Origin: Psychrobacillus sp. INOP01
GTDB taxonomy: Bacteria; Bacillota; Bacilli; Bacillales_A; Planococcaceae
Assembly: GCF_018140925.1 (NCBI RefSeq)
Contig: NZ_CP073315.1
Span: 3,224,001-3,288,000 of the forward strand
Direction of reading: 5' to 3'
Length of the DNA stretch: 64,000 nt
In this document: positions 1-64,000 of the stretch, piece by piece
Position numbering within the stretch: position 1 is the stretch's first letter
Layout: every line of letters begins with the position of its first letter
Position numbers and translations under genes: made by a program
The notes under the pieces: generated by a model
Database searches by the model: none
What the model saw: the letters and a program-made list of their open reading frames with translations, nothing else
Told to the model about the DNA's origin: nothing

Positions 1-207
1 CATGCGATATCTGGAAAAGTACTTTCGATTACATTGGAGTAAATACTCTCATCAAATTCTAATTTATCTCTCCAGAAATTCTCATTTACTTTCTATATGA
101 TAGAAATAACAAATGAATATTGCAAAAAAATAGTAAACAGGGGAACTATATTAGGGCAACCAACCTTAAATTACGTAATATTAACTAAATAGTTAAGTAA
201 AATGAAT
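1..207. other. window edge, nothing recognised
   Basis: AT-rich sequence at the left edge of the window. I see no convincing reading frame with a ribosome-binding site. It may hold the end of a gene or operon that starts outside the window, because a terminator follows directly. Confidence 0.4.
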
Positions 208-254
208 ACACCTCACTCTATACATTCCCCGTAGAGTGAGGTGTTTATTATTTT
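208..254 (+). terminator. rho-independent terminator
   Basis: Arms ACACCTCACTCTA and TAGAGTGAGGTGT form a 13-bp perfect stem with an 11-base loop, followed by a T-rich run. It probably ends a transcript that enters from outside the window. Confidence 0.75.
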
Positions 255-285
255 GCATCACAACTTGTACTAACAATATTTAGAT

Positions 286-322
286 AAAAACCGCACTTCC
301 CTAAATGGAAAGTGCGGTTTTT
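286..322. terminator. bidirectional terminator
   Basis: AAAAACCGCACTTCC pairs with GGAAAGTGCGGTTTTT over a 6-base loop. The A run on one side and T run on the other let it work on both strands. On the minus strand it would end the putB transcript after the structured element at 327-480. Confidence 0.75.
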
Positions 323-326
323 AGTA

Positions 327-480
327 ATTATCCCGCATTAACGGGCAGTATGTCTCCCACTTCAAGTGCTTGGTTCAAGCAACATAGCATAAGTGGGAGA
401 TAACTGCCCGTAAAAGCCCGAATGGTGAAATTAACAATCAGTGGGGGATGAAGAAGACCCCCACTGATTGAAGTTTCACT
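327..480 (-). ncRNA. two-hairpin structured element, copy 1 (3' end of putB)
   Basis: On the minus strand the element starts on the putB stop codon (TAAAGTGAAACTTC). It continues with a 13-bp hairpin (arms CAATCAGTGGGGG and CCCCCACTGATTG, plus 435-470), a spacer with CGGG, a longer hairpin (ACGGGCAGT... with ...ACTGCCCGT, plus 341-411), and ends TTAATGCGGGATAA. The element at 43150-43258 has the same order and the same unpaired sequences but different stem sequences. It could be a structured RNA or a small mobile element. I cannot assign it to a known RNA family. Confidence 0.6.
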
Positions 481-1458
481 TTATTTACGTTTATTCCGTT
501 TTGTTAAACGACCAAGTGCAAATGCACCAGCAGCAAGACCGATCATTGTATTAGTGTTTTTATTGAAAACTTGTTTTACAACTAAGTTCATATTGGCAGG
601 ACGCTCTGCTAGGCGACGCATGAAATATCCATACCAGTCTTGACCAAATGGTACATACGTGCAGAAGTTATAACCTTCTTTTGCAAGTTGCTGTTGCATT
701 TCTGTACGGAAACCGTATAACATTTGGAATTCAAATTTATCATAAGGAATATTATTGTCTTTGATGAACTGTTTAATATGGTTAATCACATTATGATCAT
801 GAGTAGCGATAGAAGTGAATTTACCATTTAATAAATGCCATTCTATTAGCTCTACATAGTTTTTGTCAATTTCTTCCTTTGTTTGGTATGCGTATTCAAC
901 AGGCTCCTTATAAGCTCCTTTTACGATACGTAGACGGAAGTTTTTATACTTTTGAATGTCTTCAACTGCACGGTAGAAGTATGCTTGAATAACGGTTCCA
1001 ACGTTATCATAGTTTTTGGAAAGCTCGTCCAAAATATCAAATGATGGTTGTAAATGTTTGGTTGATTCCATGTCAATATTGATGAACGTACCATATTTAT
1101 GTGCGATTTCTACAATTTCTTTTAAGTTGTTTAAAGCAAAGTCATAGTCAATATCTAAACCAAGTTGTGATGGTTTTAAGGAAATATGTGCATCTACTTG
1201 ATGCTCCTCAATTGCTTCGATTACTGCGATAATTTGTTCTTTAGCAGCTAATGCTTCTTCTTTTACGAAAACAAATTCCCCTAAATTATCTACTGTACAA
1301 GAGATACCCATTGCATTCAGTTTTTTAATACTTTCTATTGTTTCTTCAATGTTAGTTCCAGCAACAACATGCTGTGCACCCATTTTTAAACCATATTTTT
1401 TTGCCGCACCATTTAGTACTTGATTCTCCGACAAAGCCATAAAAATATCTTTTAACAT
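481..1458 (-). CDS. putB: proline dehydrogenase (PutB/FadM type)
   Basis: FAD-dependent proline dehydrogenase, which oxidises L-proline to pyrroline-5-carboxylate as the first step of proline degradation. The 325 residues match the short monofunctional Bacillus enzyme. The barrel shows HISLKPSQLG at 91-100, IVKGAYKEP at 178-186 and the C-terminal substrate-binding helix RRLAERPANM at 281-290. A basic tail (LTKRNKRK) closes the protein. The start is supported by AGGAG about 8 bases upstream of ATG. No pyrroline-5-carboxylate dehydrogenase gene is adjacent, so the second step is encoded elsewhere. The gene is monocistronic, and its stop codon is the first base triplet of the structured element downstream. 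Confidence 0.93.
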   Translation of the reverse strand: MLKDIFMALSENQVLNGAAKKYGLKMGAQHVVAGTNIEETIESIKKLNAMGISCTVDNLGEFVFVKEEALAAKEQIIAVIEAIEEHQVDAHISLKPSQLGLDIDYDFALNNLKEIVEIAHKYGTFINIDMESTKHLQPSFDILDELSKNYDNVGTVIQAYFYRAVEDIQKYKNFRLRIVKGAYKEPVEYAYQTKEEIDKNYVELIEWHLLNGKFTSIATHDHNVINHIKQFIKDNNIPYDKFEFQMLYGFRTEMQQQLAKEGYNFCTYVPFGQDWYGYFMRRLAERPANMNLVVKQVFNKNTNTMIGLAAGAFALGRLTKRNKRK

Positions 1459-1807
1459 TGTAATGCTCCTATCTCTGTTTGAATGCCTAAATTATATCAT
1501 ATATTTCTACATAATATCTAACCTTGTAACAAAAGCCTTTTATTTTGTCATATAGCATCGAATGAAAAGTTTCAATTATAACACTTTGCATTCTAAAGTA
1601 GTTATAGAGCAAGTAATAGTAGTACTTTGTATTATGGATTATTACCGAGTTGTTACGGTTTCTTTAATGCAGTTTATCCAAATGAGCCTTGGGTAGTTAG
1701 TGACTAAGCACAGGTTATTTCTTTACGTGAAGAAAAATATGGAAATTTTATTAGGACGAGGAATGTGCTTACACTCCCATTTACTTACGAAGGAGGAGGA
1801 ATTTTTT

Positions 1808-2611
1808 ATGAAGAATAACGGACTAAAAGTTACTGCAGCAACAGTTTTACTATCTGCCGGTATTTTGAGAACCCCTTTAGTAGGAGATGCATATGGAAAC
1901 AATCACGGTAAAGAAAGAGGACAATCTCATCGGATGATGGATAAGAATCATCATAAGCAAGAAAGACATAATAATAACAATGTAAAATGGGGAAAATCGA
2001 GTGATAGACATAATCGTGCAAATGTTAAGAACGAGAATAGGGATATTAAAGATAAGCAATCTGTAAATGTGAAAAATATGAATTATGTATAAAAGCAGAA
2101 CAACGATGTTAAACAACAGAAGAAGACTGACATGAATCCGAAAAATTCTATAGTGACTTATGCTGAGGCAGATGCTTATGGTAAAGATAATATATTGCCA
2201 GTGATAGCAGGTGTCGAAATAGCTAAAGCTAATTTAAATTGGGACGATTTGGCAGCAAACTATTACTCGCTAAATAAAGCATTAAAGGGAACTTCTATAT
2301 TCAATAAAGTAGAAGGTGAAAATAACAAAGAAAAATTAGCAGCAACCTATAAGGCACCAGCAAAAGAGAAAATTGCAGAATTGCGATTACCCTTAACAAT
2401 TTATGCTGGTATTAAGCATGTTGAAGCAAAGCTTGATGATGGAGAGACTAATAGGGCAGTAGCAAAATTACACATACTCAAAGAATTAATGAATAAAATA
2501 GAAAATGTTGAAGATGATGTGCTATTACAGGATTTGGAAGCGAAAATTAATGAGCTAGAAACAAAAGTCAATAATGCACCAGCTCAAGATTTTGTAAAAG
2601 TACCAATTTAG
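1808..2611 (+). pseudogene. exported SbsC-C-domain-like protein, broken by in-frame TAA
   Basis: ATG at 1808 follows a strong AGGAGGAGG site and opens a protein with a signal-peptide-like start (MKNNGLKVTAATVLLSAG). A His/Asn/Lys-rich stretch follows up to a TAA at 2090-2092. The same frame then stays open to 2611 and encodes a helical segment (NILPVIAGVEIAKANLNWDD... to ...LETKVNNAPAQDF). An internal ATG at 2132 has no good ribosome-binding site, so this looks like one gene of about 267 codons with one nonsense change. The helical half resembles the C-terminal domain of S-layer protein SbsC; that match is from memory and only moderate. Function unknown. Confidence 0.6.
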
Positions 2612-2622
2612 ATTTTATAAAA

Positions 2623-2655
2623 AGGCTAAGACATAACGTCTGAGCTTTTTTAAAA
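2623..2655 (+). terminator. rho-independent terminator
   Basis: GGCTAAGAC and GTCTGAGC form a stem with one mismatch and a short loop, followed by seven T. It lies just after the broken SbsC-like gene. Confidence 0.6.
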
Positions 2656-2656
2656 A

Positions 2657-2860
2657 GCAAGAAATTATATAAAAATGTTGCAGGAACACTGGGTTCGTTG
2701 TACTTGAACAAATGAATAATACTGCCGATTTAGTTTCAGGTGGACGCGGTCCACAGGCGGAGCGATGAGCCATTCCTGCTGAAGGTCACCTTTGAAACAG
2801 GTTTTGACCTAAAAGGATGCTTGAGTTTCTTTGATATAAAATGACCGCGAAATTAGCACT
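2657..2860. repeat. interspersed intergenic repeat, copy A
   Basis: About 100 bp (TATATAAAAATGT, GAACACTGGGTT, AATACTGC-GATTT, GGTGGA) recurs at 15946-16033. It is followed here by a GC-richer block (GGCGGAGCGATGAGCC) related to the blocks at 16090 and 22980. Non-coding, of a type scattered through Bacillales intergenic DNA. Confidence 0.65.
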
Positions 2861-2863
2861 AGT

Positions 2864-3970
2864 CTATTCAAATACTATTGTACCCAATGAATAACGTTCT
2901 ATTACTTTCATATTCGGCTCAAAGCCAATTCCACTGCCTTTCGGTACTTCTATAAAACCGTCCTTCACAACTATTTCCGGGGAAATGATATCCTCCTCCC
3001 AATAGTGAGAAGACCCCGCAGTATCACCCGGAAGTATAAAATTTGGAAGGGAAGTTAGGGCAATATTATGAGCACGCCCGATACCAGCCTCTAACATTCC
3101 ACCACACCAAACAGGAATTCCTTTCTCCTTACAGTAATCATGTATTTTCTTTGCTTCGGTAAGACCTCCAACACGAGCAATTTTAATATTAATTACTTTT
3201 GTGCTACCAAGCTCAATAGCTTTTCGTACATCTTCTACAGAGAGTATACTTTCATCCAAACAAATGGGAGTATTCACCTGTTGTTGTAACTTGGCATGAT
3301 CGACAATATCGTCACTTGCAAGAGGTTGTTCAATCATCATTAGATGATAATCATCGAGTTGTTTTAATAGCACTATATCATCTAATGTATAGGAAGAATT
3401 CGCATCTGCCATAAGAGGGAAATAAGGAAACGCTTCTCTAAGTTTTTGAATCACTGCGATATCATATCCAGGTTTAATTTTCACCTTTATGCGTTTGTAA
3501 CCCTCTTCAATATAATGATGTACTATTTCTAATAGCTTATCTGTACTCGACTGGATCCCTATGCTAATGCCTACTTCAATTTTCTCGGTAACTCCACCAA
3601 GAGCTTGAGCTAGGGACTGTTTCGTTCGTTTGGCATATAAATCCCAAATAGCCCCTTCAACAGCAGCCTTAGCCATATTATTTTTTCGAATCGGGGAAAA
3701 AATTTCACTAACTTCATCAGGATGATTGATTTCTTTATTCAATATTAGTGGTATTAAAAAGTCTCTAATCATATGTAAGGTGGTTTGAACTGTTTCTTCT
3801 GTATACCAGGGTGCTTGGAAAGCGGCAGATTCGCCCCAACCAGAATTCCCATCTTCATCGAATACTTCTAGTAAGAAAAACTCTTTTTCCTGCATACTTC
3901 CAAAGCTAGTGACAAAAGGATTTTTCATCTTCATTTTCAAATGGCGCAAATTAATTTTTTTTATAATCAT
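2864..3970 (-). CDS. menC: o-succinylbenzoate synthase / N-acylamino-acid racemase
   Basis: Enolase-superfamily enzyme, 368 residues. All five active-site residues of the OSBS/NSAR family are visible at family positions: K164 in the KxK motif, metal ligands D189, E214 and D239, and K263 in NIKIARVGG. The N-terminal capping domain spans about 1-130 and the barrel about 131-340. Members either dehydrate SHCHC to o-succinylbenzoate for menaquinone synthesis or racemise N-acylamino acids, and many do both. No other men gene is nearby, so a role in N-succinylamino-acid metabolism is at least as likely. The start ATG follows AAAGGAG. Confidence 0.85.
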
Positions 3971-4041
3971 TTATTTACTCCTTTAGTTAACAGCTAATAT
4001 CATCAACTTAACATGTTCTAGTTCTTAAAACAAATCAAAAA

Positions 4042-4059
4042 AACCCTACAATTGTAGGG
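4042..4059 (-). terminator. terminator overlapping a stop codon
   Basis: CCCTAC-AATT-GTAGGG is a perfect 6-bp stem with a 4-base loop. On the minus strand it is followed by seven T. The TAG stop of the small gene at 4046-4201 lies inside the hairpin, which supports that gene being real. Confidence 0.65.
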
Positions 4060-4201
4060 GAAATGTTTGTGAATCGAACTCCTCTTTCTCCGTATTCATT
4101 GGTGAAACAGGCGCTCCCTCCCAAATCATATGAAGGGAAGCTTGTATATCTAAGTCATTTCTATAAGCCATTTCTTCTGGATCGACTGGATTTGGATTAA
4201 T
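4046..4201 (-). CDS. small protein, probable non-ATG start (51 aa)
   Basis: Reading leftwards from ATT at 4199-4201 gives a 51-residue acidic protein beginning INPNPVDPEEMAYRNDLD and ending QTFPLQL, with the stop inside a terminator. The only in-frame ATG (4217-4219, giving 57 residues MRRRFS...) puts the strong AGGAGGAG inside the coding region. From the ATT, the same AGGAGGAG is correctly placed about 7 bases upstream. The tagO start at 32347 shows the same ATGAGGAGGAG arrangement, and there the inner codon is the start. Function unknown; I do not recognise the family. Confidence 0.5.
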   Translation of the reverse strand: MNPNPVDPEEMAYRNDLDIQASLHMIWEGAPVSPMNTEKEEFDSQTFPLQL

Positions 4202-4424
4202 AGAAAATCTCCTCCTCATATCCTTTCTATTATTATATTATTCAAAATTAAAATATTTCATGAAACCTTAAAAAATTATTTTGAATACCAAAATCACACC
4301 AAAAATGAATTCTTATATCTAAAAGATCGTAGAAATGCAATAGTCTTATTTGGCGTTGAATTCAGACAATTGAATTAACTTGATAAGCGGATACAATAAA
4401 AGAAATGAAAGGAGCGGATAAGCT

Positions 4425-4622
4425 ATGACTGTTGAGTATCTAGTTCAAGTAATGAACCGGAGTATACAAAAAGTAGAAGAAACAGTTGACCAGGTAGAAC
4501 GTCATACACATATGTCGAAGGCAGATCAGCATCAAATTATGCAAGCAGTTCTAGAGTTAAGTGACCGGATAAAATTACTCGAAATGCAAGTGGATACATA
4601 TAAGCGAGAAGGGATTCACTAA
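4425..4622 (+). CDS. small coiled-coil protein (65 aa)
   Basis: Sixty-five residues, almost entirely predicted helix with heptad-like hydrophobic spacing (VEYLVQVMNRSIQKVEETVD; LELSDRIKLLEMQVDTY). It starts at ATG 4425 after AAAGGAG. There is no membrane segment or signal peptide. It stands alone between the small minus-strand gene and guaC. I do not recognise the family; a small oligomeric adaptor or regulator is possible but not shown. Confidence 0.6.
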   Translation: MTVEYLVQVMNRSIQKVEETVDQVERHTHMSKADQHQIMQAVLELSDRIKLLEMQVDTYKREGIH

Positions 4623-4684
4623 AATACCCTCCAAAATTTGCTTAAGGTTTTATTTAAAACATTCTCACATGAACATCATAAAGA

Positions 4685-4733
4685 TTGACATACTACTAAA
4701 TATGATGTAAATTACCAAATGGACGAACATTTC
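4685..4733 (+). promoter_or_regulatory. guaC promoter with candidate PurR box
   Basis: TTGACA (4685-4690), a 17-bp spacer and TAAATT (4708-4713) form a sigma-A promoter. At the expected transcription start lies GGACGAACATTT (4721-4732). Its core CGAACATT matches the PurR box (CCGAACWWT) except for one C. guaC belongs to the PurR regulon in B. subtilis as I recall it. Only one box is clear. Confidence 0.5.
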
Positions 4734-4772
4734 AGTTCATTTTTTATTAAATATTCGTATTTAGGAGTGTAA

Positions 4773-5759
4773 ATGATGGAAAACGTATTCGATTATGAAG
4801 ATATTCAATTAATTCCGGCAAAATGTGTGGTTAATAGCAGATCGGAATGTGATACTACAGTCACACTTGGAGGACATACATTTAAATTGCCAGTAGTCCC
4901 TGCTAATATGCAGACAATTATAGATGAAAATATTGCAAACTATTTAGCTGAAAATGGATATTTTTATATTATGCATCGCTTTGAACCACAAAAACGTATT
5001 GCGTTCATCAAAAGTATGCAGTCACGTGGCTTGATTGCCTCTATTAGCGTTGGTGTCAAAGAGGAAGAGTACACTTTTGTAAAGCAGTTGGCGGAAGAGA
5101 ATCTTGTACCTGAATTCATTACAATAGATATTGCACATGGTCATTCTAATGCAGTTATTAACATGATTAAACATCTAAAAAAACATTTACCGGATAGCTT
5201 TGTCATCGCTGGTAACGTAGGGACTCCAGAAGCAGTAAGAGAGCTAGAAAATGCTGGAGCAGATGCAACAAAAGTTGGTATCGGGCCTGGGAAAGTGTGT
5301 ATTACGAAGATTAAAACTGGATTTGGAACTGGTGGTTGGCAACTTGCAGCGCTACGCTGGTGTGCAAAAGCAGCTAGCAAGCCAATAATTGCAGATGGTG
5401 GAATCCGTACACATGGTGATATTGCGAAGTCCGTTCGATTCGGTGCTTCTATGGTTATGATTGGATCTTTATTTGCAGGACATGAAGAATCTCCTGGTGT
5501 AACAGTGGAGAAGGATGGTAAACAGTATAAAGAATATTTCGGTTCAGCATCTGAATTCCAAAAAGGTGAAAAGAAAAACGTTGAAGGTAAAAAAATGTTT
5601 GTCGAATATAAAGGACCTCTAGAAGATACTTTGAGAGAAATGGAACAAGATTTACAGTCCTCTATTTCTTATTCAGGTGGAAATAAATTAGAATCGATCC
5701 GCACAGTTGATTATGTAATTGTGAAAAACTCTATTTTCAACGGGGATAAAGTTTACTAA
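4773..5759 (+). CDS. guaC: GMP reductase
   Basis: NADPH-dependent GMP reductase converts GMP to IMP and ammonia, linking guanine to adenine nucleotide synthesis. The protein has 328 residues in the IMPDH/GMPR barrel fold without CBS domains, which excludes IMP dehydrogenase. The catalytic loop [15 protein letters not shown] carries the nucleophile C176. [19 protein letters not shown] and GSASEFQKG contribute the phosphate-binding and flap loops. Two start codons in tandem (4773, 4776) lie behind TTAGGAG. The gene is monocistronic with its own promoter. Confidence 0.95.
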
Positions 5760-5851
5760 ATATTTGTGTTATTTTAGACTCCCAAATGCTACAATAAAAT
5801 AGTTATTTATCATTTGAAGATAACATTATTTTAAAAAGAGGAGTGTTCTAA

Positions 5852-6280
5852 ATGGCTGTAGATGTATACCTTACTTTTAACGGGAATTGTCGAGAGGCTG
5901 CTGAATTTTATGCAGAAGTATTTAAGACAGAAAAACCAGAAATTATGACTTTTGGTGAATCACCACAAAACCCGGATTATGTATTGCCAGAAGAAGCAAA
6001 AGATTTAGTTCTACACACTCGCTTAAATATTAATGGTAGCAATGTAATGTTCTCTGATACATTTCCAGGATCACCGTTTGTGGCAGGAAATAATATCAGT
6101 TTAGCTTTTGTTAGTAAAGAAGAAGATATTGTCAAATCCGCATTTGACGCTCTAAAAGAGGGCGGTAAAGTAAGCATGGACCTTTAAGAAACATTTTGGA
6201 GTAAATGTTACGGATCCTTGAGAGATAAATTTGGTATTGAATGGCAATTTAGCCACGAAAGCGATCAAATGCAACAATAA
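5852..6280 (+). pseudogene. VOC/PhnB-like protein, interrupted by in-frame TAA
   Basis: A glyoxalase-fold (VOC, PhnB-like) protein starts at ATG 5852 after AGAGGAG and runs 111 residues to TAA at 6185-6187. The frame stays open after the stop and encodes the family's usual C-terminal end (ETFWSKCYGSLRDKFGIEWQ) to a TAA at 6278-6280. The usual sequence at the break is L-Q-E-T-F-W, so the stop is best explained as CAA to TAA. Full length would be 142 residues. Without the tail, which carries a core strand and a metal-site residue of the fold, the product is probably inactive. The substrate is unknown for this family. Confidence 0.8.
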
Positions 6281-6282
6281 TA

Positions 6283-6331
6283 TAAAGGGCTATGCAACGT
6301 TTTAATATAACGTCGCCTAGCCCTTTTTTCA
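6283..6331 (+). terminator. rho-independent terminator
   Basis: AAAGGGCTA and TAGCCCTTTTTT pair across a loop that contains CAACGTT/AACGTCG, followed by T. It ends the VOC gene transcript. Confidence 0.75.
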
Positions 6332-6445
6332 TAGACTTGTTAGCTGATTTCTAAATAATCCAAAAAGTAATGATAAACCTAGCCTCTTTAAAGTATACTT
6401 ACATATAAACATGCTAGAAATTTAATAGAAAGAAGAGATCAAACG

Positions 6446-7606
6446 ATGAATATACGAATAAACCCTCGAGCGCAATCCTTGAAAATTCCTGGAACTCGAC
6501 AATTCTCCAATCAATTAGTTCATTATCCAGATGCGATTAATTTGACGATTGGTCAACCAGATTTCCCAACACCCCTTACTGTAAAAGAAGCAGGTATTCG
6601 AGCAATCGAACAAAATTTAACAGGGTATTCGCACAATGCAGGGCTTCTAGAGTTAAGAATTGTTGTGGACTCTTTTTTCTCTGAAAAATATGGATTCTCA
6701 TATGATATCCAAAATGAAATAGTTATAACAAATGGGGCAAGCGAGGCGATAGATGCAGTTTTTAGAACAATTCTAGAAGAAGGAGACGAGGTTATCTTAC
6801 CGGCTCCTACTTATTCAGGTTATGTGCCAGTTATTGAACTTTGCGGAGCCAAAGTAGTGTATTTAGATACGACTGATACTAATTTTCAGCCTTCTGCTGA
6901 AAGACTTGCGAACTTGATTTCGGATAAAACAAAGGCTATTTTTTTCAATAACCCTTCTAATCCAACAGGTGTTGTCCTAACAAAAGAGACGATGGATGGA
7001 TTAGTCGATGTTATAAAAGAGAAGAATTTGTTTGTACTAACGGATGAAATTTATAGCGAGAACACTTTCTCCGGCAAGCATCATTCCTTTGCTAGCTACA
7101 AGGAAATACGAGATAAATTAATTTATATCCACGGTGTTTCTAAGTCACATTCAATGACTGGTTGGCGAATTGGCTTCTTGATGGGACCAGCAAATGTAAT
7201 GGAGCATGTAGTAAAGGTGCATGCATTCAACACCATTTGTGCATCACTTCCAGCTCAATATGCAGCAATTGAGGCATTAACAAATGCAAAAGATACTCCA
7301 AGTGAAATGAACTTAGAATATGTGAAAAGACGTGACTTTGTATATAGTCGTTTAACTGAGATGGGGATGACAGTAGAAAAACCAAATGGAGCTTTTTATA
7401 TTTTCCCTGATATAAGAAAATATGGATTGAATTCTTTTGATTTTGCTACGAAGCTATTACAGGAGGGCGGAGTGGCAGTCGTTCCTGGAAGTGCATTTAC
7501 GGAGTATGGGGAAGGTTTCATACGCATTTCATATGCTTATAGCATGTCTGTATTAGAAAAAGGATTAAATAGACTTGAGGAATTCCTCCTTCCATTAAAT
7601 AAATAA
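6446..7606 (+). CDS. patA: aminotransferase A (PatA family)
   Basis: Class I/II pyridoxal-phosphate aminotransferase, 386 residues. PLP lysine is K233 in HGVSKSHSMTGWRIG. NNPSNPTG (168-175), the LTDEIY aspartate near 200 and the C-terminal GEGFIRISYA arginine near 358 complete the active site. Overall sequence and length match B. subtilis PatA, described as an aromatic/N-acetyl-LL-diaminopimelate aminotransferase. A lysine-biosynthesis role is therefore possible, but dap genes are not nearby. Single gene, followed by a terminator. Confidence 0.88.
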   Translation: MNIRINPRAQSLKIPGTRQFSNQLVHYPDAINLTIGQPDFPTPLTVKEAGIRAIEQNLTGYSHNAGLLELRIVVDSFFSEKYGFSYDIQNEIVITNGASEAIDAVFRTILEEGDEVILPAPTYSGYVPVIELCGAKVVYLDTTDTNFQPSAERLANLISDKTKAIFFNNPSNPTGVVLTKETMDGLVDVIKEKNLFVLTDEIYSENTFSGKHHSFASYKEIRDKLIYIHGVSKSHSMTGWRIGFLMGPANVMEHVVKVHAFNTICASLPAQYAAIEALTNAKDTPSEMNLEYVKRRDFVYSRLTEMGMTVEKPNGAFYIFPDIRKYGLNSFDFATKLLQEGGVAVVPGSAFTEYGEGFIRISYAYSMSVLEKGLNRLEEFLLPLNK

Positions 7607-7612
7607 TAATTT

Positions 7613-7652
7613 CTAAGACACTAGACGAGTTTGTTTAGTGTCTTATTTTTGA
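7613..7652 (+). terminator. rho-independent terminator
   Basis: AAGACACTAGAC pairs with TTTAGTGTCTT, followed by ATTTTTG. It ends the patA transcript. Confidence 0.8.
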
Positions 7653-7659
7653 ATTACAC

Positions 7660-7690
7660 TTGAAGTTTACGTTAACGTAAATGATATGCT
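7660..7690 (+). promoter_or_regulatory. MerR-type promoter with internal operator
   Basis: The -35 TTGAAG (7660-7665) and -10 TATGCT (7685-7690) are 19 bp apart instead of 17. The spacer holds the perfect 16-bp palindrome TTTACGTTAACGTAAA (7666-7681). This stretched geometry with a central operator is the classic MerR-family layout. The next gene is a MerR regulator, so autoregulation of the operon is very likely. Confidence 0.85.
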
Positions 7691-7720
7691 CAAAATAAGA
7701 CTCAAGGGAGTGGGGGCGAG

Positions 7721-8107
7721 ATGAAAAGTATTTCGGATGTTGCAAAAGAATTCAATGTTACGACGAGAACTATCCGTTACTATGAGGAACTGGGATTATT
7801 AAGGCCAGTTCGCAGCGACAGCAACAGAAGATATTATCGTGCTGCCGACTGTGCAAAGCTAAAGCTCATTCAAAGAGGAAAGCAATATGGCTTTCAACTG
7901 GATGAAATTAAAGAAATGGTTCTGCTATTTGATATGGATCGCACTGGAAGAAGGCAACTAGAAAGAACGATAGAATATGGAAATGAAAAAACAAAGGAAA
8001 TTGAAAAGAAGATTAAAGAGCTAGAAGAAATGAAAAGAGAAATGGAAACCTTGCTACATGTTTTTACAGATAAATTAGAAAATCTAAAAGGGGAGGAAAA
8101 CAGATGA
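7721..8107 (+). CDS. MerR-family regulator of acyl-CoA genes
   Basis: 128-residue MerR regulator. The N-terminal winged helix (ISDVAKEFNVTTRTIRYYEE, then LGLLRPVRSDSNRRYY) is followed by a long charged coiled coil (residues about 85-122) for dimerisation. There are no cysteine ligands for metal binding. Context (acyl-CoA synthetase and dehydrogenase downstream; a TTTACG-N4-CGTAAA operator upstream) fits the LiuR-type branch that controls branched-chain or fatty acid breakdown, probably with a CoA thioester as signal. The stop overlaps the start of the next gene (ATGA). Confidence 0.85.
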   Translation: MKSISDVAKEFNVTTRTIRYYEELGLLRPVRSDSNRRYYRAADCAKLKLIQRGKQYGFQLDEIKEMVLLFDMDRTGRRQLERTIEYGNEKTKEIEKKIKELEEMKREMETLLHVFTDKLENLKGEENR

Positions 8108-9610
8108 ATTTATCAAGGCTATTAGAACATAATGCCAGTAAGTATCCACTTAATGAGGCAGTAGTTGGGATGGGACAAAGACTTACCTACGAAGCATTAA
8201 ATAATCTTAAATAATCTTGTAGAGGAGTTGTCGACTGGATTATTAAAGAGAGGCATCAAGAAAGATGATAAGATTGTTCTATTTATGCCCAATGTTCCCG
8301 AATTTATCATTACTTATTTTGCAGCACATCGAATCGGAGCAGTAATCGTCCCGATCAATGCAAAGTCTACTCTAGCGGAAATAGAGTATATTTTAAAAGA
8401 TGCAGATTCAAAGATGTTCGTTGTGCATGAGCTTTTATTTGATACAGTAAAGGATTTACAAAATGAAAGTCTACTTGTAAAAACTGGTGGGGAGCACCAA
8501 GGATGGATTACGTTTAATGAATTAACTAAAGAAATAATGAAAGCGCTTCCTAAATCGTCTTCTACGGATGACGAGCCATCTACCATTCTATATACTTCTG
8601 GAACGACAGGACAGCCAAAAGGAGTGCTTTTCAGTCATCGTAATGTTCTAACTGTAGCGAAAATGATTTGTATTGAAATGGAAATGAAACCAGAAAGCCG
8701 TTTGCTGTTAATGATGCCACTTAGTCATTCAGCACCCCTTCATTTATTCATGGTAGCTGGTGTGATAGTTGGTGCCACACTCGTTTTAACGCCAACATTT
8801 ACACCTGATTTGCTGCTAAAAACGGTAGAGGAAGAGAAGACGACCCATTTCTTTGGCGCTCCTGTTGCATATTTAATGACTGGCAAGAATTCAGCAATCC
8901 AGCATACAGACTTAAGCTCGATGAAGTGGTGGATTTATGGGGGGGCACCATTGTCGAGTGGGGAGGTCTTATTTATGAAACAGGCTTTTAAAACGGATAA
9001 TCTTGTATGTGTTTACGGATTAACGGAGGCAGGTCCAAGTGGGACATTGCTGTTAGGACATGAACATGAGAAGAAAGCAGGTAGTATTGGGAAACGAGCA
9101 GCATTGTTTACGGAAATGAGAGTCGTAAATGCCAATGGAGAAGATGTAGGTGTAGCTGAGGTTGGAGAAATTTACCTTCGCGGTGACGGAACGATGTTAG
9201 GCTACTATAAAAATCCAGAAGCAACTGCAGCGACTTTTGACGGCGATTGGTTAAAGACAGGTGATTTAGCTCGCATTGATGAAGATGGATATATATTTAT
9301 CGTTGATCGAAAGAAGGACATGATTATTTCAGGAGGAGTAAATATTTATCCGAAGGAAGTGGAGGATGCTTTAATTACTTATGAAGCAGTTTCAGAAGTA
9401 GCTATTGTCGGGGTTCCACACGTAGAATGGGGCGAAACAGTTAAAGCTTATTTTGCAGCAACAAGAGCAGTCGAGACGAAGGAATTAATAGACCATCTGA
9501 ACGGAAAAGTATCCTCTTTCAAAATACCAAAGCTCTTTGAACAAGTCGAGGCTCTGCCACGGAATGCATCTGGGAAAATTCTGAAGCAGTCATTGAGAGA
9601 AGGAGGTTAA
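8104..9610 (+). pseudogene. acyl-CoA synthetase, frameshifted by a 10-bp tandem duplication
   Basis: AMP-forming fatty-acyl-CoA ligase. The start ATG 8104 overlaps the regulator stop and has GGGGAGG upstream. After about 36 codons AAATAATCTT is present twice in tandem (8199-8208 and 8209-8218), shifting the frame into a stop. Removing one copy restores ALNNLVEELSTG and a 498-residue enzyme. The rest is intact: P-loop YTSGTTGQPKG, the YGLTEAGPSG motif, TGDLARIDEDGY and the lysine near the end in PRNASGKILKQ. A TTG at 8228 directly behind GAGGAG might allow weak re-initiation of a 460-residue form. Loss of one copy would restore the gene. Confidence 0.85.
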
Positions 9611-9614
9611 TAAT

Positions 9615-11252
9615 ATGGTACGAGCAAATTACTTTGCAGGAGATGACTCATTACAGGATATTTTGCAAACAAAATTACATCCGACATTCCATGCATTTGC
9701 AAAGGATCAACTACAATCGTTTGGAAATTTAGTAGCAAATGAGATAGATGAACGCGCGCGACAAACCGATCGTGAAGGAGAGCCTAAGCTCGTTAAATAC
9801 AATAAGTACGGAGATGACCAGTCAATCGTTTGGGTAAATGAAGGCTATAAACAGACAGTAAAGGAAACATATGAAACCGGCATAGTAGGTTATTTGCATA
9901 AAGAAATACCTGAGCTTGGGCAAAAAGGAAACTATATTTATAGCTTTGCACAGGGGTATGTACTATCACAATCGGAACCTGGTTTTTATTGTCCCGTAAC
10001 ACTCACGATGGCTACCAGTTACCTACTAGATCATTATGCGAACGAGGAAGTGAAAGAAAGGTTTCTTCCCCATGTCATCGCAACAGGAGATACAGAGCTT
10101 TATGAAGGTGCAACTTTTTTAACGGAGCGTCAGGGTGGATCAGATGTAGGAGCTAACGAGGTAAAAGCTATAAAAGAGGGAGAGCATTATCGTTTATTTG
10201 GAGAGAAGTATTTTGCCTCCAACGCTGGAATGGCTGGTGTTGCCATGGTGCTAGCACGTATAGAGGGTGCCCCAAGTGGCTCGAAGGGGCTGACGTTATT
10301 TGCTGTTCCTTGGAAAAATACAGATGGTTCATTAAATGGCATTAAGATTCGTCGGCTGAAGGATAAACTGGGTGTTCGGGCAGTTCCGAGTGGCGAAGTA
10401 GAATTTGAAGGTGCTCTAGGATATATAGTTGGAGATTCAAGCAGTGGGCTGAAGTATATGCTGGAGGCACTGAATCTATCGCGTATTTGTAATACAATAG
10501 CATCGCTGGGCATTATGCGTCGTGCTTATAATGAGTCATATGCTTATGCGGAAAAACGGACAGCATTTGGAAACAAGTTAAATGAATTTCCAATGATTCA
10601 AGACTCCCTCGGTCGAATGCGTGCGAAATTAGAGATAGAACTCTATACAACCTTTGATCTGATTGAACAATATGATCGGGTCGTGAGTGGAGAGGCTTCG
10701 AAGGAAGAAGCAATTTTGAATCGATTGTTTATAGCTTTATTGAAGAAGGAAACGGCTGAACAAGCGATTCACTTTGCCTATGAGGCAATCGAGATGCACG
10801 GGGGTAACGGCTATATTGAGGACTTCGTAACTCCTAGATTATTACGCGATGCTCAGGTGCTTACAGTATGGGAAGGAACAGCGAATATCCTAGCACTAGA
10901 GCTTATACGATTGGTGAATAAATTCAGTGTCCATCATCTATTTGTTCAAACAATGGAGCAGCGACTTCAAAAATGTGAGGAATCAAACCTGAAATCCACC
11001 GTCCATGAAAAGCTCCAACAAATTAGCGAATCATTGGAGATATTCGCTAATTTACAAGAGGATATCCAAACGTTTGAAGCAAAAGCACTCGCTAAAGAAA
11101 TGGTACGATTGTATGAAAGCGTTGTAGCTATAGAAATTGCTGACAAACCTCATATCGGATTATTAAGTACTATTTATATAGAAGAAACATGGCAGCTACG
11201 TAAATTAGGAGATGCTATGCGGACCTGTGAGTGGTTTAAGGGTATCAATTAG
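9615..11252 (+). CDS. acyl-CoA dehydrogenase, AidB-like
   Basis: 545-residue flavoprotein acyl-CoA dehydrogenase. The FLTERQGGSDVGAN segment (about 173-186) and the extra C-terminal domain beyond 440 resemble the AidB/long branch rather than the 380-residue short-chain enzymes. Further family signatures are YAEKRTAFGNKL, EMHGGNGYIEDF and VWEGTANILALEL. It sits 4 bp behind the acyl-CoA synthetase with AGGAGG before the ATG, so the two are co-transcribed under the MerR regulator. A role in oxidation of an acyl-CoA made by the synthetase is likely. A nucleic-acid protective role, as proposed for E. coli AidB, is not suggested by context. Confidence 0.88.
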   Translation: MVRANYFAGDDSLQDILQTKLHPTFHAFAKDQLQSFGNLVANEIDERARQTDREGEPKLVKYNKYGDDQSIVWVNEGYKQTVKETYETGIVGYLHKEIPELGQKGNYIYSFAQGYVLSQSEPGFYCPVTLTMATSYLLDHYANEEVKERFLPHVIATGDTELYEGATFLTERQGGSDVGANEVKAIKEGEHYRLFGEKYFASNAGMAGVAMVLARIEGAPSGSKGLTLFAVPWKNTDGSLNGIKIRRLKDKLGVRAVPSGEVEFEGALGYIVGDSSSGLKYMLEALNLSRICNTIASLGIMRRAYNESYAYAEKRTAFGNKLNEFPMIQDSLGRMRAKLEIELYTTFDLIEQYDRVVSGEASKEEAILNRLFIALLKKETAEQAIHFAYEAIEMHGGNGYIEDFVTPRLLRDAQVLTVWEGTANILALELIRLVNKFSVHHLFVQTMEQRLQKCEESNLKSTVHEKLQQISESLEIFANLQEDIQTFEAKALAKEMVRLYESVVAIEIADKPHIGLLSTIYIEETWQLRKLGDAMRTCEWFKGIN

Positions 11253-11274
11253 GGACTTTTAGTATAAATCAATA

Positions 11275-11314
11275 AGAAAAGGCTATTCCATTTTATTGGG
11301 ATTAGCCTTTTTGA
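11275..11314 (+). terminator. rho-independent terminator
   Basis: AAAAGGCTA and TTAGCCTTTTT form the stem; it ends the regulator-synthetase-dehydrogenase operon. Confidence 0.75.
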
Positions 11315-11344
11315 GTCAGTATATATGGAAGAATATCCTGTTCA

Positions 11345-11420
11345 GCAAGTAAACGTCACCCGACGGCAAGTATTCACCTTCACCTCGGTTGCGTAAGTGA
11401 GTTCATCATGACCACAAGTA
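11345..11420 (-). repeat. degenerate phased array, word TTTACTTGC
   Basis: On the minus strand the word ACTTRC/ACTTGT occurs four times. Plus-strand starts of its complement are 11345, 11366, 11393 and 11414, giving steps of 21, 27 and 21 bp. The same word, in better form, makes the array at 23550-23642. It lies between two convergent genes. Confidence 0.4.
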
Positions 11421-11445
11421 ATCCACCAAATGCTACAACTTTTCT

Positions 11446-12351
11446 CTATTCAAGCTCCAAATGCTCCTTCAAATGCATTGTCACTTCATTTAGCTCTTCC
11501 TCTTCGGGTACATAGTACCAAATATTATTTATTCGCTTGCCACTTCCATTCGTTAGCGTAATAGATTCAACATTTGTAAGTGCATCCTTATAACCTTTTT
11601 GAATATCCATCATTTGATCGAACGTCATATTTGTACGGATGTTTTCCGCTAACGTGGTCAATAAATCCTTATAGTTGAGCAAGCTATTGAAAGAAGCTCC
11701 TTCTTTCAAAATGGCTAAGAGAACTTGTTTTTGTCGCTCCTGTCTCCCAAAGTCACCTAGCGGATCATTCATACGCATGCGCACATAACTAAGTGCCATA
11801 TCTCCATCTAAGTGAATCGGGCCATCTTCAAATAGATAACCGTTTTCTTCAAAAGCAGTACTGTTCTCGACTGTAACACCGCCAACACTATCGACAATTT
11901 TTAAAAAACTTTCCATATTAACCTGTACAACATAGTCAATCGGAATATCTATTAAGTTTTCTACAGAATGAAGTGCCATATCTATTCCACCAAATGCATA
12001 CGCGTGATTTAATTTATCCATTTTATCTAATCCAATGATTTCTGTATATGTATCTCTAGGGATACTCAATACTTTTATCGAAGCGAGGGAGGGATTAACG
12101 GTAAGAACTATAATAGTGTCTGAACGTCCAACATCCGCATCGCGTTCATCCACACCGAGTAATAATACCGAGATTGGCTCTTTTTCTATGAGCTCCACTT
12201 CCGTTTCTCGAAGATTAGAAACTTTGCGAATTTCGGGTTCGTGAATAGTTTCAAGTGTCGTAGTTACATTTTTATAAATACTAGTAGCATATACTGTTCC
12301 ACCTATAAGTAAGCAACTAATAATGGTAATCCAAATTATTTTCTTCGACAT
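11446..12351 (-). CDS. LCP-family wall polymer ligase (LytR-CpsA-Psr)
   Basis: 301 residues with one N-terminal membrane anchor (about 4-22) and an extracytoplasmic LCP domain. Visible landmarks are VLLLGVDERDADVGRSDT, LSIPRDTYTEI, HAYAFGG and MRMNDPLGDFGRQERQKQVL, which hold the Asp and Arg residues that bind the pyrophosphate lipid. LCP enzymes transfer teichoic acid or capsule-like polymers from undecaprenyl carrier to peptidoglycan. It is the first of two LCP genes in the window (the other at 33504), framing the cell-surface region. GAGGA precedes the start. Confidence 0.9.
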   Translation of the reverse strand: MSKKIIWITIISCLLIGGTVYATSIYKNVTTTLETIHEPEIRKVSNLRETEVELIEKEPISVLLLGVDERDADVGRSDTIIVLTVNPSLASIKVLSIPRDTYTEIIGLDKMDKLNHAYAFGGIDMALHSVENLIDIPIDYVVQVNMESFLKIVDSVGGVTVENSTAFEENGYLFEDGPIHLDGDMALSYVRMRMNDPLGDFGRQERQKQVLLAILKEGASFNSLLNYKDLLTTLAENIRTNMTFDQMMDIQKGYKDALTNVESITLTNGSGKRINNIWYYVPEEEELNEVTMHLKEHLELE

Positions 12352-12402
12352 TCATGGTCCTCATTTCTTATAACTACAAAGTCTTTTCGTAAATATATGA
12401 TT

Positions 12403-12433
12403 ACAAGCTTCAGATTATTAATCTGAAGCTTGT
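12403..12433. promoter_or_regulatory. 14-bp perfect inverted repeat in divergent spacer
   Basis: ACAAGCTTCAGATT-ATT-AATCTGAAGCTTGT lies between the divergent LCP and SLH-nucleotidase genes, about 50 bp and 145 bp from their starts. No T run follows, and no gene ends here, so an operator is more likely than a terminator. Confidence 0.45.
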
Positions 12434-12578
12434 GTTAGTATGCATAGTTTCTGATTTTATTAAACGTATTAAAAGAAGCCTACTTAAAAAACATAATTTA
12501 CTAAAATTTAATATTTAAAATTATCAAAACTATAGTATAGTTAAAGAGATTCACATTATAAAAAGGGATGGTGCAAGA

Positions 12579-14738
12579 ATGTATAAAAGAACTTATAAAA
12601 GTATAGCAGCATTAACGATTGCAGCTGGTTTAGGGTTAGCTTTAACACCTCAAACAAGTTTAGCAGCTGAGGGAGATTTCAACCTTACTGTTATGCATAC
12701 GAATGACTCACATGCGAACGTGGATGCAGTTGCAAAACGAGCGACTGTTGTAAAACAGATTCGTTCTGAGCACAAAAATAACCTGCTTCTAGACGCAGGA
12801 GATGTATTCTCTGGAACGCTATATTTTAACCAATATACTGGTTTAGCAGATTTAGAGTTTATGAATTTATTGAAATATGATGCGATGACTTTCGGAAACC
12901 ATGAATTTGACCTAGGTTCTACATCTGACGGTCATTTAGGTCTTACAGAGTTTATCAAAAAAGCTGAGTTTCCATTTGTAAGTGCCAATGTTGATTTTTC
13001 GAAGGATGCACTATTTAAAGGGCTTCAAAATAACGAATATTCATCAACAGCTGCCAATGGGGAAATATATAACGGGATTATCAAAGAAGTTGGTGGAGAA
13101 AAAGTCGGGATTTTTGGACTAACAACTGCAGAAACTGTGGATATTTCAAGTCCTAATGATATTGCATTCACTGATTATATTGAATCAGCAAAAAAAGCAG
13201 TAGCTGCATTTGAAAAAGCTGGAGTAAATAAAATCATTGCGTTAACTCATATTGGTTATGATGATGCGGCGAAATACGATAATGATTTATTGCTAGCAGA
13301 AAAAGTACCTGGAATCGATATTATCGTAGGTGGTCATACTCATACGAAACTGGACGCACCTAAAGAGTTAACTGTAAATGGGAAACCAGTTCTTATCGTT
13401 CAAGCAAATGAATACAATAAATTTTTAGGTCAATTAGATGTTTCATTCAATACTGAAGGTGTTATTACAGATCATACTGGAGTATTGCATGATGTTGCAG
13501 CAGTAGAAACTCCTGATGCTGAAACAGCTAAACTACTTAAACCGTATGCTGATTCTATAGAAAAAGTAAAAAATACTTCAACAGGTAAGGTAGCAGTAGA
13601 GGGACTTAATGGTGGACGCGGACTTTGGGGCGTTCGTGCTGGTGAAACGAATCTTGGTAACTTGATCACGGATGGTATGTTAGCGACAGCTAAAAAAATT
13701 GATGCTGAAACTGTTATTGCTATGCAAAATGGTGGAGGAATTCGTGCTTCTGTTGACGCAGGAGATATTACAGTTGGAGAAGTTTTGACTGTTATGCCTT
13801 TTGGTAATGCTTTAGCTATAGCGTCTGTGACAGGAGCAGAGATTAAATCTTTACTGGAACATGCTGTAAATGAGTTTCCTAAAGAAAAAGGAGCATTCTT
13901 ACATGTTTCTGGTTTAAAATACACTTTCGATGGTACTGCAGAAGCAGGTAAACGTGTTCTAAGTGTAGAAGTAAAAGAAGGCGATAAATATGTAAAATTA
14001 GATAATTCTAAAACATATAAAGTAGCAACAAACACATTTACTGCAAAAGGTGGAGATGGCTTTAAAGCCTTTGAAACTGCTTATGCTGAAGGTCGAGTAA
14101 GCGAACCAGGAAATGTAGACTGGGAAATGTTCATTGAATACATTACAACTCTTGAAAAAGTAAATCCAACCGAAGAGGGAAGAATAAACGCTGTAATACC
14201 ATTTAATGACGTTAAAGTAACTGACTGGCACTATTCATACATTCAAGATTTATTTTATCAAGGCTTATCAAAGGGAACTACTGATGCAACCTATTCACCA
14301 AGTAAACAATTGACGCGTGCTCAAGCTACGTCGTTAATCGTACGTGCACTTGGTCTGGAAGCAAAAGGAACAGCAACATTTACAGATACCGTTAATCTTC
14401 ATGCTGATACAAAAGCTGAAATTGCAGCTGCAGCAGAGGCTGGTATTGTAAAAGGTGTTAACGGAAAGTTCTTACCTAACCAACCTGTCACTCGCGCACA
14501 ATTTGCGTTAATGCTTAATAGAGCTTATGATGCAAAAGCAGAAGTAGACTATACAGTAAAAGAAAAAGCTACATTCTCGGATTTAGGGAAATATGATGGA
14601 GAGTTTGTAAAAGCTATTAATATGATAGAAGAACTAAATATTGGTTCTGGTACTGATGGGAAATTTAGACCTACAGAAGGAACAACTCGTGCTCAGGCTG
14701 CTAAATTTGTTTCTAACTTTAATAATCTATTAAAATAA
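12579..14738 (+). CDS. SLH-anchored 5'-nucleotidase / cyclic phosphodiesterase
   Basis: 719 residues, exported (signal peptide 1-30, cleavage near SLAA-EG). The metallophosphatase domain has VMHTNDSH (D43, H45), LDAGD (D72, D75), FGNHEF (N107, H108), the TH at 223-224 and GGHTHT (H253, H255), the full two-metal set. The 5'-nucleotidase C-terminal domain (about 335-510) has NGGGIRA and GGDGF. Three SLH domains (about 540-719) anchor it to pyruvylated wall polymer. Expected role: dephosphorylation of extracellular nucleotides for phosphate and nucleoside salvage. GGGATGG lies before the ATG. It is followed by its own terminator. Confidence 0.92.
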   Translation: MYKRTYKSIAALTIAAGLGLALTPQTSLAAEGDFNLTVMHTNDSHANVDAVAKRATVVKQIRSEHKNNLLLDAGDVFSGTLYFNQYTGLADLEFMNLLKYDAMTFGNHEFDLGSTSDGHLGLTEFIKKAEFPFVSANVDFSKDALFKGLQNNEYSSTAANGEIYNGIIKEVGGEKVGIFGLTTAETVDISSPNDIAFTDYIESAKKAVAAFEKAGVNKIIALTHIGYDDAAKYDNDLLLAEKVPGIDIIVGGHTHTKLDAPKELTVNGKPVLIVQANEYNKFLGQLDVSFNTEGVITDHTGVLHDVAAVETPDAETAKLLKPYADSIEKVKNTSTGKVAVEGLNGGRGLWGVRAGETNLGNLITDGMLATAKKIDAETVIAMQNGGGIRASVDAGDITVGEVLTVMPFGNALAIASVTGAEIKSLLEHAVNEFPKEKGAFLHVSGLKYTFDGTAEAGKRVLSVEVKEGDKYVKLDNSKTYKVATNTFTAKGGDGFKAFETAYAEGRVSEPGNVDWEMFIEYITTLEKVNPTEEGRINAVIPFNDVKVTDWHYSYIQDLFYQGLSKGTTDATYSPSKQLTRAQATSLIVRALGLEAKGTATFTDTVNLHADTKAEIAAAAEAGIVKGVNGKFLPNQPVTRAQFALMLNRAYDAKAEVDYTVKEKATFSDLGKYDGEFVKAINMIEELNIGSGTDGKFRPTEGTTRAQAAKFVSNFNNLLK

Positions 14739-14746
14739 ATACTAAC

Positions 14747-14781
14747 AAATCCCTTCATATACATTATATGAAGGGATTTTT
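14747..14781 (+). terminator. rho-independent terminator
   Basis: AAATCCCTTCATATA and TATATGAAGGGATTT form a 15-bp stem, followed by TTTAGG. Confidence 0.85.
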
Positions 14782-14834
14782 AGGTTTATAGTGGACTTTT
14801 CTTGTGTATACTTATTAGAAAGGAGGTAATTTAC

Positions 14835-15887
14835 TTGAAAAAGTTTAATAGATTCTTATTGCTGGGATTATTCATGGTCTTTTTGTTTCCAGGAATAGCG
14901 CAAGCTTCACTATTCACAGATGTCAGTGAAGATGAGTGGTATTATCCGGTATTAGTCTCCAATCAAAAGAATGAAATCATTACTGGTTATCCAGACGGAA
15001 CTTTTCGTCCGAATAATTCCATTAGTAAAGCCCAGGTAGCTCAAATTATTAATAGAGTCTTACAATTACCTGATTCTACTGATTACAAGCCCTCATTTAC
15101 AGACATCTCGAGTGATCATCCAGCATTTAGGGATGTAGCAGTGCTAACAAAAGCTGGTATATTTAATGATGGTCTGAATTTCAACCCCAATGATACATTA
15201 ACAAGAGCACAATTATCCAAGATTCTCGTTTTAATGAATGATTTTCAAGTTGAAAAAGAAGTAAAAGTTCCTTTCAAAGATGTACGAGAAGATCATTGGG
15301 CAGCACCTTACATAGCTTTTTTAGCTAAAACTGGAATTACAACTGGTAAAACGGAATCTTCCTTTGCACCTAGTAGTGCTGTTACCAGAGTCCAGGCATT
15401 AGTACTATTAGATAGAAGTTTAAAATATAAGAAAAACCCAGCAAAAAATGAGATTATGTATGATCCCTATGAAAAAGAATATAAAAGTATAGAACAAGCA
15501 AATGTGAGTTTTGTCTCTGAAACTATTAAACTAGTAAATGCCGAGCGTAAAAAACAAGGTTTGACTGCTTTAGTTGAAGACAAAACACTATCCCAAATAG
15601 CATTTATAAAAGCAGAGGACATGGTTCTACATAATTATTTTGAACATACTTCGCCGATATATGGAGCTCCTTGGGATATGGCAGATGGGTTTGGTTACTT
15701 TTATAAAACCTTTGGGGAAAATATTGCGCATGGCTACGAAGGGTCTGATGAGGTAGTCACCGCTTGGATGAACTCTCCTGGTCATCGGGCTAATATACTA
15801 AACAAAAAGTTTACGACAATTGGAGTAGGCATAGCTTTAAAGGATAATAACCAGTATTATTACGTCCATATGTTCTCCAGTAAATAA
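14835..15887 (+). CDS. SLH-domain CAP/SCP (YkwD-like) protein
   Basis: About 350 residues from a TTG start at 14835. The TTG is chosen because AAAGGAGGT lies 7 bases upstream and a clean signal peptide follows (KKFNRFLLLGLFMVFLFP..., cleavage after AQA). An in-frame ATG at 14802 has no such site. Three SLH domains (about 24-195) precede a CAP domain (about 228-348) with LVNAERKKQGL, HNYFEHTSP, FGENIAHG and WMNSPGHRANIL. Bacterial CAP proteins of this YkwD type are secreted and of unclear biochemical activity. The SLH part places it on the cell wall. Confidence 0.88.
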   Translation: MKKFNRFLLLGLFMVFLFPGIAQASLFTDVSEDEWYYPVLVSNQKNEIITGYPDGTFRPNNSISKAQVAQIINRVLQLPDSTDYKPSFTDISSDHPAFRDVAVLTKAGIFNDGLNFNPNDTLTRAQLSKILVLMNDFQVEKEVKVPFKDVREDHWAAPYIAFLAKTGITTGKTESSFAPSSAVTRVQALVLLDRSLKYKKNPAKNEIMYDPYEKEYKSIEQANVSFVSETIKLVNAERKKQGLTALVEDKTLSQIAFIKAEDMVLHNYFEHTSPIYGAPWDMADGFGYFYKTFGENIAHGYEGSDEVVTAWMNSPGHRANILNKKFTTIGVGIALKDNNQYYYVHMFSSK

Positions 15888-15892
15888 TATAA

Positions 15893-15934
15893 AAGCCGAA
15901 TCAAGTCACATTTGACATTGATTCGGCTTTTTTC
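15893..15934 (+). terminator. rho-independent terminator
   Basis: AAAAGCCGAATCA and TGATTCGGCTTTTTT form a 13-bp stem over a 15-base loop. Confidence 0.85.
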
Positions 15935-15945
15935 AAAAGATAAGA

Positions 15946-16210
15946 AAGTATATAAAAATGTCCCGTGAACACTGGGTTATTGGGACTTTAATGAAGGAAA
16001 AATACTGCTGATTTCCGTTTGAGGTGGAGACAAAGGAACGATGGCTAAGAATGCCACCTCGTGTGGCAACGCCTTCGTGACCAACATCCTGTTGGCCTCC
16101 GCAGGGTGAGCGATGAACCATTACCTACTATTGCGCGTTCGCCTGTGATGTTTCATCTGTCTCACTCATCCTGCCGGAGTCACCAACTTCCACTACAATT
16201 AATTAGTGTG
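15946..16210. repeat. mosaic intergenic repeat, copy B
   Basis: 15946-16033 is homologous to copy A at 2657. A 62-bp module at 16032-16094 (AAAGGAACGATGGCTAAG ... CCAACATCCTGTTG) also occurs, inverted, at 23021-23082. The GC-rich tail with GTGAGCGATGAACC and the end TTCCACTACAATTAA resembles copy C. The rest of the spacer up to 16627 shows no further gene apart from the short repeat at 16374. Confidence 0.7.
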
Positions 16211-16373
16211 TAGTACTCCACTATGGGGTTTGGCAAAGCATTTTGCTTAGATGATAAGATTGGTCCAATTTTATTTAGTAAAAATATCATCTGTGATCGC
16301 TGTTGCATTTGAATACATTATGAAATAGTAAGTACTATTGACTTCAATTATCTGTTTACATCAAGTGGACATG

Positions 16374-16426
16374 GTTGATTGGAGCGCTGTGCCCACGGAA
16401 AGCGTCCGCCCGGAGCAGAAATCAAC
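16374..16426. repeat. 53-bp mini-repeat with terminal inverted repeats
   Basis: GTTGATTGGAGC at one end and GGAGCAGAAATCAAC at the other, with GGAAAGCGTCCGCC inside. This looks like a deleted form of the long GC-rich Bacillales repeat whose other orientation (GGCGGACGCTTTCCGCGG) is seen at 22979. Confidence 0.6.
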
Positions 16427-16627
16427 GGCGGCATATCTATGTCTCTGTTCTGAAAGGACCAGGCGTCTTTTTCCCGGTTTTTCTTATAGAGAAGTAAGTA
16501 AATTCTCACCATCTTATCAATAAACCGATTAATTTGTAGGAAAATTAAAAAATTGAGTAAAAATGAGGATATTAATGGAAGGAGTTTTTTGATATTATCG
16601 TATAAGGATAAGGAGAGGAGCTCAAAA

Positions 16628-18505
16628 GTGTTAGGTAAAATTAAACAAATTGTAACTATCAGTCTTATGCTAGTATTAGCTTTTTCGCTATCATTACAAG
16701 CGAATGCCGCCAATACCTTTTCAGATGTATCGAATTCGGATGAAGGTTATCAGGAAATTGAATATATATATAGTAAAGGCATTATAAAAGGCTATGAAAG
16801 TGGTGGAACACAGAAATTCAAACCTACTGAAGTCTTAACTCGCTATCAAGCAGCTAAGATGCTAGTTCTTGCAGGTGGACATGGACCGTTAAAGGTTAGT
16901 AAATCGAGTTTTAAAGACGTAAAACTAAAAGAATCTGAATACATTGAACAAGCTGTAAAACTTGGGTACATGAAAGGTACAGGGAATGGAAACTTTAGCC
17001 CTTTCAAACCATTTACTAGGGACGATATGAGTATTGCTTTAGTTAAGACGTTTAAACTGAATTTAACTGAGTTTGCAAACAAGCCTATTGTATTTTCAGA
17101 TATAAATAATAATGACGAAATAGCTAAGTATATAAAGGCAATTTATTATAATGGTATTACACAAGGTTCCGATAATAAATATATGCCAAATAGTGGTGTG
17201 ACTCGTAGACAATTTAGTCTTTTTGTAGCTCGTGGAATGGAAGACGAATTTAAAGTATATAAAGAAGTCGATGGTGCAACACTACCTGATCCAAGTAAAT
17301 CGATTGGACAAGTCATTATTAAAGTTAGTAATGATACGCTAAATGTTCGAACAGAGCCAAACAATTCTGGAACAGTTGTCGGTAAATTAGTAGATAAAGA
17401 AAAGGTATTTGTTTATGAAGTCACAGGTGACTGGTTAAAGATAGATTATAAAGGTGAATTACAATACATTAGCAGTGCTTATACAAGTTTCTTAGATATT
17501 AATGGCAAGGAAATTGGTGCTTCTACTGGAAAAGTATTAACAACCTCTCCTGATTTAAATATTCGAAGTAAACCAACAACAAGCGGGGCTATTATTAGTA
17601 CTGTGAGTAAAAATACAGAATTACAAACGTACGGATTATATGATGGCTGGTATTTAGTAAAAGTGGGCAATATCCCAGGTTACATAAGTGCAAACTATAC
17701 AGAGGATGCAACAATACCTGGGGACTCTGGATCTGATGATTTAGGTGACGTTATTGGTAAAGTAACAGCAGCATCACTAAATGTTCGAAGTGGTCCAGGA
17801 GCAACCTATGCGAGTGTAGGTAGTTTGACAAAAGGTAAAATAGTGACAGTAGAAAGTCTTAATGGCTCTTGGGCTAAAGTTAAATACAGTGGTGGACAAG
17901 GGTACGTAAGTAAAACTTATTTGAAACTGTTGAATCAAACCGGAAGTGTGCTAAAAAATAGAATTATATTAATGGACGCTGGTCATGGTGGAAAAGATCC
18001 AGGTGCCTCTAATCAAGGTGTTACAGAAAAGAGTATAGTCATTAAAGTGGCGAAACTTGTGGAACAAAAGCTTAAAAATGCTGGAGCAACGGTTATCATG
18101 TCAAGATCTGGCGATACTTATCCATCACTTCAAGACCGCGTGGAGTTATCTAAGTCTACAAACTCAGAACTTTTTGTTAGTATACATGTAAATGCTGCGG
18201 CTAATAAAAGTGTTACCGGAACAGAGACTTTCTATAATTTATCATTGAATGATAATGGAGCTGAAAGTAAAGTTCTTGCTACGAAAATTCAACAAGAAAT
18301 CGTAAAAAATGCAGGTATGAATAATCGTGGTATAAAAGAAGGCGAGTTTTACGTCATTAAAAGATTGGAAATTCCATCTGTTCTAGTCGAACTAGGTTTT
18401 ATTACAAATCAGCAAGACTTAAACAAACTAGTGAATGATAAATATATTGAAATTTATGCTCAATCTATATTTAATGGAATCCGTGATTACTATTCCATTC
18501 AATAA
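16628..18505 (+). CDS. SLH/SH3 N-acetylmuramoyl-L-alanine amidase
   Basis: About 625 residues from GTG 16628, which has AGGAGAGGAG upstream and opens a good signal peptide (cleavage near ANA-AN). Order: three SLH domains (about 30-205), three bacterial SH3 domains (about 232-290, 300-360 and 375-430, each with NVR or NIR and a conserved WLKI/WAKV-like strand) and an Amidase_3 domain (about 440-622). The amidase zinc site is visible in MDAGHGGKDPGA, the SIHVNAA histidine and the VLVELGFITN glutamate. It cuts the bond between MurNAc and the stem peptide, so it is an autolysin-type enzyme fixed to the wall by SLH. Confidence 0.92.
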   Translation: MLGKIKQIVTISLMLVLAFSLSLQANAANTFSDVSNSDEGYQEIEYIYSKGIIKGYESGGTQKFKPTEVLTRYQAAKMLVLAGGHGPLKVSKSSFKDVKLKESEYIEQAVKLGYMKGTGNGNFSPFKPFTRDDMSIALVKTFKLNLTEFANKPIVFSDINNNDEIAKYIKAIYYNGITQGSDNKYMPNSGVTRRQFSLFVARGMEDEFKVYKEVDGATLPDPSKSIGQVIIKVSNDTLNVRTEPNNSGTVVGKLVDKEKVFVYEVTGDWLKIDYKGELQYISSAYTSFLDINGKEIGASTGKVLTTSPDLNIRSKPTTSGAIISTVSKNTELQTYGLYDGWYLVKVGNIPGYISANYTEDATIPGDSGSDDLGDVIGKVTAASLNVRSGPGATYASVGSLTKGKIVTVESLNGSWAKVKYSGGQGYVSKTYLKLLNQTGSVLKNRIILMDAGHGGKDPGASNQGVTEKSIVIKVAKLVEQKLKNAGATVIMSRSGDTYPSLQDRVELSKSTNSELFVSIHVNAAANKSVTGTETFYNLSLNDNGAESKVLATKIQQEIVKNAGMNNRGIKEGEFYVIKRLEIPSVLVELGFITNQQDLNKLVNDKYIEIYAQSIFNGIRDYYSIQ

Positions 18506-18511
18506 TATTGA

Positions 18512-18553
18512 GAGGCAGTGCCTAGTCAATTATTGACTACGTGCTGTCTTTTT
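18512..18553 (+). terminator. rho-independent terminator
   Basis: GGCAGTGCCTAGTCAA and TTGACTACGTGCTGTC pair with a few mismatches and are followed by eight T. Confidence 0.7.
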
Positions 18554-18558
18554 TTGTT

Positions 18559-18586
18559 TGTTATTTTTTTGTTATCTTTTTGTTAT
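18559..18586 (+). promoter_or_regulatory. triple WalR (YycF) box
   Basis: TGTTAT occurs at 18559, 18570 and 18581, each separated by exactly 5 bases. This gives two overlapping perfect matches to the WalR consensus TGTWAH-N5-TGTWAH. A fourth half-site TGTAAT lies at 18603. An extended -10 (TGTTATGCT, 18628-18636) follows. The downstream gene is a peptidoglycan endopeptidase, the usual class of WalR target. Confidence 0.75.
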
Positions 18587-18675
18587 TTATATGATACGAA
18601 ACTGTAATGTTTGAAGACGCAAAATGATGTTATGCTTACAACAGATTTTGCTACAGAGAGAGGTTTTACAATATA

Positions 18676-19584
18676 ATGTTTAGGAAAGTTTTAAAAGTAT
18701 GTTTACTTAGTTCAGCATTACTTATGATGAATGTCACAGCAGCTAATGCCGCATCGCCAAGTGAGATTAAAACGAAAGCTTATAACTATATAGGGACACC
18801 ATATGCATACGGAGGCACTACATCTAAAGGCTTTGACTGTTCAGGATTTATCCAACAAGTATTTCAGGATGTAGCAATAGATTTACCGAGAACGACTTCA
18901 GAGCAATATAATGAAGGTACAAGCGTAAGTAAAAGTAATTTAGAGACCGGAGATTTAGTATTCTTTAACACATCAGGCAAGGGAGTTTCTCATGCTGGAA
19001 TATATATTGGATCTAACCAGTTCATTCATTCATCTTCCTCCAATGGAGTTAGTGTTTCATCTATCAATGACCCTTACTATTGGGGCGACAAATACATAGG
19101 TGCAAAGAGAGTATTGGAACAATCACAAGTGATAGAAAAAGATGAAGTAAAATCCGCGAATATTGATATGAGTATTTTTGCAAGTAGAGCAGAAGTAGCA
19201 AAAAGTATTGCTGGTAAGTTGAATCTTCCTTTAGCTGATAACAAAGCAAATTACTCAGATGTTAAAACAACTTCGGAATATTATGATGCGATAAATTCAG
19301 TTACAGCAGCCGGAATATTTAGTGGAAATGAAGAAGGTAAATTTAACCCTTCGAAACCTATTACAAGAGCACATGTTGCAAAAGTATTAGTAGAAGCATT
19401 TAATCTAAAGCCTGCAGCTGGTACTCATAATTTTAAAGATGTAAATACTACTCATTGGGCAAGTGAATATGTTCAAATTTTAGCTCAAAATGGAGTTACA
19501 ATAGGAAAGCCTGATGGAACTTTCGGAATAAACGATAATGTTACATATACACAAATGGACACATTTATAAACAGACTTAAATAA
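18676..19584 (+). CDS. NlpC/P60 endopeptidase with SLH domains
   Basis: 302 residues. Signal peptide 1-26 (NVTAANA). The C40 peptidase domain follows at about 28-130 with catalytic C55 (GFDCSGF), H106 (SHAGIY) and H118 (FIHSS). Two clear SLH domains (about 180-240 and 245-302) are at the C-terminus, preceded by a partial first one (SRAEVAKSIAGKL). The enzyme should cut D-glutamyl-diaminopimelate/lysine linkages in stem peptides. WalR boxes upstream suggest essential-type autolysin control. ATG 18676 has AGAGAGG upstream. Confidence 0.9.
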   Translation: MFRKVLKVCLLSSALLMMNVTAANAASPSEIKTKAYNYIGTPYAYGGTTSKGFDCSGFIQQVFQDVAIDLPRTTSEQYNEGTSVSKSNLETGDLVFFNTSGKGVSHAGIYIGSNQFIHSSSSNGVSVSSINDPYYWGDKYIGAKRVLEQSQVIEKDEVKSANIDMSIFASRAEVAKSIAGKLNLPLADNKANYSDVKTTSEYYDAINSVTAAGIFSGNEEGKFNPSKPITRAHVAKVLVEAFNLKPAAGTHNFKDVNTTHWASEYVQILAQNGVTIGKPDGTFGINDNVTYTQMDTFINRLK

Positions 19585-19600
19585 TAATATTAGTTAATCT

Positions 19601-19675
19601 ATACCCTTTAAGCAGTGTGTGTAAACCATGAGCATTCATGGAAATTATACTACTTCTTAAAGGGTTTCTATTTTG
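19601..19675 (+). terminator. long nested terminator-like hairpin
   Basis: ACCCTTTAAG pairs with CTTAAAGGGT over a long distance, with AGTGTGTGTAA/TTATACTACT and CCATGAGCATTCATGG nested inside. A T-rich run follows. It may be a simple terminator or a longer structured 3' end. Confidence 0.5.
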
Positions 19676-19820
19676 TATTAAAGTTAAAATTAGTCGATAT
19701 AACATCTTGAAGAAAAAGGGTATAAACTTTTCAATGCGAAAATGTATTTCATAAGTAAATATGATATAATAAAAAATGCAATCTAGGGACTAATATGTTC
19801 CAAATGAAAGGAAGAACAAG

Positions 19821-20018
19821 ATGAAGAGTGTTTTTGTCCTTAGGCTCTGCAACATTATGACATCATTGAAAATTATTTCAATCTTGCAGATTATGCTTAG
19901 AAGAAGCGTAAAACTTGTATATAAAGTGGCCACATTTATTTATCAACAATTGCATTCGAAAATAAATTATGACGTTCTAATACTTCCTAGCAATATGGGT
20001 GGGGTTAGTTATGAATAA
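19821..20018 (+). CDS. small protein before murJ (65 aa)
   Basis: Sixty-five residues with a basic, moderately hydrophobic N-terminal half (LKIISILQIMLRRSVKLVYK), starting at ATG 19821 after AAAGGAAG. Its stop overlaps the ATG of the flippase gene at 20011 by eight bases, a layout that suggests translational coupling. An extended -10 (TGATATAAT, about 19760) lies upstream. I do not recognise it. It could be a leader peptide or the remnant of a longer glycan-locus gene. Confidence 0.4.
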   Translation: MKSVFVLRLCNIMTSLKIISILQIMLRRSVKLVYKVATFIYQQLHSKINYDVLILPSNMGGVSYE

Positions 20019-21537
20019 ATTAAAGTTCGCATCTGTATTTTTACTATTATCTACAATTATTTTAAAATTCTCAAGTATGATTCGTGATCTTGTTATTGCA
20101 GCTTATTTTGCGGATTCCTTTAAAGCAGATGTATATTTTGCCGCTATGACGATCCCAAATGCAATCATTTTGTTCTTATTAACCGGTATGAAAGATGCTT
20201 TTTTACCAAGTTATTATAAGTTTGAAGGGATAGGTAGGGGAGAATCTCATTTAACCAATATTATTAAAGGAACCTTTTGGATAGCTTTAGGAATAGCCAT
20301 AATTGGAATGTTACTTAGCTCTCCGATTATACATATATTTTATCCGAGCTTTTCCGCTTTTGAAGGCGGAATGGAAATTGCTATTTGGACAAGTGTCATT
20401 TATTTTGGTTCCGTAGTATTAGTTGGAGTAAATGCTGTTTATGAAGGTTACTTTGATGCACAGAAGAAATTTTCTTTTTCTGTCTTTTCTCAGACAAGTG
20501 TAGTTTTAGTTACAATTATCTTTACACTTCTATTCCACGATTCAATAGGAATACTGGCTGTGCCAATTGGTTATTTAGTTGGAACTATCTTGAGCTTACT
20601 TATTAAATTTGTTTATCGTACGCCTAAGAAATTTGTTAACTGGAAACAGAAAATGGATAGAAAAGAAGTATTCGATTTTTATGGAATTTTCCTTCCTGTT
20701 GGCTTAACTATAGCAGTAGGTCAAATAAACTTAATGGTAAATACTTTTTTCGCAGCTAGAATAGGTGTAGAGGGTACAGTCTCCAATCTAAACTATGCAT
20801 TTAGACTAGTTAATATTCCACAGGCAATCTTTGCTGTAACAATAGCAACTATCGTATTTCCAATTATCGCTAGTGCAAGATCAGAGAATAATATGTTAAA
20901 GTTTCGTAATGGTATAGAAAAAGGAGTCTTATATTTACTTGTTTTCCTAACACCAGCTTTAACTGGAATGGTCTTTCTAATGGAAGAGCTAGTGAGTATT
21001 GTATACGAACGTGGTGCATTTACTTCTGCTTCAACTGAAGTAACAGCATCCTATGCAATTTTATACATAGGCTCTACGTTCTTTTATTCGATCCAGGCGA
21101 TCATTGCAAAAGGGTTTTATACATTGGAAAAAGGTCATTATATGATGAGAATCGGTATAATTTCAATTTTTCTTAACATTGCATCAAACTGGATATTTTC
21201 GAATTATTTCGGTGCCCAAGGTATAGCGTTTTCCACTTCTATTGTTGCAGTTCTATATTCCACAATTACGTTTATAACATTATGGAAATTGATAGGTGGT
21301 ATGAACAAATTCTATTTATTGAAAAATACTTTACAAGTAGTGATTGCAACAGCTACAATGTTTGCGGCTATAAACATGGTAGATAAATTTACCGAAATAG
21401 CTGATTTACCGCCACTATTACACATTTTAACAATTGCTTTACCTGGTGCAGTAGTTTACTTTTTAGTTCTCATGTTATTCAACAACGAATTCGTGAAAAC
21501 TATTTTATCTAAGGGAGGAAATTCATCATCTATCTAG
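20011..21537 (+). CDS. MurJ/MviN-family lipid-linked sugar flippase (1)
   Basis: 508 residues with about 14 membrane segments. MVF-family features include an arginine-rich first helix pair (SSMIRDLVIAAYFADSFKADVYFAA), the NAIILFLLTGMKDAFLPSY segment and NLNYAFRLVNIPQAIFAVTIAT. The GTG four codons upstream is less likely than ATG 20011. It is paired with a Wzy-like polymerase downstream (16-bp gap). This argues that it flips a lipid-linked repeat unit of a wall glycan rather than lipid II itself, although MurJ activity cannot be excluded. A second paralogue is at 30733. Confidence 0.85.
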   Translation: MNKLKFASVFLLLSTIILKFSSMIRDLVIAAYFADSFKADVYFAAMTIPNAIILFLLTGMKDAFLPSYYKFEGIGRGESHLTNIIKGTFWIALGIAIIGMLLSSPIIHIFYPSFSAFEGGMEIAIWTSVIYFGSVVLVGVNAVYEGYFDAQKKFSFSVFSQTSVVLVTIIFTLLFHDSIGILAVPIGYLVGTILSLLIKFVYRTPKKFVNWKQKMDRKEVFDFYGIFLPVGLTIAVGQINLMVNTFFAARIGVEGTVSNLNYAFRLVNIPQAIFAVTIATIVFPIIASARSENNMLKFRNGIEKGVLYLLVFLTPALTGMVFLMEELVSIVYERGAFTSASTEVTASYAILYIGSTFFYSIQAIIAKGFYTLEKGHYMMRIGIISIFLNIASNWIFSNYFGAQGIAFSTSIVAVLYSTITFITLWKLIGGMNKFYLLKNTLQVVIATATMFAAINMVDKFTEIADLPPLLHILTIALPGAVVYFLVLMLFNNEFVKTILSKGGNSSSI

Positions 21538-21553
21538 TGATGGTTACTAAATT

Positions 21554-22849
21554 ATGAAAAATAACATAAAAAAACAAATTAAGAATTTAAATAAAATCGA
21601 TACATTTTCACCGTATTTCTTTTTACCGTTTATATTAGTTTTGTATTTCTTTATAAGCCTTTTTGATTTTCATCGATTTGAGTTATTTAATGTAAATACG
21701 TCAATCTGGCCATCCGTTATCTTAGCGTTAATCTGTTATTATATAGGAGTTTACTTTGTAGATAAAAAAGGATGGACATTCCCTACCTTTGGACTTTCGT
21801 TTCTTAGAGGGTATGTAATTTGGATGATTTGGGCACTTGTAATAATAGGTGGACTTGCATATTTTACAATGATGACAGGTGGAGACGTTGGTATTTCAGA
21901 TGAATCCGTGCGCCGTAACCTCGATCCTAAGTTAAACTTTTTAAGTCAGTTACTTTGGTTTGGTGCTATTCTACTCTTATCTTTAAAAATTATTAAAGAA
22001 AAAAATATGACTAAAGGTAAATTGCTTCTATACGCTGTTATCTATGGTGTAATAATGGTGATGTTCCTGATGATGGGTTATAGAACACCAATTATATTGA
22101 TGCTATTTACAGGTCTTATCATTTTCCACTATGCTGTTAAGCGTATCAAATTAACTTGGTTTTTAACTACTTTATTAGTAATAGGGATTTTCTTCTCGCT
22201 ATTCGGTTTCTTTAGAGTACTATCAGAAGATACATCTAAGGATTTTAACTCAAGAGAGCAACCAGATGTTGAACTAACTGAGACAGAAGCAGAAAAGTTA
22301 ATTTCAGTTGAAAGAAAAGTTAACCTCGTTCCTAAATGGATTCGCTCATTGAACGGAGAGGCTGTTACTGGACATATCGTTTTAAGTAAAATTATTGAGT
22401 ATACAAAAGAAGAAGATTATCTGAATGGTGAAATTCACGGTGGGATTTTCTCTACTATTCTACCTGGTGAGCAAATTTCACCTCGTATGAAGGTTACAGA
22501 AATAGTTAACTCATTGAGTGTTGAAGAAGGTAAGTATATAACTCGACCAACAAGAACTACGACTCCAACCTATATTGGACAGCTCTTCTTAGACGGAGGG
22601 TACTTATTAGTTGCAATTGGTTTCCTTCTTTATGGGGTTATTATTTCGATGTTGTATAATCAGGTGAAACAAAATGGTTATGATAGTTATCAAGCAGTCG
22701 CATTTGCTTTTGTTTTAACTATTTTTACAGTTTCTATGCATACCGGGTTGCTGGATTTAATATTCCTTCTAATGATCGGATTTGTTATATTAACTGCAGC
22801 ATTGAGTAAAGCTAAAGATACTAATAACAAGATTAAAACAAATATATAA
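21554..22849 (+). CDS. O-antigen/oligosaccharide polymerase (Wzy-like)
   Basis: 431 residues, about 10-12 membrane segments, with a large extracytoplasmic loop between roughly 225 and 345. The loop contains GEIHGGIFSTILPGEQISPRMK and RPTRTTTPTYIGQLFLDGG, the type of loop that carries catalytic arginines in Wzy-type polymerases. Sequence identity inside this family is low, so the assignment rests on topology, the loop and the neighbouring flippase. It would polymerise flipped repeat units of the secondary cell-wall polymer. Confidence 0.75.
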   Translation: MKNNIKKQIKNLNKIDTFSPYFFLPFILVLYFFISLFDFHRFELFNVNTSIWPSVILALICYYIGVYFVDKKGWTFPTFGLSFLRGYVIWMIWALVIIGGLAYFTMMTGGDVGISDESVRRNLDPKLNFLSQLLWFGAILLLSLKIIKEKNMTKGKLLLYAVIYGVIMVMFLMMGYRTPIILMLFTGLIIFHYAVKRIKLTWFLTTLLVIGIFFSLFGFFRVLSEDTSKDFNSREQPDVELTETEAEKLISVERKVNLVPKWIRSLNGEAVTGHIVLSKIIEYTKEEDYLNGEIHGGIFSTILPGEQISPRMKVTEIVNSLSVEEGKYITRPTRTTTPTYIGQLFLDGGYLLVAIGFLLYGVIISMLYNQVKQNGYDSYQAVAFAFVLTIFTVSMHTGLLDLIFLLMIGFVILTAALSKAKDTNNKIKTNI

Positions 22850-22850
22850 T

Positions 22851-22890
22851 GAAAAGTCTCACACTAGAAACTTGGTGTGAGACTTTTTTA
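22851..22890 (+). terminator. rho-independent terminator
   Basis: AAAAGTCTCACAC and GGTGTGAGACTTTTTT form a 12-13-bp stem over a 9-base loop. Confidence 0.85.
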
Positions 22891-22975
22891 TTGAAAATGA
22901 TTTAGAATCTCAAGTATTTAAATAAAAGATTCTCTTAAAATCAATGGTATTAAAATGATACTAATGATTTCCATT

Positions 22976-23153
22976 ATAGGCGGACGCTTTCCGCGGACGG
23001 GTCGTGAGCCTCCTCAGGCAAACAGGATGTTGGTCATGAAGGCGTTGCCACACGAGGTGGCGCTCTTAGCCTTCGTTCCTTTGAATGCTTCCTTGCGGGG
23101 TCTCACCTGACCACGCTCTTCCAGCTGGAGTCGCCGCCTTCCACTTCAATCAA
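22976..23153. repeat. mosaic intergenic repeat, copy C
   Basis: GC-rich block GGCGGACGCTTTCCGCGG ... GTGAGCCTCCTCAGGC, then the 62-bp module of copy B in opposite orientation (23021-23082), then GGGGTCTCACCTGACC ... CGCCTTCCACTTCAATCAA. The outer parts match the common Bacillales repeat; the inner module behaves independently. The following 23154-23359 is AT-rich with no gene seen. Confidence 0.7.
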
Positions 23154-23359
23154 ATAAGTGAGTAGGTTTAAACTTGAAAATTTAACAGAGTACTTATTAT
23201 TAATATTATGATTAAGCAAAGCATAGATTCAAGATCAACCACTAGTATAGGGTGGTAATAATGAGTTTAACTATTGCCAAATAATCCAATGAGGAGTCTA
23301 GTTAATATTGACTTACTAGAGTAATAGACCTCTACTGGCAACTATATATATTGTAATAT

Positions 23360-23514
23360 TAGAAAGTAATCTCCTTATTAACAGCGGTATTCAGGATGTG
23401 CGCCTTCCAGCCGCATGAGCGCGAAGAATGAGACTTCATAAAGGATGAAGGAGCGATAGCGATCATCCTTGAAGGCTCATGCGAAGCGTGCGGCCAGCGC
23501 ACATTCGTGTAGAA
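23360..23514. repeat. long palindromic repeat, copy D1
   Basis: 155 bp nearly identical to 23707-23862. Nested inverted arms: GATGTGCGC/GCGCACAT, GCCGCATGAG/CTCATGCG...GCGGC and AGGATGA/TCATCCTT. The outer flank TAATCTCCTTA pairs with TAAGGAGAGATTA at about 23525-23537. The element is bounded by TAGAA at both ends. No reading frame; MITE-like hairpin. Confidence 0.75.
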
Positions 23515-23549
23515 GGTAACTCTAAGGAGAGATTATATCTAGTTAACCA

Positions 23550-23642
23550 TATACTTAATGAAGCGTGACATTTACTTGCGCTCATCGAGTTTTTACTTGC
23601 TCTTAAAGACTATTTACTCGATAATTGGGGGAATTTATTCAT
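23550..23642 (+). repeat. 21-bp phased array, word TTTACTTGC
   Basis: The word starts at 23550 (TATACTTA), 23571 (TTTACTTGC), 23592 (TTTACTTGC), 23613 (TTTACTCG) and 23634 (TTTATTC). All four steps are exactly 21 bp, while the 12 bases between words are unrelated. It sits between the two D repeats in a convergent spacer. Confidence 0.65.
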
Positions 23643-23706
23643 TATTTCTAATACTCTATGCCCACTTCACTAGAATTTTTGGTTAATATTATTTATATTT
23701 CTTGTT

Positions 23707-23862
23707 TAGAAAGTGATTTCCTTACTAATTAGTGTCATTAGGATGTGCGCCTTTCAAGCCGCATGAGAGCGAAGAATGAGACTTCATAAAGGATGAAGGA
23801 GCGATAGCGATCATCCTTGAAGGCTCATGCGAAGCGTGCGGCCAGCACACATCCGATTAGAA
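23707..23862. repeat. long palindromic repeat, copy D2
   Basis: Second copy of D1 in the same orientation, about 347 bp further on, with a few substitutions (for example GCGCC to GCGCCTTTC and CAGCGCAC to CAGCACAC). The spacing of the two copies means recombination between them would delete the array at 23550. Confidence 0.75.
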
Positions 23863-23956
23863 ACACCCCAATGGATAGATGCTTATAAAAATAGTTTAAA
23901 TACTACCAATATATCTCTCACTCTATGCCTTAAAAATGAAATGTCCTTTTAGTGGA

Positions 23957-23991
23957 CAAAAAAAGAAAGAGCAGAATTTAACTGCTCTTTC
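23957..23991 (-). terminator. rho-independent terminator
   Basis: GAAAGAGCAG and CTGCTCTTTC form a 10-bp stem. On the minus strand it is followed by a run of seven T. It ends the glucosaminidase gene. Confidence 0.85.
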
Positions 23992-23999
23992 AATACAAA

Positions 24000-25958
24000 T
24001 TATTTAATTATATTAAGCTCACGGACTAAGTCTTTATGAATATATAAGTTTTGATAACTAGGTGAATCTGAAAGGATTTCAACAAAACCATTAATGTCTG
24101 GATTCATAATAATGACTGGCATATTTGAAAGCTTATAGGTGAATGCTGCTGCGAAATTTAATGATGCATCCTTACGTACATTGACACCAGAAGTTGTTGT
24201 CATTCCAATTTTATATGTGCCTGCGTCTTTATAACCTAAAGATTTATCTATTTTATAATATTGTCCAGCAGCTTTTGCCCCCCAGTATGGATCTGATGCA
24301 TATCGAACATTAAAGCCGATTGTTTTATTTCCAAATACTGCACCATTTGCATAACCTGCAGTAGGTGGAATATAATTTAAATTCCAAAATTTTTCCATTA
24401 ACTCTGTAATATTGGATTCCACTGATGTGAATTTTTTGTTTAATGGATTTGTATCTGTCACATATAAACCAAAAAGATTGTTGTTCGTTAAAGCTTGATT
24501 ACTCAATCCGTAAGCACTTTCGTTTTGAGCAAGCGCTAGAATCATAAGAGCGTTAACTTGATACTTTTCTTCTGCTCGTTTTAACACTTCTCCTAATCCT
24601 ACTAACTTACTATTTAGCGTTGCATCTTTGTAAATTGGATAGCTTGTCGGATATAGCGTATAAAGATTTTCAAGTCGTGTTAATTCACTCATAATATACG
24701 TGTCTATTTCCTCGGCAGTATAATTCGTTTTAGAACGGGCAGGTAGGAATTGATAGTAGTTAAAGTATTCGCCAGCTATCGTTGTATTATTTTCATTAAA
24801 AAAAGTATAACCATTCCAGCTATAATATTTTTTTCCTTCCTGTAGTACGGAAGGTGCTTTTCCGATAATATAAGATGCTTCTCTATTAGTTGAGTTATAA
24901 AAAATAGTATGTTTTAATTCTCCGTTTGAAACGCTATAGTAAGATCTATTTGTTAATAAAACATACGGTTTCAACGTCGCTTTATCTAGTTTTACATACC
25001 CGATGCGATCAGCATATTGTACCTTAGCCCAGAATGTTTTCTTTCCAGAGTAATCCTCTACAACCTCTGTCCCAAGGTATTCCATTTCGGTATCAGTAGT
25101 TGCAGAAGTTGTAACATATCTGGATTCTTCTTTAGGGTGGCTATACACGACTGTGTATCCGTTTGTAATTACTAGACCAGAAGGCATCTTAATAATTTTT
25201 CCATTGCGTTCAATGACTTGATTGGATTTGGTAACACCCTTTTGCGCATCTTCAAATGTCTTATATTGCTTACCGTTAACTAACTGCTTGTTTACTATTT
25301 CTTTTACCTCAAAGGAGAAGAAATCTGGAAAGTCTGTATATCCATTTTCTTTTGCAACTTCAACCAATCTGTATATAAAGGTTGCAGATTGAGCTATTGT
25401 TGTACTTTTTTGTGGATAAAAGAATACTTTATTTCCTTCGGTGCTACCTTTTATAATACCTAGGTTTGCCCCTATAGAAACGTCAGTTATGTACTCTTCT
25501 AAAATATCTTTAGAGTCTGTGAAGGTTAAAGTACCAGTATTTTTAGGTATTACTAAATAATCTAAAACCCGGGAGATCATAACGGCCATATGTTGACGTG
25601 TAATAATATTATTTGGTTTAAAACTTCCATCAGGATAGCCTGTTATTATGCCTACTTCTGCAGCACTAAGGATATCTTTAGCAAATGGATTCGTAGAGTA
25701 TACATCCGTAAATGTACTCTCGCTGCTTGCGGGTAACTTTAAAATTTTTGCTAGGTAACTAGCAAATTCTCCTCTAGTAACAGAACGATATGGATAGTAC
25801 TTTCCATCCTTATCGGGAAGTAAAACGTTATTCTCTGCCAAATAGGTTAGTGACTTTTCATGTGAGTTGCCTGTAAAAGTGCTTGCTGACGCATTTGGAC
25901 TAGTAAATATACTGAAGGAGAGAAGTAACGTAATTGCAAAAATAATTATCTTTTTCAT
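24000..25958 (-). CDS. SLH-domain endo-beta-N-acetylglucosaminidase
   Basis: 652 residues from ATG 25958, which has AAAGGTG 7 bases upstream and opens the signal peptide MKKIIIFAITLLLSFSIF. An ATG 33 bases further upstream only adds a non-signal extension. Three SLH domains occupy about 25-205. A linker and an SH3-like region lie at about 245-345, and the glucosaminidase (lysozyme-like) domain at about 425-575 with EKYQVNALMILALAQNESAYG holding the likely catalytic glutamate, NNLFGLYVTD and WGAKAAGQYY. A final SH3-like repeat (GVNVRKDASL) ends the protein. Expected to cleave GlcNAc-MurNAc bonds during wall turnover. Convergent with the Wzy-like gene. Confidence 0.88.
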   Translation of the reverse strand: MKKIIIFAITLLLSFSIFTSPNASASTFTGNSHEKSLTYLAENNVLLPDKDGKYYPYRSVTRGEFASYLAKILKLPASSESTFTDVYSTNPFAKDILSAAEVGIITGYPDGSFKPNNIITRQHMAVMISRVLDYLVIPKNTGTLTFTDSKDILEEYITDVSIGANLGIIKGSTEGNKVFFYPQKSTTIAQSATFIYRLVEVAKENGYTDFPDFFSFEVKEIVNKQLVNGKQYKTFEDAQKGVTKSNQVIERNGKIIKMPSGLVITNGYTVVYSHPKEESRYVTTSATTDTEMEYLGTEVVEDYSGKKTFWAKVQYADRIGYVKLDKATLKPYVLLTNRSYYSVSNGELKHTIFYNSTNREASYIIGKAPSVLQEGKKYYSWNGYTFFNENNTTIAGEYFNYYQFLPARSKTNYTAEEIDTYIMSELTRLENLYTLYPTSYPIYKDATLNSKLVGLGEVLKRAEEKYQVNALMILALAQNESAYGLSNQALTNNNLFGLYVTDTNPLNKKFTSVESNITELMEKFWNLNYIPPTAGYANGAVFGNKTIGFNVRYASDPYWGAKAAGQYYKIDKSLGYKDAGTYKIGMTTTSGVNVRKDASLNFAAAFTYKLSNMPVIIMNPDINGFVEILSDSPSYQNLYIHKDLVRELNIIK

Positions 25959-26169
25959 AATATAGCACCTTTCTATTGTAACTTGACTCATATTTTAACA
26001 GAATAGAAGGATTACTTTAAGAGTAAAAGGTCTCTAGTTTTATTAAATATGGTAAAAAGACTATATAAATGAAACAAATGGAACATAGAATTCAAACCTT
26101 TACTTTGTTATGATTCTATTAGAATGAAAGGATGGTGTAAGCTCTTAATAAAATTGGAGCGTGTTAATT

Positions 26170-28416
26170 ATGAAAATAAAAGGTTTTAAGATTATTTTAA
26201 TGTTACTAGTACTTATGATTATGATGCCTCTACAAGGATTAGCTGCTCAAACAGTAAACAAAGATATGAAGTTATCCTCTGGAGTTCAGTACAAACAATA
26301 TACAAATACTGGGGCTAGAGTAAATTCTATTAATCATTTAGCTATTAATTTAAATGATGCTTATACAAAGGTAAACATTGGATTGCCAAAAGATTTTAGT
26401 AGTAAGGATACGACAACTAATATCGCAACAGGAGACTCCGTCGAAGGTAATCGAGTTGTTGGTGCAGTAAATGCAGCATTTTTCGACATGAGTGAGGGAT
26501 ACCCTCTGTTTTTAATCTCTCAGCAAAATGAAATATTAAATGGAGGAGTTCTATTAGACTCAACTACAGAATATTTCAACCAACCGATTGCTTTTGGTGT
26601 AACCGCTGACGGAAATGCCGAAATAGATCTTTATGATTTCGATATCAAGTTGAATTATGATAATTTGACCTATGATTTATCTGGTCTGAATAGAGAAAGA
26701 CGTGCAGATGAGGCAATTATTTTTACTCCACAAAATATAAAAACAACTACAGATTCAAATCAATATGGTATAGAAGTAGTTTTTGAATCCGATACAGCTA
26801 TCAATTCTACATACTATGGTCAGACAATAACTGGGAAAGTAAAAAGTACTCATATGGGCTCTACCGCAAAAGTGGCAATACCTAAGAATGGCTTTGTCCT
26901 ATCTTTCCATGGTCCAGAATGGCGTGCTATTGGAGATAAGATGAAGATAGGAGAAGAAGTATCAGTTGAATTTGATATTGACTCCAAGTGGAAAGATTCA
27001 CAGTTTATGCTAGCAAGTGGTCCTATGCTAGTGAAGGATGGAAAGAAACATGTTACGATGAATCTATCAAGTGCTAGAGCAACACAGGTCACTTCACGTA
27101 GTGCAATAGCAATTAGTAAAGACAAAAAGACAGTTCATCTTGTAACGGTAGATGGCGCAAATAAGAAAGGGATGAATATGTCCCAATTTGCTGATTACCT
27201 AGTTAGTCTTGGAGTTGACCGTGCGCTTAATCTCGATGGTGGTGGTTCAACGACTATGGGTATAAGAAACTATGGAAGTAATGCAGTCGTTCTAGCAAAT
27301 AACCCTTCCGCAGGATCTCAACGAAGAGTTTCAGCAATCTTAGAGGCAATCAGTACAGCTCCGACAAGTAAGCCAAGTTCTATCAATCTTACTCGTTCTA
27401 ATATTGGAACTATGTTAGTAGGTGCAACTTCATCCTATAAAATAAACTATATATTAGATGAATTTTACAATCCTATTACAGTTAGTTCTAGCAAGATAGT
27501 AAATGCGTCAGATAATAACTTAGTATCGTTCAATGGAACAAGCTTTACCGCTTTAAAGGAAGGTTCTGATAGAGTTCGTGTAAATTACGAAACTGCGTTC
27601 CAATCATTTCCTCTAACAATCGTTTCTGCACCAACTAATTTGACTATTAATGCTAGTGCGAAATCAGCAAATATTAATAGCAAGCTGACATTTACTGCAA
27701 ATGCAACGGATGCAGATAACAAGTCATTGATTTATTCGCCAGAACAGCTGAAATGGTCAGTTGAAGGTGGTATTGGTACTATAACATCAGCAGGAGTATT
27801 CACCGCTGGTAACCAAGCAGGAACAGGTAAAGTAGTTGCGCAGTTAGGTACAAAAAAAGTATCCGTCGGGATAGAAGTTAAATCAAACGTATCTTCAAAA
27901 TTTACTGATATCCTAAGTACAAATCCGTATATAACAGAGATTAACTATTTAACTAGTAAAGGTTATATAAATGGATACGAGGATGGAACATTTAAACCAA
28001 ATAATAATATCACTAGAGCAAATGCAGCTGTACTGATAAGTAGAGTAAAAGGCTTGAATTTAGACAAAATTACCGACCCGAATTTCAAAGATGTGCCAAA
28101 AACACATCCTTATTATAAAGAAATTGCTGCTATCGCAAATTTAAATATTGTAAATGGGAAAGAAAATGGATATTTTGACCCGAATGGTAAATTAACAAGA
28201 GCTCAAATGGCAAAAATATTAGTTAATGCATATAATCTTTCGGGAACAACAGATAAAAAATTTACAGATGTACCTAGTACACACTGGGCGGTTAATGATA
28301 TAAATACATTAACTGCAAGCGGAGTGACCACTGGTTTCAAGGATGGAACATATAAGCCGGAAAACCCTATTACTAGAATGCATTTCAGTGTATTTTTATA
28401 TAGAATAATTCAATAG
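26170..28416 (+). CDS. SLH-anchored phosphodiester glycosidase (NAGPA) family protein
   Basis: 748 residues from ATG 26170 (GGAG about 11 bases upstream; the GTG at 26161 lies too close to it). Signal peptide to about residue 29 (LQGLAAQ). The NAGPA domain covers about 70-400, with VGAVNAAFFDMSEGYP, MLASGPMLVKDGK and the signature LNLDGGGSTTM. A beta-sandwich linker (about 410-575, Big-like) and three SLH domains (about 580-748) follow. Family members remove sugars linked by phosphodiester bonds. On this wall the target could be teichoic-type glycan phosphodiesters or phospho-GlcNAc, but the substrate is not shown. Confidence 0.85.
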   Translation: MKIKGFKIILMLLVLMIMMPLQGLAAQTVNKDMKLSSGVQYKQYTNTGARVNSINHLAINLNDAYTKVNIGLPKDFSSKDTTTNIATGDSVEGNRVVGAVNAAFFDMSEGYPLFLISQQNEILNGGVLLDSTTEYFNQPIAFGVTADGNAEIDLYDFDIKLNYDNLTYDLSGLNRERRADEAIIFTPQNIKTTTDSNQYGIEVVFESDTAINSTYYGQTITGKVKSTHMGSTAKVAIPKNGFVLSFHGPEWRAIGDKMKIGEEVSVEFDIDSKWKDSQFMLASGPMLVKDGKKHVTMNLSSARATQVTSRSAIAISKDKKTVHLVTVDGANKKGMNMSQFADYLVSLGVDRALNLDGGGSTTMGIRNYGSNAVVLANNPSAGSQRRVSAILEAISTAPTSKPSSINLTRSNIGTMLVGATSSYKINYILDEFYNPITVSSSKIVNASDNNLVSFNGTSFTALKEGSDRVRVNYETAFQSFPLTIVSAPTNLTINASAKSANINSKLTFTANATDADNKSLIYSPEQLKWSVEGGIGTITSAGVFTAGNQAGTGKVVAQLGTKKVSVGIEVKSNVSSKFTDILSTNPYITEINYLTSKGYINGYEDGTFKPNNNITRANAAVLISRVKGLNLDKITDPNFKDVPKTHPYYKEIAAIANLNIVNGKENGYFDPNGKLTRAQMAKILVNAYNLSGTTDKKFTDVPSTHWAVNDINTLTASGVTTGFKDGTYKPENPITRMHFSVFLYRIIQ

Positions 28417-28417
28417 A

Positions 28418-28460
28418 TAATAAAAGCCTCTCCATCGTATGTGGCGAGGCTTTTATTATG
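28418..28460 (+). terminator. rho-independent terminator
   Basis: AATAAAAGCCTC and GAGGCTTTTATT form a 12-bp outer stem with further pairing inside. Confidence 0.85.
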
Positions 28461-28500
28461 TTATAATCAGATATTATAAAGACAAAAGGATGTTAAATAG

Positions 28501-29640
28501 ATGAAAATAGGGATTGTGGGGAACTATGGAAATAATAATAATGGGGATGAAGCAATTCTTTCAGGCATTCTCCAACAATTATTACATACTTTCCCTGTAC
28601 AAATAGAAGATATTACGGTTTTCAGTAACAATCCTCAACAAACTGTTAACCGATATGGCGTAAAAAGTTATCCTCTATATTATAAAAAAGGGAGGAATAT
28701 TAATACTTTTATACATACGTACAAAAAAAATAGGAAATATATTCAATCGCTAGATTTGTTGGTCATTGGCGGTGGTGGAATCCTTATGGACTTTTATAAA
28801 AGAGAGGCGCAATTGTTCGGAACTTATGCATTGATGGCCAAAAATATGAGTGTACCATACGTTGTATATGGCTGTGGTGCAGGTCCTATCCACACCTTCA
28901 TGGGAAAATGGAGCTTAAGATTTATGTGTGGGTTTGCCGATAGTATATCTGTCAGAGACCCACAATCGAAGCAGCTTTTAGAAAGTATTGGTGTCAAAAG
29001 ACCGATCACCATTATAGGAGATCCAGCTTTTACATTACAAACAACTTCGAAAGTTTATAATTCAACTCCAACTAGAATAGGAGTTTCTGCAGTGCCATTT
29101 TTCAATTCGAATTATTGGCCACAGGGCAGTGAATCTAAATACAAGGCATATATCAATAGCATGGCAAAAAATTTAGATAAACTGGCGGAGCATCATGAAG
29201 TTAAATTTACTTTTTTTGCAACTAAATTTCCTCAAGATGTGGATGCGACAAAACATATCATGAACTCTATGAAACACAAAGAGCAAGTGGAGATTATCGA
29301 TAGAAATTTAATGCCACAAGAAATACTTGAAATAGCGAATGCACAAGATATTGTTATTGGTACTAGATTACATTCACTTATACTTGCAACTGCAACAGCT
29401 ACACCAATCATTGCAGTCTCGTACCATAACAAAGTAAATGATTTTATGCATTTAGCAGGCTTAGAGGAGTTCTGTTTTAGTATGGATAGTATTGAACAGG
29501 ATGAGCTTATGTTCAACAATGCTTTTAGTAAGATGAAGAACGACTGGGATGAAACCATTGAAAATACAAAAAAACTTTCCTTTCATTTTAATGAAGAAGC
29601 ACAAAATGGGGTTTCACAATTTACGAAGGCAGTGAGATAA
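28501..29640 (+). CDS. csaB: polysaccharide pyruvyl transferase CsaB
   Basis: 379 residues, GT-B-like pyruvyl transferase. GNYGNNNNGDEAILSGIL at the N-terminus, DLLVIGGGGILMD (about 83-95), CGAGPIHTFMGK, and IVIGTRLHSLILATATATP (about 285-303) are typical. CsaB adds a pyruvate ketal to the secondary cell-wall polymer, the group that SLH domains bind. It is therefore the enzyme that makes the six SLH proteins nearby anchorable. ATG follows AAAGGATG. It is the first gene of a three-gene operon. Confidence 0.92.
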   Translation: MKIGIVGNYGNNNNGDEAILSGILQQLLHTFPVQIEDITVFSNNPQQTVNRYGVKSYPLYYKKGRNINTFIHTYKKNRKYIQSLDLLVIGGGGILMDFYKREAQLFGTYALMAKNMSVPYVVYGCGAGPIHTFMGKWSLRFMCGFADSISVRDPQSKQLLESIGVKRPITIIGDPAFTLQTTSKVYNSTPTRIGVSAVPFFNSNYWPQGSESKYKAYINSMAKNLDKLAEHHEVKFTFFATKFPQDVDATKHIMNSMKHKEQVEIIDRNLMPQEILEIANAQDIVIGTRLHSLILATATATPIIAVSYHNKVNDFMHLAGLEEFCFSMDSIEQDELMFNNAFSKMKNDWDETIENTKKLSFHFNEEAQNGVSQFTKAVR

Positions 29641-29641
29641 T

Positions 29642-30736
29642 ATGAAGAAAATTTTTGTCATTAGTAATATGTATCCTACCTCCAATCATCTATCTTATGG
29701 AATCTTCGTGAAAAACCAGGTTGAAGCTTTAAGAAAAGCTGGTATGAACGTTGAAATTGGGGTAAATACCGACCCATCAACGGGGATGAAAAACGCACTG
29801 AAGAAGTATGTTTTATGGGCTATGAAGGTAATGAAAAAAGGATTATTCCAAAAAGGGAGTATTTCTATTACGCATGCACATTATGTATTTCCATCAGGAG
29901 TCTTTTCATTATTGTTAAAAAAAATCTTTAAAATTCCCTATGTAGTAACTGCCCACGGCGGCGATATTGAAAAAATGGCAAAGAAAAACGCCACTATTCG
30001 AAAATGGACGACTCGGATTTTGCAAGAAAGCTCGCATGTCATTGCAGTTGGACCGATACTTGCAAAGCAAATAGAAGTAGATTTTCACATACCTAAAGAA
30101 AAAATTACTATTATGAGCATGGGTGTTAACCGAGAGGTTTTCAAAGAAGGCGATAAAAAGGATGCTAGAAAGATCTTAAATTTATCACCAGATGAATTCA
30201 TATTCTCTTTTGTAGGAAACGTTATTAAACAAAAAGGCGTGGAAGAATTACTTCAAGCTTTTGAACAGGTTCAATTGAATACAAGTAAGCGAGTAAAGCT
30301 AGCGATAATTGGCTCTCGTCGTGATGTATCCTTTATGGAAAAAATTGAACCGCTTTTAAATGATGATGTGCTATTAATTGATCCTGTCAAACAACGAGAC
30401 CTTGTAACATGGTTTCAAGCAAGTGATGTGTTTGTCCTACCTTCTCATATAGAAGGCTTTGGTTTAGTTGCTTTAGAGGCTATCGCATGTGGTACACCGG
30501 TTATCGCTACGGATGTTGGTGGACTGTCTGACCTTTTAGCAAACGACGCAGGTCATTTAGTGGAATCGCAAAATGTGAGTGCGTTGAAAGAGGAAATGTT
30601 AAAATCGCTGGAAGCTGAAAACTATTATAACCATGTGGCAACCAAGAAGGTATTATATACGCATGATGAAAAAAATATTATTAAAAATCTTATATTAATC
30701 TATGAGTCTGCCGTACAAAAAGGTATTAAACAGTGA
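29642..30736 (+). CDS. glycosyltransferase family 4
   Basis: 364 residues, GT-B fold. N-terminal acceptor domain (SNMYPTSNHLSYGIFVKNQV; THAHYVFPSG; VTAHGGDIEKM) and C-terminal donor domain with FSFVGNVIKQKGVEELLQAF, PSHIEGFGLVALEAIACG (EX7E motif) and TDVGGLSDLL. It starts one base after the csaB stop and overlaps the following flippase gene. It probably adds a sugar to the lipid-linked wall polymer that CsaB pyruvylates. Donor and acceptor are not predictable from sequence. Confidence 0.88.
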   Translation: MKKIFVISNMYPTSNHLSYGIFVKNQVEALRKAGMNVEIGVNTDPSTGMKNALKKYVLWAMKVMKKGLFQKGSISITHAHYVFPSGVFSLLLKKIFKIPYVVTAHGGDIEKMAKKNATIRKWTTRILQESSHVIAVGPILAKQIEVDFHIPKEKITIMSMGVNREVFKEGDKKDARKILNLSPDEFIFSFVGNVIKQKGVEELLQAFEQVQLNTSKRVKLAIIGSRRDVSFMEKIEPLLNDDVLLIDPVKQRDLVTWFQASDVFVLPSHIEGFGLVALEAIACGTPVIATDVGGLSDLLANDAGHLVESQNVSALKEEMLKSLEAENYYNHVATKKVLYTHDEKNIIKNLILIYESAVQKGIKQ

Positions 30737-32265
30737 ATACATTTTTAAAAATTGTTGGAGCAGTAGCTGTTATTAATATAATTGCTAGGTTGTTTGGTTT
30801 TTTAAGAGAAATGATTATTGGATATCAGTACGGTACAAGTTATATGGCAGATAGTATTTTCACAGCATATACACTTCCAAATTTCCTCTATTTAGTTATT
30901 GGTGGTGCCTTTACAACTGCGTTTATATCCATTTACAATCAAAACAAAACGGATCAAGGATTATTTGTAAAGCAGGCATTTACTACTGTAGTTACGACAA
31001 TACTGGTTATCACTTTACTAATGTTAGTGGCAACGGAACCAATCTTGAATTTATTCTTCGAAGAAATGACTGATGAGGAACGAAGGCTCGCTACGAGTTT
31101 GTTTTATTGGATGATGCCTTCGACGATTTTCTTAGTCTTATCTACTTGGTTTAGTGGACTGTTAAATGTAAACGGCAAGTTTCATTTATCTAGTTTCTCC
31201 ATTCTTTTATACAATGCAGCATTTTTGATCATTTCAGTTGTCTGTTCTTATTGGATTGGACCCATCGCGTATGGAATTGGTGCTTTAGTTAGTGCAATTA
31301 TGATGGTTGGATTCCTTATAATCGGGTATAGAAAGCTGGAGAAGTATCCAATTGGTATATCGTTTCAACAAACCTGGACAACAAAACAACTTTGGCAGCT
31401 TGCACTTCCAATTATGCTTGGTGGAGCAACTATTCAATTTTATGCACTCATTCAACGTATATTTTCAGCAACACTTTCAGACGGGTTTGTTTCGGCAGTA
31501 AATTATGCGACGAAGCTTACTCAATTTCCGCAAGCAATATTAATGACAGCAGTTACGACAGTTATTTATCCAATGCTGAGTAAAAAAGTTGGGGAAAAAG
31601 ATGATAATGCCATAAAAAGCATATATACAACAGGGCTTAGATATTTAGTTATGCTTTTAATCCCTGTTACGATCTTTTCATTTTTCTATGCTGAAAACCT
31701 AATTCAGGTCATATTCGAATACGGAAAGTTCGATGAAGCCTCTACTACGATTACTACGCCGATTTTAAAAGTATTTTTATTAACGATGTTTTTCTTAGCG
31801 GCAAATACGTATGTGACGAGATTCTATTATGCAAAAGGGAACTCAGTTACACCAGTAGTATTTAGTATTATTAATGTCTTTGTCATTAACATTTGTGTGA
31901 TTTATTTATTCATCGATTCCATTGGTGCAATGGCAATTGCATGGGGTACATCAATTTCCTCCGTTATTAATTTCATAATGTTATCTATATATGCTAGTAG
32001 AAAATATCAATTATCATTTTTTAATAAATGGAATAATGGTATAGGAAAGATATTCATAGCAATCTTATTAGTGGGAGTAGTTACATATTTATCAAGTGAA
32101 TTTATTCTATTATCTTCTAAGTGGTTAACATTTTTGGCAGGATTGAGTATATTTGGAGTCAGTTATGTGTGTTTCTTCCTATTGCTTAAAGTGAATGAAG
32201 CAAATATAATTTGGATGAAACTAAATAGCAGTATAAAACGTTTAATAAATAGAAAAAATAAATGA
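30733..32265 (+). CDS. MurJ/MviN-family lipid-linked sugar flippase (2)
   Basis: 510 residues, about 14 membrane segments. VVGAVAVINIIARLFGFLREM... type N-terminus with FLREMIIGYQYGTSYMADSI, GGAFTTAFISIYN, and NYATKLTQFPQAILMTAVTTV. GTG start overlaps the glycosyltransferase stop (GTGA), with AAAAAGG upstream. In an operon with csaB and a glycosyltransferase it most likely translocates the pyruvylated repeat unit or its precursor across the membrane. It is distantly similar to the gene at 20011, so this strain has two specialised flippases close together. Confidence 0.87.
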   Translation: MNTFLKIVGAVAVINIIARLFGFLREMIIGYQYGTSYMADSIFTAYTLPNFLYLVIGGAFTTAFISIYNQNKTDQGLFVKQAFTTVVTTILVITLLMLVATEPILNLFFEEMTDEERRLATSLFYWMMPSTIFLVLSTWFSGLLNVNGKFHLSSFSILLYNAAFLIISVVCSYWIGPIAYGIGALVSAIMMVGFLIIGYRKLEKYPIGISFQQTWTTKQLWQLALPIMLGGATIQFYALIQRIFSATLSDGFVSAVNYATKLTQFPQAILMTAVTTVIYPMLSKKVGEKDDNAIKSIYTTGLRYLVMLLIPVTIFSFFYAENLIQVIFEYGKFDEASTTITTPILKVFLLTMFFLAANTYVTRFYYAKGNSVTPVVFSIINVFVINICVIYLFIDSIGAMAIAWGTSISSVINFIMLSIYASRKYQLSFFNKWNNGIGKIFIAILLVGVVTYLSSEFILLSSKWLTFLAGLSIFGVSYVCFFLLLKVNEANIIWMKLNSSIKRLINRKNK

Positions 32266-32346
32266 TACGAAGTTAATATCCATGATATAATGTATTGGAT
32301 TTGACTATAACTATTACTATTACAGATTTAGATGAGGAGGAGAGAC

Positions 32347-33396
32347 ATGCTTGCCTTTACACTTGTGTTGGCATTTGTCGCATCCGTACTATTTACACCA
32401 CTTGTAAAAAAATTAGCGTTTCGAGTTGGCGCAGTAGATAAACCAAACTATAGAAAAGTCCATGCTAAAATTATGCCAAGACTTGGTGGACTAGCTATCT
32501 TTTTGTCCTTTGTCGTCGCTTTTGTCGTATATAGACCAGATGGCCAACATGACAAAGCAATGTTACTTGGAGCGTTAATCATTATCATTACAGGTGCTTT
32601 AGATGATATGTTTGAGATTACTGCAAAAGCAAAATTACTTGGGCAGCTTCTAGCAGCCGCAAGTGTTGCCATATATGGTGGCCTTCAAATTGAGTTTATA
32701 ACCATACCATTTATAGACTATCAATTACAATTTGGTTATTTCGCAATCCCTCTTACTATTTTGTGGATTATTGCAATCACAAATGCAATAAATTTAATCG
32801 ATGGTTTAGATGGTTTAGCAGCAGGTGTTTCTACGATAGCACTTTTAACACTATCAGGAATGGCTATTATAATGGGAACTCCATTCGTTGCAGCAATGGC
32901 GGCTATACTAGCTGCTAGCACATTAGGTTTCTTAGTATTTAACTTTTACCCAGCGAAGATATTCATGGGAGACACGGGTGCATTATTCCTTGGATACATG
33001 ATATCAGTGCTCGCATTACTTGGATTTAAAGGGATAACAATGTTTGCCTTGATCATTCCTATTATCATGCTTGGTGTGCCTATTTCGGATACATTCTTCG
33101 CGATTGTTCGAAGATATCGTTCAAAACAGCCATTAATGGCTCCAGATAAATCTCATTTACATCATTGTTTATTGAATGCAGGATTTACGCATCGTCAAAC
33201 AGTGCTAATTATTTATTCGATAGCAGCTATGTTTGGAATCGCAGCATTGATATTCTCACAAGCAACGATGTGGGGAGCAATCCTACTACTAGTTATCATG
33301 CTTGTAGCAATAGAGTTGTTTGTAGAAGCAATTGGTTTAGCAGGGAAGAATTATAGACCACTCATTAATTTAGTGAAAACAATAGGTAAATCATGA
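32347..33396 (+). CDS. tagO: undecaprenyl-phosphate GlcNAc-1-phosphate transferase
   Basis: 349 residues, about 11 membrane segments, WecA/TagO branch of the MraY superfamily. Active-site motifs: ITGALDDMFEI (DD near 80), NLIDGLDGLAAG (about 149-160), FMGDTGALFLGY (about 206-217) and the HLHHCLL histidines. It transfers GlcNAc-1-phosphate to undecaprenyl phosphate, the first step of wall teichoic/secondary polymer synthesis. ATG 32347 is the start because AGGAGGAG lies upstream; a frame-matched ATG 15 bases earlier would place that site inside the gene. It opens the conserved tagO-LCP-yvyE-degSU order. Confidence 0.92.
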   Translation: MLAFTLVLAFVASVLFTPLVKKLAFRVGAVDKPNYRKVHAKIMPRLGGLAIFLSFVVAFVVYRPDGQHDKAMLLGALIIIITGALDDMFEITAKAKLLGQLLAAASVAIYGGLQIEFITIPFIDYQLQFGYFAIPLTILWIIAITNAINLIDGLDGLAAGVSTIALLTLSGMAIIMGTPFVAAMAAILAASTLGFLVFNFYPAKIFMGDTGALFLGYMISVLALLGFKGITMFALIIPIIMLGVPISDTFFAIVRRYRSKQPLMAPDKSHLHHCLLNAGFTHRQTVLIIYSIAAMFGIAALIFSQATMWGAILLLVIMLVAIELFVEAIGLAGKNYRPLINLVKTIGKS

Positions 33397-33401
33397 AAAA
33401 A

Positions 33402-33441
33402 TAGCCTTTCATTCTAGTATATAGAATGAAAGGCTATTTTT
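33402..33441 (+). terminator. rho-independent terminator
   Basis: AAATAGCCTTTCATTCT and AGAATGAAAGGCTATTTTT form a 17-bp stem; ends tagO. Confidence 0.88.
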
Positions 33442-33466
33442 GTTTTTACCTCCACAATATTGTAAA

Positions 33467-33503
33467 AGGAGCTATGAAGAAAATTCTTCATAGCTCCTTT
33501 ATG
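33467..33503 (-). terminator. terminator hairpin of LCP gene
   Basis: AAAGGAGCTATGAAGA and TCTTCATAGCTCCTTT form a 16-bp stem over AAAT. On the minus strand it is followed by TTTTACAAT, a weak T run. Confidence 0.65.
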
Positions 33504-34547
33504 TTATTGACGATCATCTGCTGCGTAATTACTATCTGTATCCGAGATGTTATCTGAAATATTGCTTGTTTCCGGTTGTAATCCAAGGTGACTTTTCAGA
33601 ATATCTCTAGTTTCATCTAGGCTTTCTTCTTCTAGCTTCCAATAATATGTCCCTGTAGACATATCATCATAACCGTCCAGTGTTAGGGTATCGATTTGTG
33701 GAATACCTCCTTTTATGTACTCAAAGAAGGATTTCATTTCATCGAATGTTAAATCTGTCTTCATATTATCTCCTACAGCTTCAATCACATCACCATATTT
33801 AGTAAAAGAAGAAGCTGAACTAGCTTTCTTGATGATCGAAGAAAGTATCATTTGTTGACGTTTACCTCGTTCGATATCATTATCAAGTTTTCGAGTTCTT
33901 GCTAAAGCTAATGCTTCTCGACCGTTAAGTTCCTGTAACCCAGGCTCTAATTGTACAGTTCGTTGATCGTTCTCATCTTTTTCTAATAACTTATATGGAA
34001 CCTCAGCTTCGATTCCACCTAAAGCATCTATTACATCTATAAATGCATCAAAATTCATCTTCACATAATAATCTACTGGCACCTCTAGTAAATCTTCGAC
34101 TGTTTCTATTGAAGCTCTAGTTCCACCATAGGCATGAGCATGTGTGATTTTATCTTTATACCCAACTTCATCAATATAAACATATGAGTCACGTGGGATA
34201 CTTACTAATTTTACAGATTTGGATTTATTATTTAAGGTCGCAAGCATCAATGCATCAGAACGGCTATTTGTGTCACCTTGACCACGCTGTTCACTATCGT
34301 CAATTCCTACAAAGAGAACAGAAATATTATCATTTATAGGTTCGACCTTCTCGTCACGCAATGGAGGTTTTACACGATCAACAACTTCGAAAGCATTGTC
34401 CGCAGCGGTCTCGGCCTTTTTGGTTAAGTAAGCTGCATAGGTAGTTAAAGAAATAAGTAACGACGCAACTATTATCAATGAAACAGTTAATATTTTACGC
34501 TTTTTACTACTTTTCTTTTTCTCCTTTTTATATGATCTTCTATTCAT
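33504..34547 (-). CDS. LCP-family wall polymer ligase (2)
   Basis: 347 residues: basic cytoplasmic N-terminus (KKEKKKSSKKRK), one membrane segment (about 19-40) and an LCP domain (about 75-260) with VLFVGIDDSEQRGQGDTNSR, SIPRDSYVYID, HAHAYGG and LARTRKLDNDIERGKRQQM. The acidic Ser/Asp-rich tail (ISDNISDTDSNYAADD) is unusual. It attaches wall polymer to peptidoglycan and lies next to tagO, which starts that polymer. This matches the B. subtilis tagO-tagV neighbourhood. It has an ECF-sigma promoter. Confidence 0.92.
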   Translation of the reverse strand: MNRRSYKKEKKKSSKKRKILTVSLIIVASLLISLTTYAAYLTKKAETAADNAFEVVDRVKPPLRDEKVEPINDNISVLFVGIDDSEQRGQGDTNSRSDALMLATLNNKSKSVKLVSIPRDSYVYIDEVGYKDKITHAHAYGGTRASIETVEDLLEVPVDYYVKMNFDAFIDVIDALGGIEAEVPYKLLEKDENDQRTVQLEPGLQELNGREALALARTRKLDNDIERGKRQQMILSSIIKKASSASSFTKYGDVIEAVGDNMKTDLTFDEMKSFFEYIKGGIPQIDTLTLDGYDDMSTGTYYWKLEEESLDETRDILKSHLGLQPETSNISDNISDTDSNYAADDRQ

Positions 34548-34583
34548 TTTTTAATCTCCCTTTATTCTAGATAACTCTCATAG

Positions 34584-34609
34584 GACGAAGAATCGACAAA
34601 ATAGTTTCA
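34584..34609 (-). promoter_or_regulatory. ECF sigma factor promoter (SigM/SigX/SigW type)
   Basis: On the minus strand TGAAAC (34604-34609), 16 bases, then CGTC (34584-34587) followed by CTA. This matches the ECF consensus TGAAAC-N16-CGTCta of Bacillus envelope-stress sigma factors. It lies about 40 bp before the LCP gene start. Confidence 0.72.
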
Positions 34610-34659
34610 TTAAATTTGCCATGTCCTTTATTATACTATGGATTTGATAATAGGTAAAT

Positions 34660-35295
34660 TTAATTCATCACAAATTCTAGAAACTCTTTTTCGACAAGCT
34701 CTATTTTCGCTTGCCCATTAGTGATCTCGGCCATCCAGTTAATAAAGGTTGGTTCTTCATTTGCTTTCGTAAAGACTAGAACTTCTACAAGATCTGCATA
34801 ATTTATTTCCTTTAAAGGATAGACAGAGTTACGTACTTCATTTTCTACTTTTCCTAGCCAAGTATAGTCGATAGAAACCTTCAGGAGATGATGCAGTTTA
34901 CGTTTCACTACTTTTGCAGCATCTATTCCTTCCGTAGTAGCTTTCCCGTAAGCACGGATAAGTCCACCTCCGCCGAGTTTGATGCCACCGAAATAACGAG
35001 TGACGACAACAACTGTATCTTGAAGTCCTTGCTTTTTGAGCACCTCAAGCATTGGTACTCCCGCAGTTCCACTTGGTTCACCGTCATCGTTTGCCTTTTG
35101 TATATTGTCATGCTCCCCAATAATGTATGCTGAGCAGTTGTGATTAGCACTTTTATGCTTTTCTTTGATATTATTGATAAAATCTTGTGCTTGTTCTTCA
35201 GTTTCGGCTCGATTCACGTAAGTAATGAAACGTGATTTCTGAATGATGATTTCGCTCTCCCCATTGCCTTGTACAGTATGGTAATCTTTTCTCAT
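34660..35295 (-). CDS. yvyE: YigZ/YvyE family (IMPACT) protein
   Basis: 211 residues. IMPACT domain (about 18-125) with KSRFITYVNRAETEEQA, SAYIIGEHDNIQKANDDGEP, GTAGVPMLEVL and TRYFGGIKLGGGGLIRAYG, then a C-terminal DUF1949-type ferredoxin-like domain. The gene is conserved next to degS in Bacillus. Its function is poorly defined; the family is linked to translation and peptide metabolism. It is divergent from degS. AGGAGGGG lies before the ATG. Confidence 0.92.
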   Translation of the reverse strand: MRKDYHTVQGNGESEIIIQKSRFITYVNRAETEEQAQDFINNIKEKHKSANHNCSAYIIGEHDNIQKANDDGEPSGTAGVPMLEVLKKQGLQDTVVVVTRYFGGIKLGGGGLIRAYGKATTEGIDAAKVVKRKLHHLLKVSIDYTWLGKVENEVRNSVYPLKEINYADLVEVLVFTKANEEPTFINWMAEITNGQAKIELVEKEFLEFVMN

Positions 35296-35436
35296 GGATA
35301 TATTTCCCCTCCTGATTCTATTGAAACATAGTTGTAAAGTAATTTTAATTTATTTTTAGTCACTTAGTGCTATAATAGGATTTGTCATCATTATTGAATG
35401 AGGACTCATTTGGACGCATAAAGGAGAAAAAAACAG

Positions 35437-36582
35437 ATGACGAATAAGAATTTTGAAAAACAATCGTTAGATGTTATTTTCGATCGGATGGTCGAAGTGA
35501 TGGATCATTCGAAGAAGGATATATTCATTATAAGCGAACAAAGTCGACAAAGCTTTGAAGAAATGAAAGTGGAGTTAGAAATTATTCGTGGAGATATCGA
35601 GACGGTTATAATTGAAGGAGATATGCTCGAATCGAAATCGAAGCTTGCCAGAAATCGATTAGCAGAAGTCTCTAAGAATTTTGACTCATACGATGAACCA
35701 CAAGTTCGCCAAGCCTATGAAAATGCAAATGAAATTCAAATAAATCTTCTCATCAAACGTAGTGAGGAACGACAGCTAAGACATCGAAGAGACGATTTAG
35801 AACGCAGATTACAGGGCTTGTTGGAAATGATTGAACGTGCCGATCATCTGGTCAATCAGGTGAATATCGTCATGAATTACTTAACATCCGATTTGAAAAA
35901 TGTAGGAGCAGCACTTGAAAATGCAAAAATTAAACAAGATTTCACCTTGAAAATTATCGAAGCACAAGAGGAAGAACGCAAAAGACTTTCAAGGGAAATT
36001 CATGATGGCCCCGCGCAAATGCTAGCGAATGTACTACTCAGAACAGATTTAATCAATCTTACATATCAGCAGCGTGGTGGAGACGAAGCGATGAAAGAAA
36101 TTATTGATCTTAAAAAAATGGTTCGTAATGCATTATCAGAAGTACGTCGTATCATTTACGACCTTCGACCAATGGCATTGGACGATTTAGGGTTAATACC
36201 AACGCTTCGAAAATATATAACGACAATCGAAGAATACAATCCAGAAGGTAAGATTAATTTCCAAACTTTTGGAGAAGAGAAAAGGCTAGAAACCAATTTT
36301 GAAGTAGCCATTTTCCGCATAGTCCAAGAGTGTTTAACAAATGGAACGAAACATGGGAAATTTACAGAAGCATGGGTGAAAGTAGAATGGTTGAAACAAA
36401 AGATAAATATTATCGTCAAAGATAATGGGGCTGGATTTGATCCAGAGGTTGCAAAAGAAAAATCCTTTGGGTTAATAGGTATGAAAGAACGAGTGGATTT
36501 GTTAGAGGGAACGATGAAAATTATTTCATCCCCTGGCAGAGGTACTACTATTTTGTTTAGTATCCCATTAAATGAGGAATAG
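35437..36582 (+). CDS. degS: sensor histidine kinase DegS
   Basis: 381-residue cytoplasmic kinase without membrane segments. A long coiled-coil sensor region (about 1-165) precedes the HisKA_3 helix with phosphorylated H189 in RLSREIHDGPAQML and the ATPase domain (VQECLTNGTKHGK, DNGAGFDPE, GLIGMKERV). Partner of DegU, encoded 30 bp downstream. The pair controls exoenzymes, competence, motility and biofilm in B. subtilis. Its place upstream of the com and flagellar genes is ancestral. Confidence 0.95.
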   Translation: MTNKNFEKQSLDVIFDRMVEVMDHSKKDIFIISEQSRQSFEEMKVELEIIRGDIETVIIEGDMLESKSKLARNRLAEVSKNFDSYDEPQVRQAYENANEIQINLLIKRSEERQLRHRRDDLERRLQGLLEMIERADHLVNQVNIVMNYLTSDLKNVGAALENAKIKQDFTLKIIEAQEEERKRLSREIHDGPAQMLANVLLRTDLINLTYQQRGGDEAMKEIIDLKKMVRNALSEVRRIIYDLRPMALDDLGLIPTLRKYITTIEEYNPEGKINFQTFGEEKRLETNFEVAIFRIVQECLTNGTKHGKFTEAWVKVEWLKQKINIIVKDNGAGFDPEVAKEKSFGLIGMKERVDLLEGTMKIISSPGRGTTILFSIPLNEE

Positions 36583-36617
36583 TAAATACGGCTTTTTAAT
36601 TATAGGAGGAAATGAAC

Positions 36618-37292
36618 ATGACAAAAATAATAATCATAGATGATCACCAACTATTTCGCGAGGGAGTAAAACGTATTTTAGATTTTGAAGACTCTTTCGA
36701 AGTAATAGCAGAAGGTGACGACGGCAATGACGTCCTAAACCTTTATGAAAAGCATCTACCAGATGTAGTATTAATGGATATTAATATGCCTACTAAAAAT
36801 GGAGTAGAAGCAACAGGAGAATTATTAGAAAAATTCCCAGAAGCAAAAGTAATCATCCTATCTATCCATGACGATGAATCCTATGTATCACATGCATTAA
36901 AAACAGGTGCACTTGGATACATGTTAAAAGAAATGGATGCCAATGCCATTGTCTCAGCTATCAAAGTAGTAGCAAAAGGCGGATCATACCTACATCCAAA
37001 AGTAACACGTAACCTAGTAGCTGAATTCCGTCGCCTAAGCGAGCGCGAAAACAAAGGAAACTTCCATCAAACAGAAATTCGTCGTCCATTCCATTTACTA
37101 ACAAAACGTGAATGTGAAGTACTACAATTACTAACAGATGGCCAAAGCAACCGCACAATCGGAGAAACACTATTCATCTCCGAAAAAACCGTGAAAAATC
37201 ACGTATCCAGCATCCTTCAAAAAATGAACGTAAACGACCGTACCCAAGCCGTAGTAACCGGCATCAAAAACGGTTGGGTTGAAGTTCGCTAA
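36618..37292 (+). CDS. degU: response regulator DegU
   Basis: 224 residues from ATG 36618 (AGGAGG 8 bases upstream; the ATG at 36612 is too close). Receiver domain with D8/D9 ([13 protein letters not shown]), phospho-acceptor D54 (VVLMDINMP), S/T near 82 and K near 104. LuxR/NarL-type helix-turn-helix ([21 protein letters not shown] ... [13 protein letters not shown]) at about 158-215. Synonymous codons in the second half shift towards C-ending forms, a trend that continues into the downstream genes. Confidence 0.95.
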
Positions 37293-37296
37293 TCAT

Positions 37297-37333
37297 AAAC
37301 CCCTTTCTTGCATGTGCAAGAGAGGGGTTTTGT
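37297..37333 (+). terminator. rho-independent terminator
   Basis: AAACCCCTTTCTTGCA and TGCAAGAGAGGGGTTTT form the stem; ends degSU. Confidence 0.85.
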
Positions 37334-37364
37334 TTTGGAAAAATAATGCCATAAAGAGGTAATG

Positions 37365-37529
37365 TTGTGCAAACGACTACTAATGTAGCGAGAAACCACA
37401 GGGAAGTTGCGTAAACCCCTCCGAACGTTGCGCGTCCGAAAAACATTGCGCATATCGAATTGACTGTTGCGCAAAAGTTCCCTAATGTTGCGAGAAACTC
37501 CACCAAAGTTGCGCAACCAAAAACGTCAC
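37365..37529 (+). repeat. 21-bp phased array, word TTGCG(CAA)
   Basis: Eight units start at 37365, 37386, 37407, 37428, 37446, 37467, 37488 and 37509; steps are 21, 21, 21, 18, 21, 21 and 21 bp. Core TTGCG (variants TTGTG, TAGCG) is often extended to the palindrome TTGCGCAA. Bases between cores vary. It fills the spacer between the degU terminator and the convergent broken NERD gene. Some units (AAAAACA then TTGCG-ATA) recur in the array at 61374. Confidence 0.75.
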
Positions 37530-37540
37530 TCACCAATCCA

Positions 37541-38466
37541 TCACTTCTTCTTATTCTCCAAAAAGTATCGACTAGGACCAGACCCATGAGCTATCAAATC
37601 CATACTATTTAACATGCGTGAAGCAGCATATTTCGAATCTATCATGCAAAATCTACGAAACTCTTTATTAGTAATTTTTTTATCAATTATCCAAAAGTAA
37701 TCTCATACCGCTGATATATGTGCATAACGATCACTTTTTCTGCAAGCCATGCAACGCCATGTTGTATGTACACGCTGCATCCCGAACACTCCGCAACTCG
37801 GACACTCCACGCCCATCCTTATTTCACTCGAAGGAATCCAATAATATTCGCAAAGTGGTGAATACACAAAAGTAGTTCTACTCTCTCGTATGAGCTTTTC
37901 AAGAATCATCAACTCTCCATCCGAAAAACTAGTACTATTACAACTATTGTACATCTGAGTCACTCTCTCAACCATGCTCTCTAACTTATATATGGGATAA
38001 TGGGTAGGCTTTTGCATAATGCGGCAGGACTTAGAGGTCATGATGACAGCACCAGTCACTTTAATCTGTGGAAGGGTCTTACGTAGAAATTCTTTCATGA
38101 AGCGAATATGTCGCATCAATTGAAAATATGGATTAGAAAAGGGGGTCTCTACTCCATTTTCTTCCTTATAAAATTCATCAAGTTCTTCATTAAAATACAA
38201 GCGGCCACTTATATTTTTCGACTCGAGGACATACAACATCGGTCGGTCACAACAATACAGTCGATTTGCACTTTCCAATCATCTAGCTCCAAACAGACAT
38301 CCGAAAAAACTTGAAACTCACCGCACAAACGTAACTCCTTCAATCTATCAACAAGCCGGTTCTCACCACGCATTCCAGCCTCCTGTTTTCGAATCTCTTC
38401 CCGAATAAAATCAACCATACCAGATCCCTCAGGTAGCCTCTTCAACAAAGCGAAATGTCCACTCAA
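37541..38466 (-). pseudogene. NERD-domain nuclease-related protein, frameshift plus nonsense
   Basis: The product begins at TTG 38466 (AAAGGAG 8 bases upstream) with ALLKRLPEG and AGMRGENRLVDRL, then QIDCIVVTDR. One base is missing near 38232-38248; the next frame continues VLESKNISGRLYF, the core E-x-K NERD motif, then RHIRFMKEFL and a four-cysteine zinc motif (CPSCG ... CMAC). A TGA at 37703-37705 interrupts the frame, but it stays open after it (DYFWIIDKKITNKEFRRF ... GSGPSRYFLE) to 37541. Repaired length is about 308-314 residues, normal for Bacillus NERD proteins. Two independent lesions make loss of function very likely. Confidence 0.82.
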
Positions 38467-38596
38467 TACTTCAGCTCCTTTCAACCTATATCTTACATTC
38501 CAATGACGGAATATTCTACCTATTTGTAATGGGAACTTATTAATTGAGTTTTCGTCCTAATTATGACAAAATAACCTTCAGCAGGAGGAGACATAC

Positions 38597-39178
38597 ATGA
38601 AAATATTCCAAACGATTACACTCGCAGCCTTTGCACTAACGCTGGCAGCTTGCAATAGTAACGAAGAAACAAACCAAAACACGAATTCCGCAGGTGACAT
38701 CGCTCCAACGAACACACAGGTCACAACAGATCATGGTGCGGAAGACAAAAGCGAAACCAATGTAGGCTTTGAATTGTCAGGTGGCAATATTGAAGAAGCG
38801 ACTAATGTACCAGAAAAAGAAAAAACGGCATTAATCGATTCCTTCACCGAATACATGGAATCATTTAACGAAGAAGATATTAAGCGCTACATGAATACAA
38901 TCTCCAAAAATCCTGAAGGCTTCAACTACGATGATGAAAAAATTATGGTTGAAAAAACCTTCAACGACTACGACACGATACGTACAGCGGATAACATCAC
39001 CATCATCAAATACGACAAATCGCAAGCCCAAGTATTCTCCAATATTCACACTTCACTAAAGCAAACCGACACAGGCGCTAAGCTAGACCAAAACGGTCGC
39101 CAAGTAACTGTATTTGTCAACGAAGACGATAAATGGCTAGTCTCCAGTGTTTACTACATTGGCGAAACAACTGAATAA
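38597..39178 (+). CDS. lipoprotein with NTF2-like domain
   Basis: 193 residues. Lipobox LAAC with lipidated C19 after a short signal peptide (MKIFQTITLAAFALTLAAC). A Thr/Asn/Glu-rich linker to about 70 and a globular part (FTEYMESFNEEDIKRYMNTI, then VFVNEDDKWLVSSVYYIG) have the helix-then-curved-sheet pattern of NTF2/SnoaL folds. AGGAGGAG lies before the ATG. Not part of the conserved deg-com order, so it is an insertion at this locus together with the NERD gene. Function unknown. Confidence 0.75.
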   Translation: MKIFQTITLAAFALTLAACNSNEETNQNTNSAGDIAPTNTQVTTDHGAEDKSETNVGFELSGGNIEEATNVPEKEKTALIDSFTEYMESFNEEDIKRYMNTISKNPEGFNYDDEKIMVEKTFNDYDTIRTADNITIIKYDKSQAQVFSNIHTSLKQTDTGAKLDQNGRQVTVFVNEDDKWLVSSVYYIGETTE

Positions 39179-39186
39179 AAACTCTT

Positions 39187-39228
39187 CCCCCATACATATA
39201 TGACAAATATCATGTTTGGGGCTTTTTA
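39187..39228 (+). terminator. rho-independent terminator
   Basis: CCCCATACAT and ATGTTTGGGG pair with one mismatch, followed by CTTTTTAA. Confidence 0.65.
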
Positions 39229-39286
39229 ATGCTTTCATTTCAACCAATTATTCAGTAAACTTACAAATAGGAGTGTGATTTATAAA

Positions 39287-40132
39287 ATGAAGACAGCAAT
39301 CGTAACCGACAGCACCGCATATATCCCGAAAGAAATTCGTGACCAACTGAATATTCATATGGTGCCGCTAAGCGTTGTCATCGGAAATAACACCTACCAA
39401 GAAGAACTAGACTTAGGCACCACAGAATTCTACGATAAAATCCGAAATGGTGGTGCTCTCCCAAAGACATCCCAGCCTGCTCTTGGAAAATTTATCGAAA
39501 CATATGAACAACTAGCGAAAGAATACGATGCAGTTATCTCCATCCACTTATCAAGTGGCATCAGTGGAACATTTGCTGGAGCAGTACAAGCAGGAGAAAT
39601 GGTAGACGACATCGATGTACGCACTTTCGACACAGAACTTTCCTGTATGGTCCAGGGCTTCTACGTACTAAAAGCCGCTGAAATGGCTGGGTCAGGTGCT
39701 ACTCCAGACGCCATTATGCAACAGCTAAATAACATGAAACAAACGATGCGTGCATACTTCATGGTCGACAATCTAGACCATCTCCATCGCGGTGGAAGAC
39801 TTAACGGCTTTGAGCGTGTTATTGGTTCAGTTCTGCAAGTTAAACCGATACTGCACTTCGAAAACAAAGTCATCGTTCCATTCGAAAAAGTCCGTACGCG
39901 CAAAAAAGCGATGAAACGTATATCGGACATGCTTCAGGAAGATGCTGACCAATTCAACAGCGTAAAAGCAACAATCATCCATGCAAACAACGAAAACGAA
40001 GCAATCGCATGGAAAAACGAACTCCAAGCAACAATGCCAAACGTAGATTTCACAATCAGCTATTTCGGTCCAGTGATTGGTACGCACCTTGGTGAAGGCT
40101 CGATGGGACTCGGTTGGTATAATAATAACTAA
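39287..40132 (+). CDS. DegV family fatty-acid-binding protein
   Basis: 281 residues from ATG 39287, giving the standard DegV start MKTAIVTDSTAYIP. The fold binds a fatty acid; SLSSGISGTF-like ISIHLSSGISGTF, TSQPALGKF and NLDHLHRGGRL are family signatures. DegV (FakB) proteins present fatty acids to the FakA kinase. B. subtilis YviA occupies the same place between degU and comFA, so the position is syntenic. AGGAG is present but 13 bases from the ATG, a long spacing. Confidence 0.9.
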   Translation: MKTAIVTDSTAYIPKEIRDQLNIHMVPLSVVIGNNTYQEELDLGTTEFYDKIRNGGALPKTSQPALGKFIETYEQLAKEYDAVISIHLSSGISGTFAGAVQAGEMVDDIDVRTFDTELSCMVQGFYVLKAAEMAGSGATPDAIMQQLNNMKQTMRAYFMVDNLDHLHRGGRLNGFERVIGSVLQVKPILHFENKVIVPFEKVRTRKKAMKRISDMLQEDADQFNSVKATIIHANNENEAIAWKNELQATMPNVDFTISYFGPVIGTHLGEGSMGLGWYNNN

Positions 40133-40146
40133 TTAGGAGAATGCCC

Positions 40147-41475
40147 ATGAACGAACAACTGCAACAATTTCTCACTGGCCGAATTTGGCTTCGCGAACAC
40201 ACACCATTCCCACGCGAAGTCATCGACGCCCACATCGACTCCGGTCACATCCACCTAAAGCCTGGCATCAACACAATTACACAGTCCGTCCTTTTTTGGC
40301 AATCAAAGAAGAGTGTCTGCAACAGATGCCACAATACGAACCAATCCTTATTTCACTCATTCAACTGTGCACGCTGTAACAAAATTTGTACCTATTGCCG
40401 CCACTGTATACGAATGGGACGGGTGAGCAGTTGTTCGGAGTTACTCCTTTGGGACAAGCAGCATGCTCACGGCGTGAACATTCATATGTTTGCATGGAGC
40501 GGCCAGCTAACTCCACTTCAACAAAAGGCAAGTGAAGAACTACTTTCAAGTGTCGAACAAAATCAGTCACACTTAGTCCACGCTGTATGTGGAGCAGGAA
40601 AAACAGAGCTCCTATTTCCAGCCATATTTGCAAGCTTACAGGCAGGGAAAAGGGTTTGCGTTGCCGCCCCGAGAACCGATGTTATTTTAGAGTTATTCCC
40701 TCGCTTTCAAAAAGTCTTCCCAAACACAACAATTCACGCACTGTACGGAGGTGCACCTGACCAACAAGGTTTTGCCGAATTAGTGCTCGCCACAACCCAT
40801 CAACTCTATCGATTTGAACAAGCCTTCGACGTCCTATTCGTCGATGAAGCAGATGCTTTTCCCTATTACGCAGACGAAACACTCCAACAAGCAGTCTCAA
40901 AAGCCGCTAAACAACACGCTGCCATTCATTATGTAACAGCCACTCCTACTAAATTATTAAAAACAACCAACCAATCCATTCTCACAAGAAGATATCACGG
41001 CCAAGACCTTCCAGTACCACGATTCGATAGTCTCTGGGGATACGCAAGGCAACTGAAAAAAGGGAAAATCCCTTCTAAACTACAAAAGTGGATAAATGAA
41101 AAAATAGAAACGAAGACGCCTTTTCTCATCTTTCTCCCTACTATTAAAATGCTAGAAAACTTCCCAGGAGAGTTACCAAGAGTACATGCCGAGCATCCAG
41201 ATAGGAAAGAACTAGTCATGCTATTACGAGAAAAGAAAATACCTGGCTTATTAACAACAACCATATTAGAACGAGGGGTAACGATTGAAAATGTCCATGT
41301 AGCCGTAGTCGGTGCAGAGCAACCGATTTTCACCTCCAGTGCGCTCATTCAAATAAGTGGACGAGTCGGTAGATCAGCGCAGTATCCAGATGGAGATATT
41401 GTGTTCTTTCACCATGGAATTAGTATAGAAATGGATAAAGCACAGGATGCGATAGAAGGGTGGAATCGTTCATGA
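40147..41475 (+). CDS. comFA: late competence helicase ComFA
   Basis: 442 residues from ATG 40147 (AGGAG suitably spaced; the ATG at 40141 is too close). A zinc-binding cysteine cluster (CNRC, CARC, CTYCRHC, about residues 56-90) precedes a superfamily 2 helicase: Walker A VCGAGKTE, DEAD box VDEADAF, ATPT motif III, and C-terminal motifs TTTILERGVTIENV and QISGRVGRSAQYPDG. It is the ATPase that helps pull single-stranded DNA through ComEC during transformation. It overlaps comFC by four bases; the comFB of B. subtilis is absent here. Confidence 0.93.
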   Translation: MNEQLQQFLTGRIWLREHTPFPREVIDAHIDSGHIHLKPGINTITQSVLFWQSKKSVCNRCHNTNQSLFHSFNCARCNKICTYCRHCIRMGRVSSCSELLLWDKQHAHGVNIHMFAWSGQLTPLQQKASEELLSSVEQNQSHLVHAVCGAGKTELLFPAIFASLQAGKRVCVAAPRTDVILELFPRFQKVFPNTTIHALYGGAPDQQGFAELVLATTHQLYRFEQAFDVLFVDEADAFPYYADETLQQAVSKAAKQHAAIHYVTATPTKLLKTTNQSILTRRYHGQDLPVPRFDSLWGYARQLKKGKIPSKLQKWINEKIETKTPFLIFLPTIKMLENFPGELPRVHAEHPDRKELVMLLREKKIPGLLTTTILERGVTIENVHVAVVGAEQPIFTSSALIQISGRVGRSAQYPDGDIVFFHHGISIEMDKAQDAIEGWNRS

Positions 41476-42095
41476 CCTGCTTAATTTGCGGCGCTTCTTA
41501 TCAATCTACGCCAACCTGGTCCAAGCTTTTTTTATACGAGCTAGACTCTTCTACTTGCTCAAGATGCTTCGATAAATTTGAAATATCAGAGTCGACCATT
41601 GATTTTACGGATTTTCTAGGAACTCCTTATGAAGGCGCAGTCGACTCAGTCTTTTGTATATACACCTACAATGAGCCAATGAAAGAATACTTACTCCAAT
41701 ATAAATTCCTGCAAGACGTTGCATTAGCAAAAGTATTTGCTCCCAAGCTGCAACAGGCATGTCAGACGAAGGAAGGTATTGTTGTCCCGATTGCCATGCA
41801 TCCAGAAAAATTAGTACTACGCACTTTCGCACAAGTCGAGGAGCTGCTAAATGCAGCACAAATTTCTTATCAACAATTACTCATTAAAACTAAATCTGAA
41901 TCTCAAGGTAAGAAAACAAAAAGGGACCGTTTAAAAACAACAAATCTGTTCGATGCATTCCAAACAATCGAGGCAACAAATTATATTTTATTCGACGACA
42001 TTTACACTACAGGTGCAACCATTCACCAGGCAGCGAAGATTTTAAAGGATGCAGGTGCCAAAAGTGTCGACGCAATCACTTTAATAAAAGGCTAA
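41472..42095 (+). CDS. comFC: competence protein ComFC
   Basis: 207 residues from ATG 41472, overlapping the comFA stop (ATGA). N-terminal zinc ribbon (CLICG ... CSRC) and phosphoribosyltransferase-type domain with the PRPP loop ILFDDIYTTGATI (about 176-188). ComFC works with ComFA and DprA in natural transformation. The K-x-K-K-T-K-R-D-R segment (about 147-155) is family-typical. Its last codons contain a possible sigma-D promoter for the next gene. Confidence 0.92.
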   Translation: MTCLICGASYQSTPTWSKLFLYELDSSTCSRCFDKFEISESTIDFTDFLGTPYEGAVDSVFCIYTYNEPMKEYLLQYKFLQDVALAKVFAPKLQQACQTKEGIVVPIAMHPEKLVLRTFAQVEELLNAAQISYQQLLIKTKSESQGKKTKRDRLKTTNLFDAFQTIEATNYILFDDIYTTGATIHQAAKILKDAGAKSVDAITLIKG

Positions 42096-42106
42096 CTTGC
42101 CGATAT
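42081..42106 (+). promoter_or_regulatory. candidate sigma-D promoter before yvyF
   Basis: GCCGATAT (42099-42106) is a perfect sigma-D -10. The -35 is weaker: TTAA with a 14-bp spacer. It overlaps the comFC stop. Confidence 0.45.
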
Positions 42107-42138
42107 AAAGTAAGAGAATATAATCTGGAGGTAACAAC

Positions 42139-42555
42139 ATGGGTGAACTAAAAAATTGTCCGTCATGCGGCGACTTTTTTAACTATACGGGACTTAGAGA
42201 AGTATGTAACAATTGCGCAATGAACGAAGAAAAATTATACGAAGTAGTATACCGCTTCCTCCGTAAGCGCGAAAACCGTGCAGCAACTGTGGAGCGGATT
42301 GTAGAAGCAACCGGCGTGGAAGAGTCACTACTACATAAATGGGTACGCAAAAACCGTTTACAACCAGCCATGTTCCCAAACCTAGGCTATCCGTGCGACA
42401 GCTGTGGGAAAATCACACAATCAGGGAAACTATGCAAAACTTGCGTAGATGACTTACAATCTGGACTTCGCCAATTTGACGCAGCAAAAGAATTCCGAGA
42501 AAAAGTTTCCGAAAGAGAAAGTGGTACTTACTATTCAGATAACAAGAAGAAATAA
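42139..42555 (+). CDS. yvyF: flagellar operon protein YvyF
   Basis: 138 residues. N-terminal zinc knuckle (CPSCGDFF ... CNNC, about 6-27), helix-turn-helix-like middle (VERIVEATGVEESLLHKWVR) and a second zinc knuckle (CDSCGKI ... CKTC). The family is found only beside flgM in Bacillales and is of unknown function; the layout suggests a regulator. GGAGG lies before the ATG. Confidence 0.9.
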   Translation: MGELKNCPSCGDFFNYTGLREVCNNCAMNEEKLYEVVYRFLRKRENRAATVERIVEATGVEESLLHKWVRKNRLQPAMFPNLGYPCDSCGKITQSGKLCKTCVDDLQSGLRQFDAAKEFREKVSERESGTYYSDNKKK

Positions 42556-42580
42556 CTCTCACCTCGTGTGGGAGTTTTTA
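42556..42580 (+). terminator. short terminator
   Basis: AACTCTCAC and GTGTGGGAGTT pair with a small bulge, followed by TTTTA. It separates yvyF from flgM. Confidence 0.55.
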
Positions 42581-42606
42581 CTTTATCTAAACCAATCCTA
42601 ACTGCA

Positions 42607-42732
42607 ACATAAAAGAACTTAACTACCACATAAACACACCAAATCAACACATAAACTTACCTAACTACCACATAAGGAACAATGACTACCACATAAATCC
42701 GCATATTCACCACATAACCTTCCATTAACTCC
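42607..42732 (+). repeat. perfect 21-bp phased array, word ACCACATAA
   Basis: ACATAA starts at 42607, 42628, 42649, 42670, 42691 and 42712: five consecutive steps of exactly 21 bp. The word extends left to about YHACC-ACATAA; the other 10 bases of each unit are not conserved. It lies between the yvyF terminator and the flgM promoter. Confidence 0.8.
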
Positions 42733-42817
42733 GCTCAAGCCCCACCAAAAGACACTCCAATTCCAATAGATCCTTTAATTCCCAAGACCTATTCCATACA
42801 AATCGTTCAAATTACTC

Positions 42818-42844
42818 TAAACACTTCATATTTCGTGCCGAAAT
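42818..42844 (+). promoter_or_regulatory. sigma-D promoter of the flgM operon
   Basis: TAAA (42818-42821), 15 bases, GCCGAAAT (42837-42844); one mismatch to the sigma-D consensus TAAA-N15-GCCGATAT. It lies 43 bp before the flgM ATG. Confidence 0.82.
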
Positions 42845-42887
42845 AAGATATAGACACTTCGAAAAGAAGAGGGGAGGACGAAATTAT

Positions 42888-43151
42888 ATGAAAATCACAA
42901 ATGTTGGTGTAAACCAGATTAATCCATACAAACGCAATCAACAGCAAGCTGAAAAAGTACAAAACACAACTAAAACTACTGCAGATCAGTTGGAAATATC
43001 GTCTGCTGCTAAAAGCATGCAAACAAAATCGCCTGTTGAAGTAAAACAAGCAGAACGAGTTGCCGCCATCAAAGCAGATATCGATGCAGGAACTTACAAA
43101 GTAGATGCAAAGAAACTAGCATCGAACATCCTAAATTACTATCGCCTATAA
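42888..43151 (+). CDS. flgM: anti-sigma-D factor FlgM
   Basis: 87 residues. N-terminal linker with INPYKRNQQQ and the C-terminal sigma-binding helices (DQLEISSAAKSMQ; VKQAERVAAIKADIDAGTY; KKLASNILNYY). FlgM holds sigma-D inactive until the hook is complete. It has a sigma-D promoter of its own, a negative feedback loop. GGGGAGG precedes the ATG. The stop codon is the first triplet of the structured element that follows. Confidence 0.93.
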   Translation: MKITNVGVNQINPYKRNQQQAEKVQNTTKTTADQLEISSAAKSMQTKSPVEVKQAERVAAIKADIDAGTYKVDAKKLASNILNYYRL

Positions 43152-43258
43152 AGTGAAACTTCCATCAATTGAAATCACTATTCCATTGATGGTTAGTTGA
43201 AACAATCGGGGATTTACAGGCTGTTTATAAAAATATTACAGCCTGTTAAACCGGGATA
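43150..43258 (+). ncRNA. two-hairpin structured element, copy 2 (3' end of flgM)
   Basis: Starts on the flgM stop (TAAAGTGAAACTTC), then hairpin 1 (CCATCAAT 43162-43169 with ATTGATGG 43185-43192), GTTAGTTGAAAC-AATCGGG, hairpin 2 (ACAGGCTGT 43216-43224 with ACAGCCTGT 43238-43246) and TTAAACCGGGATAA. Same order as the element at 327-480, with shorter stems. In hairpin 2 two base pairs differ between copies and both changes are compensated. It fills the flgM-flgN gap and could affect expression of flgN. Confidence 0.6.
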
Positions 43259-43275
43259 AAAAGGAGCTTACAAAC

Positions 43276-43770
43276 ATGTCCATCGTTAACATTTTGCAAT
43301 CACTAACTAAACTAGATATGTTTCACAAAAGCTTGCTAGAGGTTGCATACAAAAAAACAGAAGCTATCAAAACGGGGGACATGGACAGTCTAAACCAGCT
43401 GCTCAAGGACGAGCAGGCACATGTAGCAGGCATTTCACAGCTAGAACAACAGCGTCAATCAGAGGTAACGGATTACCTTCGAGCAAAAGGAATTGCTCCT
43501 ACTGACAATCCAACTGTTGCACTTGTCTTAGAAAATACCAACACAGTCGAAGAAAAAGCTCAGCTAACAAAAGCACGTAATAATCTATTACTAACATTAG
43601 AAACATTAAAACACCAAAATGATCTAAATCAAAAATTAACTTTGCAATCACTTCAATTTGTTAATTTAACACTAGATGCATTAAGACCAAAGCCAGACCA
43701 AATAAACTACTCGAGATCTGAAGTACAAAGTCCCTCAAAAGACAAAACCTACTTCGACTCACAAGCATAA
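43276..43770 (+). CDS. flgN: flagellar chaperone FlgN (YvyG)
   Basis: 164 residues, all-helical coiled-coil protein of the FlgN family (LKDEQAHVAGISQLEQQRQ; KARNNLLLTLETLKHQNDLN). It is the export chaperone for hook-associated proteins FlgK and FlgL, encoded directly downstream. AAAAGGAG lies before the ATG. The gene order flgM-flgN-flgK-flgL matches B. subtilis. Confidence 0.88.
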   Translation: MSIVNILQSLTKLDMFHKSLLEVAYKKTEAIKTGDMDSLNQLLKDEQAHVAGISQLEQQRQSEVTDYLRAKGIAPTDNPTVALVLENTNTVEEKAQLTKARNNLLLTLETLKHQNDLNQKLTLQSLQFVNLTLDALRPKPDQINYSRSEVQSPSKDKTYFDSQA

Positions 43771-43782
43771 GGAGGCGAACCC

Positions 43783-45321
43783 ATGGGCTCCACATTTATG
43801 GGACTAGAAACAAGTAAACGCGGACTTTACACGCAACAATCCGCACTGTATACAACCGGGCACAATATATCTAACGCTAACACATTAGGCTATTCGCGAC
43901 AACGAGTTAACATGGAAGCGACATTAGGCTATCCTGGAACAGGTCTAAATGCTCCAAAAATCCCAGGTCATCTTGGTACGGGTGTGCAAGCACAATCTGT
44001 TCAAAGAATTCGTGATCAATTCATCGATCGTCAGTATCGTCAAGAAACGACGAAACTTGGGTATTGGGAATCACGAACTAATGCAATTTCACAAATGGAA
44101 GACATCATGGCGGAACCTTCCGAATTCGGATTAAACACTTCGTTAGATCAATTTTGGAAATCGCTTCAGGATTTAAGTACAAATCCTGAAAATGCAGCAG
44201 CTCGTAAAGTAGTTGTACAACGAGGAATTGGCGTAGCGGAATCCTTCAACTATATCAATAAGCAACTTTCAGATATTCAAGGAAACATTAAAAATGAAAT
44301 TCTTACATCCACAGATGATATAAACTCTATTTTAAAGCAAATAGCTTCTATGAATGAACAAATACAAGCTATTGAACCGAATGGTTATATGCCGAACGAT
44401 TTATATGATGCTCGTGATAACTTGCTTGATGAACTATCGCAATACTTCCCAATTGAAATTGAATATACAAAATCGGGTGGTAATTCATTAGCAATTGCTG
44501 AAGGATCTGTAAAAGTATCTATAAAAACAAAAACGGGAAGTATAGAAATAATCAACGGTAAAGATGCAGGTAAGCTTACCCCAAATGGAATGTCCAAAAA
44601 TGATAACTTTGAACCTTTCAATGGCTTCACGCTAGCTGGAAGTGGTGCAGTTACGGGGGGACCAATATCATATGATGATATGGAACTAAACAAAGGTAAA
44701 ATGTTATCTTTGATAAATTCATATGGGCATGGTACAGATGCCACTAATGCAGAAGGTTACTATCCTGAGATGCTAGCAAAATTAGATAAAATGGCTAATG
44801 AGTTTGCAAAAACCTTTAATGCTATTCATGAAAAGGGACACCCACTAGCTGGAAGTGCTGACATTGCGGATTTCTTTGACGTTACTAACCAAGGGGCAGC
44901 CGGTATAAAAGTCAATGCTGATATTATTAAAAACCCTGGAAGCATAGCTGCTTCGAATAGTTTAGGCGAAGAAGGAAACGGGGCAATTGCCATACTTCTA
45001 GCAAATATGAAGTCAAAGATTCTAGATGGACAAGACGGTAATGGAGATTTGGATGGAGCAACAGTTCAATCATTCTATCAATCTATGATTGGCCAACTTG
45101 GTGTAGATGGCGAACAAGCAGCAAGACTGGCTTATAATTCTGCGACTATCAAGTTAACTGTAGAAAATAATCGCGCGTCAGTCAGCTCCGTTTCTTTAGA
45201 TGAAGAAATGACGAATATGATTATATTCCAACAAGCCTACAACGCATCTGCTCGAATGATTACAGTAGTCGATGAAACATTAGATAAAATTATCAACGGC
45301 ATGGGTCGAGTAGGATTATAA
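43783..45321 (+). CDS. flgK: hook-associated protein FlgK
   Basis: 512 residues. N-terminal rod/hook signature GLETSKRGLYTQQSALYTTG then HNISNANTLGYSRQRV, and C-terminal SVSLDEEMTNMIIFQQAYNA and ARMITVVDETLDKIINGMG. These terminal helices form the D0 coiled coil at the hook-filament junction. The central part (about 200-420) is the variable exposed domain. AAGGAGG lies before the ATG, 12 bp after flgN. Confidence 0.95.
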   Translation: MGSTFMGLETSKRGLYTQQSALYTTGHNISNANTLGYSRQRVNMEATLGYPGTGLNAPKIPGHLGTGVQAQSVQRIRDQFIDRQYRQETTKLGYWESRTNAISQMEDIMAEPSEFGLNTSLDQFWKSLQDLSTNPENAAARKVVVQRGIGVAESFNYINKQLSDIQGNIKNEILTSTDDINSILKQIASMNEQIQAIEPNGYMPNDLYDARDNLLDELSQYFPIEIEYTKSGGNSLAIAEGSVKVSIKTKTGSIEIINGKDAGKLTPNGMSKNDNFEPFNGFTLAGSGAVTGGPISYDDMELNKGKMLSLINSYGHGTDATNAEGYYPEMLAKLDKMANEFAKTFNAIHEKGHPLAGSADIADFFDVTNQGAAGIKVNADIIKNPGSIAASNSLGEEGNGAIAILLANMKSKILDGQDGNGDLDGATVQSFYQSMIGQLGVDGEQAARLAYNSATIKLTVENNRASVSSVSLDEEMTNMIIFQQAYNASARMITVVDETLDKIINGMGRVGL

Positions 45322-45325
45322 TTTA

Positions 45326-45446
45326 GAAAAGCGTAAGCGCCTCGTCCAGCTCCGACAAGCAAATGGACAAAATCGAGGATGGCGATTCTTAGCCACCACA
45401 GATTTTATCCATTTGACCTTGAGGAGCTAGGCGCTGAAGTCTAGAC
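45326..45446. repeat. bcr-like interspersed palindromic repeat inside the flg operon
   Basis: AAGCGTAAGCGCCTCG at one end and GGAGCTAGGCGCTGAAG at the other. Inner arms AGCTCC...AAGCAAATGGA pair with TCCATTTGACCTT...GGAGCT. This is the widespread Bacillaceae palindromic repeat type. It fills the whole gap between flgK and flgL. Confidence 0.72.
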
Positions 45447-45463
45447 AATAGGAGGTCAACTAT

Positions 45464-46351
45464 ATGCGCGTAACACAATCAATGCTATCAAGTAATATGC
45501 TTCGTAACTTATCAACTAGTTATAACAAAATGTCCACACTACAAGAACAAATCAACTCAGGTAAGAAAATAACACGTCCTTCACAAGATCCAGTTGTAGC
45601 TATTAAAGGAATTGGTTATCGTACTGATTTAAACAAAGTAGAACAATACCAACGTAACCTAGGAGAGGTTAACAACTGGCTAGATAGCTCAGATGATGCT
45701 TTAGATAAAGTTGGAAGTGCACTTCATCGTGTGCAAGAACTTGTTACGAAGGCTTCTACCGACACTTTAACACCAGATGATCGTCAAAAAGTAGAAAAAG
45801 AAATAACACAGATAAAAGAGCAAATACGTGATTTAAGTAATACAAAAGTTGGAGACAAGTATATTTTCTCGGGAACGAATACTAATTCACCTTTACATGA
45901 CGGAACAAATTTTGTAACTGCACAAACAGCACCGGGTGTAAATAATGATATTGACATTGAAGTTTATGATGGAGTAGAAATTACAGTAAATACAAAGGGG
46001 CTCGATATATTCCAACAAATTGATGAGATGATGGTAGGCTTAGAAGCAGATCTAAAGGATACTAGTAAGTCTGGAAAGGATTTCGAAAAGTATTTAACGC
46101 TAAAAAGTGACAATGAAAAGGTCGTTTTAGCTGCCCGCGCAGATATCGGAGCACGTCAAAATCGAGTAGAAATGATGGAAGACAGACTAAGTGCACAAGA
46201 AATTATTGTGACAAAACAGCTTTCTGCTAACGAAGACATAGACTATGAAAAAGCAATTACAGAAATGATTACCCAAGAATCGATTCATCGTGCTGCATTA
46301 TCAGTAGGTGCTCGAATTATTCAACCAACACTAACAGATTTTTTACGTTAA
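45464..46351 (+). CDS. flgL: hook-filament junction protein FlgL
   Basis: 295 residues, flagellin-like N-terminus (MRVTQSMLSSNMLRNLSTSY; LQEQINSGKKITRPSQDP) and C-terminus (NEDIDYEKAITEMITQESIH). It is the second hook-associated protein, the adaptor between FlgK and the filament. GGAGG lies 9 bases before the ATG, downstream of the palindromic repeat. Confidence 0.94.
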   Translation: MRVTQSMLSSNMLRNLSTSYNKMSTLQEQINSGKKITRPSQDPVVAIKGIGYRTDLNKVEQYQRNLGEVNNWLDSSDDALDKVGSALHRVQELVTKASTDTLTPDDRQKVEKEITQIKEQIRDLSNTKVGDKYIFSGTNTNSPLHDGTNFVTAQTAPGVNNDIDIEVYDGVEITVNTKGLDIFQQIDEMMVGLEADLKDTSKSGKDFEKYLTLKSDNEKVVLAARADIGARQNRVEMMEDRLSAQEIIVTKQLSANEDIDYEKAITEMITQESIHRAALSVGARIIQPTLTDFLR

Positions 46352-46357
46352 TAATAA

Positions 46358-46391
46358 AAAGCGTTTGGACATATGCTCCAAACGCTTTCTT
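46358..46391 (+). terminator. terminator-like hairpin after flgL
   Basis: AAAGCGTTTGGA and TCCAAACGCTTT form a 12-bp perfect stem, followed by CTTTAAAGG. It may partly separate flgKL from yviE-fliW-csrA. Confidence 0.65.
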
Positions 46392-46407
46392 TAAAGGGTG
46401 AGAAAAG

Positions 46408-46962
46408 ATGAATATCCCAAAACTCCAAATAAACTCAACAAAAGCACAAATCGGTTTAAATATTCAAAAACCAGTTCAGCAAATTGAACAACCAAGTGCC
46501 AATCTTGATCTACAACAACCAAAAGCAATACAAACGATGAAAACAACAAAACCACAACTTTCCATAGACACGGAGCAAGCCCGAGCAGATGTCGATCTAA
46601 AAAGCGTCAGAAGAAGAATAGAAGACTTTGCTGCAGAAGGACGTCAAGGTGTATCAGATGGCATCGTCAGACGTGCGCAGCAAGGCACCGAACTGATGAG
46701 AATCGAAAACGGCGGAAATCCGATAAAATCACAAGCTCAACAAACGGGAAGACAACCATACTCTGGCTTAGCTATTAAATTCGTGCCCTCTTACAGTAGC
46801 GTAAAAGTAGACTTTGAACCAGGAAGCATTGATATCCAAGTAGAACCACAACAAGTGATTAATAATACAACAACCAATAAGCCAATTCACAACTATACAC
46901 CTGGAAAAGTGACGGTGGAAATGCAACAACATGCGTCCATCCAAATAGATTGGCTTGTATAA
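46408..46962 (+). CDS. yviE: YviE family protein (DUF6470)
   Basis: 184 residues: INSTKAQIGLNIQKPVQQIE ... STKPQLSID-like beta-strand repeats, a basic middle (KSVRRRIEDFAAEGRQGVSD) and a C-terminal strand region ending HASIQIDWLV. Always found between flgL and fliW in Bacillus; its function is not established. No signal peptide. GGTGAG lies before the ATG. Confidence 0.86.
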   Translation: MNIPKLQINSTKAQIGLNIQKPVQQIEQPSANLDLQQPKAIQTMKTTKPQLSIDTEQARADVDLKSVRRRIEDFAAEGRQGVSDGIVRRAQQGTELMRIENGGNPIKSQAQQTGRQPYSGLAIKFVPSYSSVKVDFEPGSIDIQVEPQQVINNTTTNKPIHNYTPGKVTVEMQQHASIQIDWLV

Positions 46963-46981
46963 ATAGATAGGAGTAAATTAT

Positions 46982-47419
46982 ATGAATCTCAAAACAGCAT
47001 ATTCAGGAGAAGTAGAGATTAATACTGCAGAAATACTTAAATTCGACCATGGAATACCAGGGTTCGAAGCTGAAAAAGAATTCGTGCTACTTCCCATAGA
47101 AGACAATGAGGAGTTTACTGTCTTGCAATCTGTTCAAACAGAAGCCTTGGCGTTCATTGTCACAAATCCTTATAAAATCACGGTAAACTATAATATTGAA
47201 TTAGACGAAGGAACGGTATTTGCGCTTCAAATAAAAGAACAAAAAGAGGTTGCTGTTTTTGCAATTGTATCGTTGAAAGAAACGATAGCCGAATCGACAA
47301 TAAACTTAAAAGCACCTATTATTCTCAACACATCCAATAATAAAGCTAAACAATTAATCTTAAACAATGAAGAGTACAGTATTCGTCATCTTATCTCATC
47401 AGAAAGTCAAAAGGGGTGA
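46982..47419 (+). CDS. fliW: flagellar assembly factor FliW
   Basis: 145 residues. Beta-barrel FliW protein (FDHGIPGFEAEKEFVLLPIE; TNPYKITVNYNIEL). FliW binds either flagellin or CsrA; free FliW relieves CsrA repression of hag translation. ATG follows ATAGGAG. It is followed at once by csrA (4-bp gap). Confidence 0.94.
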   Translation: MNLKTAYSGEVEINTAEILKFDHGIPGFEAEKEFVLLPIEDNEEFTVLQSVQTEALAFIVTNPYKITVNYNIELDEGTVFALQIKEQKEVAVFAIVSLKETIAESTINLKAPIILNTSNNKAKQLILNNEEYSIRHLISSESQKG

Positions 47420-47423
47420 TCAT

Positions 47424-47636
47424 ATGCTAGTACTATCCCGTAAAGCTGGGGAAACGATTTGGATCGGGGAAGACATCGAAATCGTAATCTCAGAAGTAAA
47501 AGGAGAACAAGTAAAAGTGGGAATTAGAGCACCTAGAAGTATTGATGTAATTCGTGGCGAATTAAGACAGGATGTGTCTAACTCTAATACAGAAGCAGTA
47601 CTAAAAAACATCGACATTTTCAAACCTAAAAAATAA
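47424..47636 (+). CDS. csrA: translational regulator CsrA
   Basis: 70 residues from ATG 47424 (AAGGGGTGAT upstream), giving the standard start MLVLSRKAGETIWIGEDIEI and RAPRSIDVIRGEL. The RNA-binding L4 residues and R43-type arginine region are kept. It represses hag by binding GGA sites in the hag leader, which are visible at 47778-47815. Its C-terminal tail carries the part FliW binds in the Bacillus system. Confidence 0.95.
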   Translation: MLVLSRKAGETIWIGEDIEIVISEVKGEQVKVGIRAPRSIDVIRGELRQDVSNSNTEAVLKNIDIFKPKK

Positions 47637-47683
47637 CAATTTAATAAATCGACAAAAATATTCAAAAAAATTTATAAAACTAT

Positions 47684-47709
47684 TAAACAATGGAAAAACA
47701 TTCCGATAC
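47684..47709 (+). promoter_or_regulatory. sigma-D promoter of hag
   Basis: TAAA (47684-47687), 14 bases, TCCGATAC (47702-47709); two mismatches to GCCGATAT. It gives a leader of about 105 nt before the hag ATG. Confidence 0.78.
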
Positions 47710-47777
47710 TATCTATGTAAGCAAGAAAAACGGGGTCCGGCCGGCTCGGTTCTCTTGTCTCATACAAAACAAAACAC

Positions 47778-47815
47778 TGCTCACAAGGAAGTGAGCAACA
47801 TATTCCAAGGAGGAA
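47778..47815 (+). promoter_or_regulatory. two CsrA binding sites in the hag leader
   Basis: Site 1: hairpin TGCTCAC-AAGGAA-GTGAGCA (47778-47797) presents GGA in a six-base loop, the ideal CsrA target. Site 2: CCAAGGAGGA (47806-47815) overlaps the hag ribosome-binding site. The spacing allows one CsrA dimer to bridge both, as in B. subtilis. Confidence 0.85.
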
Positions 47816-47821
47816 CTAATA

Positions 47822-49534
47822 ATGAGAATTAATCACAATATCGCAGCACTTAACACACACCGTCAATTGAACGCTGCATCTACTAATCAATCAAAATCTA
47901 TGGAGAAATTAGCTTCAGGTCTTCGTATTAACCGTGCAGGAGATGATGCAGCAGGTCTTGCAATATCTGAAAAAATGCGTGGACAAATTCGTGGATTAGA
48001 TCAAGCAGCTAAAAACTCACAAGATGGTATTTCTATGATCCAAACTGCTGAGGGAGCTTTAAACGAAACTCATGATATTCTTCAACGTATGCGTGAACTT
48101 TCTAACCAATCAGCTAACGGAACTGCAACTGATGCTGACCGTTCTTCAATGCAAGATGAGTTAAACCAATTAACTTCTGAAATCAACCGTATTGGTAATA
48201 CCACTGAGTTTAATACACAAAAATTGCTAAATGGTGGAATCGGTTCTAATGATGGGACAAAGCTTACTCAAGCAACAAGTTCAAAAGTTGCTGGCGGAAC
48301 AGACTTTGTAGCAGCTGATATTACCGGTGCTACTGGAACAATTAAAGTTGATGGAACTAGCTTTGATATTGCATCTGTTCTAAACCAAGATTGGTCTACA
48401 GATTATAAAGGTAGTGGTACTGCTGGTACTGCTGATGATTTTATTAATGAATTAAATAATGTAACTTCTGGTGGGACTAAACTGTCTGATTTAGTGGATA
48501 TCAAGAAAACTGCCACTGGTTTAGAATTTACAGCAAAATCTACAGGTACTTCTAGTTCGATTACAGTTACAACAGATGATGCTGATGCAGCTATTAAGTT
48601 AGGATTTGCAAATGCAGCTGCGACAGGAACTGAAGTAAAAGGTACTCCTTCTACAATTGAACGTCACGGTCTTGAAGGTACTGCTGCACTTACGGCAGGC
48701 GATGTAACAATTAGCACAACTGATTCATTGAAATTTACAGTTGGTAGTGATAGTGCGGTAGAAGTAAAACTAAATAATAGTGGTATTGCTAAAACTTATG
48801 ATACTCAAAATGCTGATGCAAATGTTGCAAAAGCAGCAATGGAAGATCTAGTTAAGGACTTAAATGCTTCTTTACAAGAAGCTGGGATGAGCGACAAAGT
48901 TACGGCGTCTTTAGATGCAGATAATAAGTTGCAATTCATCTCAGAGACAGGTAAAGACATTTCTGTAGCAAATGGATCAGGAACTCCAGTTACTTCTCTA
49001 GGTGGTGGATTTACAACAGTTGGGAACGTAGAACAAGTGGTTGGAGCGGGTACACAAGGTACCGGTTTTAACACTAAGTTCCAAATTGGTGCTAACACTG
49101 GACAAAGTATGTCTTTATCTATCAATGACATGCGTTCTGCTGCTCTAGGAATTACTGGTAATGCTGGTCAAGCAGGATTTACATCTGGTAACTCAGTAAC
49201 TAATGGTACAAATGATATTCAAGCAGAAGCAGCTTTGAATATCTCAAACAAAGAAGATGCCTCTAAATCAATTGCTGTAATTGATAAAGCAATCTCTTCT
49301 GTATCTGCAGAACGTGGTAAACTAGGTGCTGTTCAAAATCGTTTAGAGCACACAATCAACAACCTAGGTACATCTTCTGAAAACCTAACTGCTGCGGAAT
49401 CTCGTATTCGTGACGTTGACATGGCTAAAGAAATGATGAACCAAACTAAGAATTCAATTCTATCTCAAGCCGCGCAAGCAATGTTGGCTCAAGCTAACCA
49501 ACAACCGCAAGGAGTTCTACAACTTCTTCGTTAA
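47822..49534 (+). CDS. hag: flagellin
   Basis: 570 residues, about twice the B. subtilis Hag. Conserved N-terminal D0/D1 (MRINHNIAALNTHRQLNAAS; EKLASGLRINRAGDDAAGLA) and C-terminal D1/D0 (SAERGKLGAVQNRLEHTINN; AESRIRDVDMAKEMMNQTKN; QQPQGVLQLLR). The inserted central region (about 140-430) is Thr/Ala/Gly/Asp-rich and forms extra surface domains. It is controlled by sigma-D and by CsrA/FliW. Ends in a terminator. Confidence 0.95.
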   Translation: MRINHNIAALNTHRQLNAASTNQSKSMEKLASGLRINRAGDDAAGLAISEKMRGQIRGLDQAAKNSQDGISMIQTAEGALNETHDILQRMRELSNQSANGTATDADRSSMQDELNQLTSEINRIGNTTEFNTQKLLNGGIGSNDGTKLTQATSSKVAGGTDFVAADITGATGTIKVDGTSFDIASVLNQDWSTDYKGSGTAGTADDFINELNNVTSGGTKLSDLVDIKKTATGLEFTAKSTGTSSSITVTTDDADAAIKLGFANAAATGTEVKGTPSTIERHGLEGTAALTAGDVTISTTDSLKFTVGSDSAVEVKLNNSGIAKTYDTQNADANVAKAAMEDLVKDLNASLQEAGMSDKVTASLDADNKLQFISETGKDISVANGSGTPVTSLGGGFTTVGNVEQVVGAGTQGTGFNTKFQIGANTGQSMSLSINDMRSAALGITGNAGQAGFTSGNSVTNGTNDIQAEAALNISNKEDASKSIAVIDKAISSVSAERGKLGAVQNRLEHTINNLGTSSENLTAAESRIRDVDMAKEMMNQTKNSILSQAAQAMLAQANQQPQGVLQLLR

Positions 49535-49542
49535 TATTAATA

Positions 49543-49583
49543 AAAAAATGGCCTTCTCCTTTTGGAGAAAGGTCATTTTTTAA
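49543..49583 (+). terminator. rho-independent terminator
   Basis: AAATGGCCTTCTCC and GGAGAAAGGTCATTTTTT form the stem with one bulge pair; ends hag. Confidence 0.8.
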
Positions 49584-49589
49584 TGTTAG

Positions 49590-50170
49590 TGTAGGGTTAT
49601 CAGGCTAATGCCTGTTCATTAAGATTTCTTTCAATTTCAACAGCAATAACTTCACAACTTCCTCAATCATCATGACAAGTGTTAAAGTAAAATCCGTATG
49701 CAGAGGACTACAGTGAAACGAACCTGTGTTAAATAGTATTCTCATTAGGGTTGTCAACAGAAGTTCGAAATGCCCTCCTCTCACAATTCCCAATTGTGGG
49801 TGAAGATATTGTTTTCTATAATAAAAAGTGAACTAACTATCAAAAGAATCTGTAGAAGTTCTTCATTAGTAATCAAAATAAAGCATGGGCTGAGTAATCA
49901 ACCGTGCTTTTATTTTTGTACACGTAATTTTTATGGCCCACTACATTGAAACCTAGGCGGTCGTCCTTCTTGTTTCGTAATACAGTGATCTGCTAAATAA
50001 ATTGATTAAAAAACTATGGTATTTCATCACAGTAAGAAGATATATCCATATTTAACATATGGCTAATGGAAAATATAGGTTCAAACTAGCCGTGAAGTGA
50101 CGATATAACTACTGATAGGCAAATTCATTAGTTTTTTGTAATGTTATGGATTAAAAATTACTAGGAGTGT
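49590..50170. other. long spacer with an orphan terminator
   Basis: No supported gene. A terminator-like hairpin (AAAGCATGG with CCGTGCTTT, then ATTTTTG; about 49878-49919) lies without a gene before it. This suggests an unrecognised short transcript in 49600-49877 or the remnant of a lost gene. An open frame on the minus strand (49605-49793) has no ribosome-binding site. Confidence 0.45.
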
Positions 50171-50174
50171 TGTT

Positions 50175-50900
50175 ATGGTGGAGAAAAAAAAAACGAAGAA
50201 TCAATCGTTTTTAGTTCCAATGTGGGTGTTTATATTAACTATTTTTGAAAAACTATCACTTTTTGCTTTGGTTGGATTTTTATTACCTAAATTAAGAAGA
50301 AAGTATTGGTTTGTAGATAGTTGGGTAATCGGAAATTTGCTTCTATCAATTATTTCAGTGTATTTAGTCTATTTGCAAATAGTTCCGCACTTTTTATCAT
50401 ATTGCTTGATGATTTATGGGTTTATTCGAGTATTTGAAATTTTTATTTATCAACTTAATGTTTTGCTTGTTCATCCTTTTAGAAATGAGAATCCAACTAG
50501 TTATACTCTTGTAGGATATAGGAGAATGACAATAGCCCTTGTACATAATTTTTTTGAAATTATCTTTTGGTTTGCTACGACATATGTGGTATTTCAATTT
50601 TCTTTTGATACCTCACTAGAGAACCTAAATCCTTTTATTCTTATTTATTTTAGTTTTCTAACGATGGTGAGTTACACTAGTAATTTGGATAATACTACTT
50701 GGACATTATTAGCTACGATTGTTCTTCATTTCCAAGCATTAATTGGTTTATTTATGACTCTTCTTTCACTAGCTAGGTTCATATCTTTATTACCTAGGCC
50801 AGGTACACTTGATATTTCTGAGCAAGAACAAGATATGAAGGAGCATATTAATCGTATTGAACAAAAGTTAGACGAGATGAGTAGACAAATGATAAAGTGA
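50175..50900 (+). CDS. membrane protein resembling a potassium-channel pore domain without selectivity filter
   Basis: 241 residues with about five or six membrane segments and a C-terminal coiled coil (EQEQDMKEHINRIEQKLDEM). The segment LIYFSFLTMVSYTSN followed by TWTLLATIVLHFQ and ALIGLFMTLLSLARFISLLP has the pore-helix, filter and inner-helix pattern of two-TM ion channels. The filter position reads SYTSN instead of T-V-G-Y-G. It is inserted between hag and flaG, not a usual flagellar gene. AGGAGTG lies before the ATG. The relationship to channels is inference from pattern; the function is unknown. Confidence 0.6.
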   Translation: MVEKKKTKNQSFLVPMWVFILTIFEKLSLFALVGFLLPKLRRKYWFVDSWVIGNLLLSIISVYLVYLQIVPHFLSYCLMIYGFIRVFEIFIYQLNVLLVHPFRNENPTSYTLVGYRRMTIALVHNFFEIIFWFATTYVVFQFSFDTSLENLNPFILIYFSFLTMVSYTSNLDNTTWTLLATIVLHFQALIGLFMTLLSLARFISLLPRPGTLDISEQEQDMKEHINRIEQKLDEMSRQMIK

Positions 50901-51017
50901 ATTGAACGTATGTTCTTTTTTTGTAATAGAATATAAGTGACTGATATAAAAATGGTATAAATGCATGTAATAGTACAAAGAAAAATCGACTAAACTTAAA
51001 AAGAGGCATAAATTGGT

Positions 51018-51326
51018 ATGAATATTGAGTGGTATGACATGTGTAATAAAAGTATGCTGAACGAAATGAATCGAACTGCATTTGAGTCTTTTTATTCAAA
51101 AAGTAATGGTTCATAAGAACAAAGAAGATTTTACAAATGCTTTGCCATGTGGAAGACTTGGAGATCGTGGAAATGACGGTTATTAGAACTAAATTTGCAA
51201 TATATCACTACTGTTAACAGTGATATTTTTTCACTATTATCAAGTGAGTTGAAAGAATATAAACTAGATACTAATCTTACAGATGCGGAAGAATCAGGTA
51301 GCCATCTGGGCATAAGAATTAAATAA
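51018..51326 (+). pseudogene. degraded gene remnant
   Basis: Protein-like stretches lie in different frames: MNIEWYDMCNKSMLNEMN from 51018 (AGAGG upstream), then, after stops, RLLELNLQYITTVNSDIF and LSSELKEYKLDTNLTDAEES up to TAA 51324-51326. A terminator follows. This fits a small gene broken by indels. I do not recognise the family, and the fragments could be coincidental. Confidence 0.35.
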
Positions 51327-51339
51327 GACATATAATAGC

Positions 51340-51390
51340 AAAAATCGGACATTGAAACCTACTAGCACTCGGGAGTCCGGTTTTTGTTTT
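51340..51390 (+). terminator. rho-independent terminator
   Basis: AAAAATCGGAC and GTCCGGTTTTT pair across a long loop, followed by TTTTTATG. Confidence 0.7.
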
Positions 51391-51422
51391 TATGAGATTT
51401 TTAATTTATCATCCTTTCTTAT

Positions 51423-51448
51423 TAAGATAATTTCTAACGAACCGATAT
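51423..51448 (+). promoter_or_regulatory. sigma-D promoter of flaG-fliD-fliS-fliT
   Basis: TAAG (51423-51426), 14 bases, ACCGATAT (51441-51448); one mismatch in each element of the sigma-D consensus. It lies 42 bp before flaG. Confidence 0.78.
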
Positions 51449-51489
51449 AAACAATAAGATATATACATCAACAAGGGGGCAAGATCCGT

Positions 51490-51858
51490 ATGGTCAATCG
51501 AATTTCTGATTCTGTTGTAAATATTCCACAAAATACATCTGTAAAAACAGCTGATGTTGAACCAGTTTTACCCGTTTCTACTGAAAGTGAAAATAACTCA
51601 CTTTCAAAGGAAAATGCTGAACAAGAGTATTTACCTGCTGAAAAAGCGAAAAAAATGGCAGATAGTATGAATAACTTTTTGGAGACAACCAACACCGAAT
51701 TACGATTCAAGTATCATGATGAGTTGGAAACCTATTATGTGACATTGATAAATTCAAAAACAGATGAAGTCGTTCGAGAAATTCCTTCCAAAAAACTGTT
51801 GGATATGTATGCGGCTATGTGTGATTTTGTCGGATTATTTGTAGATAAGAAAATATAA
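51490..51858 (+). CDS. flaG: flagellar protein FlaG
   Basis: 122 residues. A low-complexity N-terminal half (to about 60) is followed by the FlaG domain: MADSMNNFLETTNTELRFKY, YYVTLINSKTDEVVREIPSK and KLLDMYAAMCDFVGLFVD. FlaG (YvyC) influences filament length and sits upstream of fliD in Bacillus. Sixteen bp separate it from fliD. Confidence 0.92.
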   Translation: MVNRISDSVVNIPQNTSVKTADVEPVLPVSTESENNSLSKENAEQEYLPAEKAKKMADSMNNFLETTNTELRFKYHDELETYYVTLINSKTDEVVREIPSKKLLDMYAAMCDFVGLFVDKKI

Positions 51859-51873
51859 AGGGTTGGTGATTTC

Positions 51874-53388
51874 GTGCGTATAACTGGATTAGCAAGTGGC
51901 ATGGATACTGAAACAATGATAAAAGATATGATGAAGGCACAGCGCATTCCTTTAGATAAAATAATGCAAAAGAAGCAATACATGGAATGGCAAAGAGATG
52001 ATTATCGATCAGCGAATAAAAAACTATTTGATTTTCGTAATTTAACTAACGATACATTATTACGTCAATCTACTTATATACAAAAAACGGTTACTAGTTC
52101 AGCCCCTGACGATATTAGTGTTCGAAATGTGAACTCTACAAGTGACTTTACTGGTAAAATCAAAGTTGAACAGCTAGCCGAATCTGCAACCATGCAAAGT
52201 TCGGGTCGTGTGCTTAATTCGGAAGCAGATTTGAAAAAAACTTTAAAAGAAATAAAGCCTACGATAAATGTACCAACTACCTTCAATATTAAAGCGATAA
52301 AAGAAGATGGGAATTTAGATACAAAAGGTTATGATGTGAAAGTAGATGAAAACTCTACTATGCAGAGTATTTTGGACGATATTAATAAGAATTCAGGCGT
52401 AACAGCTATTTTTGATAGCTTTACTGGAAAGATAGCGATTACCGCAAAAAATAGTGGAAGTTCGCAAAATAGTTCTAATGAAATAGAGTTCAGTGGTGAC
52501 TTTGCAAAATATTTTATGCAAATGGATACCAATAATGTTGCAGCAGCAACTGCATCAAGAGGAACGGATGGCAAAAATGCCAAATTTACTTTTAACGGTT
52601 TAGAAACTCAACGACAATCCAATGTTTTCCTAATAAATGGATTCGAAGTCACTTTAAAAAAAGCTAATAATACAGATATTACTTTTAGTTCAGCACCAGA
52701 CACTGGTAAAATTCTTGAATCAGTTACTAAATTTGTTGATGAATATAACAAGTTGATCGAAAACTTAAATAGTGAGATTCGTGAGAAAAAATATAGAGAT
52801 TTCCAACCTCTTTCTACTGAGCAAAAAGCGGATATGAAAGAAAAAGAAATCGAACTTTGGGAAGAAAAAGCGAAAAGTGGAACACTAAGGAATGATAGTG
52901 TTATTTCTAGTGCATTAAGTCAATTGCGTACTGCGTTGAATTCAGCTGTTGGAGGAGTAACGGGTGCAGATAGATTAAGTGAAATTGGTATTACAACTTC
53001 TAGTAACTATATGGACAACGGGAAATTAGTGATTGATGAAGAGAAGTTGCGTAAAGCAATTTCAGATGATCCTAACCAGGTGTATGAACTTTTTGCAGCG
53101 GATGGTGCTACGGATTCAGAGAAAGGATTGGCTAGAAAATTAATAGCTACTTTAGATGATACGCGTAAGAAAGTTATTGAAAAAGCTGGTACGGATACAG
53201 CGGTAAACACTACTTTCTCACTTGGACGTACATTAAAAGGCTACGATGATCAAATTACCCGTTTTGAAGCTCGCTTAGAAATGGTTGAAAGTCGTTATTA
53301 TAAACAATTCTCGGCTATGGAATCTGCAATACTACGCGCGAATAGCCAATCTTCCTATCTGATGAGTGCATTTGGCGGCGGACAATAA
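51874..53388 (+). CDS. fliD: filament cap protein FliD
   Basis: 504 residues from GTG 51874 (GGTTGGTGAT upstream), with the conserved start RITGLASGMDTETMIKDMM and C-terminal coiled coil (LGRTLKGYDDQITRFEARLE; ESRYYKQFSAMESAILRANS). FliD forms the cap under which flagellin folds into the filament, and acts as adhesin in some species. The central domains (about 90-380) are variable. Confidence 0.95.
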   Translation: MRITGLASGMDTETMIKDMMKAQRIPLDKIMQKKQYMEWQRDDYRSANKKLFDFRNLTNDTLLRQSTYIQKTVTSSAPDDISVRNVNSTSDFTGKIKVEQLAESATMQSSGRVLNSEADLKKTLKEIKPTINVPTTFNIKAIKEDGNLDTKGYDVKVDENSTMQSILDDINKNSGVTAIFDSFTGKIAITAKNSGSSQNSSNEIEFSGDFAKYFMQMDTNNVAAATASRGTDGKNAKFTFNGLETQRQSNVFLINGFEVTLKKANNTDITFSSAPDTGKILESVTKFVDEYNKLIENLNSEIREKKYRDFQPLSTEQKADMKEKEIELWEEKAKSGTLRNDSVISSALSQLRTALNSAVGGVTGADRLSEIGITTSSNYMDNGKLVIDEEKLRKAISDDPNQVYELFAADGATDSEKGLARKLIATLDDTRKKVIEKAGTDTAVNTTFSLGRTLKGYDDQITRFEARLEMVESRYYKQFSAMESAILRANSQSSYLMSAFGGGQ

Positions 53389-53428
53389 TAAATAAGCTAC
53401 AATCGTTACTAAAAAGAGGAGTGTTATT

Positions 53429-53830
53429 ATGGCTGTGAATAACCCATATCAAGCCTATCAACAAAATAGTGTTACTCAATCTACACCGGGTGAGCTAACA
53501 CTTATGCTATATAATGGCTGTTTGAAGTTTTTGAACCAAGCGAAAAAAGGAATAGAAACAAAAGATATTGAGTTGAAAAATACGAATATCCAAAAGGCTC
53601 AAAATATTTTACGTGAGTTAATGATTACTCTTGATCCATCACAAACTATCTCACAATCAATGTCTAGTTTATATGAATACATGATTAATCGCTTGGTAGA
53701 AGCAAATATAAACAATGATGCTGCTCTTGTGGATGAAGTATATGGACTGACAACGGAATTTCGTGATACATGGAAACAAGTAATTCAAATAAATCGTCAA
53801 AAACAATACGGCTCCATGGGTGAAGTATGA
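53429..53830 (+). CDS. fliS: flagellin chaperone FliS
   Basis: 133 residues, four-helix bundle. NPYQAYQQNSVTQSTPGELT at the N-terminus and LMLYNGCLKFLNQAKKGIE are diagnostic. FliS binds the flagellin C-terminus before export; in the Bacillus model it also tunes FliW/CsrA feedback. Its stop overlaps the following gene by four bases. Confidence 0.95.
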   Translation: MAVNNPYQAYQQNSVTQSTPGELTLMLYNGCLKFLNQAKKGIETKDIELKNTNIQKAQNILRELMITLDPSQTISQSMSSLYEYMINRLVEANINNDAALVDEVYGLTTEFRDTWKQVIQINRQKQYGSMGEV

Positions 53831-54180
53831 TTCGAGAGAGCCTAAAAACCTGGAGAAATGTTACGGAACAGTTGGTACGTATTTTAGATGAGCGAGAAGA
53901 AGAAAAACGAGATGCTATTATTGCGCAAATAGAGGATCTATTAAACCAACGTGATGTATTACAATCGTCCATCCAAGAACCTTTTACAGATGAAGAAAGG
54001 TCTTTTGGACAAGAGCTTCTTCCGTTAGAAAAAATTCTTCAAGCGAAATTAAAGGTGTATATGAAAGATATACGTTTAGATATTTCTGACCAACAAAAAA
54101 AGAAAGTATCTGTCCATGCGTATATGGATCCATACAACCAGGTATTCCGAGACGGCACTTTTTACGATAAGAAAAAGTAA
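53827..54180 (+). CDS. fliT: flagellar protein FliT-like chaperone
   Basis: 117 residues, helical, overlapping fliS (ATGA). EKRDAIIAQIEDLLNQRDVL and EKILQAKLKVYMKDI give the heptad pattern of FliT. The position after fliS is the B. subtilis fliT position. FliT is the export chaperone for FliD. Ends DKKK before a terminator. Confidence 0.82.
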   Translation: MIRESLKTWRNVTEQLVRILDEREEEKRDAIIAQIEDLLNQRDVLQSSIQEPFTDEERSFGQELLPLEKILQAKLKVYMKDIRLDISDQQKKKVSVHAYMDPYNQVFRDGTFYDKKK

Positions 54181-54182
54181 AC

Positions 54183-54216
54183 AAACCGGCATTAGCTCAT
54201 GCTCTTGCCGGTTTTG
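54183..54216 (+). terminator. rho-independent terminator
   Basis: AAACCGGCA and TGCCGGTTTT form a 9-bp stem over a 14-base loop; ends the flaG-fliT operon. Confidence 0.82.
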
Positions 54217-54244
54217 TATTTACCTATGAATTGGAGTTATTAAA

Positions 54245-54631
54245 ATGACAACTTTAACAGAAGATCAAGTACAATTAGTTCGAGAATATACAACAATGCT
54301 TCAGAATGTTGATGAAGCATTTGAATATGTTGTTGCTAGTTTTTCAGATTACTCGAAGACAGAAGGTGACCTTGTGTTGAGTGATATTCTTTCTTCCTTT
54401 GTTCAGCTTATTCAAGTGAACGATGATTTAACTACTATTTTTCATGAGAATATGGAAGTAAAAAAATCCATTCTTGGCTTCAATGAAGTTATAGCTGCAG
54501 CTGAGAAGTTAGATGGTATATTTGAAAAGTCTCAGGAAAAACAAGAAGTGATCCAACAATCACTTTACCCAGCATATAAGAAATGGTTTGACTCTATTCA
54601 TCCACAACTAGTTGTATATACTCAAATATAA
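54245..54631 (+). CDS. hypothetical helical protein (128 aa)
   Basis: 128 acidic residues, predicted all-helical (LVREYTTMLQNVDEAFEYVV; LSDILSSFVQLIQVNDDLTT), no signal or membrane segment. TGGAGTT precedes the ATG. It lies directly after the flagellar operon terminator and has a terminator of its own. Size and composition resemble small flagellar chaperones, but I see no family signature. Function unknown. Confidence 0.65.
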   Translation: MTTLTEDQVQLVREYTTMLQNVDEAFEYVVASFSDYSKTEGDLVLSDILSSFVQLIQVNDDLTTIFHENMEVKKSILGFNEVIAAAEKLDGIFEKSQEKQEVIQQSLYPAYKKWFDSIHPQLVVYTQI

Positions 54632-54639
54632 ATTTCTTA

Positions 54640-54670
54640 ACCCAATGAGAAAGTATCATTGGGTTATTCT
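54640..54670 (+). terminator. rho-independent terminator
   Basis: AACCCAATGA and TCATTGGGTT form a 10-bp stem over GAAAGTA, followed by ATTCTT. Confidence 0.72.
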
Positions 54671-54675
54671 TACCC

Positions 54676-55002
54676 CTAAAACCGATATTCCTTCAACAAC
54701 CCCTCCAACTTCAACGCCAACCCAATACTCCCATCCACCTTCAACTTCCCAAACATAAATGCAGTAGTGCTATTCAAATCACCAGCTAGTAGTTTCATAA
54801 AGTCTTTCGAACTCAATGTTAGCTTGCAATCTGCCTTTGTTGTAGTATCATCAGTAATTTTTGCTGTTCCATTTGATAGGATTAACTGTTTCTCACATGC
54901 ATTATCCCCAGTTAAGTTAAACTCATAGCGTACATTTTCGTTTTGAATTGGTGCTGGGTTCTCGTTAATTGTAGTTTCAATTAGTTGCCATGTCTCTTTC
55001 AT
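54676..55002 (-). CDS. SCP2 sterol-carrier-domain protein
   Basis: 108 residues spanning one SCP2 domain (NVRYEFNLTGDNACEKQLIL; CKLTLSSKDFMKLLAGDLNS; GKLKVDGSIGLALKLEGLLK). Such proteins bind acyl-CoA, fatty acids or other lipids. A FadR-type operator 23 bp upstream ties it to fatty acid degradation control. GGGGGAG lies before the ATG. Monocistronic and convergent with the flagellar cluster. Confidence 0.88.
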   Translation of the reverse strand: MKETWQLIETTINENPAPIQNENVRYEFNLTGDNACEKQLILSNGTAKITDDTTTKADCKLTLSSKDFMKLLAGDLNSTTAFMFGKLKVDGSIGLALKLEGLLKEYRF

Positions 55003-55024
55003 TTATTCTCCCCCTCTCCACTTA

Positions 55025-55042
55025 TGAGTGAATACTCATTCA
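55025..55042 (-). promoter_or_regulatory. FadR-type operator
   Basis: TGAGTGAATACTCATTCA matches the B. subtilis FadR box TGAATGAMTANTCATTCA with one mismatch in each half at most. It covers the expected transcription start of the SCP2 gene, whose -10 TATTAA and -35 TTAAGT (16-bp spacer) lie at about 55048-55075 on the minus strand. FadR represses until long-chain acyl-CoA binds it. Confidence 0.78.
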
Positions 55043-55182
55043 CATTAATATTTTCGCATATTTCCAACTTAATTACGAGTTAATATTCCCCGGGAAATTA
55101 ATTGAAAATTATAATGTGATTGATTAATAGAAATGGTATGATTAGATTAATTATTAAGTAGTTAAATAGAAGGAGGGTCTAT

Positions 55183-55932
55183 ATGTTCAAGAAAGTGCTA
55201 ATAGTAACAGTTTTACTTACTTCATTTGCATCAGCTGCAAGTGCTAACACATTGTATGAAGTTAAAAAAGGGGATACGTTAACGAAAATAGCCAAGGTAA
55301 ATAAGGTGACTATCAATGACCTCCGCTCATGGAATAAGCTTTCTAAAGATAGTATTTATATTAAACAGAAATTGGTCGTGAAAAAGCCAACCGTTACGAC
55401 TAAAGTACCGACAAAAGTGGTTGCTCCTAAACCCGTAATAGTTACTAATATTCCAAAACAGGAAACAGTAGTTGAACTGGATCAAGTGAAAGATGAACAG
55501 CTAACTATTGCACCAATTGCGGAACAAGCAAAAAAATTATCTACTGAAGGACAAGCTGTGTATTCTTTACTAATAGATTTAGCGAAACTTCTAGAGGGTA
55601 TTCCTTATTTATATGCAGGTAATACAATGGATGGATTTGATTGTAGTGGATTTATTTATTTCATTCATGCACAAGTAGGGTTAGATATTACGAGACAAAG
55701 CAGTGAAAGTTATTTTACACAAACTGCTAATGTGGCAGTTCCGGTAGTAGGGGATCTAGTGTTTTTTGAAAATACATATAAACAAGGAATCTCTCATATG
55801 GGAGTTTACTTAGGTGAGAACAAGTTTATCCATGCGGGGACAAAAGGCGTAGAAGTGGCGAGTTTAGAATCCTCTTATTGGAAAGAACATTTTGTTTCAT
55901 TCAATCGTTTTAAATCATTAACTGTCCGATAA
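55183..55932 (+). CDS. LysM-NlpC/P60 peptidoglycan endopeptidase
   Basis: 249 residues. Signal peptide 1-21 (SAASA-N), one LysM domain (23-66: YEVKKGDTLTKIAKVNKVTI), a Lys/Val/Pro/Thr linker, and a C40 peptidase domain (about 125-249) with C154 (GFDCSGF), H205 (SHMGVY) and H217 (FIHAG). It cleaves stem peptides and binds glycan through LysM. It sits 19 bp before a chemoreceptor gene, so it is probably co-transcribed with it, which suits a motility role such as opening the wall for flagella. That role is inference. AGGAGGG lies before the ATG. Confidence 0.9.
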   Translation: MFKKVLIVTVLLTSFASAASANTLYEVKKGDTLTKIAKVNKVTINDLRSWNKLSKDSIYIKQKLVVKKPTVTTKVPTKVVAPKPVIVTNIPKQETVVELDQVKDEQLTIAPIAEQAKKLSTEGQAVYSLLIDLAKLLEGIPYLYAGNTMDGFDCSGFIYFIHAQVGLDITRQSSESYFTQTANVAVPVVGDLVFFENTYKQGISHMGVYLGENKFIHAGTKGVEVASLESSYWKEHFVSFNRFKSLTVR

Positions 55933-55951
55933 GTAGCCAGGGGGAATATTT

Positions 55952-57640
55952 ATGAAGTGGACTATTGCTAAGAAAATGTGGCTTGGTTTTGTTGCTATTT
56001 TAGTATTATTAATTGCCGTATCGATTTTATCGGTCATGACTTTAATCGATAATAGTGAGAAATATCAATTTTTGTTAGACGATCGAGCTGTTAAAGTGAA
56101 TCTTGTAAAGGATATTGAGATATCTCAAAAAGATACAGCTAACGCATTAATGGATTATTTACTATTTAATACAGATGCAGCAAGGAAAAGTGTGGAGGAA
56201 AATCAGCAAATTACAAATGAGTTAACTGCTGAATTGCGCAATAAATTGTTTTCACCAGAGACGTTAGAAATGATCACGGAATTAGAAAAGAAAAATAATA
56301 TGTTTGCTTCTATTAATGCAAACGCGATCAAGGCGAAAATAGATGGTGATACTTCAGCTGTCAATAAATTTACAGCATCAGCGAAAACAACGAATACTGC
56401 TGCGCTAAAAATACTAGAAGAGATTGAACAGTTTTTACAAGCCGATATGGACACAACAAGAGATGAGCTTTCAAGTTATGAGGTTTTTGCAAGAATATTT
56501 GTCAGCTCTCTAGCTATATTAGGAGTTATAATAGGTGTTCTTTTATCATATTTCATCAGTAGAAGCATCTCAGCACCAGTAAAACGTGTTACCGCAGGCC
56601 TTACAGAAATTGCAACTGGAAACTTAACTGTAGAGCCTATAGTAATTAAAAATAAAGATGAAGTAGGCGAAATGGCAACAGCATTTAATACGATGTCTAA
56701 AGACCTGCGTGGTATAGTTTCGGGGGTTCGAGATTCTTCTATGCAGCTCGCTGCTAATGCAGAGGAACTTTCGGCAAGCTCAGAAGAAAGTTTAGCGTCC
56801 ACACAGATGGTTGCGAAATCTGCGGAAGCTCAAATGGTATCGAGTGAACAGCAAGTGCAGCATATGGATTCATCGGTCCAGTCATTGACAGAGCTATCGC
56901 AAGGCATCGGTCAAATTTCTGTCAGCAATGAAGAAATGCTACAGGCTGCAACAGATGTACAAAAACTAGTCCACACAGGCTCTAATGTTGTATCAGATGT
57001 TGCTAAGCAGATGGATACAATTCATACAACGTTTAATGACACGACAATTATTATGAAAAATATGGAGAAGCATTCCAATGATATTCAAACAGTTACTGCT
57101 TTAATAACAGATATATCCGAACAGACCAATTTATTAGCTTTAAATGCAGCCATCGAAGCGGCGAGGGCTGGTGAGTATGGCAAGGGCTTTGCAGTTGTAG
57201 CGGATGAGGTCCGTAAACTTGCAGAGCAATCTAAGAATTCTGCAACAGAAATAGCCTCTATGGTTCAACTAATTCAAAGTGCTTCAGGAGATGCAGTTCA
57301 TGCTATTACAGATGGAGGCGAGAAAGTAGAAGCCGGTATCGCAAAAACAAAGGAATCTTTAACAGTATTCCAAGGCATAGAAGAAGCAGTTGGAGAGGTT
57401 GGTTTCAAAGTGGAATCGGTTTCGGCAGCTATTGAACAAATTCAGGCAATGGCGGAGTCTGTTTCACAAGGCGCGATAGAAGTTCAAAGACTCGCAACAC
57501 TGGCAGCAGATGGTGCTAATGACACAAGTGCTGCAACGGAGCAGCAAATTGCTGCAAATGAAGAAATATCGTCCAATGCGCAGGCACTAGCAGATCTTGC
57601 AGAAGCGTTACAAAATAATGTTAGTCACTTTAAAATATAG
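55952..57640 (+). CDS. methyl-accepting chemotaxis protein (1)
   Basis: 562 residues. TM1 about 9-31, helical extracellular sensor domain (32-185), TM2 about 186-208, HAMP (about 209-262; [20 protein letters not shown]) and the MCP signalling hairpin with tip [20 protein letters not shown]. Ligand unknown; the sensor is of four-helix type. Glu/Gln-Ser repeats ([21 protein letters not shown]) are likely methylation sites. First of three tandem paralogues. The start ATG has AGGGGGAAT upstream. Confidence 0.93.
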
Positions 57641-57648
57641 TTAAATCT

Positions 57649-57685
57649 GTATATCCTATGTCGTTTTATATGGCATAGGATATTT
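57649..57685 (+). terminator. rho-independent terminator
   Basis: ATATCCTATG and CATAGGATATTTT form a 10-bp stem over TCGTTTTATATGG. Confidence 0.75.
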
Positions 57686-57795
57686 TGCTGGAATAATCTA
57701 AATTTTATATGTCCAAATACCCTTAACTTATGTATAATGATATAGTTACATTAGTATTATATGAAAATTTGCGGGATAGGAAAAAGGTGATATAT

Positions 57796-59478
57796 ATGAA
57801 ATTGACGATTTCAAAGAAAATGTGGTTTGGTTTTAGTGCAATTCTACTATTACTAGTAATAACTAGTGTTCTTACTCAAAGTGGAACAAATAAATTAACG
57901 GACAGATATAAGGACATATTGGATAATGATATAACTAAAATTAATCTAGTAGAAGAAATTATAGTGATTCAAAAAGATATGGCAACTGCAGTATTAGAGT
58001 TTGTTATGTTTGGTAAGAGAGATGCTGTGGATAAGTTTGATGCTGAAATAGAGAAAGGCTCAGTTGCTGCAAGAGCTTTAATCGAAAAAGCTACAGATGC
58101 AGAATCTGCTAAGTTGATGAAAGATCTTCAAACGGAAACAGTGAAGTTATTTGAAAGCAACAATAAGATTATTGAGTTAAAATCGGCAAATAAACCATTT
58201 GAACAATATGCAGCAGATTCTTCAGAGATTAATGCTAATGTACTTGGTATATTAGATGAAATAAAAAAAATTCAAGAAGAAAATATGGCAGATACAAGAG
58301 CAGAGTTAGAAGAATTTGAAAATAGAACAGCGATAGCATTAATTATTCTAACTATATTAGCAATTATTATTGGTATTTTTATTTCTTATTTTATTGGGAA
58401 ATCGATTTCTAAACCAATTCAAAAGGTTACAAATGGACTGGAAGAAATTGCAAAGGGTAACTTAGCAGTTGAGCCGATCATTATTAAAAATAGAGATGAA
58501 GTCGGTGTAATGGCGACGACGTTTAACAAAATGTCGAATGATTTACAGCAAATTGTATCCAGTGTTCGTGATTCTTCTATGCAATTAGCAGCAAATGCGG
58601 AAGAACTATCTGCAAGCTCAGAAGAAAGTCTTGCATCCTCTCAAATGGTAGCGAAGTCTGCGGAAGAGCAGATGATTGCAAGTGAAGAACAAGTGAAACA
58701 TATGGATTCATCCATGCATTCAATGAAAGGCTTACAACAAGGTGTATTAGAAATTGCTTCAAGTAACGATGAGATGCTACAAGCAACGGCTAGCGTGAAA
58801 ATACTTGTAACAAAAGGTTCCTCGGTCGTTTCTGAAGTGGCTGACCAAATGGAAACAATTCATACAACATTTACAGAAACAACGGAAATTATGAAAAACA
58901 TGGCTAAACACTCGGACGAAATTCAAAACATTACGTCCCTTATTACTGATATTTCTGAGCAAACGAATTTACTTGCATTAAATGCTGCAATTGAAGCTGC
59001 TCGTGCGGGAGAATACGGTAAAGGATTTGCCGTAGTGGCAGAGGAAGTACGTAAACTGGCGGAGCAATCGAAGAATTCTGCCTCTGAAATCGAGTCAATG
59101 GTTCAATTAATCCAATCTGCCTCTGGATCCGCAGTTAAAGCTATATCAACTGGTGGAGATAAGGTAGAGCAGGGTCTTGCAAAAACGACGGAATCTCTTA
59201 ATGTATTTAATGAAATAGAAACTAGTGTAGAAGATGTAGTTCAAAAAGTAGAATTAGTATCATCTGAAATTGGACAAATTCAAGAAATGGCTCAATCTGT
59301 TACAGAGAGTGCCGGGAAAGTACAAACAATTGCAGCACATACAGCGGATGGTGCAAGTGATACAAGTGCTGCAACTGAACAACAATTAGCTGCAAACGAA
59401 GAAATTTCATCCAATGCACAATCTCTAGCAGATTTAGCAGAGAAACTACAAAATAAAGTAAGTCATTTTAACTTATAA
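57796..59478 (+). CDS. methyl-accepting chemotaxis protein (2)
   Basis: 560 residues from ATG 57796 (AAAAAGGTGAT upstream; the ATG at 57730 only adds 22 non-conserved residues). Same architecture as its neighbours: TM1 about 8-28, a helical sensor (29-180) that differs strongly, TM2 about 182-203, HAMP and a nearly identical signalling domain. The sensor is rich in acidic residues. A sigma-A-like -10 TATAAT lies at about 57734. It has its own terminator. Confidence 0.93.
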
Positions 59479-59485
59479 ATTACAG

Positions 59486-59522
59486 TGACTCTAAATCACA
59501 AGCTGGATTTAGGGTCTTTTAT
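59486..59522 (+). terminator. rho-independent terminator
   Basis: GACTCTAAATC and GATTTAGGGTC form the stem, followed by TTTTATT. Confidence 0.75.
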
Positions 59523-59616
59523 TGCCTAATAATTACAATATTTCGAAAATAAAAATAGTGAACTTTCAGCTTGTATAATTATATTTACGTAGCAACTAGT
59601 GGAAAAGGGGATAATA

Positions 59617-61299
59617 ATGAAACTATCAATTTCTAAGAAATTATGGGGTGGATTTTCAGCAGTACTTATTTTATTAATAATTGCGAGTGTCATGTCTATG
59701 TGGACAACATATGATGTGTCGAATAGATATGATTCATTAATCGATGAGGAAATGGAACGCGTATCACTTGTCGAGAAAGTGGAAGTAATTCAAAAGCAAA
59801 TGTCGACTTCTGTGCTAGAGTTTTTAATGTTCAATAAACTATCGTCTGTAGAGAAACTAGAAGACAATTATAATCAGGTAATGGAGATTACAACATCTCT
59901 AGCTAGTAGTCTTAACGATTCTGCTTCAATAGAGTTAGTAGAAAAACTACAGGAGCAATCCAAACAACTTTTTGAAGCAAACAATCAAATGATTGAATTA
60001 AAAAAGGTGGACGGTATGTACTCAAAGTTCGCAGCTCAGTCCACTCAGCTTAACCTGGGGATTAGTGATATATTAGTGGAACTAAAAACTGCTGAACAAA
60101 ATGAAGTTGATCAAACAAAAGACGAATTAATTACATATGTAAAAACCGCTAATATTGTCACATTAATATTAACGATTCTTAGTGTTGTAGTAGGAGTCCT
60201 TGTATCTCACTTCATAAGTAGAAGTATAGCTAGACCTATTAAGAAAGTAACAAATGGTCTTGCAGAAATTGCAGGTGGTAATTTAACGATAGAACCGATT
60301 GTTATTAAGAATAAAGATGAAGTTGGCGATATGGCATCAACATTCAACAAAATGTCGAATGATTTACAACGAATCGTGTCTGGTGTCCGCGATTCATCGA
60401 TGCAGCTAGCAGCAAATGCAGAAGAACTTTCAGCAAGCTCTGAAGAAAGCCTTGCTTCCTCTCAGATGGTCGCAAAATCTGCAGAAGCTCAAATGGTAGC
60501 AAGTGAAGAACAAGTGGGACAAATGAATGCCTCTATGGAATCTATGACAGGCTTACAAAAAGGAGTCTCACAAATTGCTTCTAGTAATGGTGAAATGTTA
60601 AAAGCTACTGATGGTGTGCGATCACTTGTTACACAAGGATCCTCCGTCGTAACGAATGTAGCTAGTCAAATGGATACCATTCATGCAACTTTCAATGAAA
60701 CAACAGAAATCATGAAAAACATGGCGAAGCATTCCAATGAAATCCAAAATATCACGTCTCTGATTACAGACATTTCCGATCAAACGAATCTGCTTGCATT
60801 AAATGCAGCAATTGAAGCAGCACGCGCTGGGGAATACGGAAAAGGCTTTGCAGTAGTTGCAGAAGAAGTGCGAAAACTAGCAGAGCAATCAAAAAACTCA
60901 GCTTCCGAAATCGCATCAATGGTACAGCTGATCCAAGCAGCATCCAGTTCCGCAGTTAAAGCTATTACTTCAGGTGGAGATAAAGTAGAAGAAGGTCTGG
61001 CAAAAACAACTGAATCTTTAAATGTCTTCCATCAAATTGAAACAAGCGTAGACGATGTCGTACAAAAAGTAGAATCTGTCACAACCGCAATAAGTCAGAT
61101 CCAAGAAATGGCTAGTTCGGTAACAGAAAGTGTACAACAAGTCCAAACACTGGCAACACATGCTGCAGACGGCGCAAGCGACACAAGCGCAGCAACTGAA
61201 CAACAACTAGCAGCCAATGAAGAAATCTCATCCAACGCCCAGTCTCTAGCTGATTTAGCCGAGAAACTGCAGAACGAAGTAAGTCATTTTAAACTTTAA
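59617..61299 (+). CDS. methyl-accepting chemotaxis protein (3)
   Basis: 560 residues from ATG 59617 (AAAAGGGG upstream; GTG 59599 less likely). TM1 about 8-29, sensor 30-183, TM2 about 184-205, HAMP, signalling domain. It is closest to receptor 2: both have VLEFxMFxK in the first sensor helix and ITSLITDIS in the signalling region. The three genes look like successive tandem duplications with a free-evolving sensor. Followed by a terminator. Confidence 0.93.
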
Positions 61300-61303
61300 G
61301 AGA

Positions 61304-61334
61304 TACGACTCCTATTTGATAGGAGTCGTTTTTT
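61304..61334 (+). terminator. rho-independent terminator
   Basis: ACGACTCCTA and TAGGAGTCGTTTTTT form a 10-bp perfect stem over TTTGA. Confidence 0.88.
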
Positions 61335-61373
61335 GTGAATGTGAAGCGGAGTAGGGTGAATTTATCTGTAATG

Positions 61374-61676
61374 TTGCGCAAAAGGGTCACGATGTTGTGA
61401 GAATGGCATGGAATGTTGCGCAAACACAAAAAACATTGCGTATACCGCATTAAAAGTTGCGTAAAACGAGAAAGTTGCGCAAAAGGGTCACGATGTTGTG
61501 AGAACAGATCGTAATGTTACGTAAACAAGAAAAACATTGCGTATACGGCATTAAAAGTTGCGTAAAACGAGAAAGTTGCGCAAAAAGGTCACGATGTTGT
61601 GAGAACAGATCGTAATGTTGCGCAAACACGAAAAACATTGCGTATAACGTAGCAAACGTTGCGCAAAATTTTTTCC
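61374..61676 (+). repeat. 15-unit 21-bp phased array with 101-bp super-repeat, word TTGCG(CAA)
   Basis: Unit starts: 61374, 61395, 61416, 61436, 61457, 61475, 61496, 61517, 61537, 61558, 61576, 61597, 61618, 61638, 61659. Steps repeat as 21, 21, 20, 21, 18 (sum 101). Each unit begins TTGYG or TTACG; within one 101-bp block the five units differ, but block 1, 2 and 3 correspond unit by unit. So an already diverse five-unit array was itself duplicated. No protein-coding signal on either strand. Confidence 0.85.
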
Positions 61677-61893
61677 TCAAATTATCCCAAGACACAACCA
61701 TTTAAGCCATGAAAAGTGTCTACCACAATACATGAAAAATACCTTATTCTATTTTAGGGAACACCTTACTTATTATAAAATGAAACTAGGGAGTGCCCTT
61801 ATTTTTGCTTGAAATTATCATTTAAGATTCTAGAACTCGTCACAAAGTTTTCGATGAGAATCAAGTATACTTGCAGTAGGGAGTTGTTTAGAA

Positions 61894-62325
61894 ATGTATA
61901 CATTCATTATTTTCATACATGTGATTAGTGCAGTATTATCAATTGGACCATTTTTTGTTCTATTTCCTTTATTAAATAGGATGAAAGATAAAAATAAAGA
62001 AATGATAGATACATCACTAGAAGTGTTTCAAGCAGCAATTCGACTTGTCAAACACGCAGGTCATGTACTTGTTGGCTCGGGGATTCTTCTTGTATGGCAG
62101 GGAAATTGGCCATGGACAACCTCGTGGGTGATTATGACGATTGTAGTGATGGCGAGTTCTATTGTGTTTCTAGCAAGAGCATTTAAACCAAATATACGGG
62201 AATTCCAAGCAGGATCGATTGATCTAGTTACACTCATAAAAAAATTAAAGTCTGCCGTGTGGAAATATATTATATTATTACTAATCATGCTTTGGTTCAT
62301 GGTTGCAAAACCTAATTTGTGGTAA
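61894..62325 (+). CDS. DUF2269-type integral membrane protein
   Basis: 143 residues with four membrane segments (about 2-24, 52-70, 76-98, 118-138). FIIFIHVISAVLSIGPFFVL at the N-terminus with a conserved histidine, and HAGHVLVGSGILLVWQGNWP, resemble DUF2269/CopD-like small membrane proteins. Function unknown. GTAGGGAG lies before the ATG. Monocistronic. Confidence 0.75.
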   Translation: MYTFIIFIHVISAVLSIGPFFVLFPLLNRMKDKNKEMIDTSLEVFQAAIRLVKHAGHVLVGSGILLVWQGNWPWTTSWVIMTIVVMASSIVFLARAFKPNIREFQAGSIDLVTLIKKLKSAVWKYIILLLIMLWFMVAKPNLW

Positions 62326-62329
62326 TAGA

Positions 62330-62362
62330 TACCCCTTTCTCTTAGTTGAGAATGGGGTTTTA
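62330..62362 (+). terminator. rho-independent terminator
   Basis: ACCCCTTTCTC and GAGAATGGGGTTTT form the stem with one mismatch. Confidence 0.75.
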
Positions 62363-62371
62363 CATTTCAAT

Positions 62372-62455
62372 TTGCAATTCTAGCCGAGTAACTTGCGATT
62401 CGTGAAATCAGATTTGCGATTTGCCCCAAACAAATTGCGATTCCCCGTTCAGGGA
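62372..62455 (+). repeat. 21-bp phased array, word TTGCGATT
   Basis: TTGCAATT at 62372 and TTGCGATT at 62393, 62414 and 62435: three exact 21-bp steps. At the next step (62456) stands TACATAA, close to the word of the array at 42607. It lies directly after the DUF2269 terminator. Confidence 0.7.
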
Positions 62456-62582
62456 TACATAATCACCACGTAAGATTCTTCCTCTTCACTTCCTCAACCA
62501 CTCACATATCTTCCATACTCACGTCATTTTAACAAAAAGTTCAAATTTATTTTTCATTCCTGCAAAATGCGATATATCGCAG

Positions 62583-62598
62583 ATGTAAGCGATTACAA
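62583..62598 (+). promoter_or_regulatory. CcpA cre box
   Basis: ATGTAAGCGATTACAA fits the cre consensus WTGNAANCGNWWNCAW at every position. It lies about 46 bp upstream of the ilvD -35, a place suited to activation. A perfect 14-bp palindrome TGCGATATATCGCA (62568-62581) adjoins it. Confidence 0.78.
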
Positions 62599-62643
62599 AC
62601 AAAAAGAATATTCAAAAATAACTGACAATTAACAAAAAGGGTG

Positions 62644-62672
62644 TTGACGCGGCATTTCAAAGGCGATATGAT
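62644..62672 (+). promoter_or_regulatory. sigma-A promoter of ilvD
   Basis: TTGACG (62644-62649), 17-bp spacer, TATGAT (62667-62672). Confidence 0.82.
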
Positions 62673-62689
62673 ATCAACAATATATTAAA

Positions 62690-62711
62690 TATTGTGAGAA
62701 AATTCACAATA
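62690..62711 (+). promoter_or_regulatory. operator-like palindrome TATTGTGA-N6-TCACAATA
   Basis: Perfect 8-bp arms around GAAAAT, about 10 bp after the expected transcription start of ilvD. The core TGTGA-N6-TCACA is the Crp/Fnr-family pattern. The half TGTGAGAAAATT also partly resembles a CodY box. Its position downstream of the promoter suggests repression. Confidence 0.55.
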
Positions 62712-62751
62712 GCTAAACGCTACATAAGCGGTAAGTATAGGAGCGATTGAA

Positions 62752-64000
62752 TTGAGAAGTGACATGATTAAAAAAGGCGTCGATCGCGCCCCACACAGAA
62801 GCTTGCTTTACGCAACTGGGGTCAAGACGAAAGATTTAGATAAACCGTTTATCGGTGTCTGTAACTCCTATATAGATATTATTCCTGGCCATATGCATTT
62901 AAACAAATTCGCGGAGGTCGTGAAAGAAGCAATTCGTGAAGCTGGAGGAATTCCATTTGAGTTCAACACAATTGGTGTAGACGATGGAATAGCGATGGGT
63001 CACATCGGGATGAGATATTCACTTCCGAGCCGTGAGCTTATAGCGGATTCAGCTGAAACAGTGATTAATGCCCACTGGTTCGATGGAGTGTTCTATATTC
63101 CAAACTGTGACAAAATTACACCAGGAATGCTAATGGCAGCAGTAAGAACGAATGTCCCATCTGTGTTTGTTTCAGGTGGTCCGATGGAAGCTGGTACTTC
63201 AGCCGATGGGAAACAACTTTCACTCACATCAGTGTTTGAAGGGGTAGGGTCTTATAAGTCTGGTGGCATGACAGCGGAGCAACTACTTGATATTGAACAA
63301 AATGCATGTCCAACATGTGGTTCATGTTCAGGAATGTTCACAGCTAACTCCATGAACTCATTAATGGAAATGCTGGGAATGACGCCTCCAGGTAATGGAA
63401 CGATTATTGCAACATCTGACGAACGTCATCGCCTTATTAAAGAAGCGGCACATCATCTAGTACGTATGATTAAAGAAGATGTGAAGCCTAGAGATTTAAT
63501 AACAAAAGAAACAATCGATGATGCATTTGCGCTTGATATGGCAATGGGTGGTTCAACAAACACTGTTCTCCACACATTAGCAATTGCACACGAAGCTGAA
63601 ATTGAATACGACGTGAGAGAGATCAATGAAGTCGCTAAGCGTATTCCTTACTTATCAAAAATTATGCCAGCATCTGATTACTCCATGCATGATGTACATC
63701 TAGCAGGAGGAGTTAGTGCCATTATAAAAGAACTTTGTGAGATTCCTGGAGCTGTTCATCCAGATCGTCTAACGATTACTGGTAAATCACTCTATGAGAA
63801 TGTAAAAGAAGCAGAGATTACTAATGATAAAGTCATACGCCGAAAAGAAAACCCATATAGTCCTGTAGGAGGATTATCCGTATTATTCGGAAATATTGCT
63901 CCAGAGGGTGGAGTTATCAAAGTAGGTGCGGTGGATCCTTCTATTAAAGAATTCACTGGAAAAGCGATTGTGTTTGATTCACAGGAAGCTGCGCAAGAGG
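62752..64000 (+). CDS. ilvD: dihydroxy-acid dehydratase (5' part, runs off the window)
   Basis: About 416 codons present from TTG 62752 (AGGAG 8 bases upstream), start [20 protein letters not shown]. Iron-sulfur ligand cysteines are visible in [11 protein letters not shown] and [12 protein letters not shown], and the [15 protein letters not shown] and [12 protein letters not shown] motifs are intact. IlvD makes 2-oxo acids in valine, leucine and isoleucine synthesis. It is probably the first gene of an ilv-leu operon that continues to the right. The leader is only about 70 nt, too short for a T-box. Confidence 0.93.

What the first reader, a model, noticed from the sequence alone, without database searches (positions are those of the whole stretch)
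61374..61676. 15-unit array of TTGCG words phased at about two DNA turns, with a 101-bp super-repeat
Seen directly: unit starts step 21, 21, 20, 21, 18 and this pattern repeats almost three times. Only the 5-8 bp word (ending as the palindrome TTGCGCAA in about half the units) is shared by all units; the rest differs unit to unit but matches block to block. 21 bp is two helical turns, so the words fall mostly on one DNA face, as expected for cooperative binding of a protein. The 20-bp steps break codon phase, which argues against a decayed repeat protein. I know no described repeat class like this. Function (nucleoid anchoring, transcription insulation, a selfish array) is open.
Basis: partly seen in the sequence, partly recalled or inferred. 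Interest (0 to 1): 0.85.

Follow-up and report, generated by a model that had tools for sequence, protein, structure and literature searches.

The report
Word arrays spaced two DNA turns
Behind many genes of Psychrobacillus bacteria sit rows of a short DNA word repeated every two turns of the double helix; the word differs from place to place and species to species while the spacing does not, which points to an undescribed kind of protein-bound DNA element at the ends of genes.

Summary
The array is real and not unique. Fifteen words start at 61374-61659 with steps 21,21,20,21,18, repeated. A word-blind scan of 464 kb of this genome (Psychrobacillus) and 400 kb of its nearest relative finds such non-coding arrays almost only at lag 20-22 bp. 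One genome uses at least six different words (GTTGCGCAAA, CTTGCGATTC, GCAAGTAAAC, CCACATAAAC, TACGAGAGAG, CGACCGATTC), all at the same spacing. Words come and go between species; the spacing stays. Arrays sit just behind intrinsic terminators, favour convergent over divergent gaps (21:4 against 144:141) and mostly read in the sense of the upstream gene. Besides the two-turn word there is a stronger GC/AT alternation once per turn, at 10.1-10.3 bp in every array of 250 bp or more from the two sampled congeners; the 18-19 bp steps keep this pitch. This argues for double-stranded DNA held on one face of a protein surface, not for RNA, coding or guide arrays. Best guess: an end-of-operon boundary or supercoil-handling element. 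The binding factor is unknown; DNA gyrase is the strongest named rival. No published description was found in the library held.

The parts
61374..61668 (+). The array: 15 words (GTTGCGNNAA family) in three 5-word blocks of 101 bp (61374-61474, 61475-61575, 61576-61668)
   Evidence: best one-turn GC period 10.14 bp, power 17.6
61305..61334 (+). Intrinsic terminator of the upstream methyl-accepting chemotaxis gene, between its stop codon and the array
   Evidence: Stem ACGACTCCTA/TAGGAGTCGT then T6, read from sequence; terminators lie between gene and array in 47 of 58 sense arrays
59599..61299 (+). Upstream gene (methyl-accepting chemotaxis protein, by sequence likeness), whose 3' end the array follows
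61894..62325 (+). Downstream 143-aa membrane-protein gene; orthologue used to compare both spacers across 16 congeners
62331..62361 (+). Intrinsic terminator behind the 143-aa gene, before the next array
   Evidence: read from sequence
62374..62442 (+). Second array, word TTGCGATT at 62393, 62414 and 62435, plus a degenerate copy at 62374
37364..37517 (+). Array of the GTTGCGCAAA family in a convergent gap (6 or more words)
42588..42719 (+). Array of the CCACATAAA family behind a + strand gene
23571..23618 (-). Weak array of the GCAAGTAAA family (reads TTTACTTGC on +), convergent gap

Best explanation
A non-coding element of double-stranded DNA at the ends of operons. Shown: a polar word of about 10 bp every two turns; a GC/AT alternation every single turn at 10.1-10.3 bp; position behind terminators and in convergent gaps; words diverging more slowly than spacers. 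Inferred (about 0.75): the DNA lies along or around one protein face, contacted specifically at the word on every second turn and by shape or bendability on the turn between. Inferred (about 0.5): the words are read by dedicated proteins binding head to tail, with several specificities per genome that turn over between species. Inferred (about 0.35): the complex acts as an end-of-operon boundary, stopping read-through that escapes the terminator and/or holding or relaxing the supercoils that transcription pushes ahead of it, chiefly in the origin-proximal half of this chromosome.
For: Word-blind lag spectrum: 16-17 non-coding arrays at 20-22 bp, none at 14-19 or 23-38; in relative G014 38-41 at 20-22 and 0-1 at nearly all other lags below the harmonic. 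Six words, one spacing. Steps 21 (341), 19 (47), 18 (20), 20 (16), 23 (9), 22 (1); best common period over long distances 10.2 bp. GC power at 10.2 bp 8.6, against 2.95 at 20.4, 2.25 at 6.8 and 1.05 in ordinary gaps; spacers with words masked 3.28 against 1.00. All 15 arrays of 250 bp or more from G000 and G014 give 10.10-10.30 bp. Convergent:divergent 21:4 against 144:141, p=0.001; terminator within 110 bp of the stop 57/81 against 305/731, p=9e-7; origin half 19 arrays in 50 unbiased tiles, terminus half 3 in 42. Sense 39, antisense 10 in same-direction gaps. Words differ at 15.0% of sites between relatives, spacers at 24.5%, p=8e-7. The same gap keeps an array in most of 16 congeners.
Against: No binding protein was identified: genes beside the largest arrays are ordinary housekeeping genes and no striking paralogous DNA-binding family stood out in half of the genome. 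Word constraint is moderate, and only GC-versus-AT changing substitutions are significantly reduced (10.3% against 19.4%, p=4e-9); same-class changes are not (4.0% against 5.6%, p=0.12), so letter-specific reading is not proved by divergence alone. In G014 one word family (GCAAGTA) shows no clear origin bias by my reading of its positions. No expression or binding data.
Confidence: 0.42

Rival explanations
1. Strong DNA gyrase sites, the Bacillales counterpart of BIMEs: the arrays are ideal wrapping DNA for the GyrA C-terminal domains and recruit gyrase behind operons, where transcription piles up positive supercoils. Words need only keep GC and AT in phase.
For: E. coli gyrase motif: about 130 bp with periodic GC flanks; gyrase accumulates downstream of transcribed units and shows an ori-ter gradient (PMC6379681). 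B. anthracis gyrase shows 10-11 bp periodic GC preference (PMC12324340). Matches one-turn GC phasing, 3' and convergent placement, origin bias, many words with one spacing, and constraint mainly on GC-versus-AT class.
Against: Arrays run at 10.1-10.3 bp, E. coli gyrase motif at 10.75 bp; a period below 10.5 is what left-handed (nucleosome-like) wrapping gives, above 10.5 right-handed (general knowledge). Gyrase is symmetric and predicts no sense bias (39:10). It does not explain why distant loci share exactly the same 10-bp word with unrelated spacers.
Confidence: 0.25
2. Chromosome-architecture sites: arrays anchor or position a nucleoid or condensin-related complex over the origin-proximal half, and sit behind genes only because that space is free.
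For: Origin-half enrichment in this genome; about one array per 10 kb in the sampled part of G014.
Against: Strong link to terminators and sense orientation; origin bias not evident for the GCAAGTA word in G014.
Confidence: 0.13
3. Neutral or selfish minisatellites that grow by unequal exchange in space that tolerates them.
For: Copy number varies (15 words here, about 30 or more in G014 at the same place); tandem blocks show unequal exchange; location where insertion does least harm.
Against: Identical spacing for six unrelated words, pitch held at 10.2 bp, slower word divergence, one-turn GC phasing inside variable spacers. Neutral minisatellites would vary in unit length.
Confidence: 0.13
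4. RNA element in read-through 3' tails: the words are bound as RNA.
For: Sense bias.
Against: Arrays lie beyond the terminator in 47 of 58 cases; no consistent RNA fold (mean z between -1.4 and +1.0 by family); no Rfam match; helical pitch has no meaning in single strands.
Confidence: 0.04
5. Guide-RNA array (CRISPR or TIGR-like) or decayed coding repeat.
For: Constant word plus variable spacer; unit close to seven codons.
Against: No Nop-domain protein in the genome; many arrays behind housekeeping genes; spacers align with those of the relative and diverge like neutral DNA; steps of 18-20 and blocks of 82, 101 and 103 bp break any reading frame.
Confidence: 0.03

Closest known systems
REP / BIME elements (enterobacteria, pseudomonads; RAYT-associated)
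   Same: Many copies, intergenic, behind coding regions, between same-direction or convergent genes; BIME-2 bound by gyrase (PMC3733652; PMC6379681)
   Different: REPs are 20-40 bp palindromes of fixed sequence; here five of six words are not palindromic, the sequence is free and the spacing fixed
Strong gyrase sites (Mu SGS, Topo-Seq motif)
   Same: GC/AT alternation once per turn; downstream of transcription units; ori-ter gradient
   Different: 10.75 bp against 10.2 bp; no word, no polarity and no arrays of hundreds of bp in the gyrase motif
Plasmid iterons (general knowledge)
   Same: Direct repeats at about two turns, bound side by side by an initiator
   Different: One site per replicon next to its rep gene; here many chromosomal loci, several words, no common neighbour gene
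Nucleosome-positioning DNA (eukaryotes and archaea; general knowledge)
   Same: About 10.2 bp AT/GC alternation of DNA wrapped on protein
   Different: No sequence word every second turn; no histone identified here

Membership tests
REP/BIME | Palindromic, stem-forming unit | tested here: not met
   Only GTTGCGCAAA is palindromic among six words; fold z-scores near zero for most of the rest
REP/BIME | Located at 3' ends and in convergent gaps, rare in divergent gaps | tested here: met
REP/BIME | Associated RAYT (REP-associated Y1 transposase) gene | not tested
   Only the neighbours of the largest arrays were looked at, which are housekeeping genes
Strong gyrase site | Periodic GC content of 10.75 bp as in the E. 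coli motif | tested here: not met
   10.10-10.30 bp in 15/15 arrays of 250 bp or more from G000 and G014; published value; the period of Bacillales gyrase is given only as 10-11 bp
Strong gyrase site | Bound and cleaved by gyrase | not testable with these tools
   needs Topo-Seq or in vitro cleavage
Plasmid iterons | Adjacent replication initiator gene | tested here: not met
   Flanks of the largest arrays are housekeeping genes
TIGR-Tas guide arrays | Nop-domain Tas protein in the genome | tested here: not met
   PF01798: no match in G000; control archaea ring
Rfam RNA families | Match to a known RNA family | tested here: not met
   Only a sub-threshold chance hit
Minisatellite / VNTR | Whole-unit similarity between copies | tested here: not met
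   Spacer identity between units about 0.3-0.5 in typical Psychrobacillus arrays, against 0.6-1.0 in most non-Bacillales 21-bp repeats
Decayed coding repeat | Frame-preserving steps | tested here: not met
   Steps 18-20 and 23; blocks 82, 101, 103 bp

The most novel reading that the evidence does not exclude
A bacterial boundary chromatin: several word-reading proteins per genome polymerise head to tail on DNA wrapped at a nucleosome-like 10.2 bp pitch behind operons, forming sequence-addressed, evolving end-of-operon insulators. The class is defined by its spacing, not by its sequence.
Probability: 0.2. Interest if true: 0.95.

Novelty: categorically new. Interest (0 to 1): 0.82.

Why it matters
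Repeat classes in bacteria are recognised by shared sequence. Here sequence is interchangeable and geometry is conserved, so sequence-based repeat searches would list unrelated tandem repeats and miss the class. The arrays are abundant (about one per 10 kb in the sampled part of the nearest relative), occur in all 19 genomes of the genus examined and in other Planococcaceae and Bacillaceae, and mark operon ends. If protein-bound, they open a direct test of how bacteria insulate neighbouring transcription units and manage transcription-driven supercoiling, and of how several DNA-binding specificities turn over in concert with their sites.

Tried and rejected
RNA structure: no consistent signal. 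Intrinsic curvature (wedge model from memory): clearly raised for the CCACATAAA and CGACCGATTC families only, so not the common property. Cognate gene beside the largest arrays: none. Paralogous DNA-binding family in 2,174 sampled ORFs: nothing decisive. Guide arrays, Rfam, plasmid homologues: none. Viral contigs with the TTGCG pattern: 106 of 123 places lie in ORFs and 11 more are near-identical repeats. A first word-versus-spacer rate (12.9% against 25.6%) was biased by picking words on one genome and was redone with words picked on either genome (15.0% against 24.5%). The idea that the GC power is only a harmonic of 21-bp repeats was checked: non-Bacillales 21-bp repeats have about equal power at 10.5 and 7 bp, whereas arrays here have about four times more at 10.2 than at 6.8. 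Literature searches found no description; most subscription papers are not in that library. E. coli K-12 50 kb control: no chains at 14-40 bp.

Full report
WHAT IS THERE. The window lies at 3,224,001-3,288,000 of a closed 4.30 Mb chromosome. A contig of the congener G001 has the same length (245,292) as one of Psychrobacillus antarcticus Val9, and both carry an array at the same place, so the genus is Psychrobacillus. The reported array is confirmed base by base: 15 words from 61374 to 61659 with steps 21,21,20,21,18, repeated almost three times. Eleven words are exactly TTGCG; six read TTGCGCAA. It follows a methyl-accepting chemotaxis gene and its intrinsic terminator (61305-61334) and precedes a 143-aa gene, which is itself followed by a terminator and a second array with another word, TTGCGATT (62374-62442).

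CHANCE. In 100 dinucleotide shuffles of the window the longest chain of one 5-mer at 18-22 bp steps was 2-4 words; the window has 6. Five places have a 6-mer three or more times at lag 20-22; shuffles have none or one.

IT IS A GENOME-WIDE CLASS. A scan that does not know the word (any 6-mer three or more times at a constant lag, lags 8-60) was run on sampled stretches. In a first sample of 464 kb, partly hand-picked, non-coding arrays occur 16-17 times at lag 20-22, never at 14-19 or 23-38, and again at the harmonic 41-43. In 400 kb of the nearest congener G014 there are 38-41 at 20-22, against 0 or 1 at nearly all other lags below the harmonic. A wider sample of 2.06 Mb of this genome was then searched at this lag. 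The arrays use at least six words: GTTGCGCAAA, CTTGCGATTC, GCAAGTAAAC, CCACATAAAC, TACGAGAGAG, CGACCGATTC. Spacers between words are largely unrelated between loci.

BREADTH. The pattern TTGCG x3 at 20-21 bp is in 19 of 19 genomes of the genus with almost no hits for the reversed control, in 80 of 200 family genomes, in some of which the reversed control word is itself abundant at the same spacing, and at chance level across 398 genomes of the phylum. Named hits with variable spacers include Planococcus, Ureibacillus, Neobacillus and Lentibacillus. Outside Bacillales most hits are coding or near-identical tandem repeats.

WORDS TURN OVER, SPACING STAYS. Around the 143-aa gene in 16 congeners, by my reading, the upstream gap holds an array in 13 (12 of the GTTGCG family, one switched to TTGCGATT) and the downstream gap in about 10 (mostly TTGCGATT-like, three with TGGTTGCT). 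Unit counts run from 3 to about 20 and spacers are not alignable between distant members. GCAAGTA arrays give 85 matches in G014 and none in G003, G009, G012 and G015.

CONSTRAINT. Between G000 and G014, columns that are word in either genome differ at 15.0% and spacer columns at 24.5% (p=8e-7). The reduction is clear for GC-to-AT class changes (10.3% against 19.4%, p=4e-9) but not significant for changes within a class (4.0% against 5.6%, p=0.12). Units located by phase alone still keep the exact letters (for example G16 A3 T2 at the first base of GCAAGTA), though common descent within arrays could cause that.

PLACE. In 73 arrays of G000 and G014 the word reads in the sense of the upstream gene in 39 same-direction gaps and against it in 10; 19 are convergent and 5 divergent; 47 of 58 sense arrays have a terminator between stop codon and array, at a median distance of 92 bp from the stop. 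Counting gaps, array-bearing ones are convergent:divergent 21:4, other gaps 144:141 (p=0.0013); a terminator lies within 110 bp of the stop codon in 57/81 against 305/731 (p=9e-7). In tiles not chosen for hits, the origin half has 19 arrays in 50 tiles and the terminus half 3 in 42. The origin was placed by GC skew at about 2.14 Mb. By my reading, GCAAGTA positions in G014 show no clear bias, so this may not be general.

HELICAL GEOMETRY. Steps over six families are 21 (341), 19 (47), 18 (20), 20 (16), 23 (9) and 22 (1); distances pile up at 82, 102-103 and 123-124, and the best common period is 10.2 bp. The base composition alternates between GC-rich and AT-rich once per turn, more strongly than with the two-turn word: power 8.6 at 10.2 bp, 2.95 at 20.4, 2.25 at 6.8, and 1.05 in ordinary gaps; with words masked the spacers alone give 3.28 against 1.00. 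All fifteen arrays of 250 bp or more from G000 and G014 have a best period of 10.10-10.30 bp; Ureibacillus, P. antarcticus and P. lasiicapitis give 10.2 as well, whereas Lentibacillus, Cerasibacillus and Gracilibacillus give 10.5. One short step per four or five words brings the blocks (82, 101-103 bp) to whole turns at this pitch. I infer that the array works as double-stranded DNA with one face on protein. A pitch below 10.5 bp is what nucleosome-like, left-handed wrapping shows (general knowledge); the E. coli gyrase motif, a right-handed wrap, has 10.75 bp (PMC6379681).

MECHANISM. Position behind terminators, the sense bias, polar words and helical pitch together suggest a polar protein assembly that marks the end of an operon and limits read-through or handles the supercoils ahead of RNA polymerase. 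Gyrase is the best named rival: it explains GC phasing, placement, origin bias and free choice of word, but not the 10.2-bp pitch, the polarity, or the sharing of exact words by distant loci. I could not identify a binding protein. Guide RNA, RNA structure, decayed coding sequence and simple minisatellite readings fit poorly.

NOVELTY. I found no description in the papers held, but that library lacks most subscription journals. The nearest known elements, REP/BIME, strong gyrase sites and iterons, each fail at least one defining feature tested here. I rate the class as categorically new because its defining property is spacing with interchangeable words; the function remains a hypothesis.

Noticed in passing
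window 55952-61299: Three methyl-accepting chemotaxis genes in tandem with nearly identical C-terminal halves, a likely recent duplication.
   Followed up: no
window 61450-61701 (-): An 83-codon ORF runs through the array on the minus strand; it is probably spurious, the kind of ORF that automatic annotation would call a hypothetical protein.
   Followed up: partly
L145 1930-2330; L155 900-1480: A different, GC-rich dispersed intergenic repeat (such as GCTCTATGCGGACGCTTTCCGCGGGG, twice in L155) interrupts or replaces word arrays in these congeners.
   Followed up: no
G000 chromosome, tiles at 0-0.9 and 3.32-4.3 Mb: The terminus-proximal half of this chromosome is almost free of arrays.
   Followed up: partly
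L297 5984-6057; L302 6073-6146: Two viral-database contigs with about 50% GC share an intergenic TTGCGGGTTATTT-like array with variable spacers, in hosts unlikely to be Bacillales.
   Followed up: no
G192, G224, G225 (genus g3 of the same family): Here the reversed control word (GCGTT) itself gives 300-500 matches at the same spacing, showing a different dominant word in these species.
   Followed up: partly
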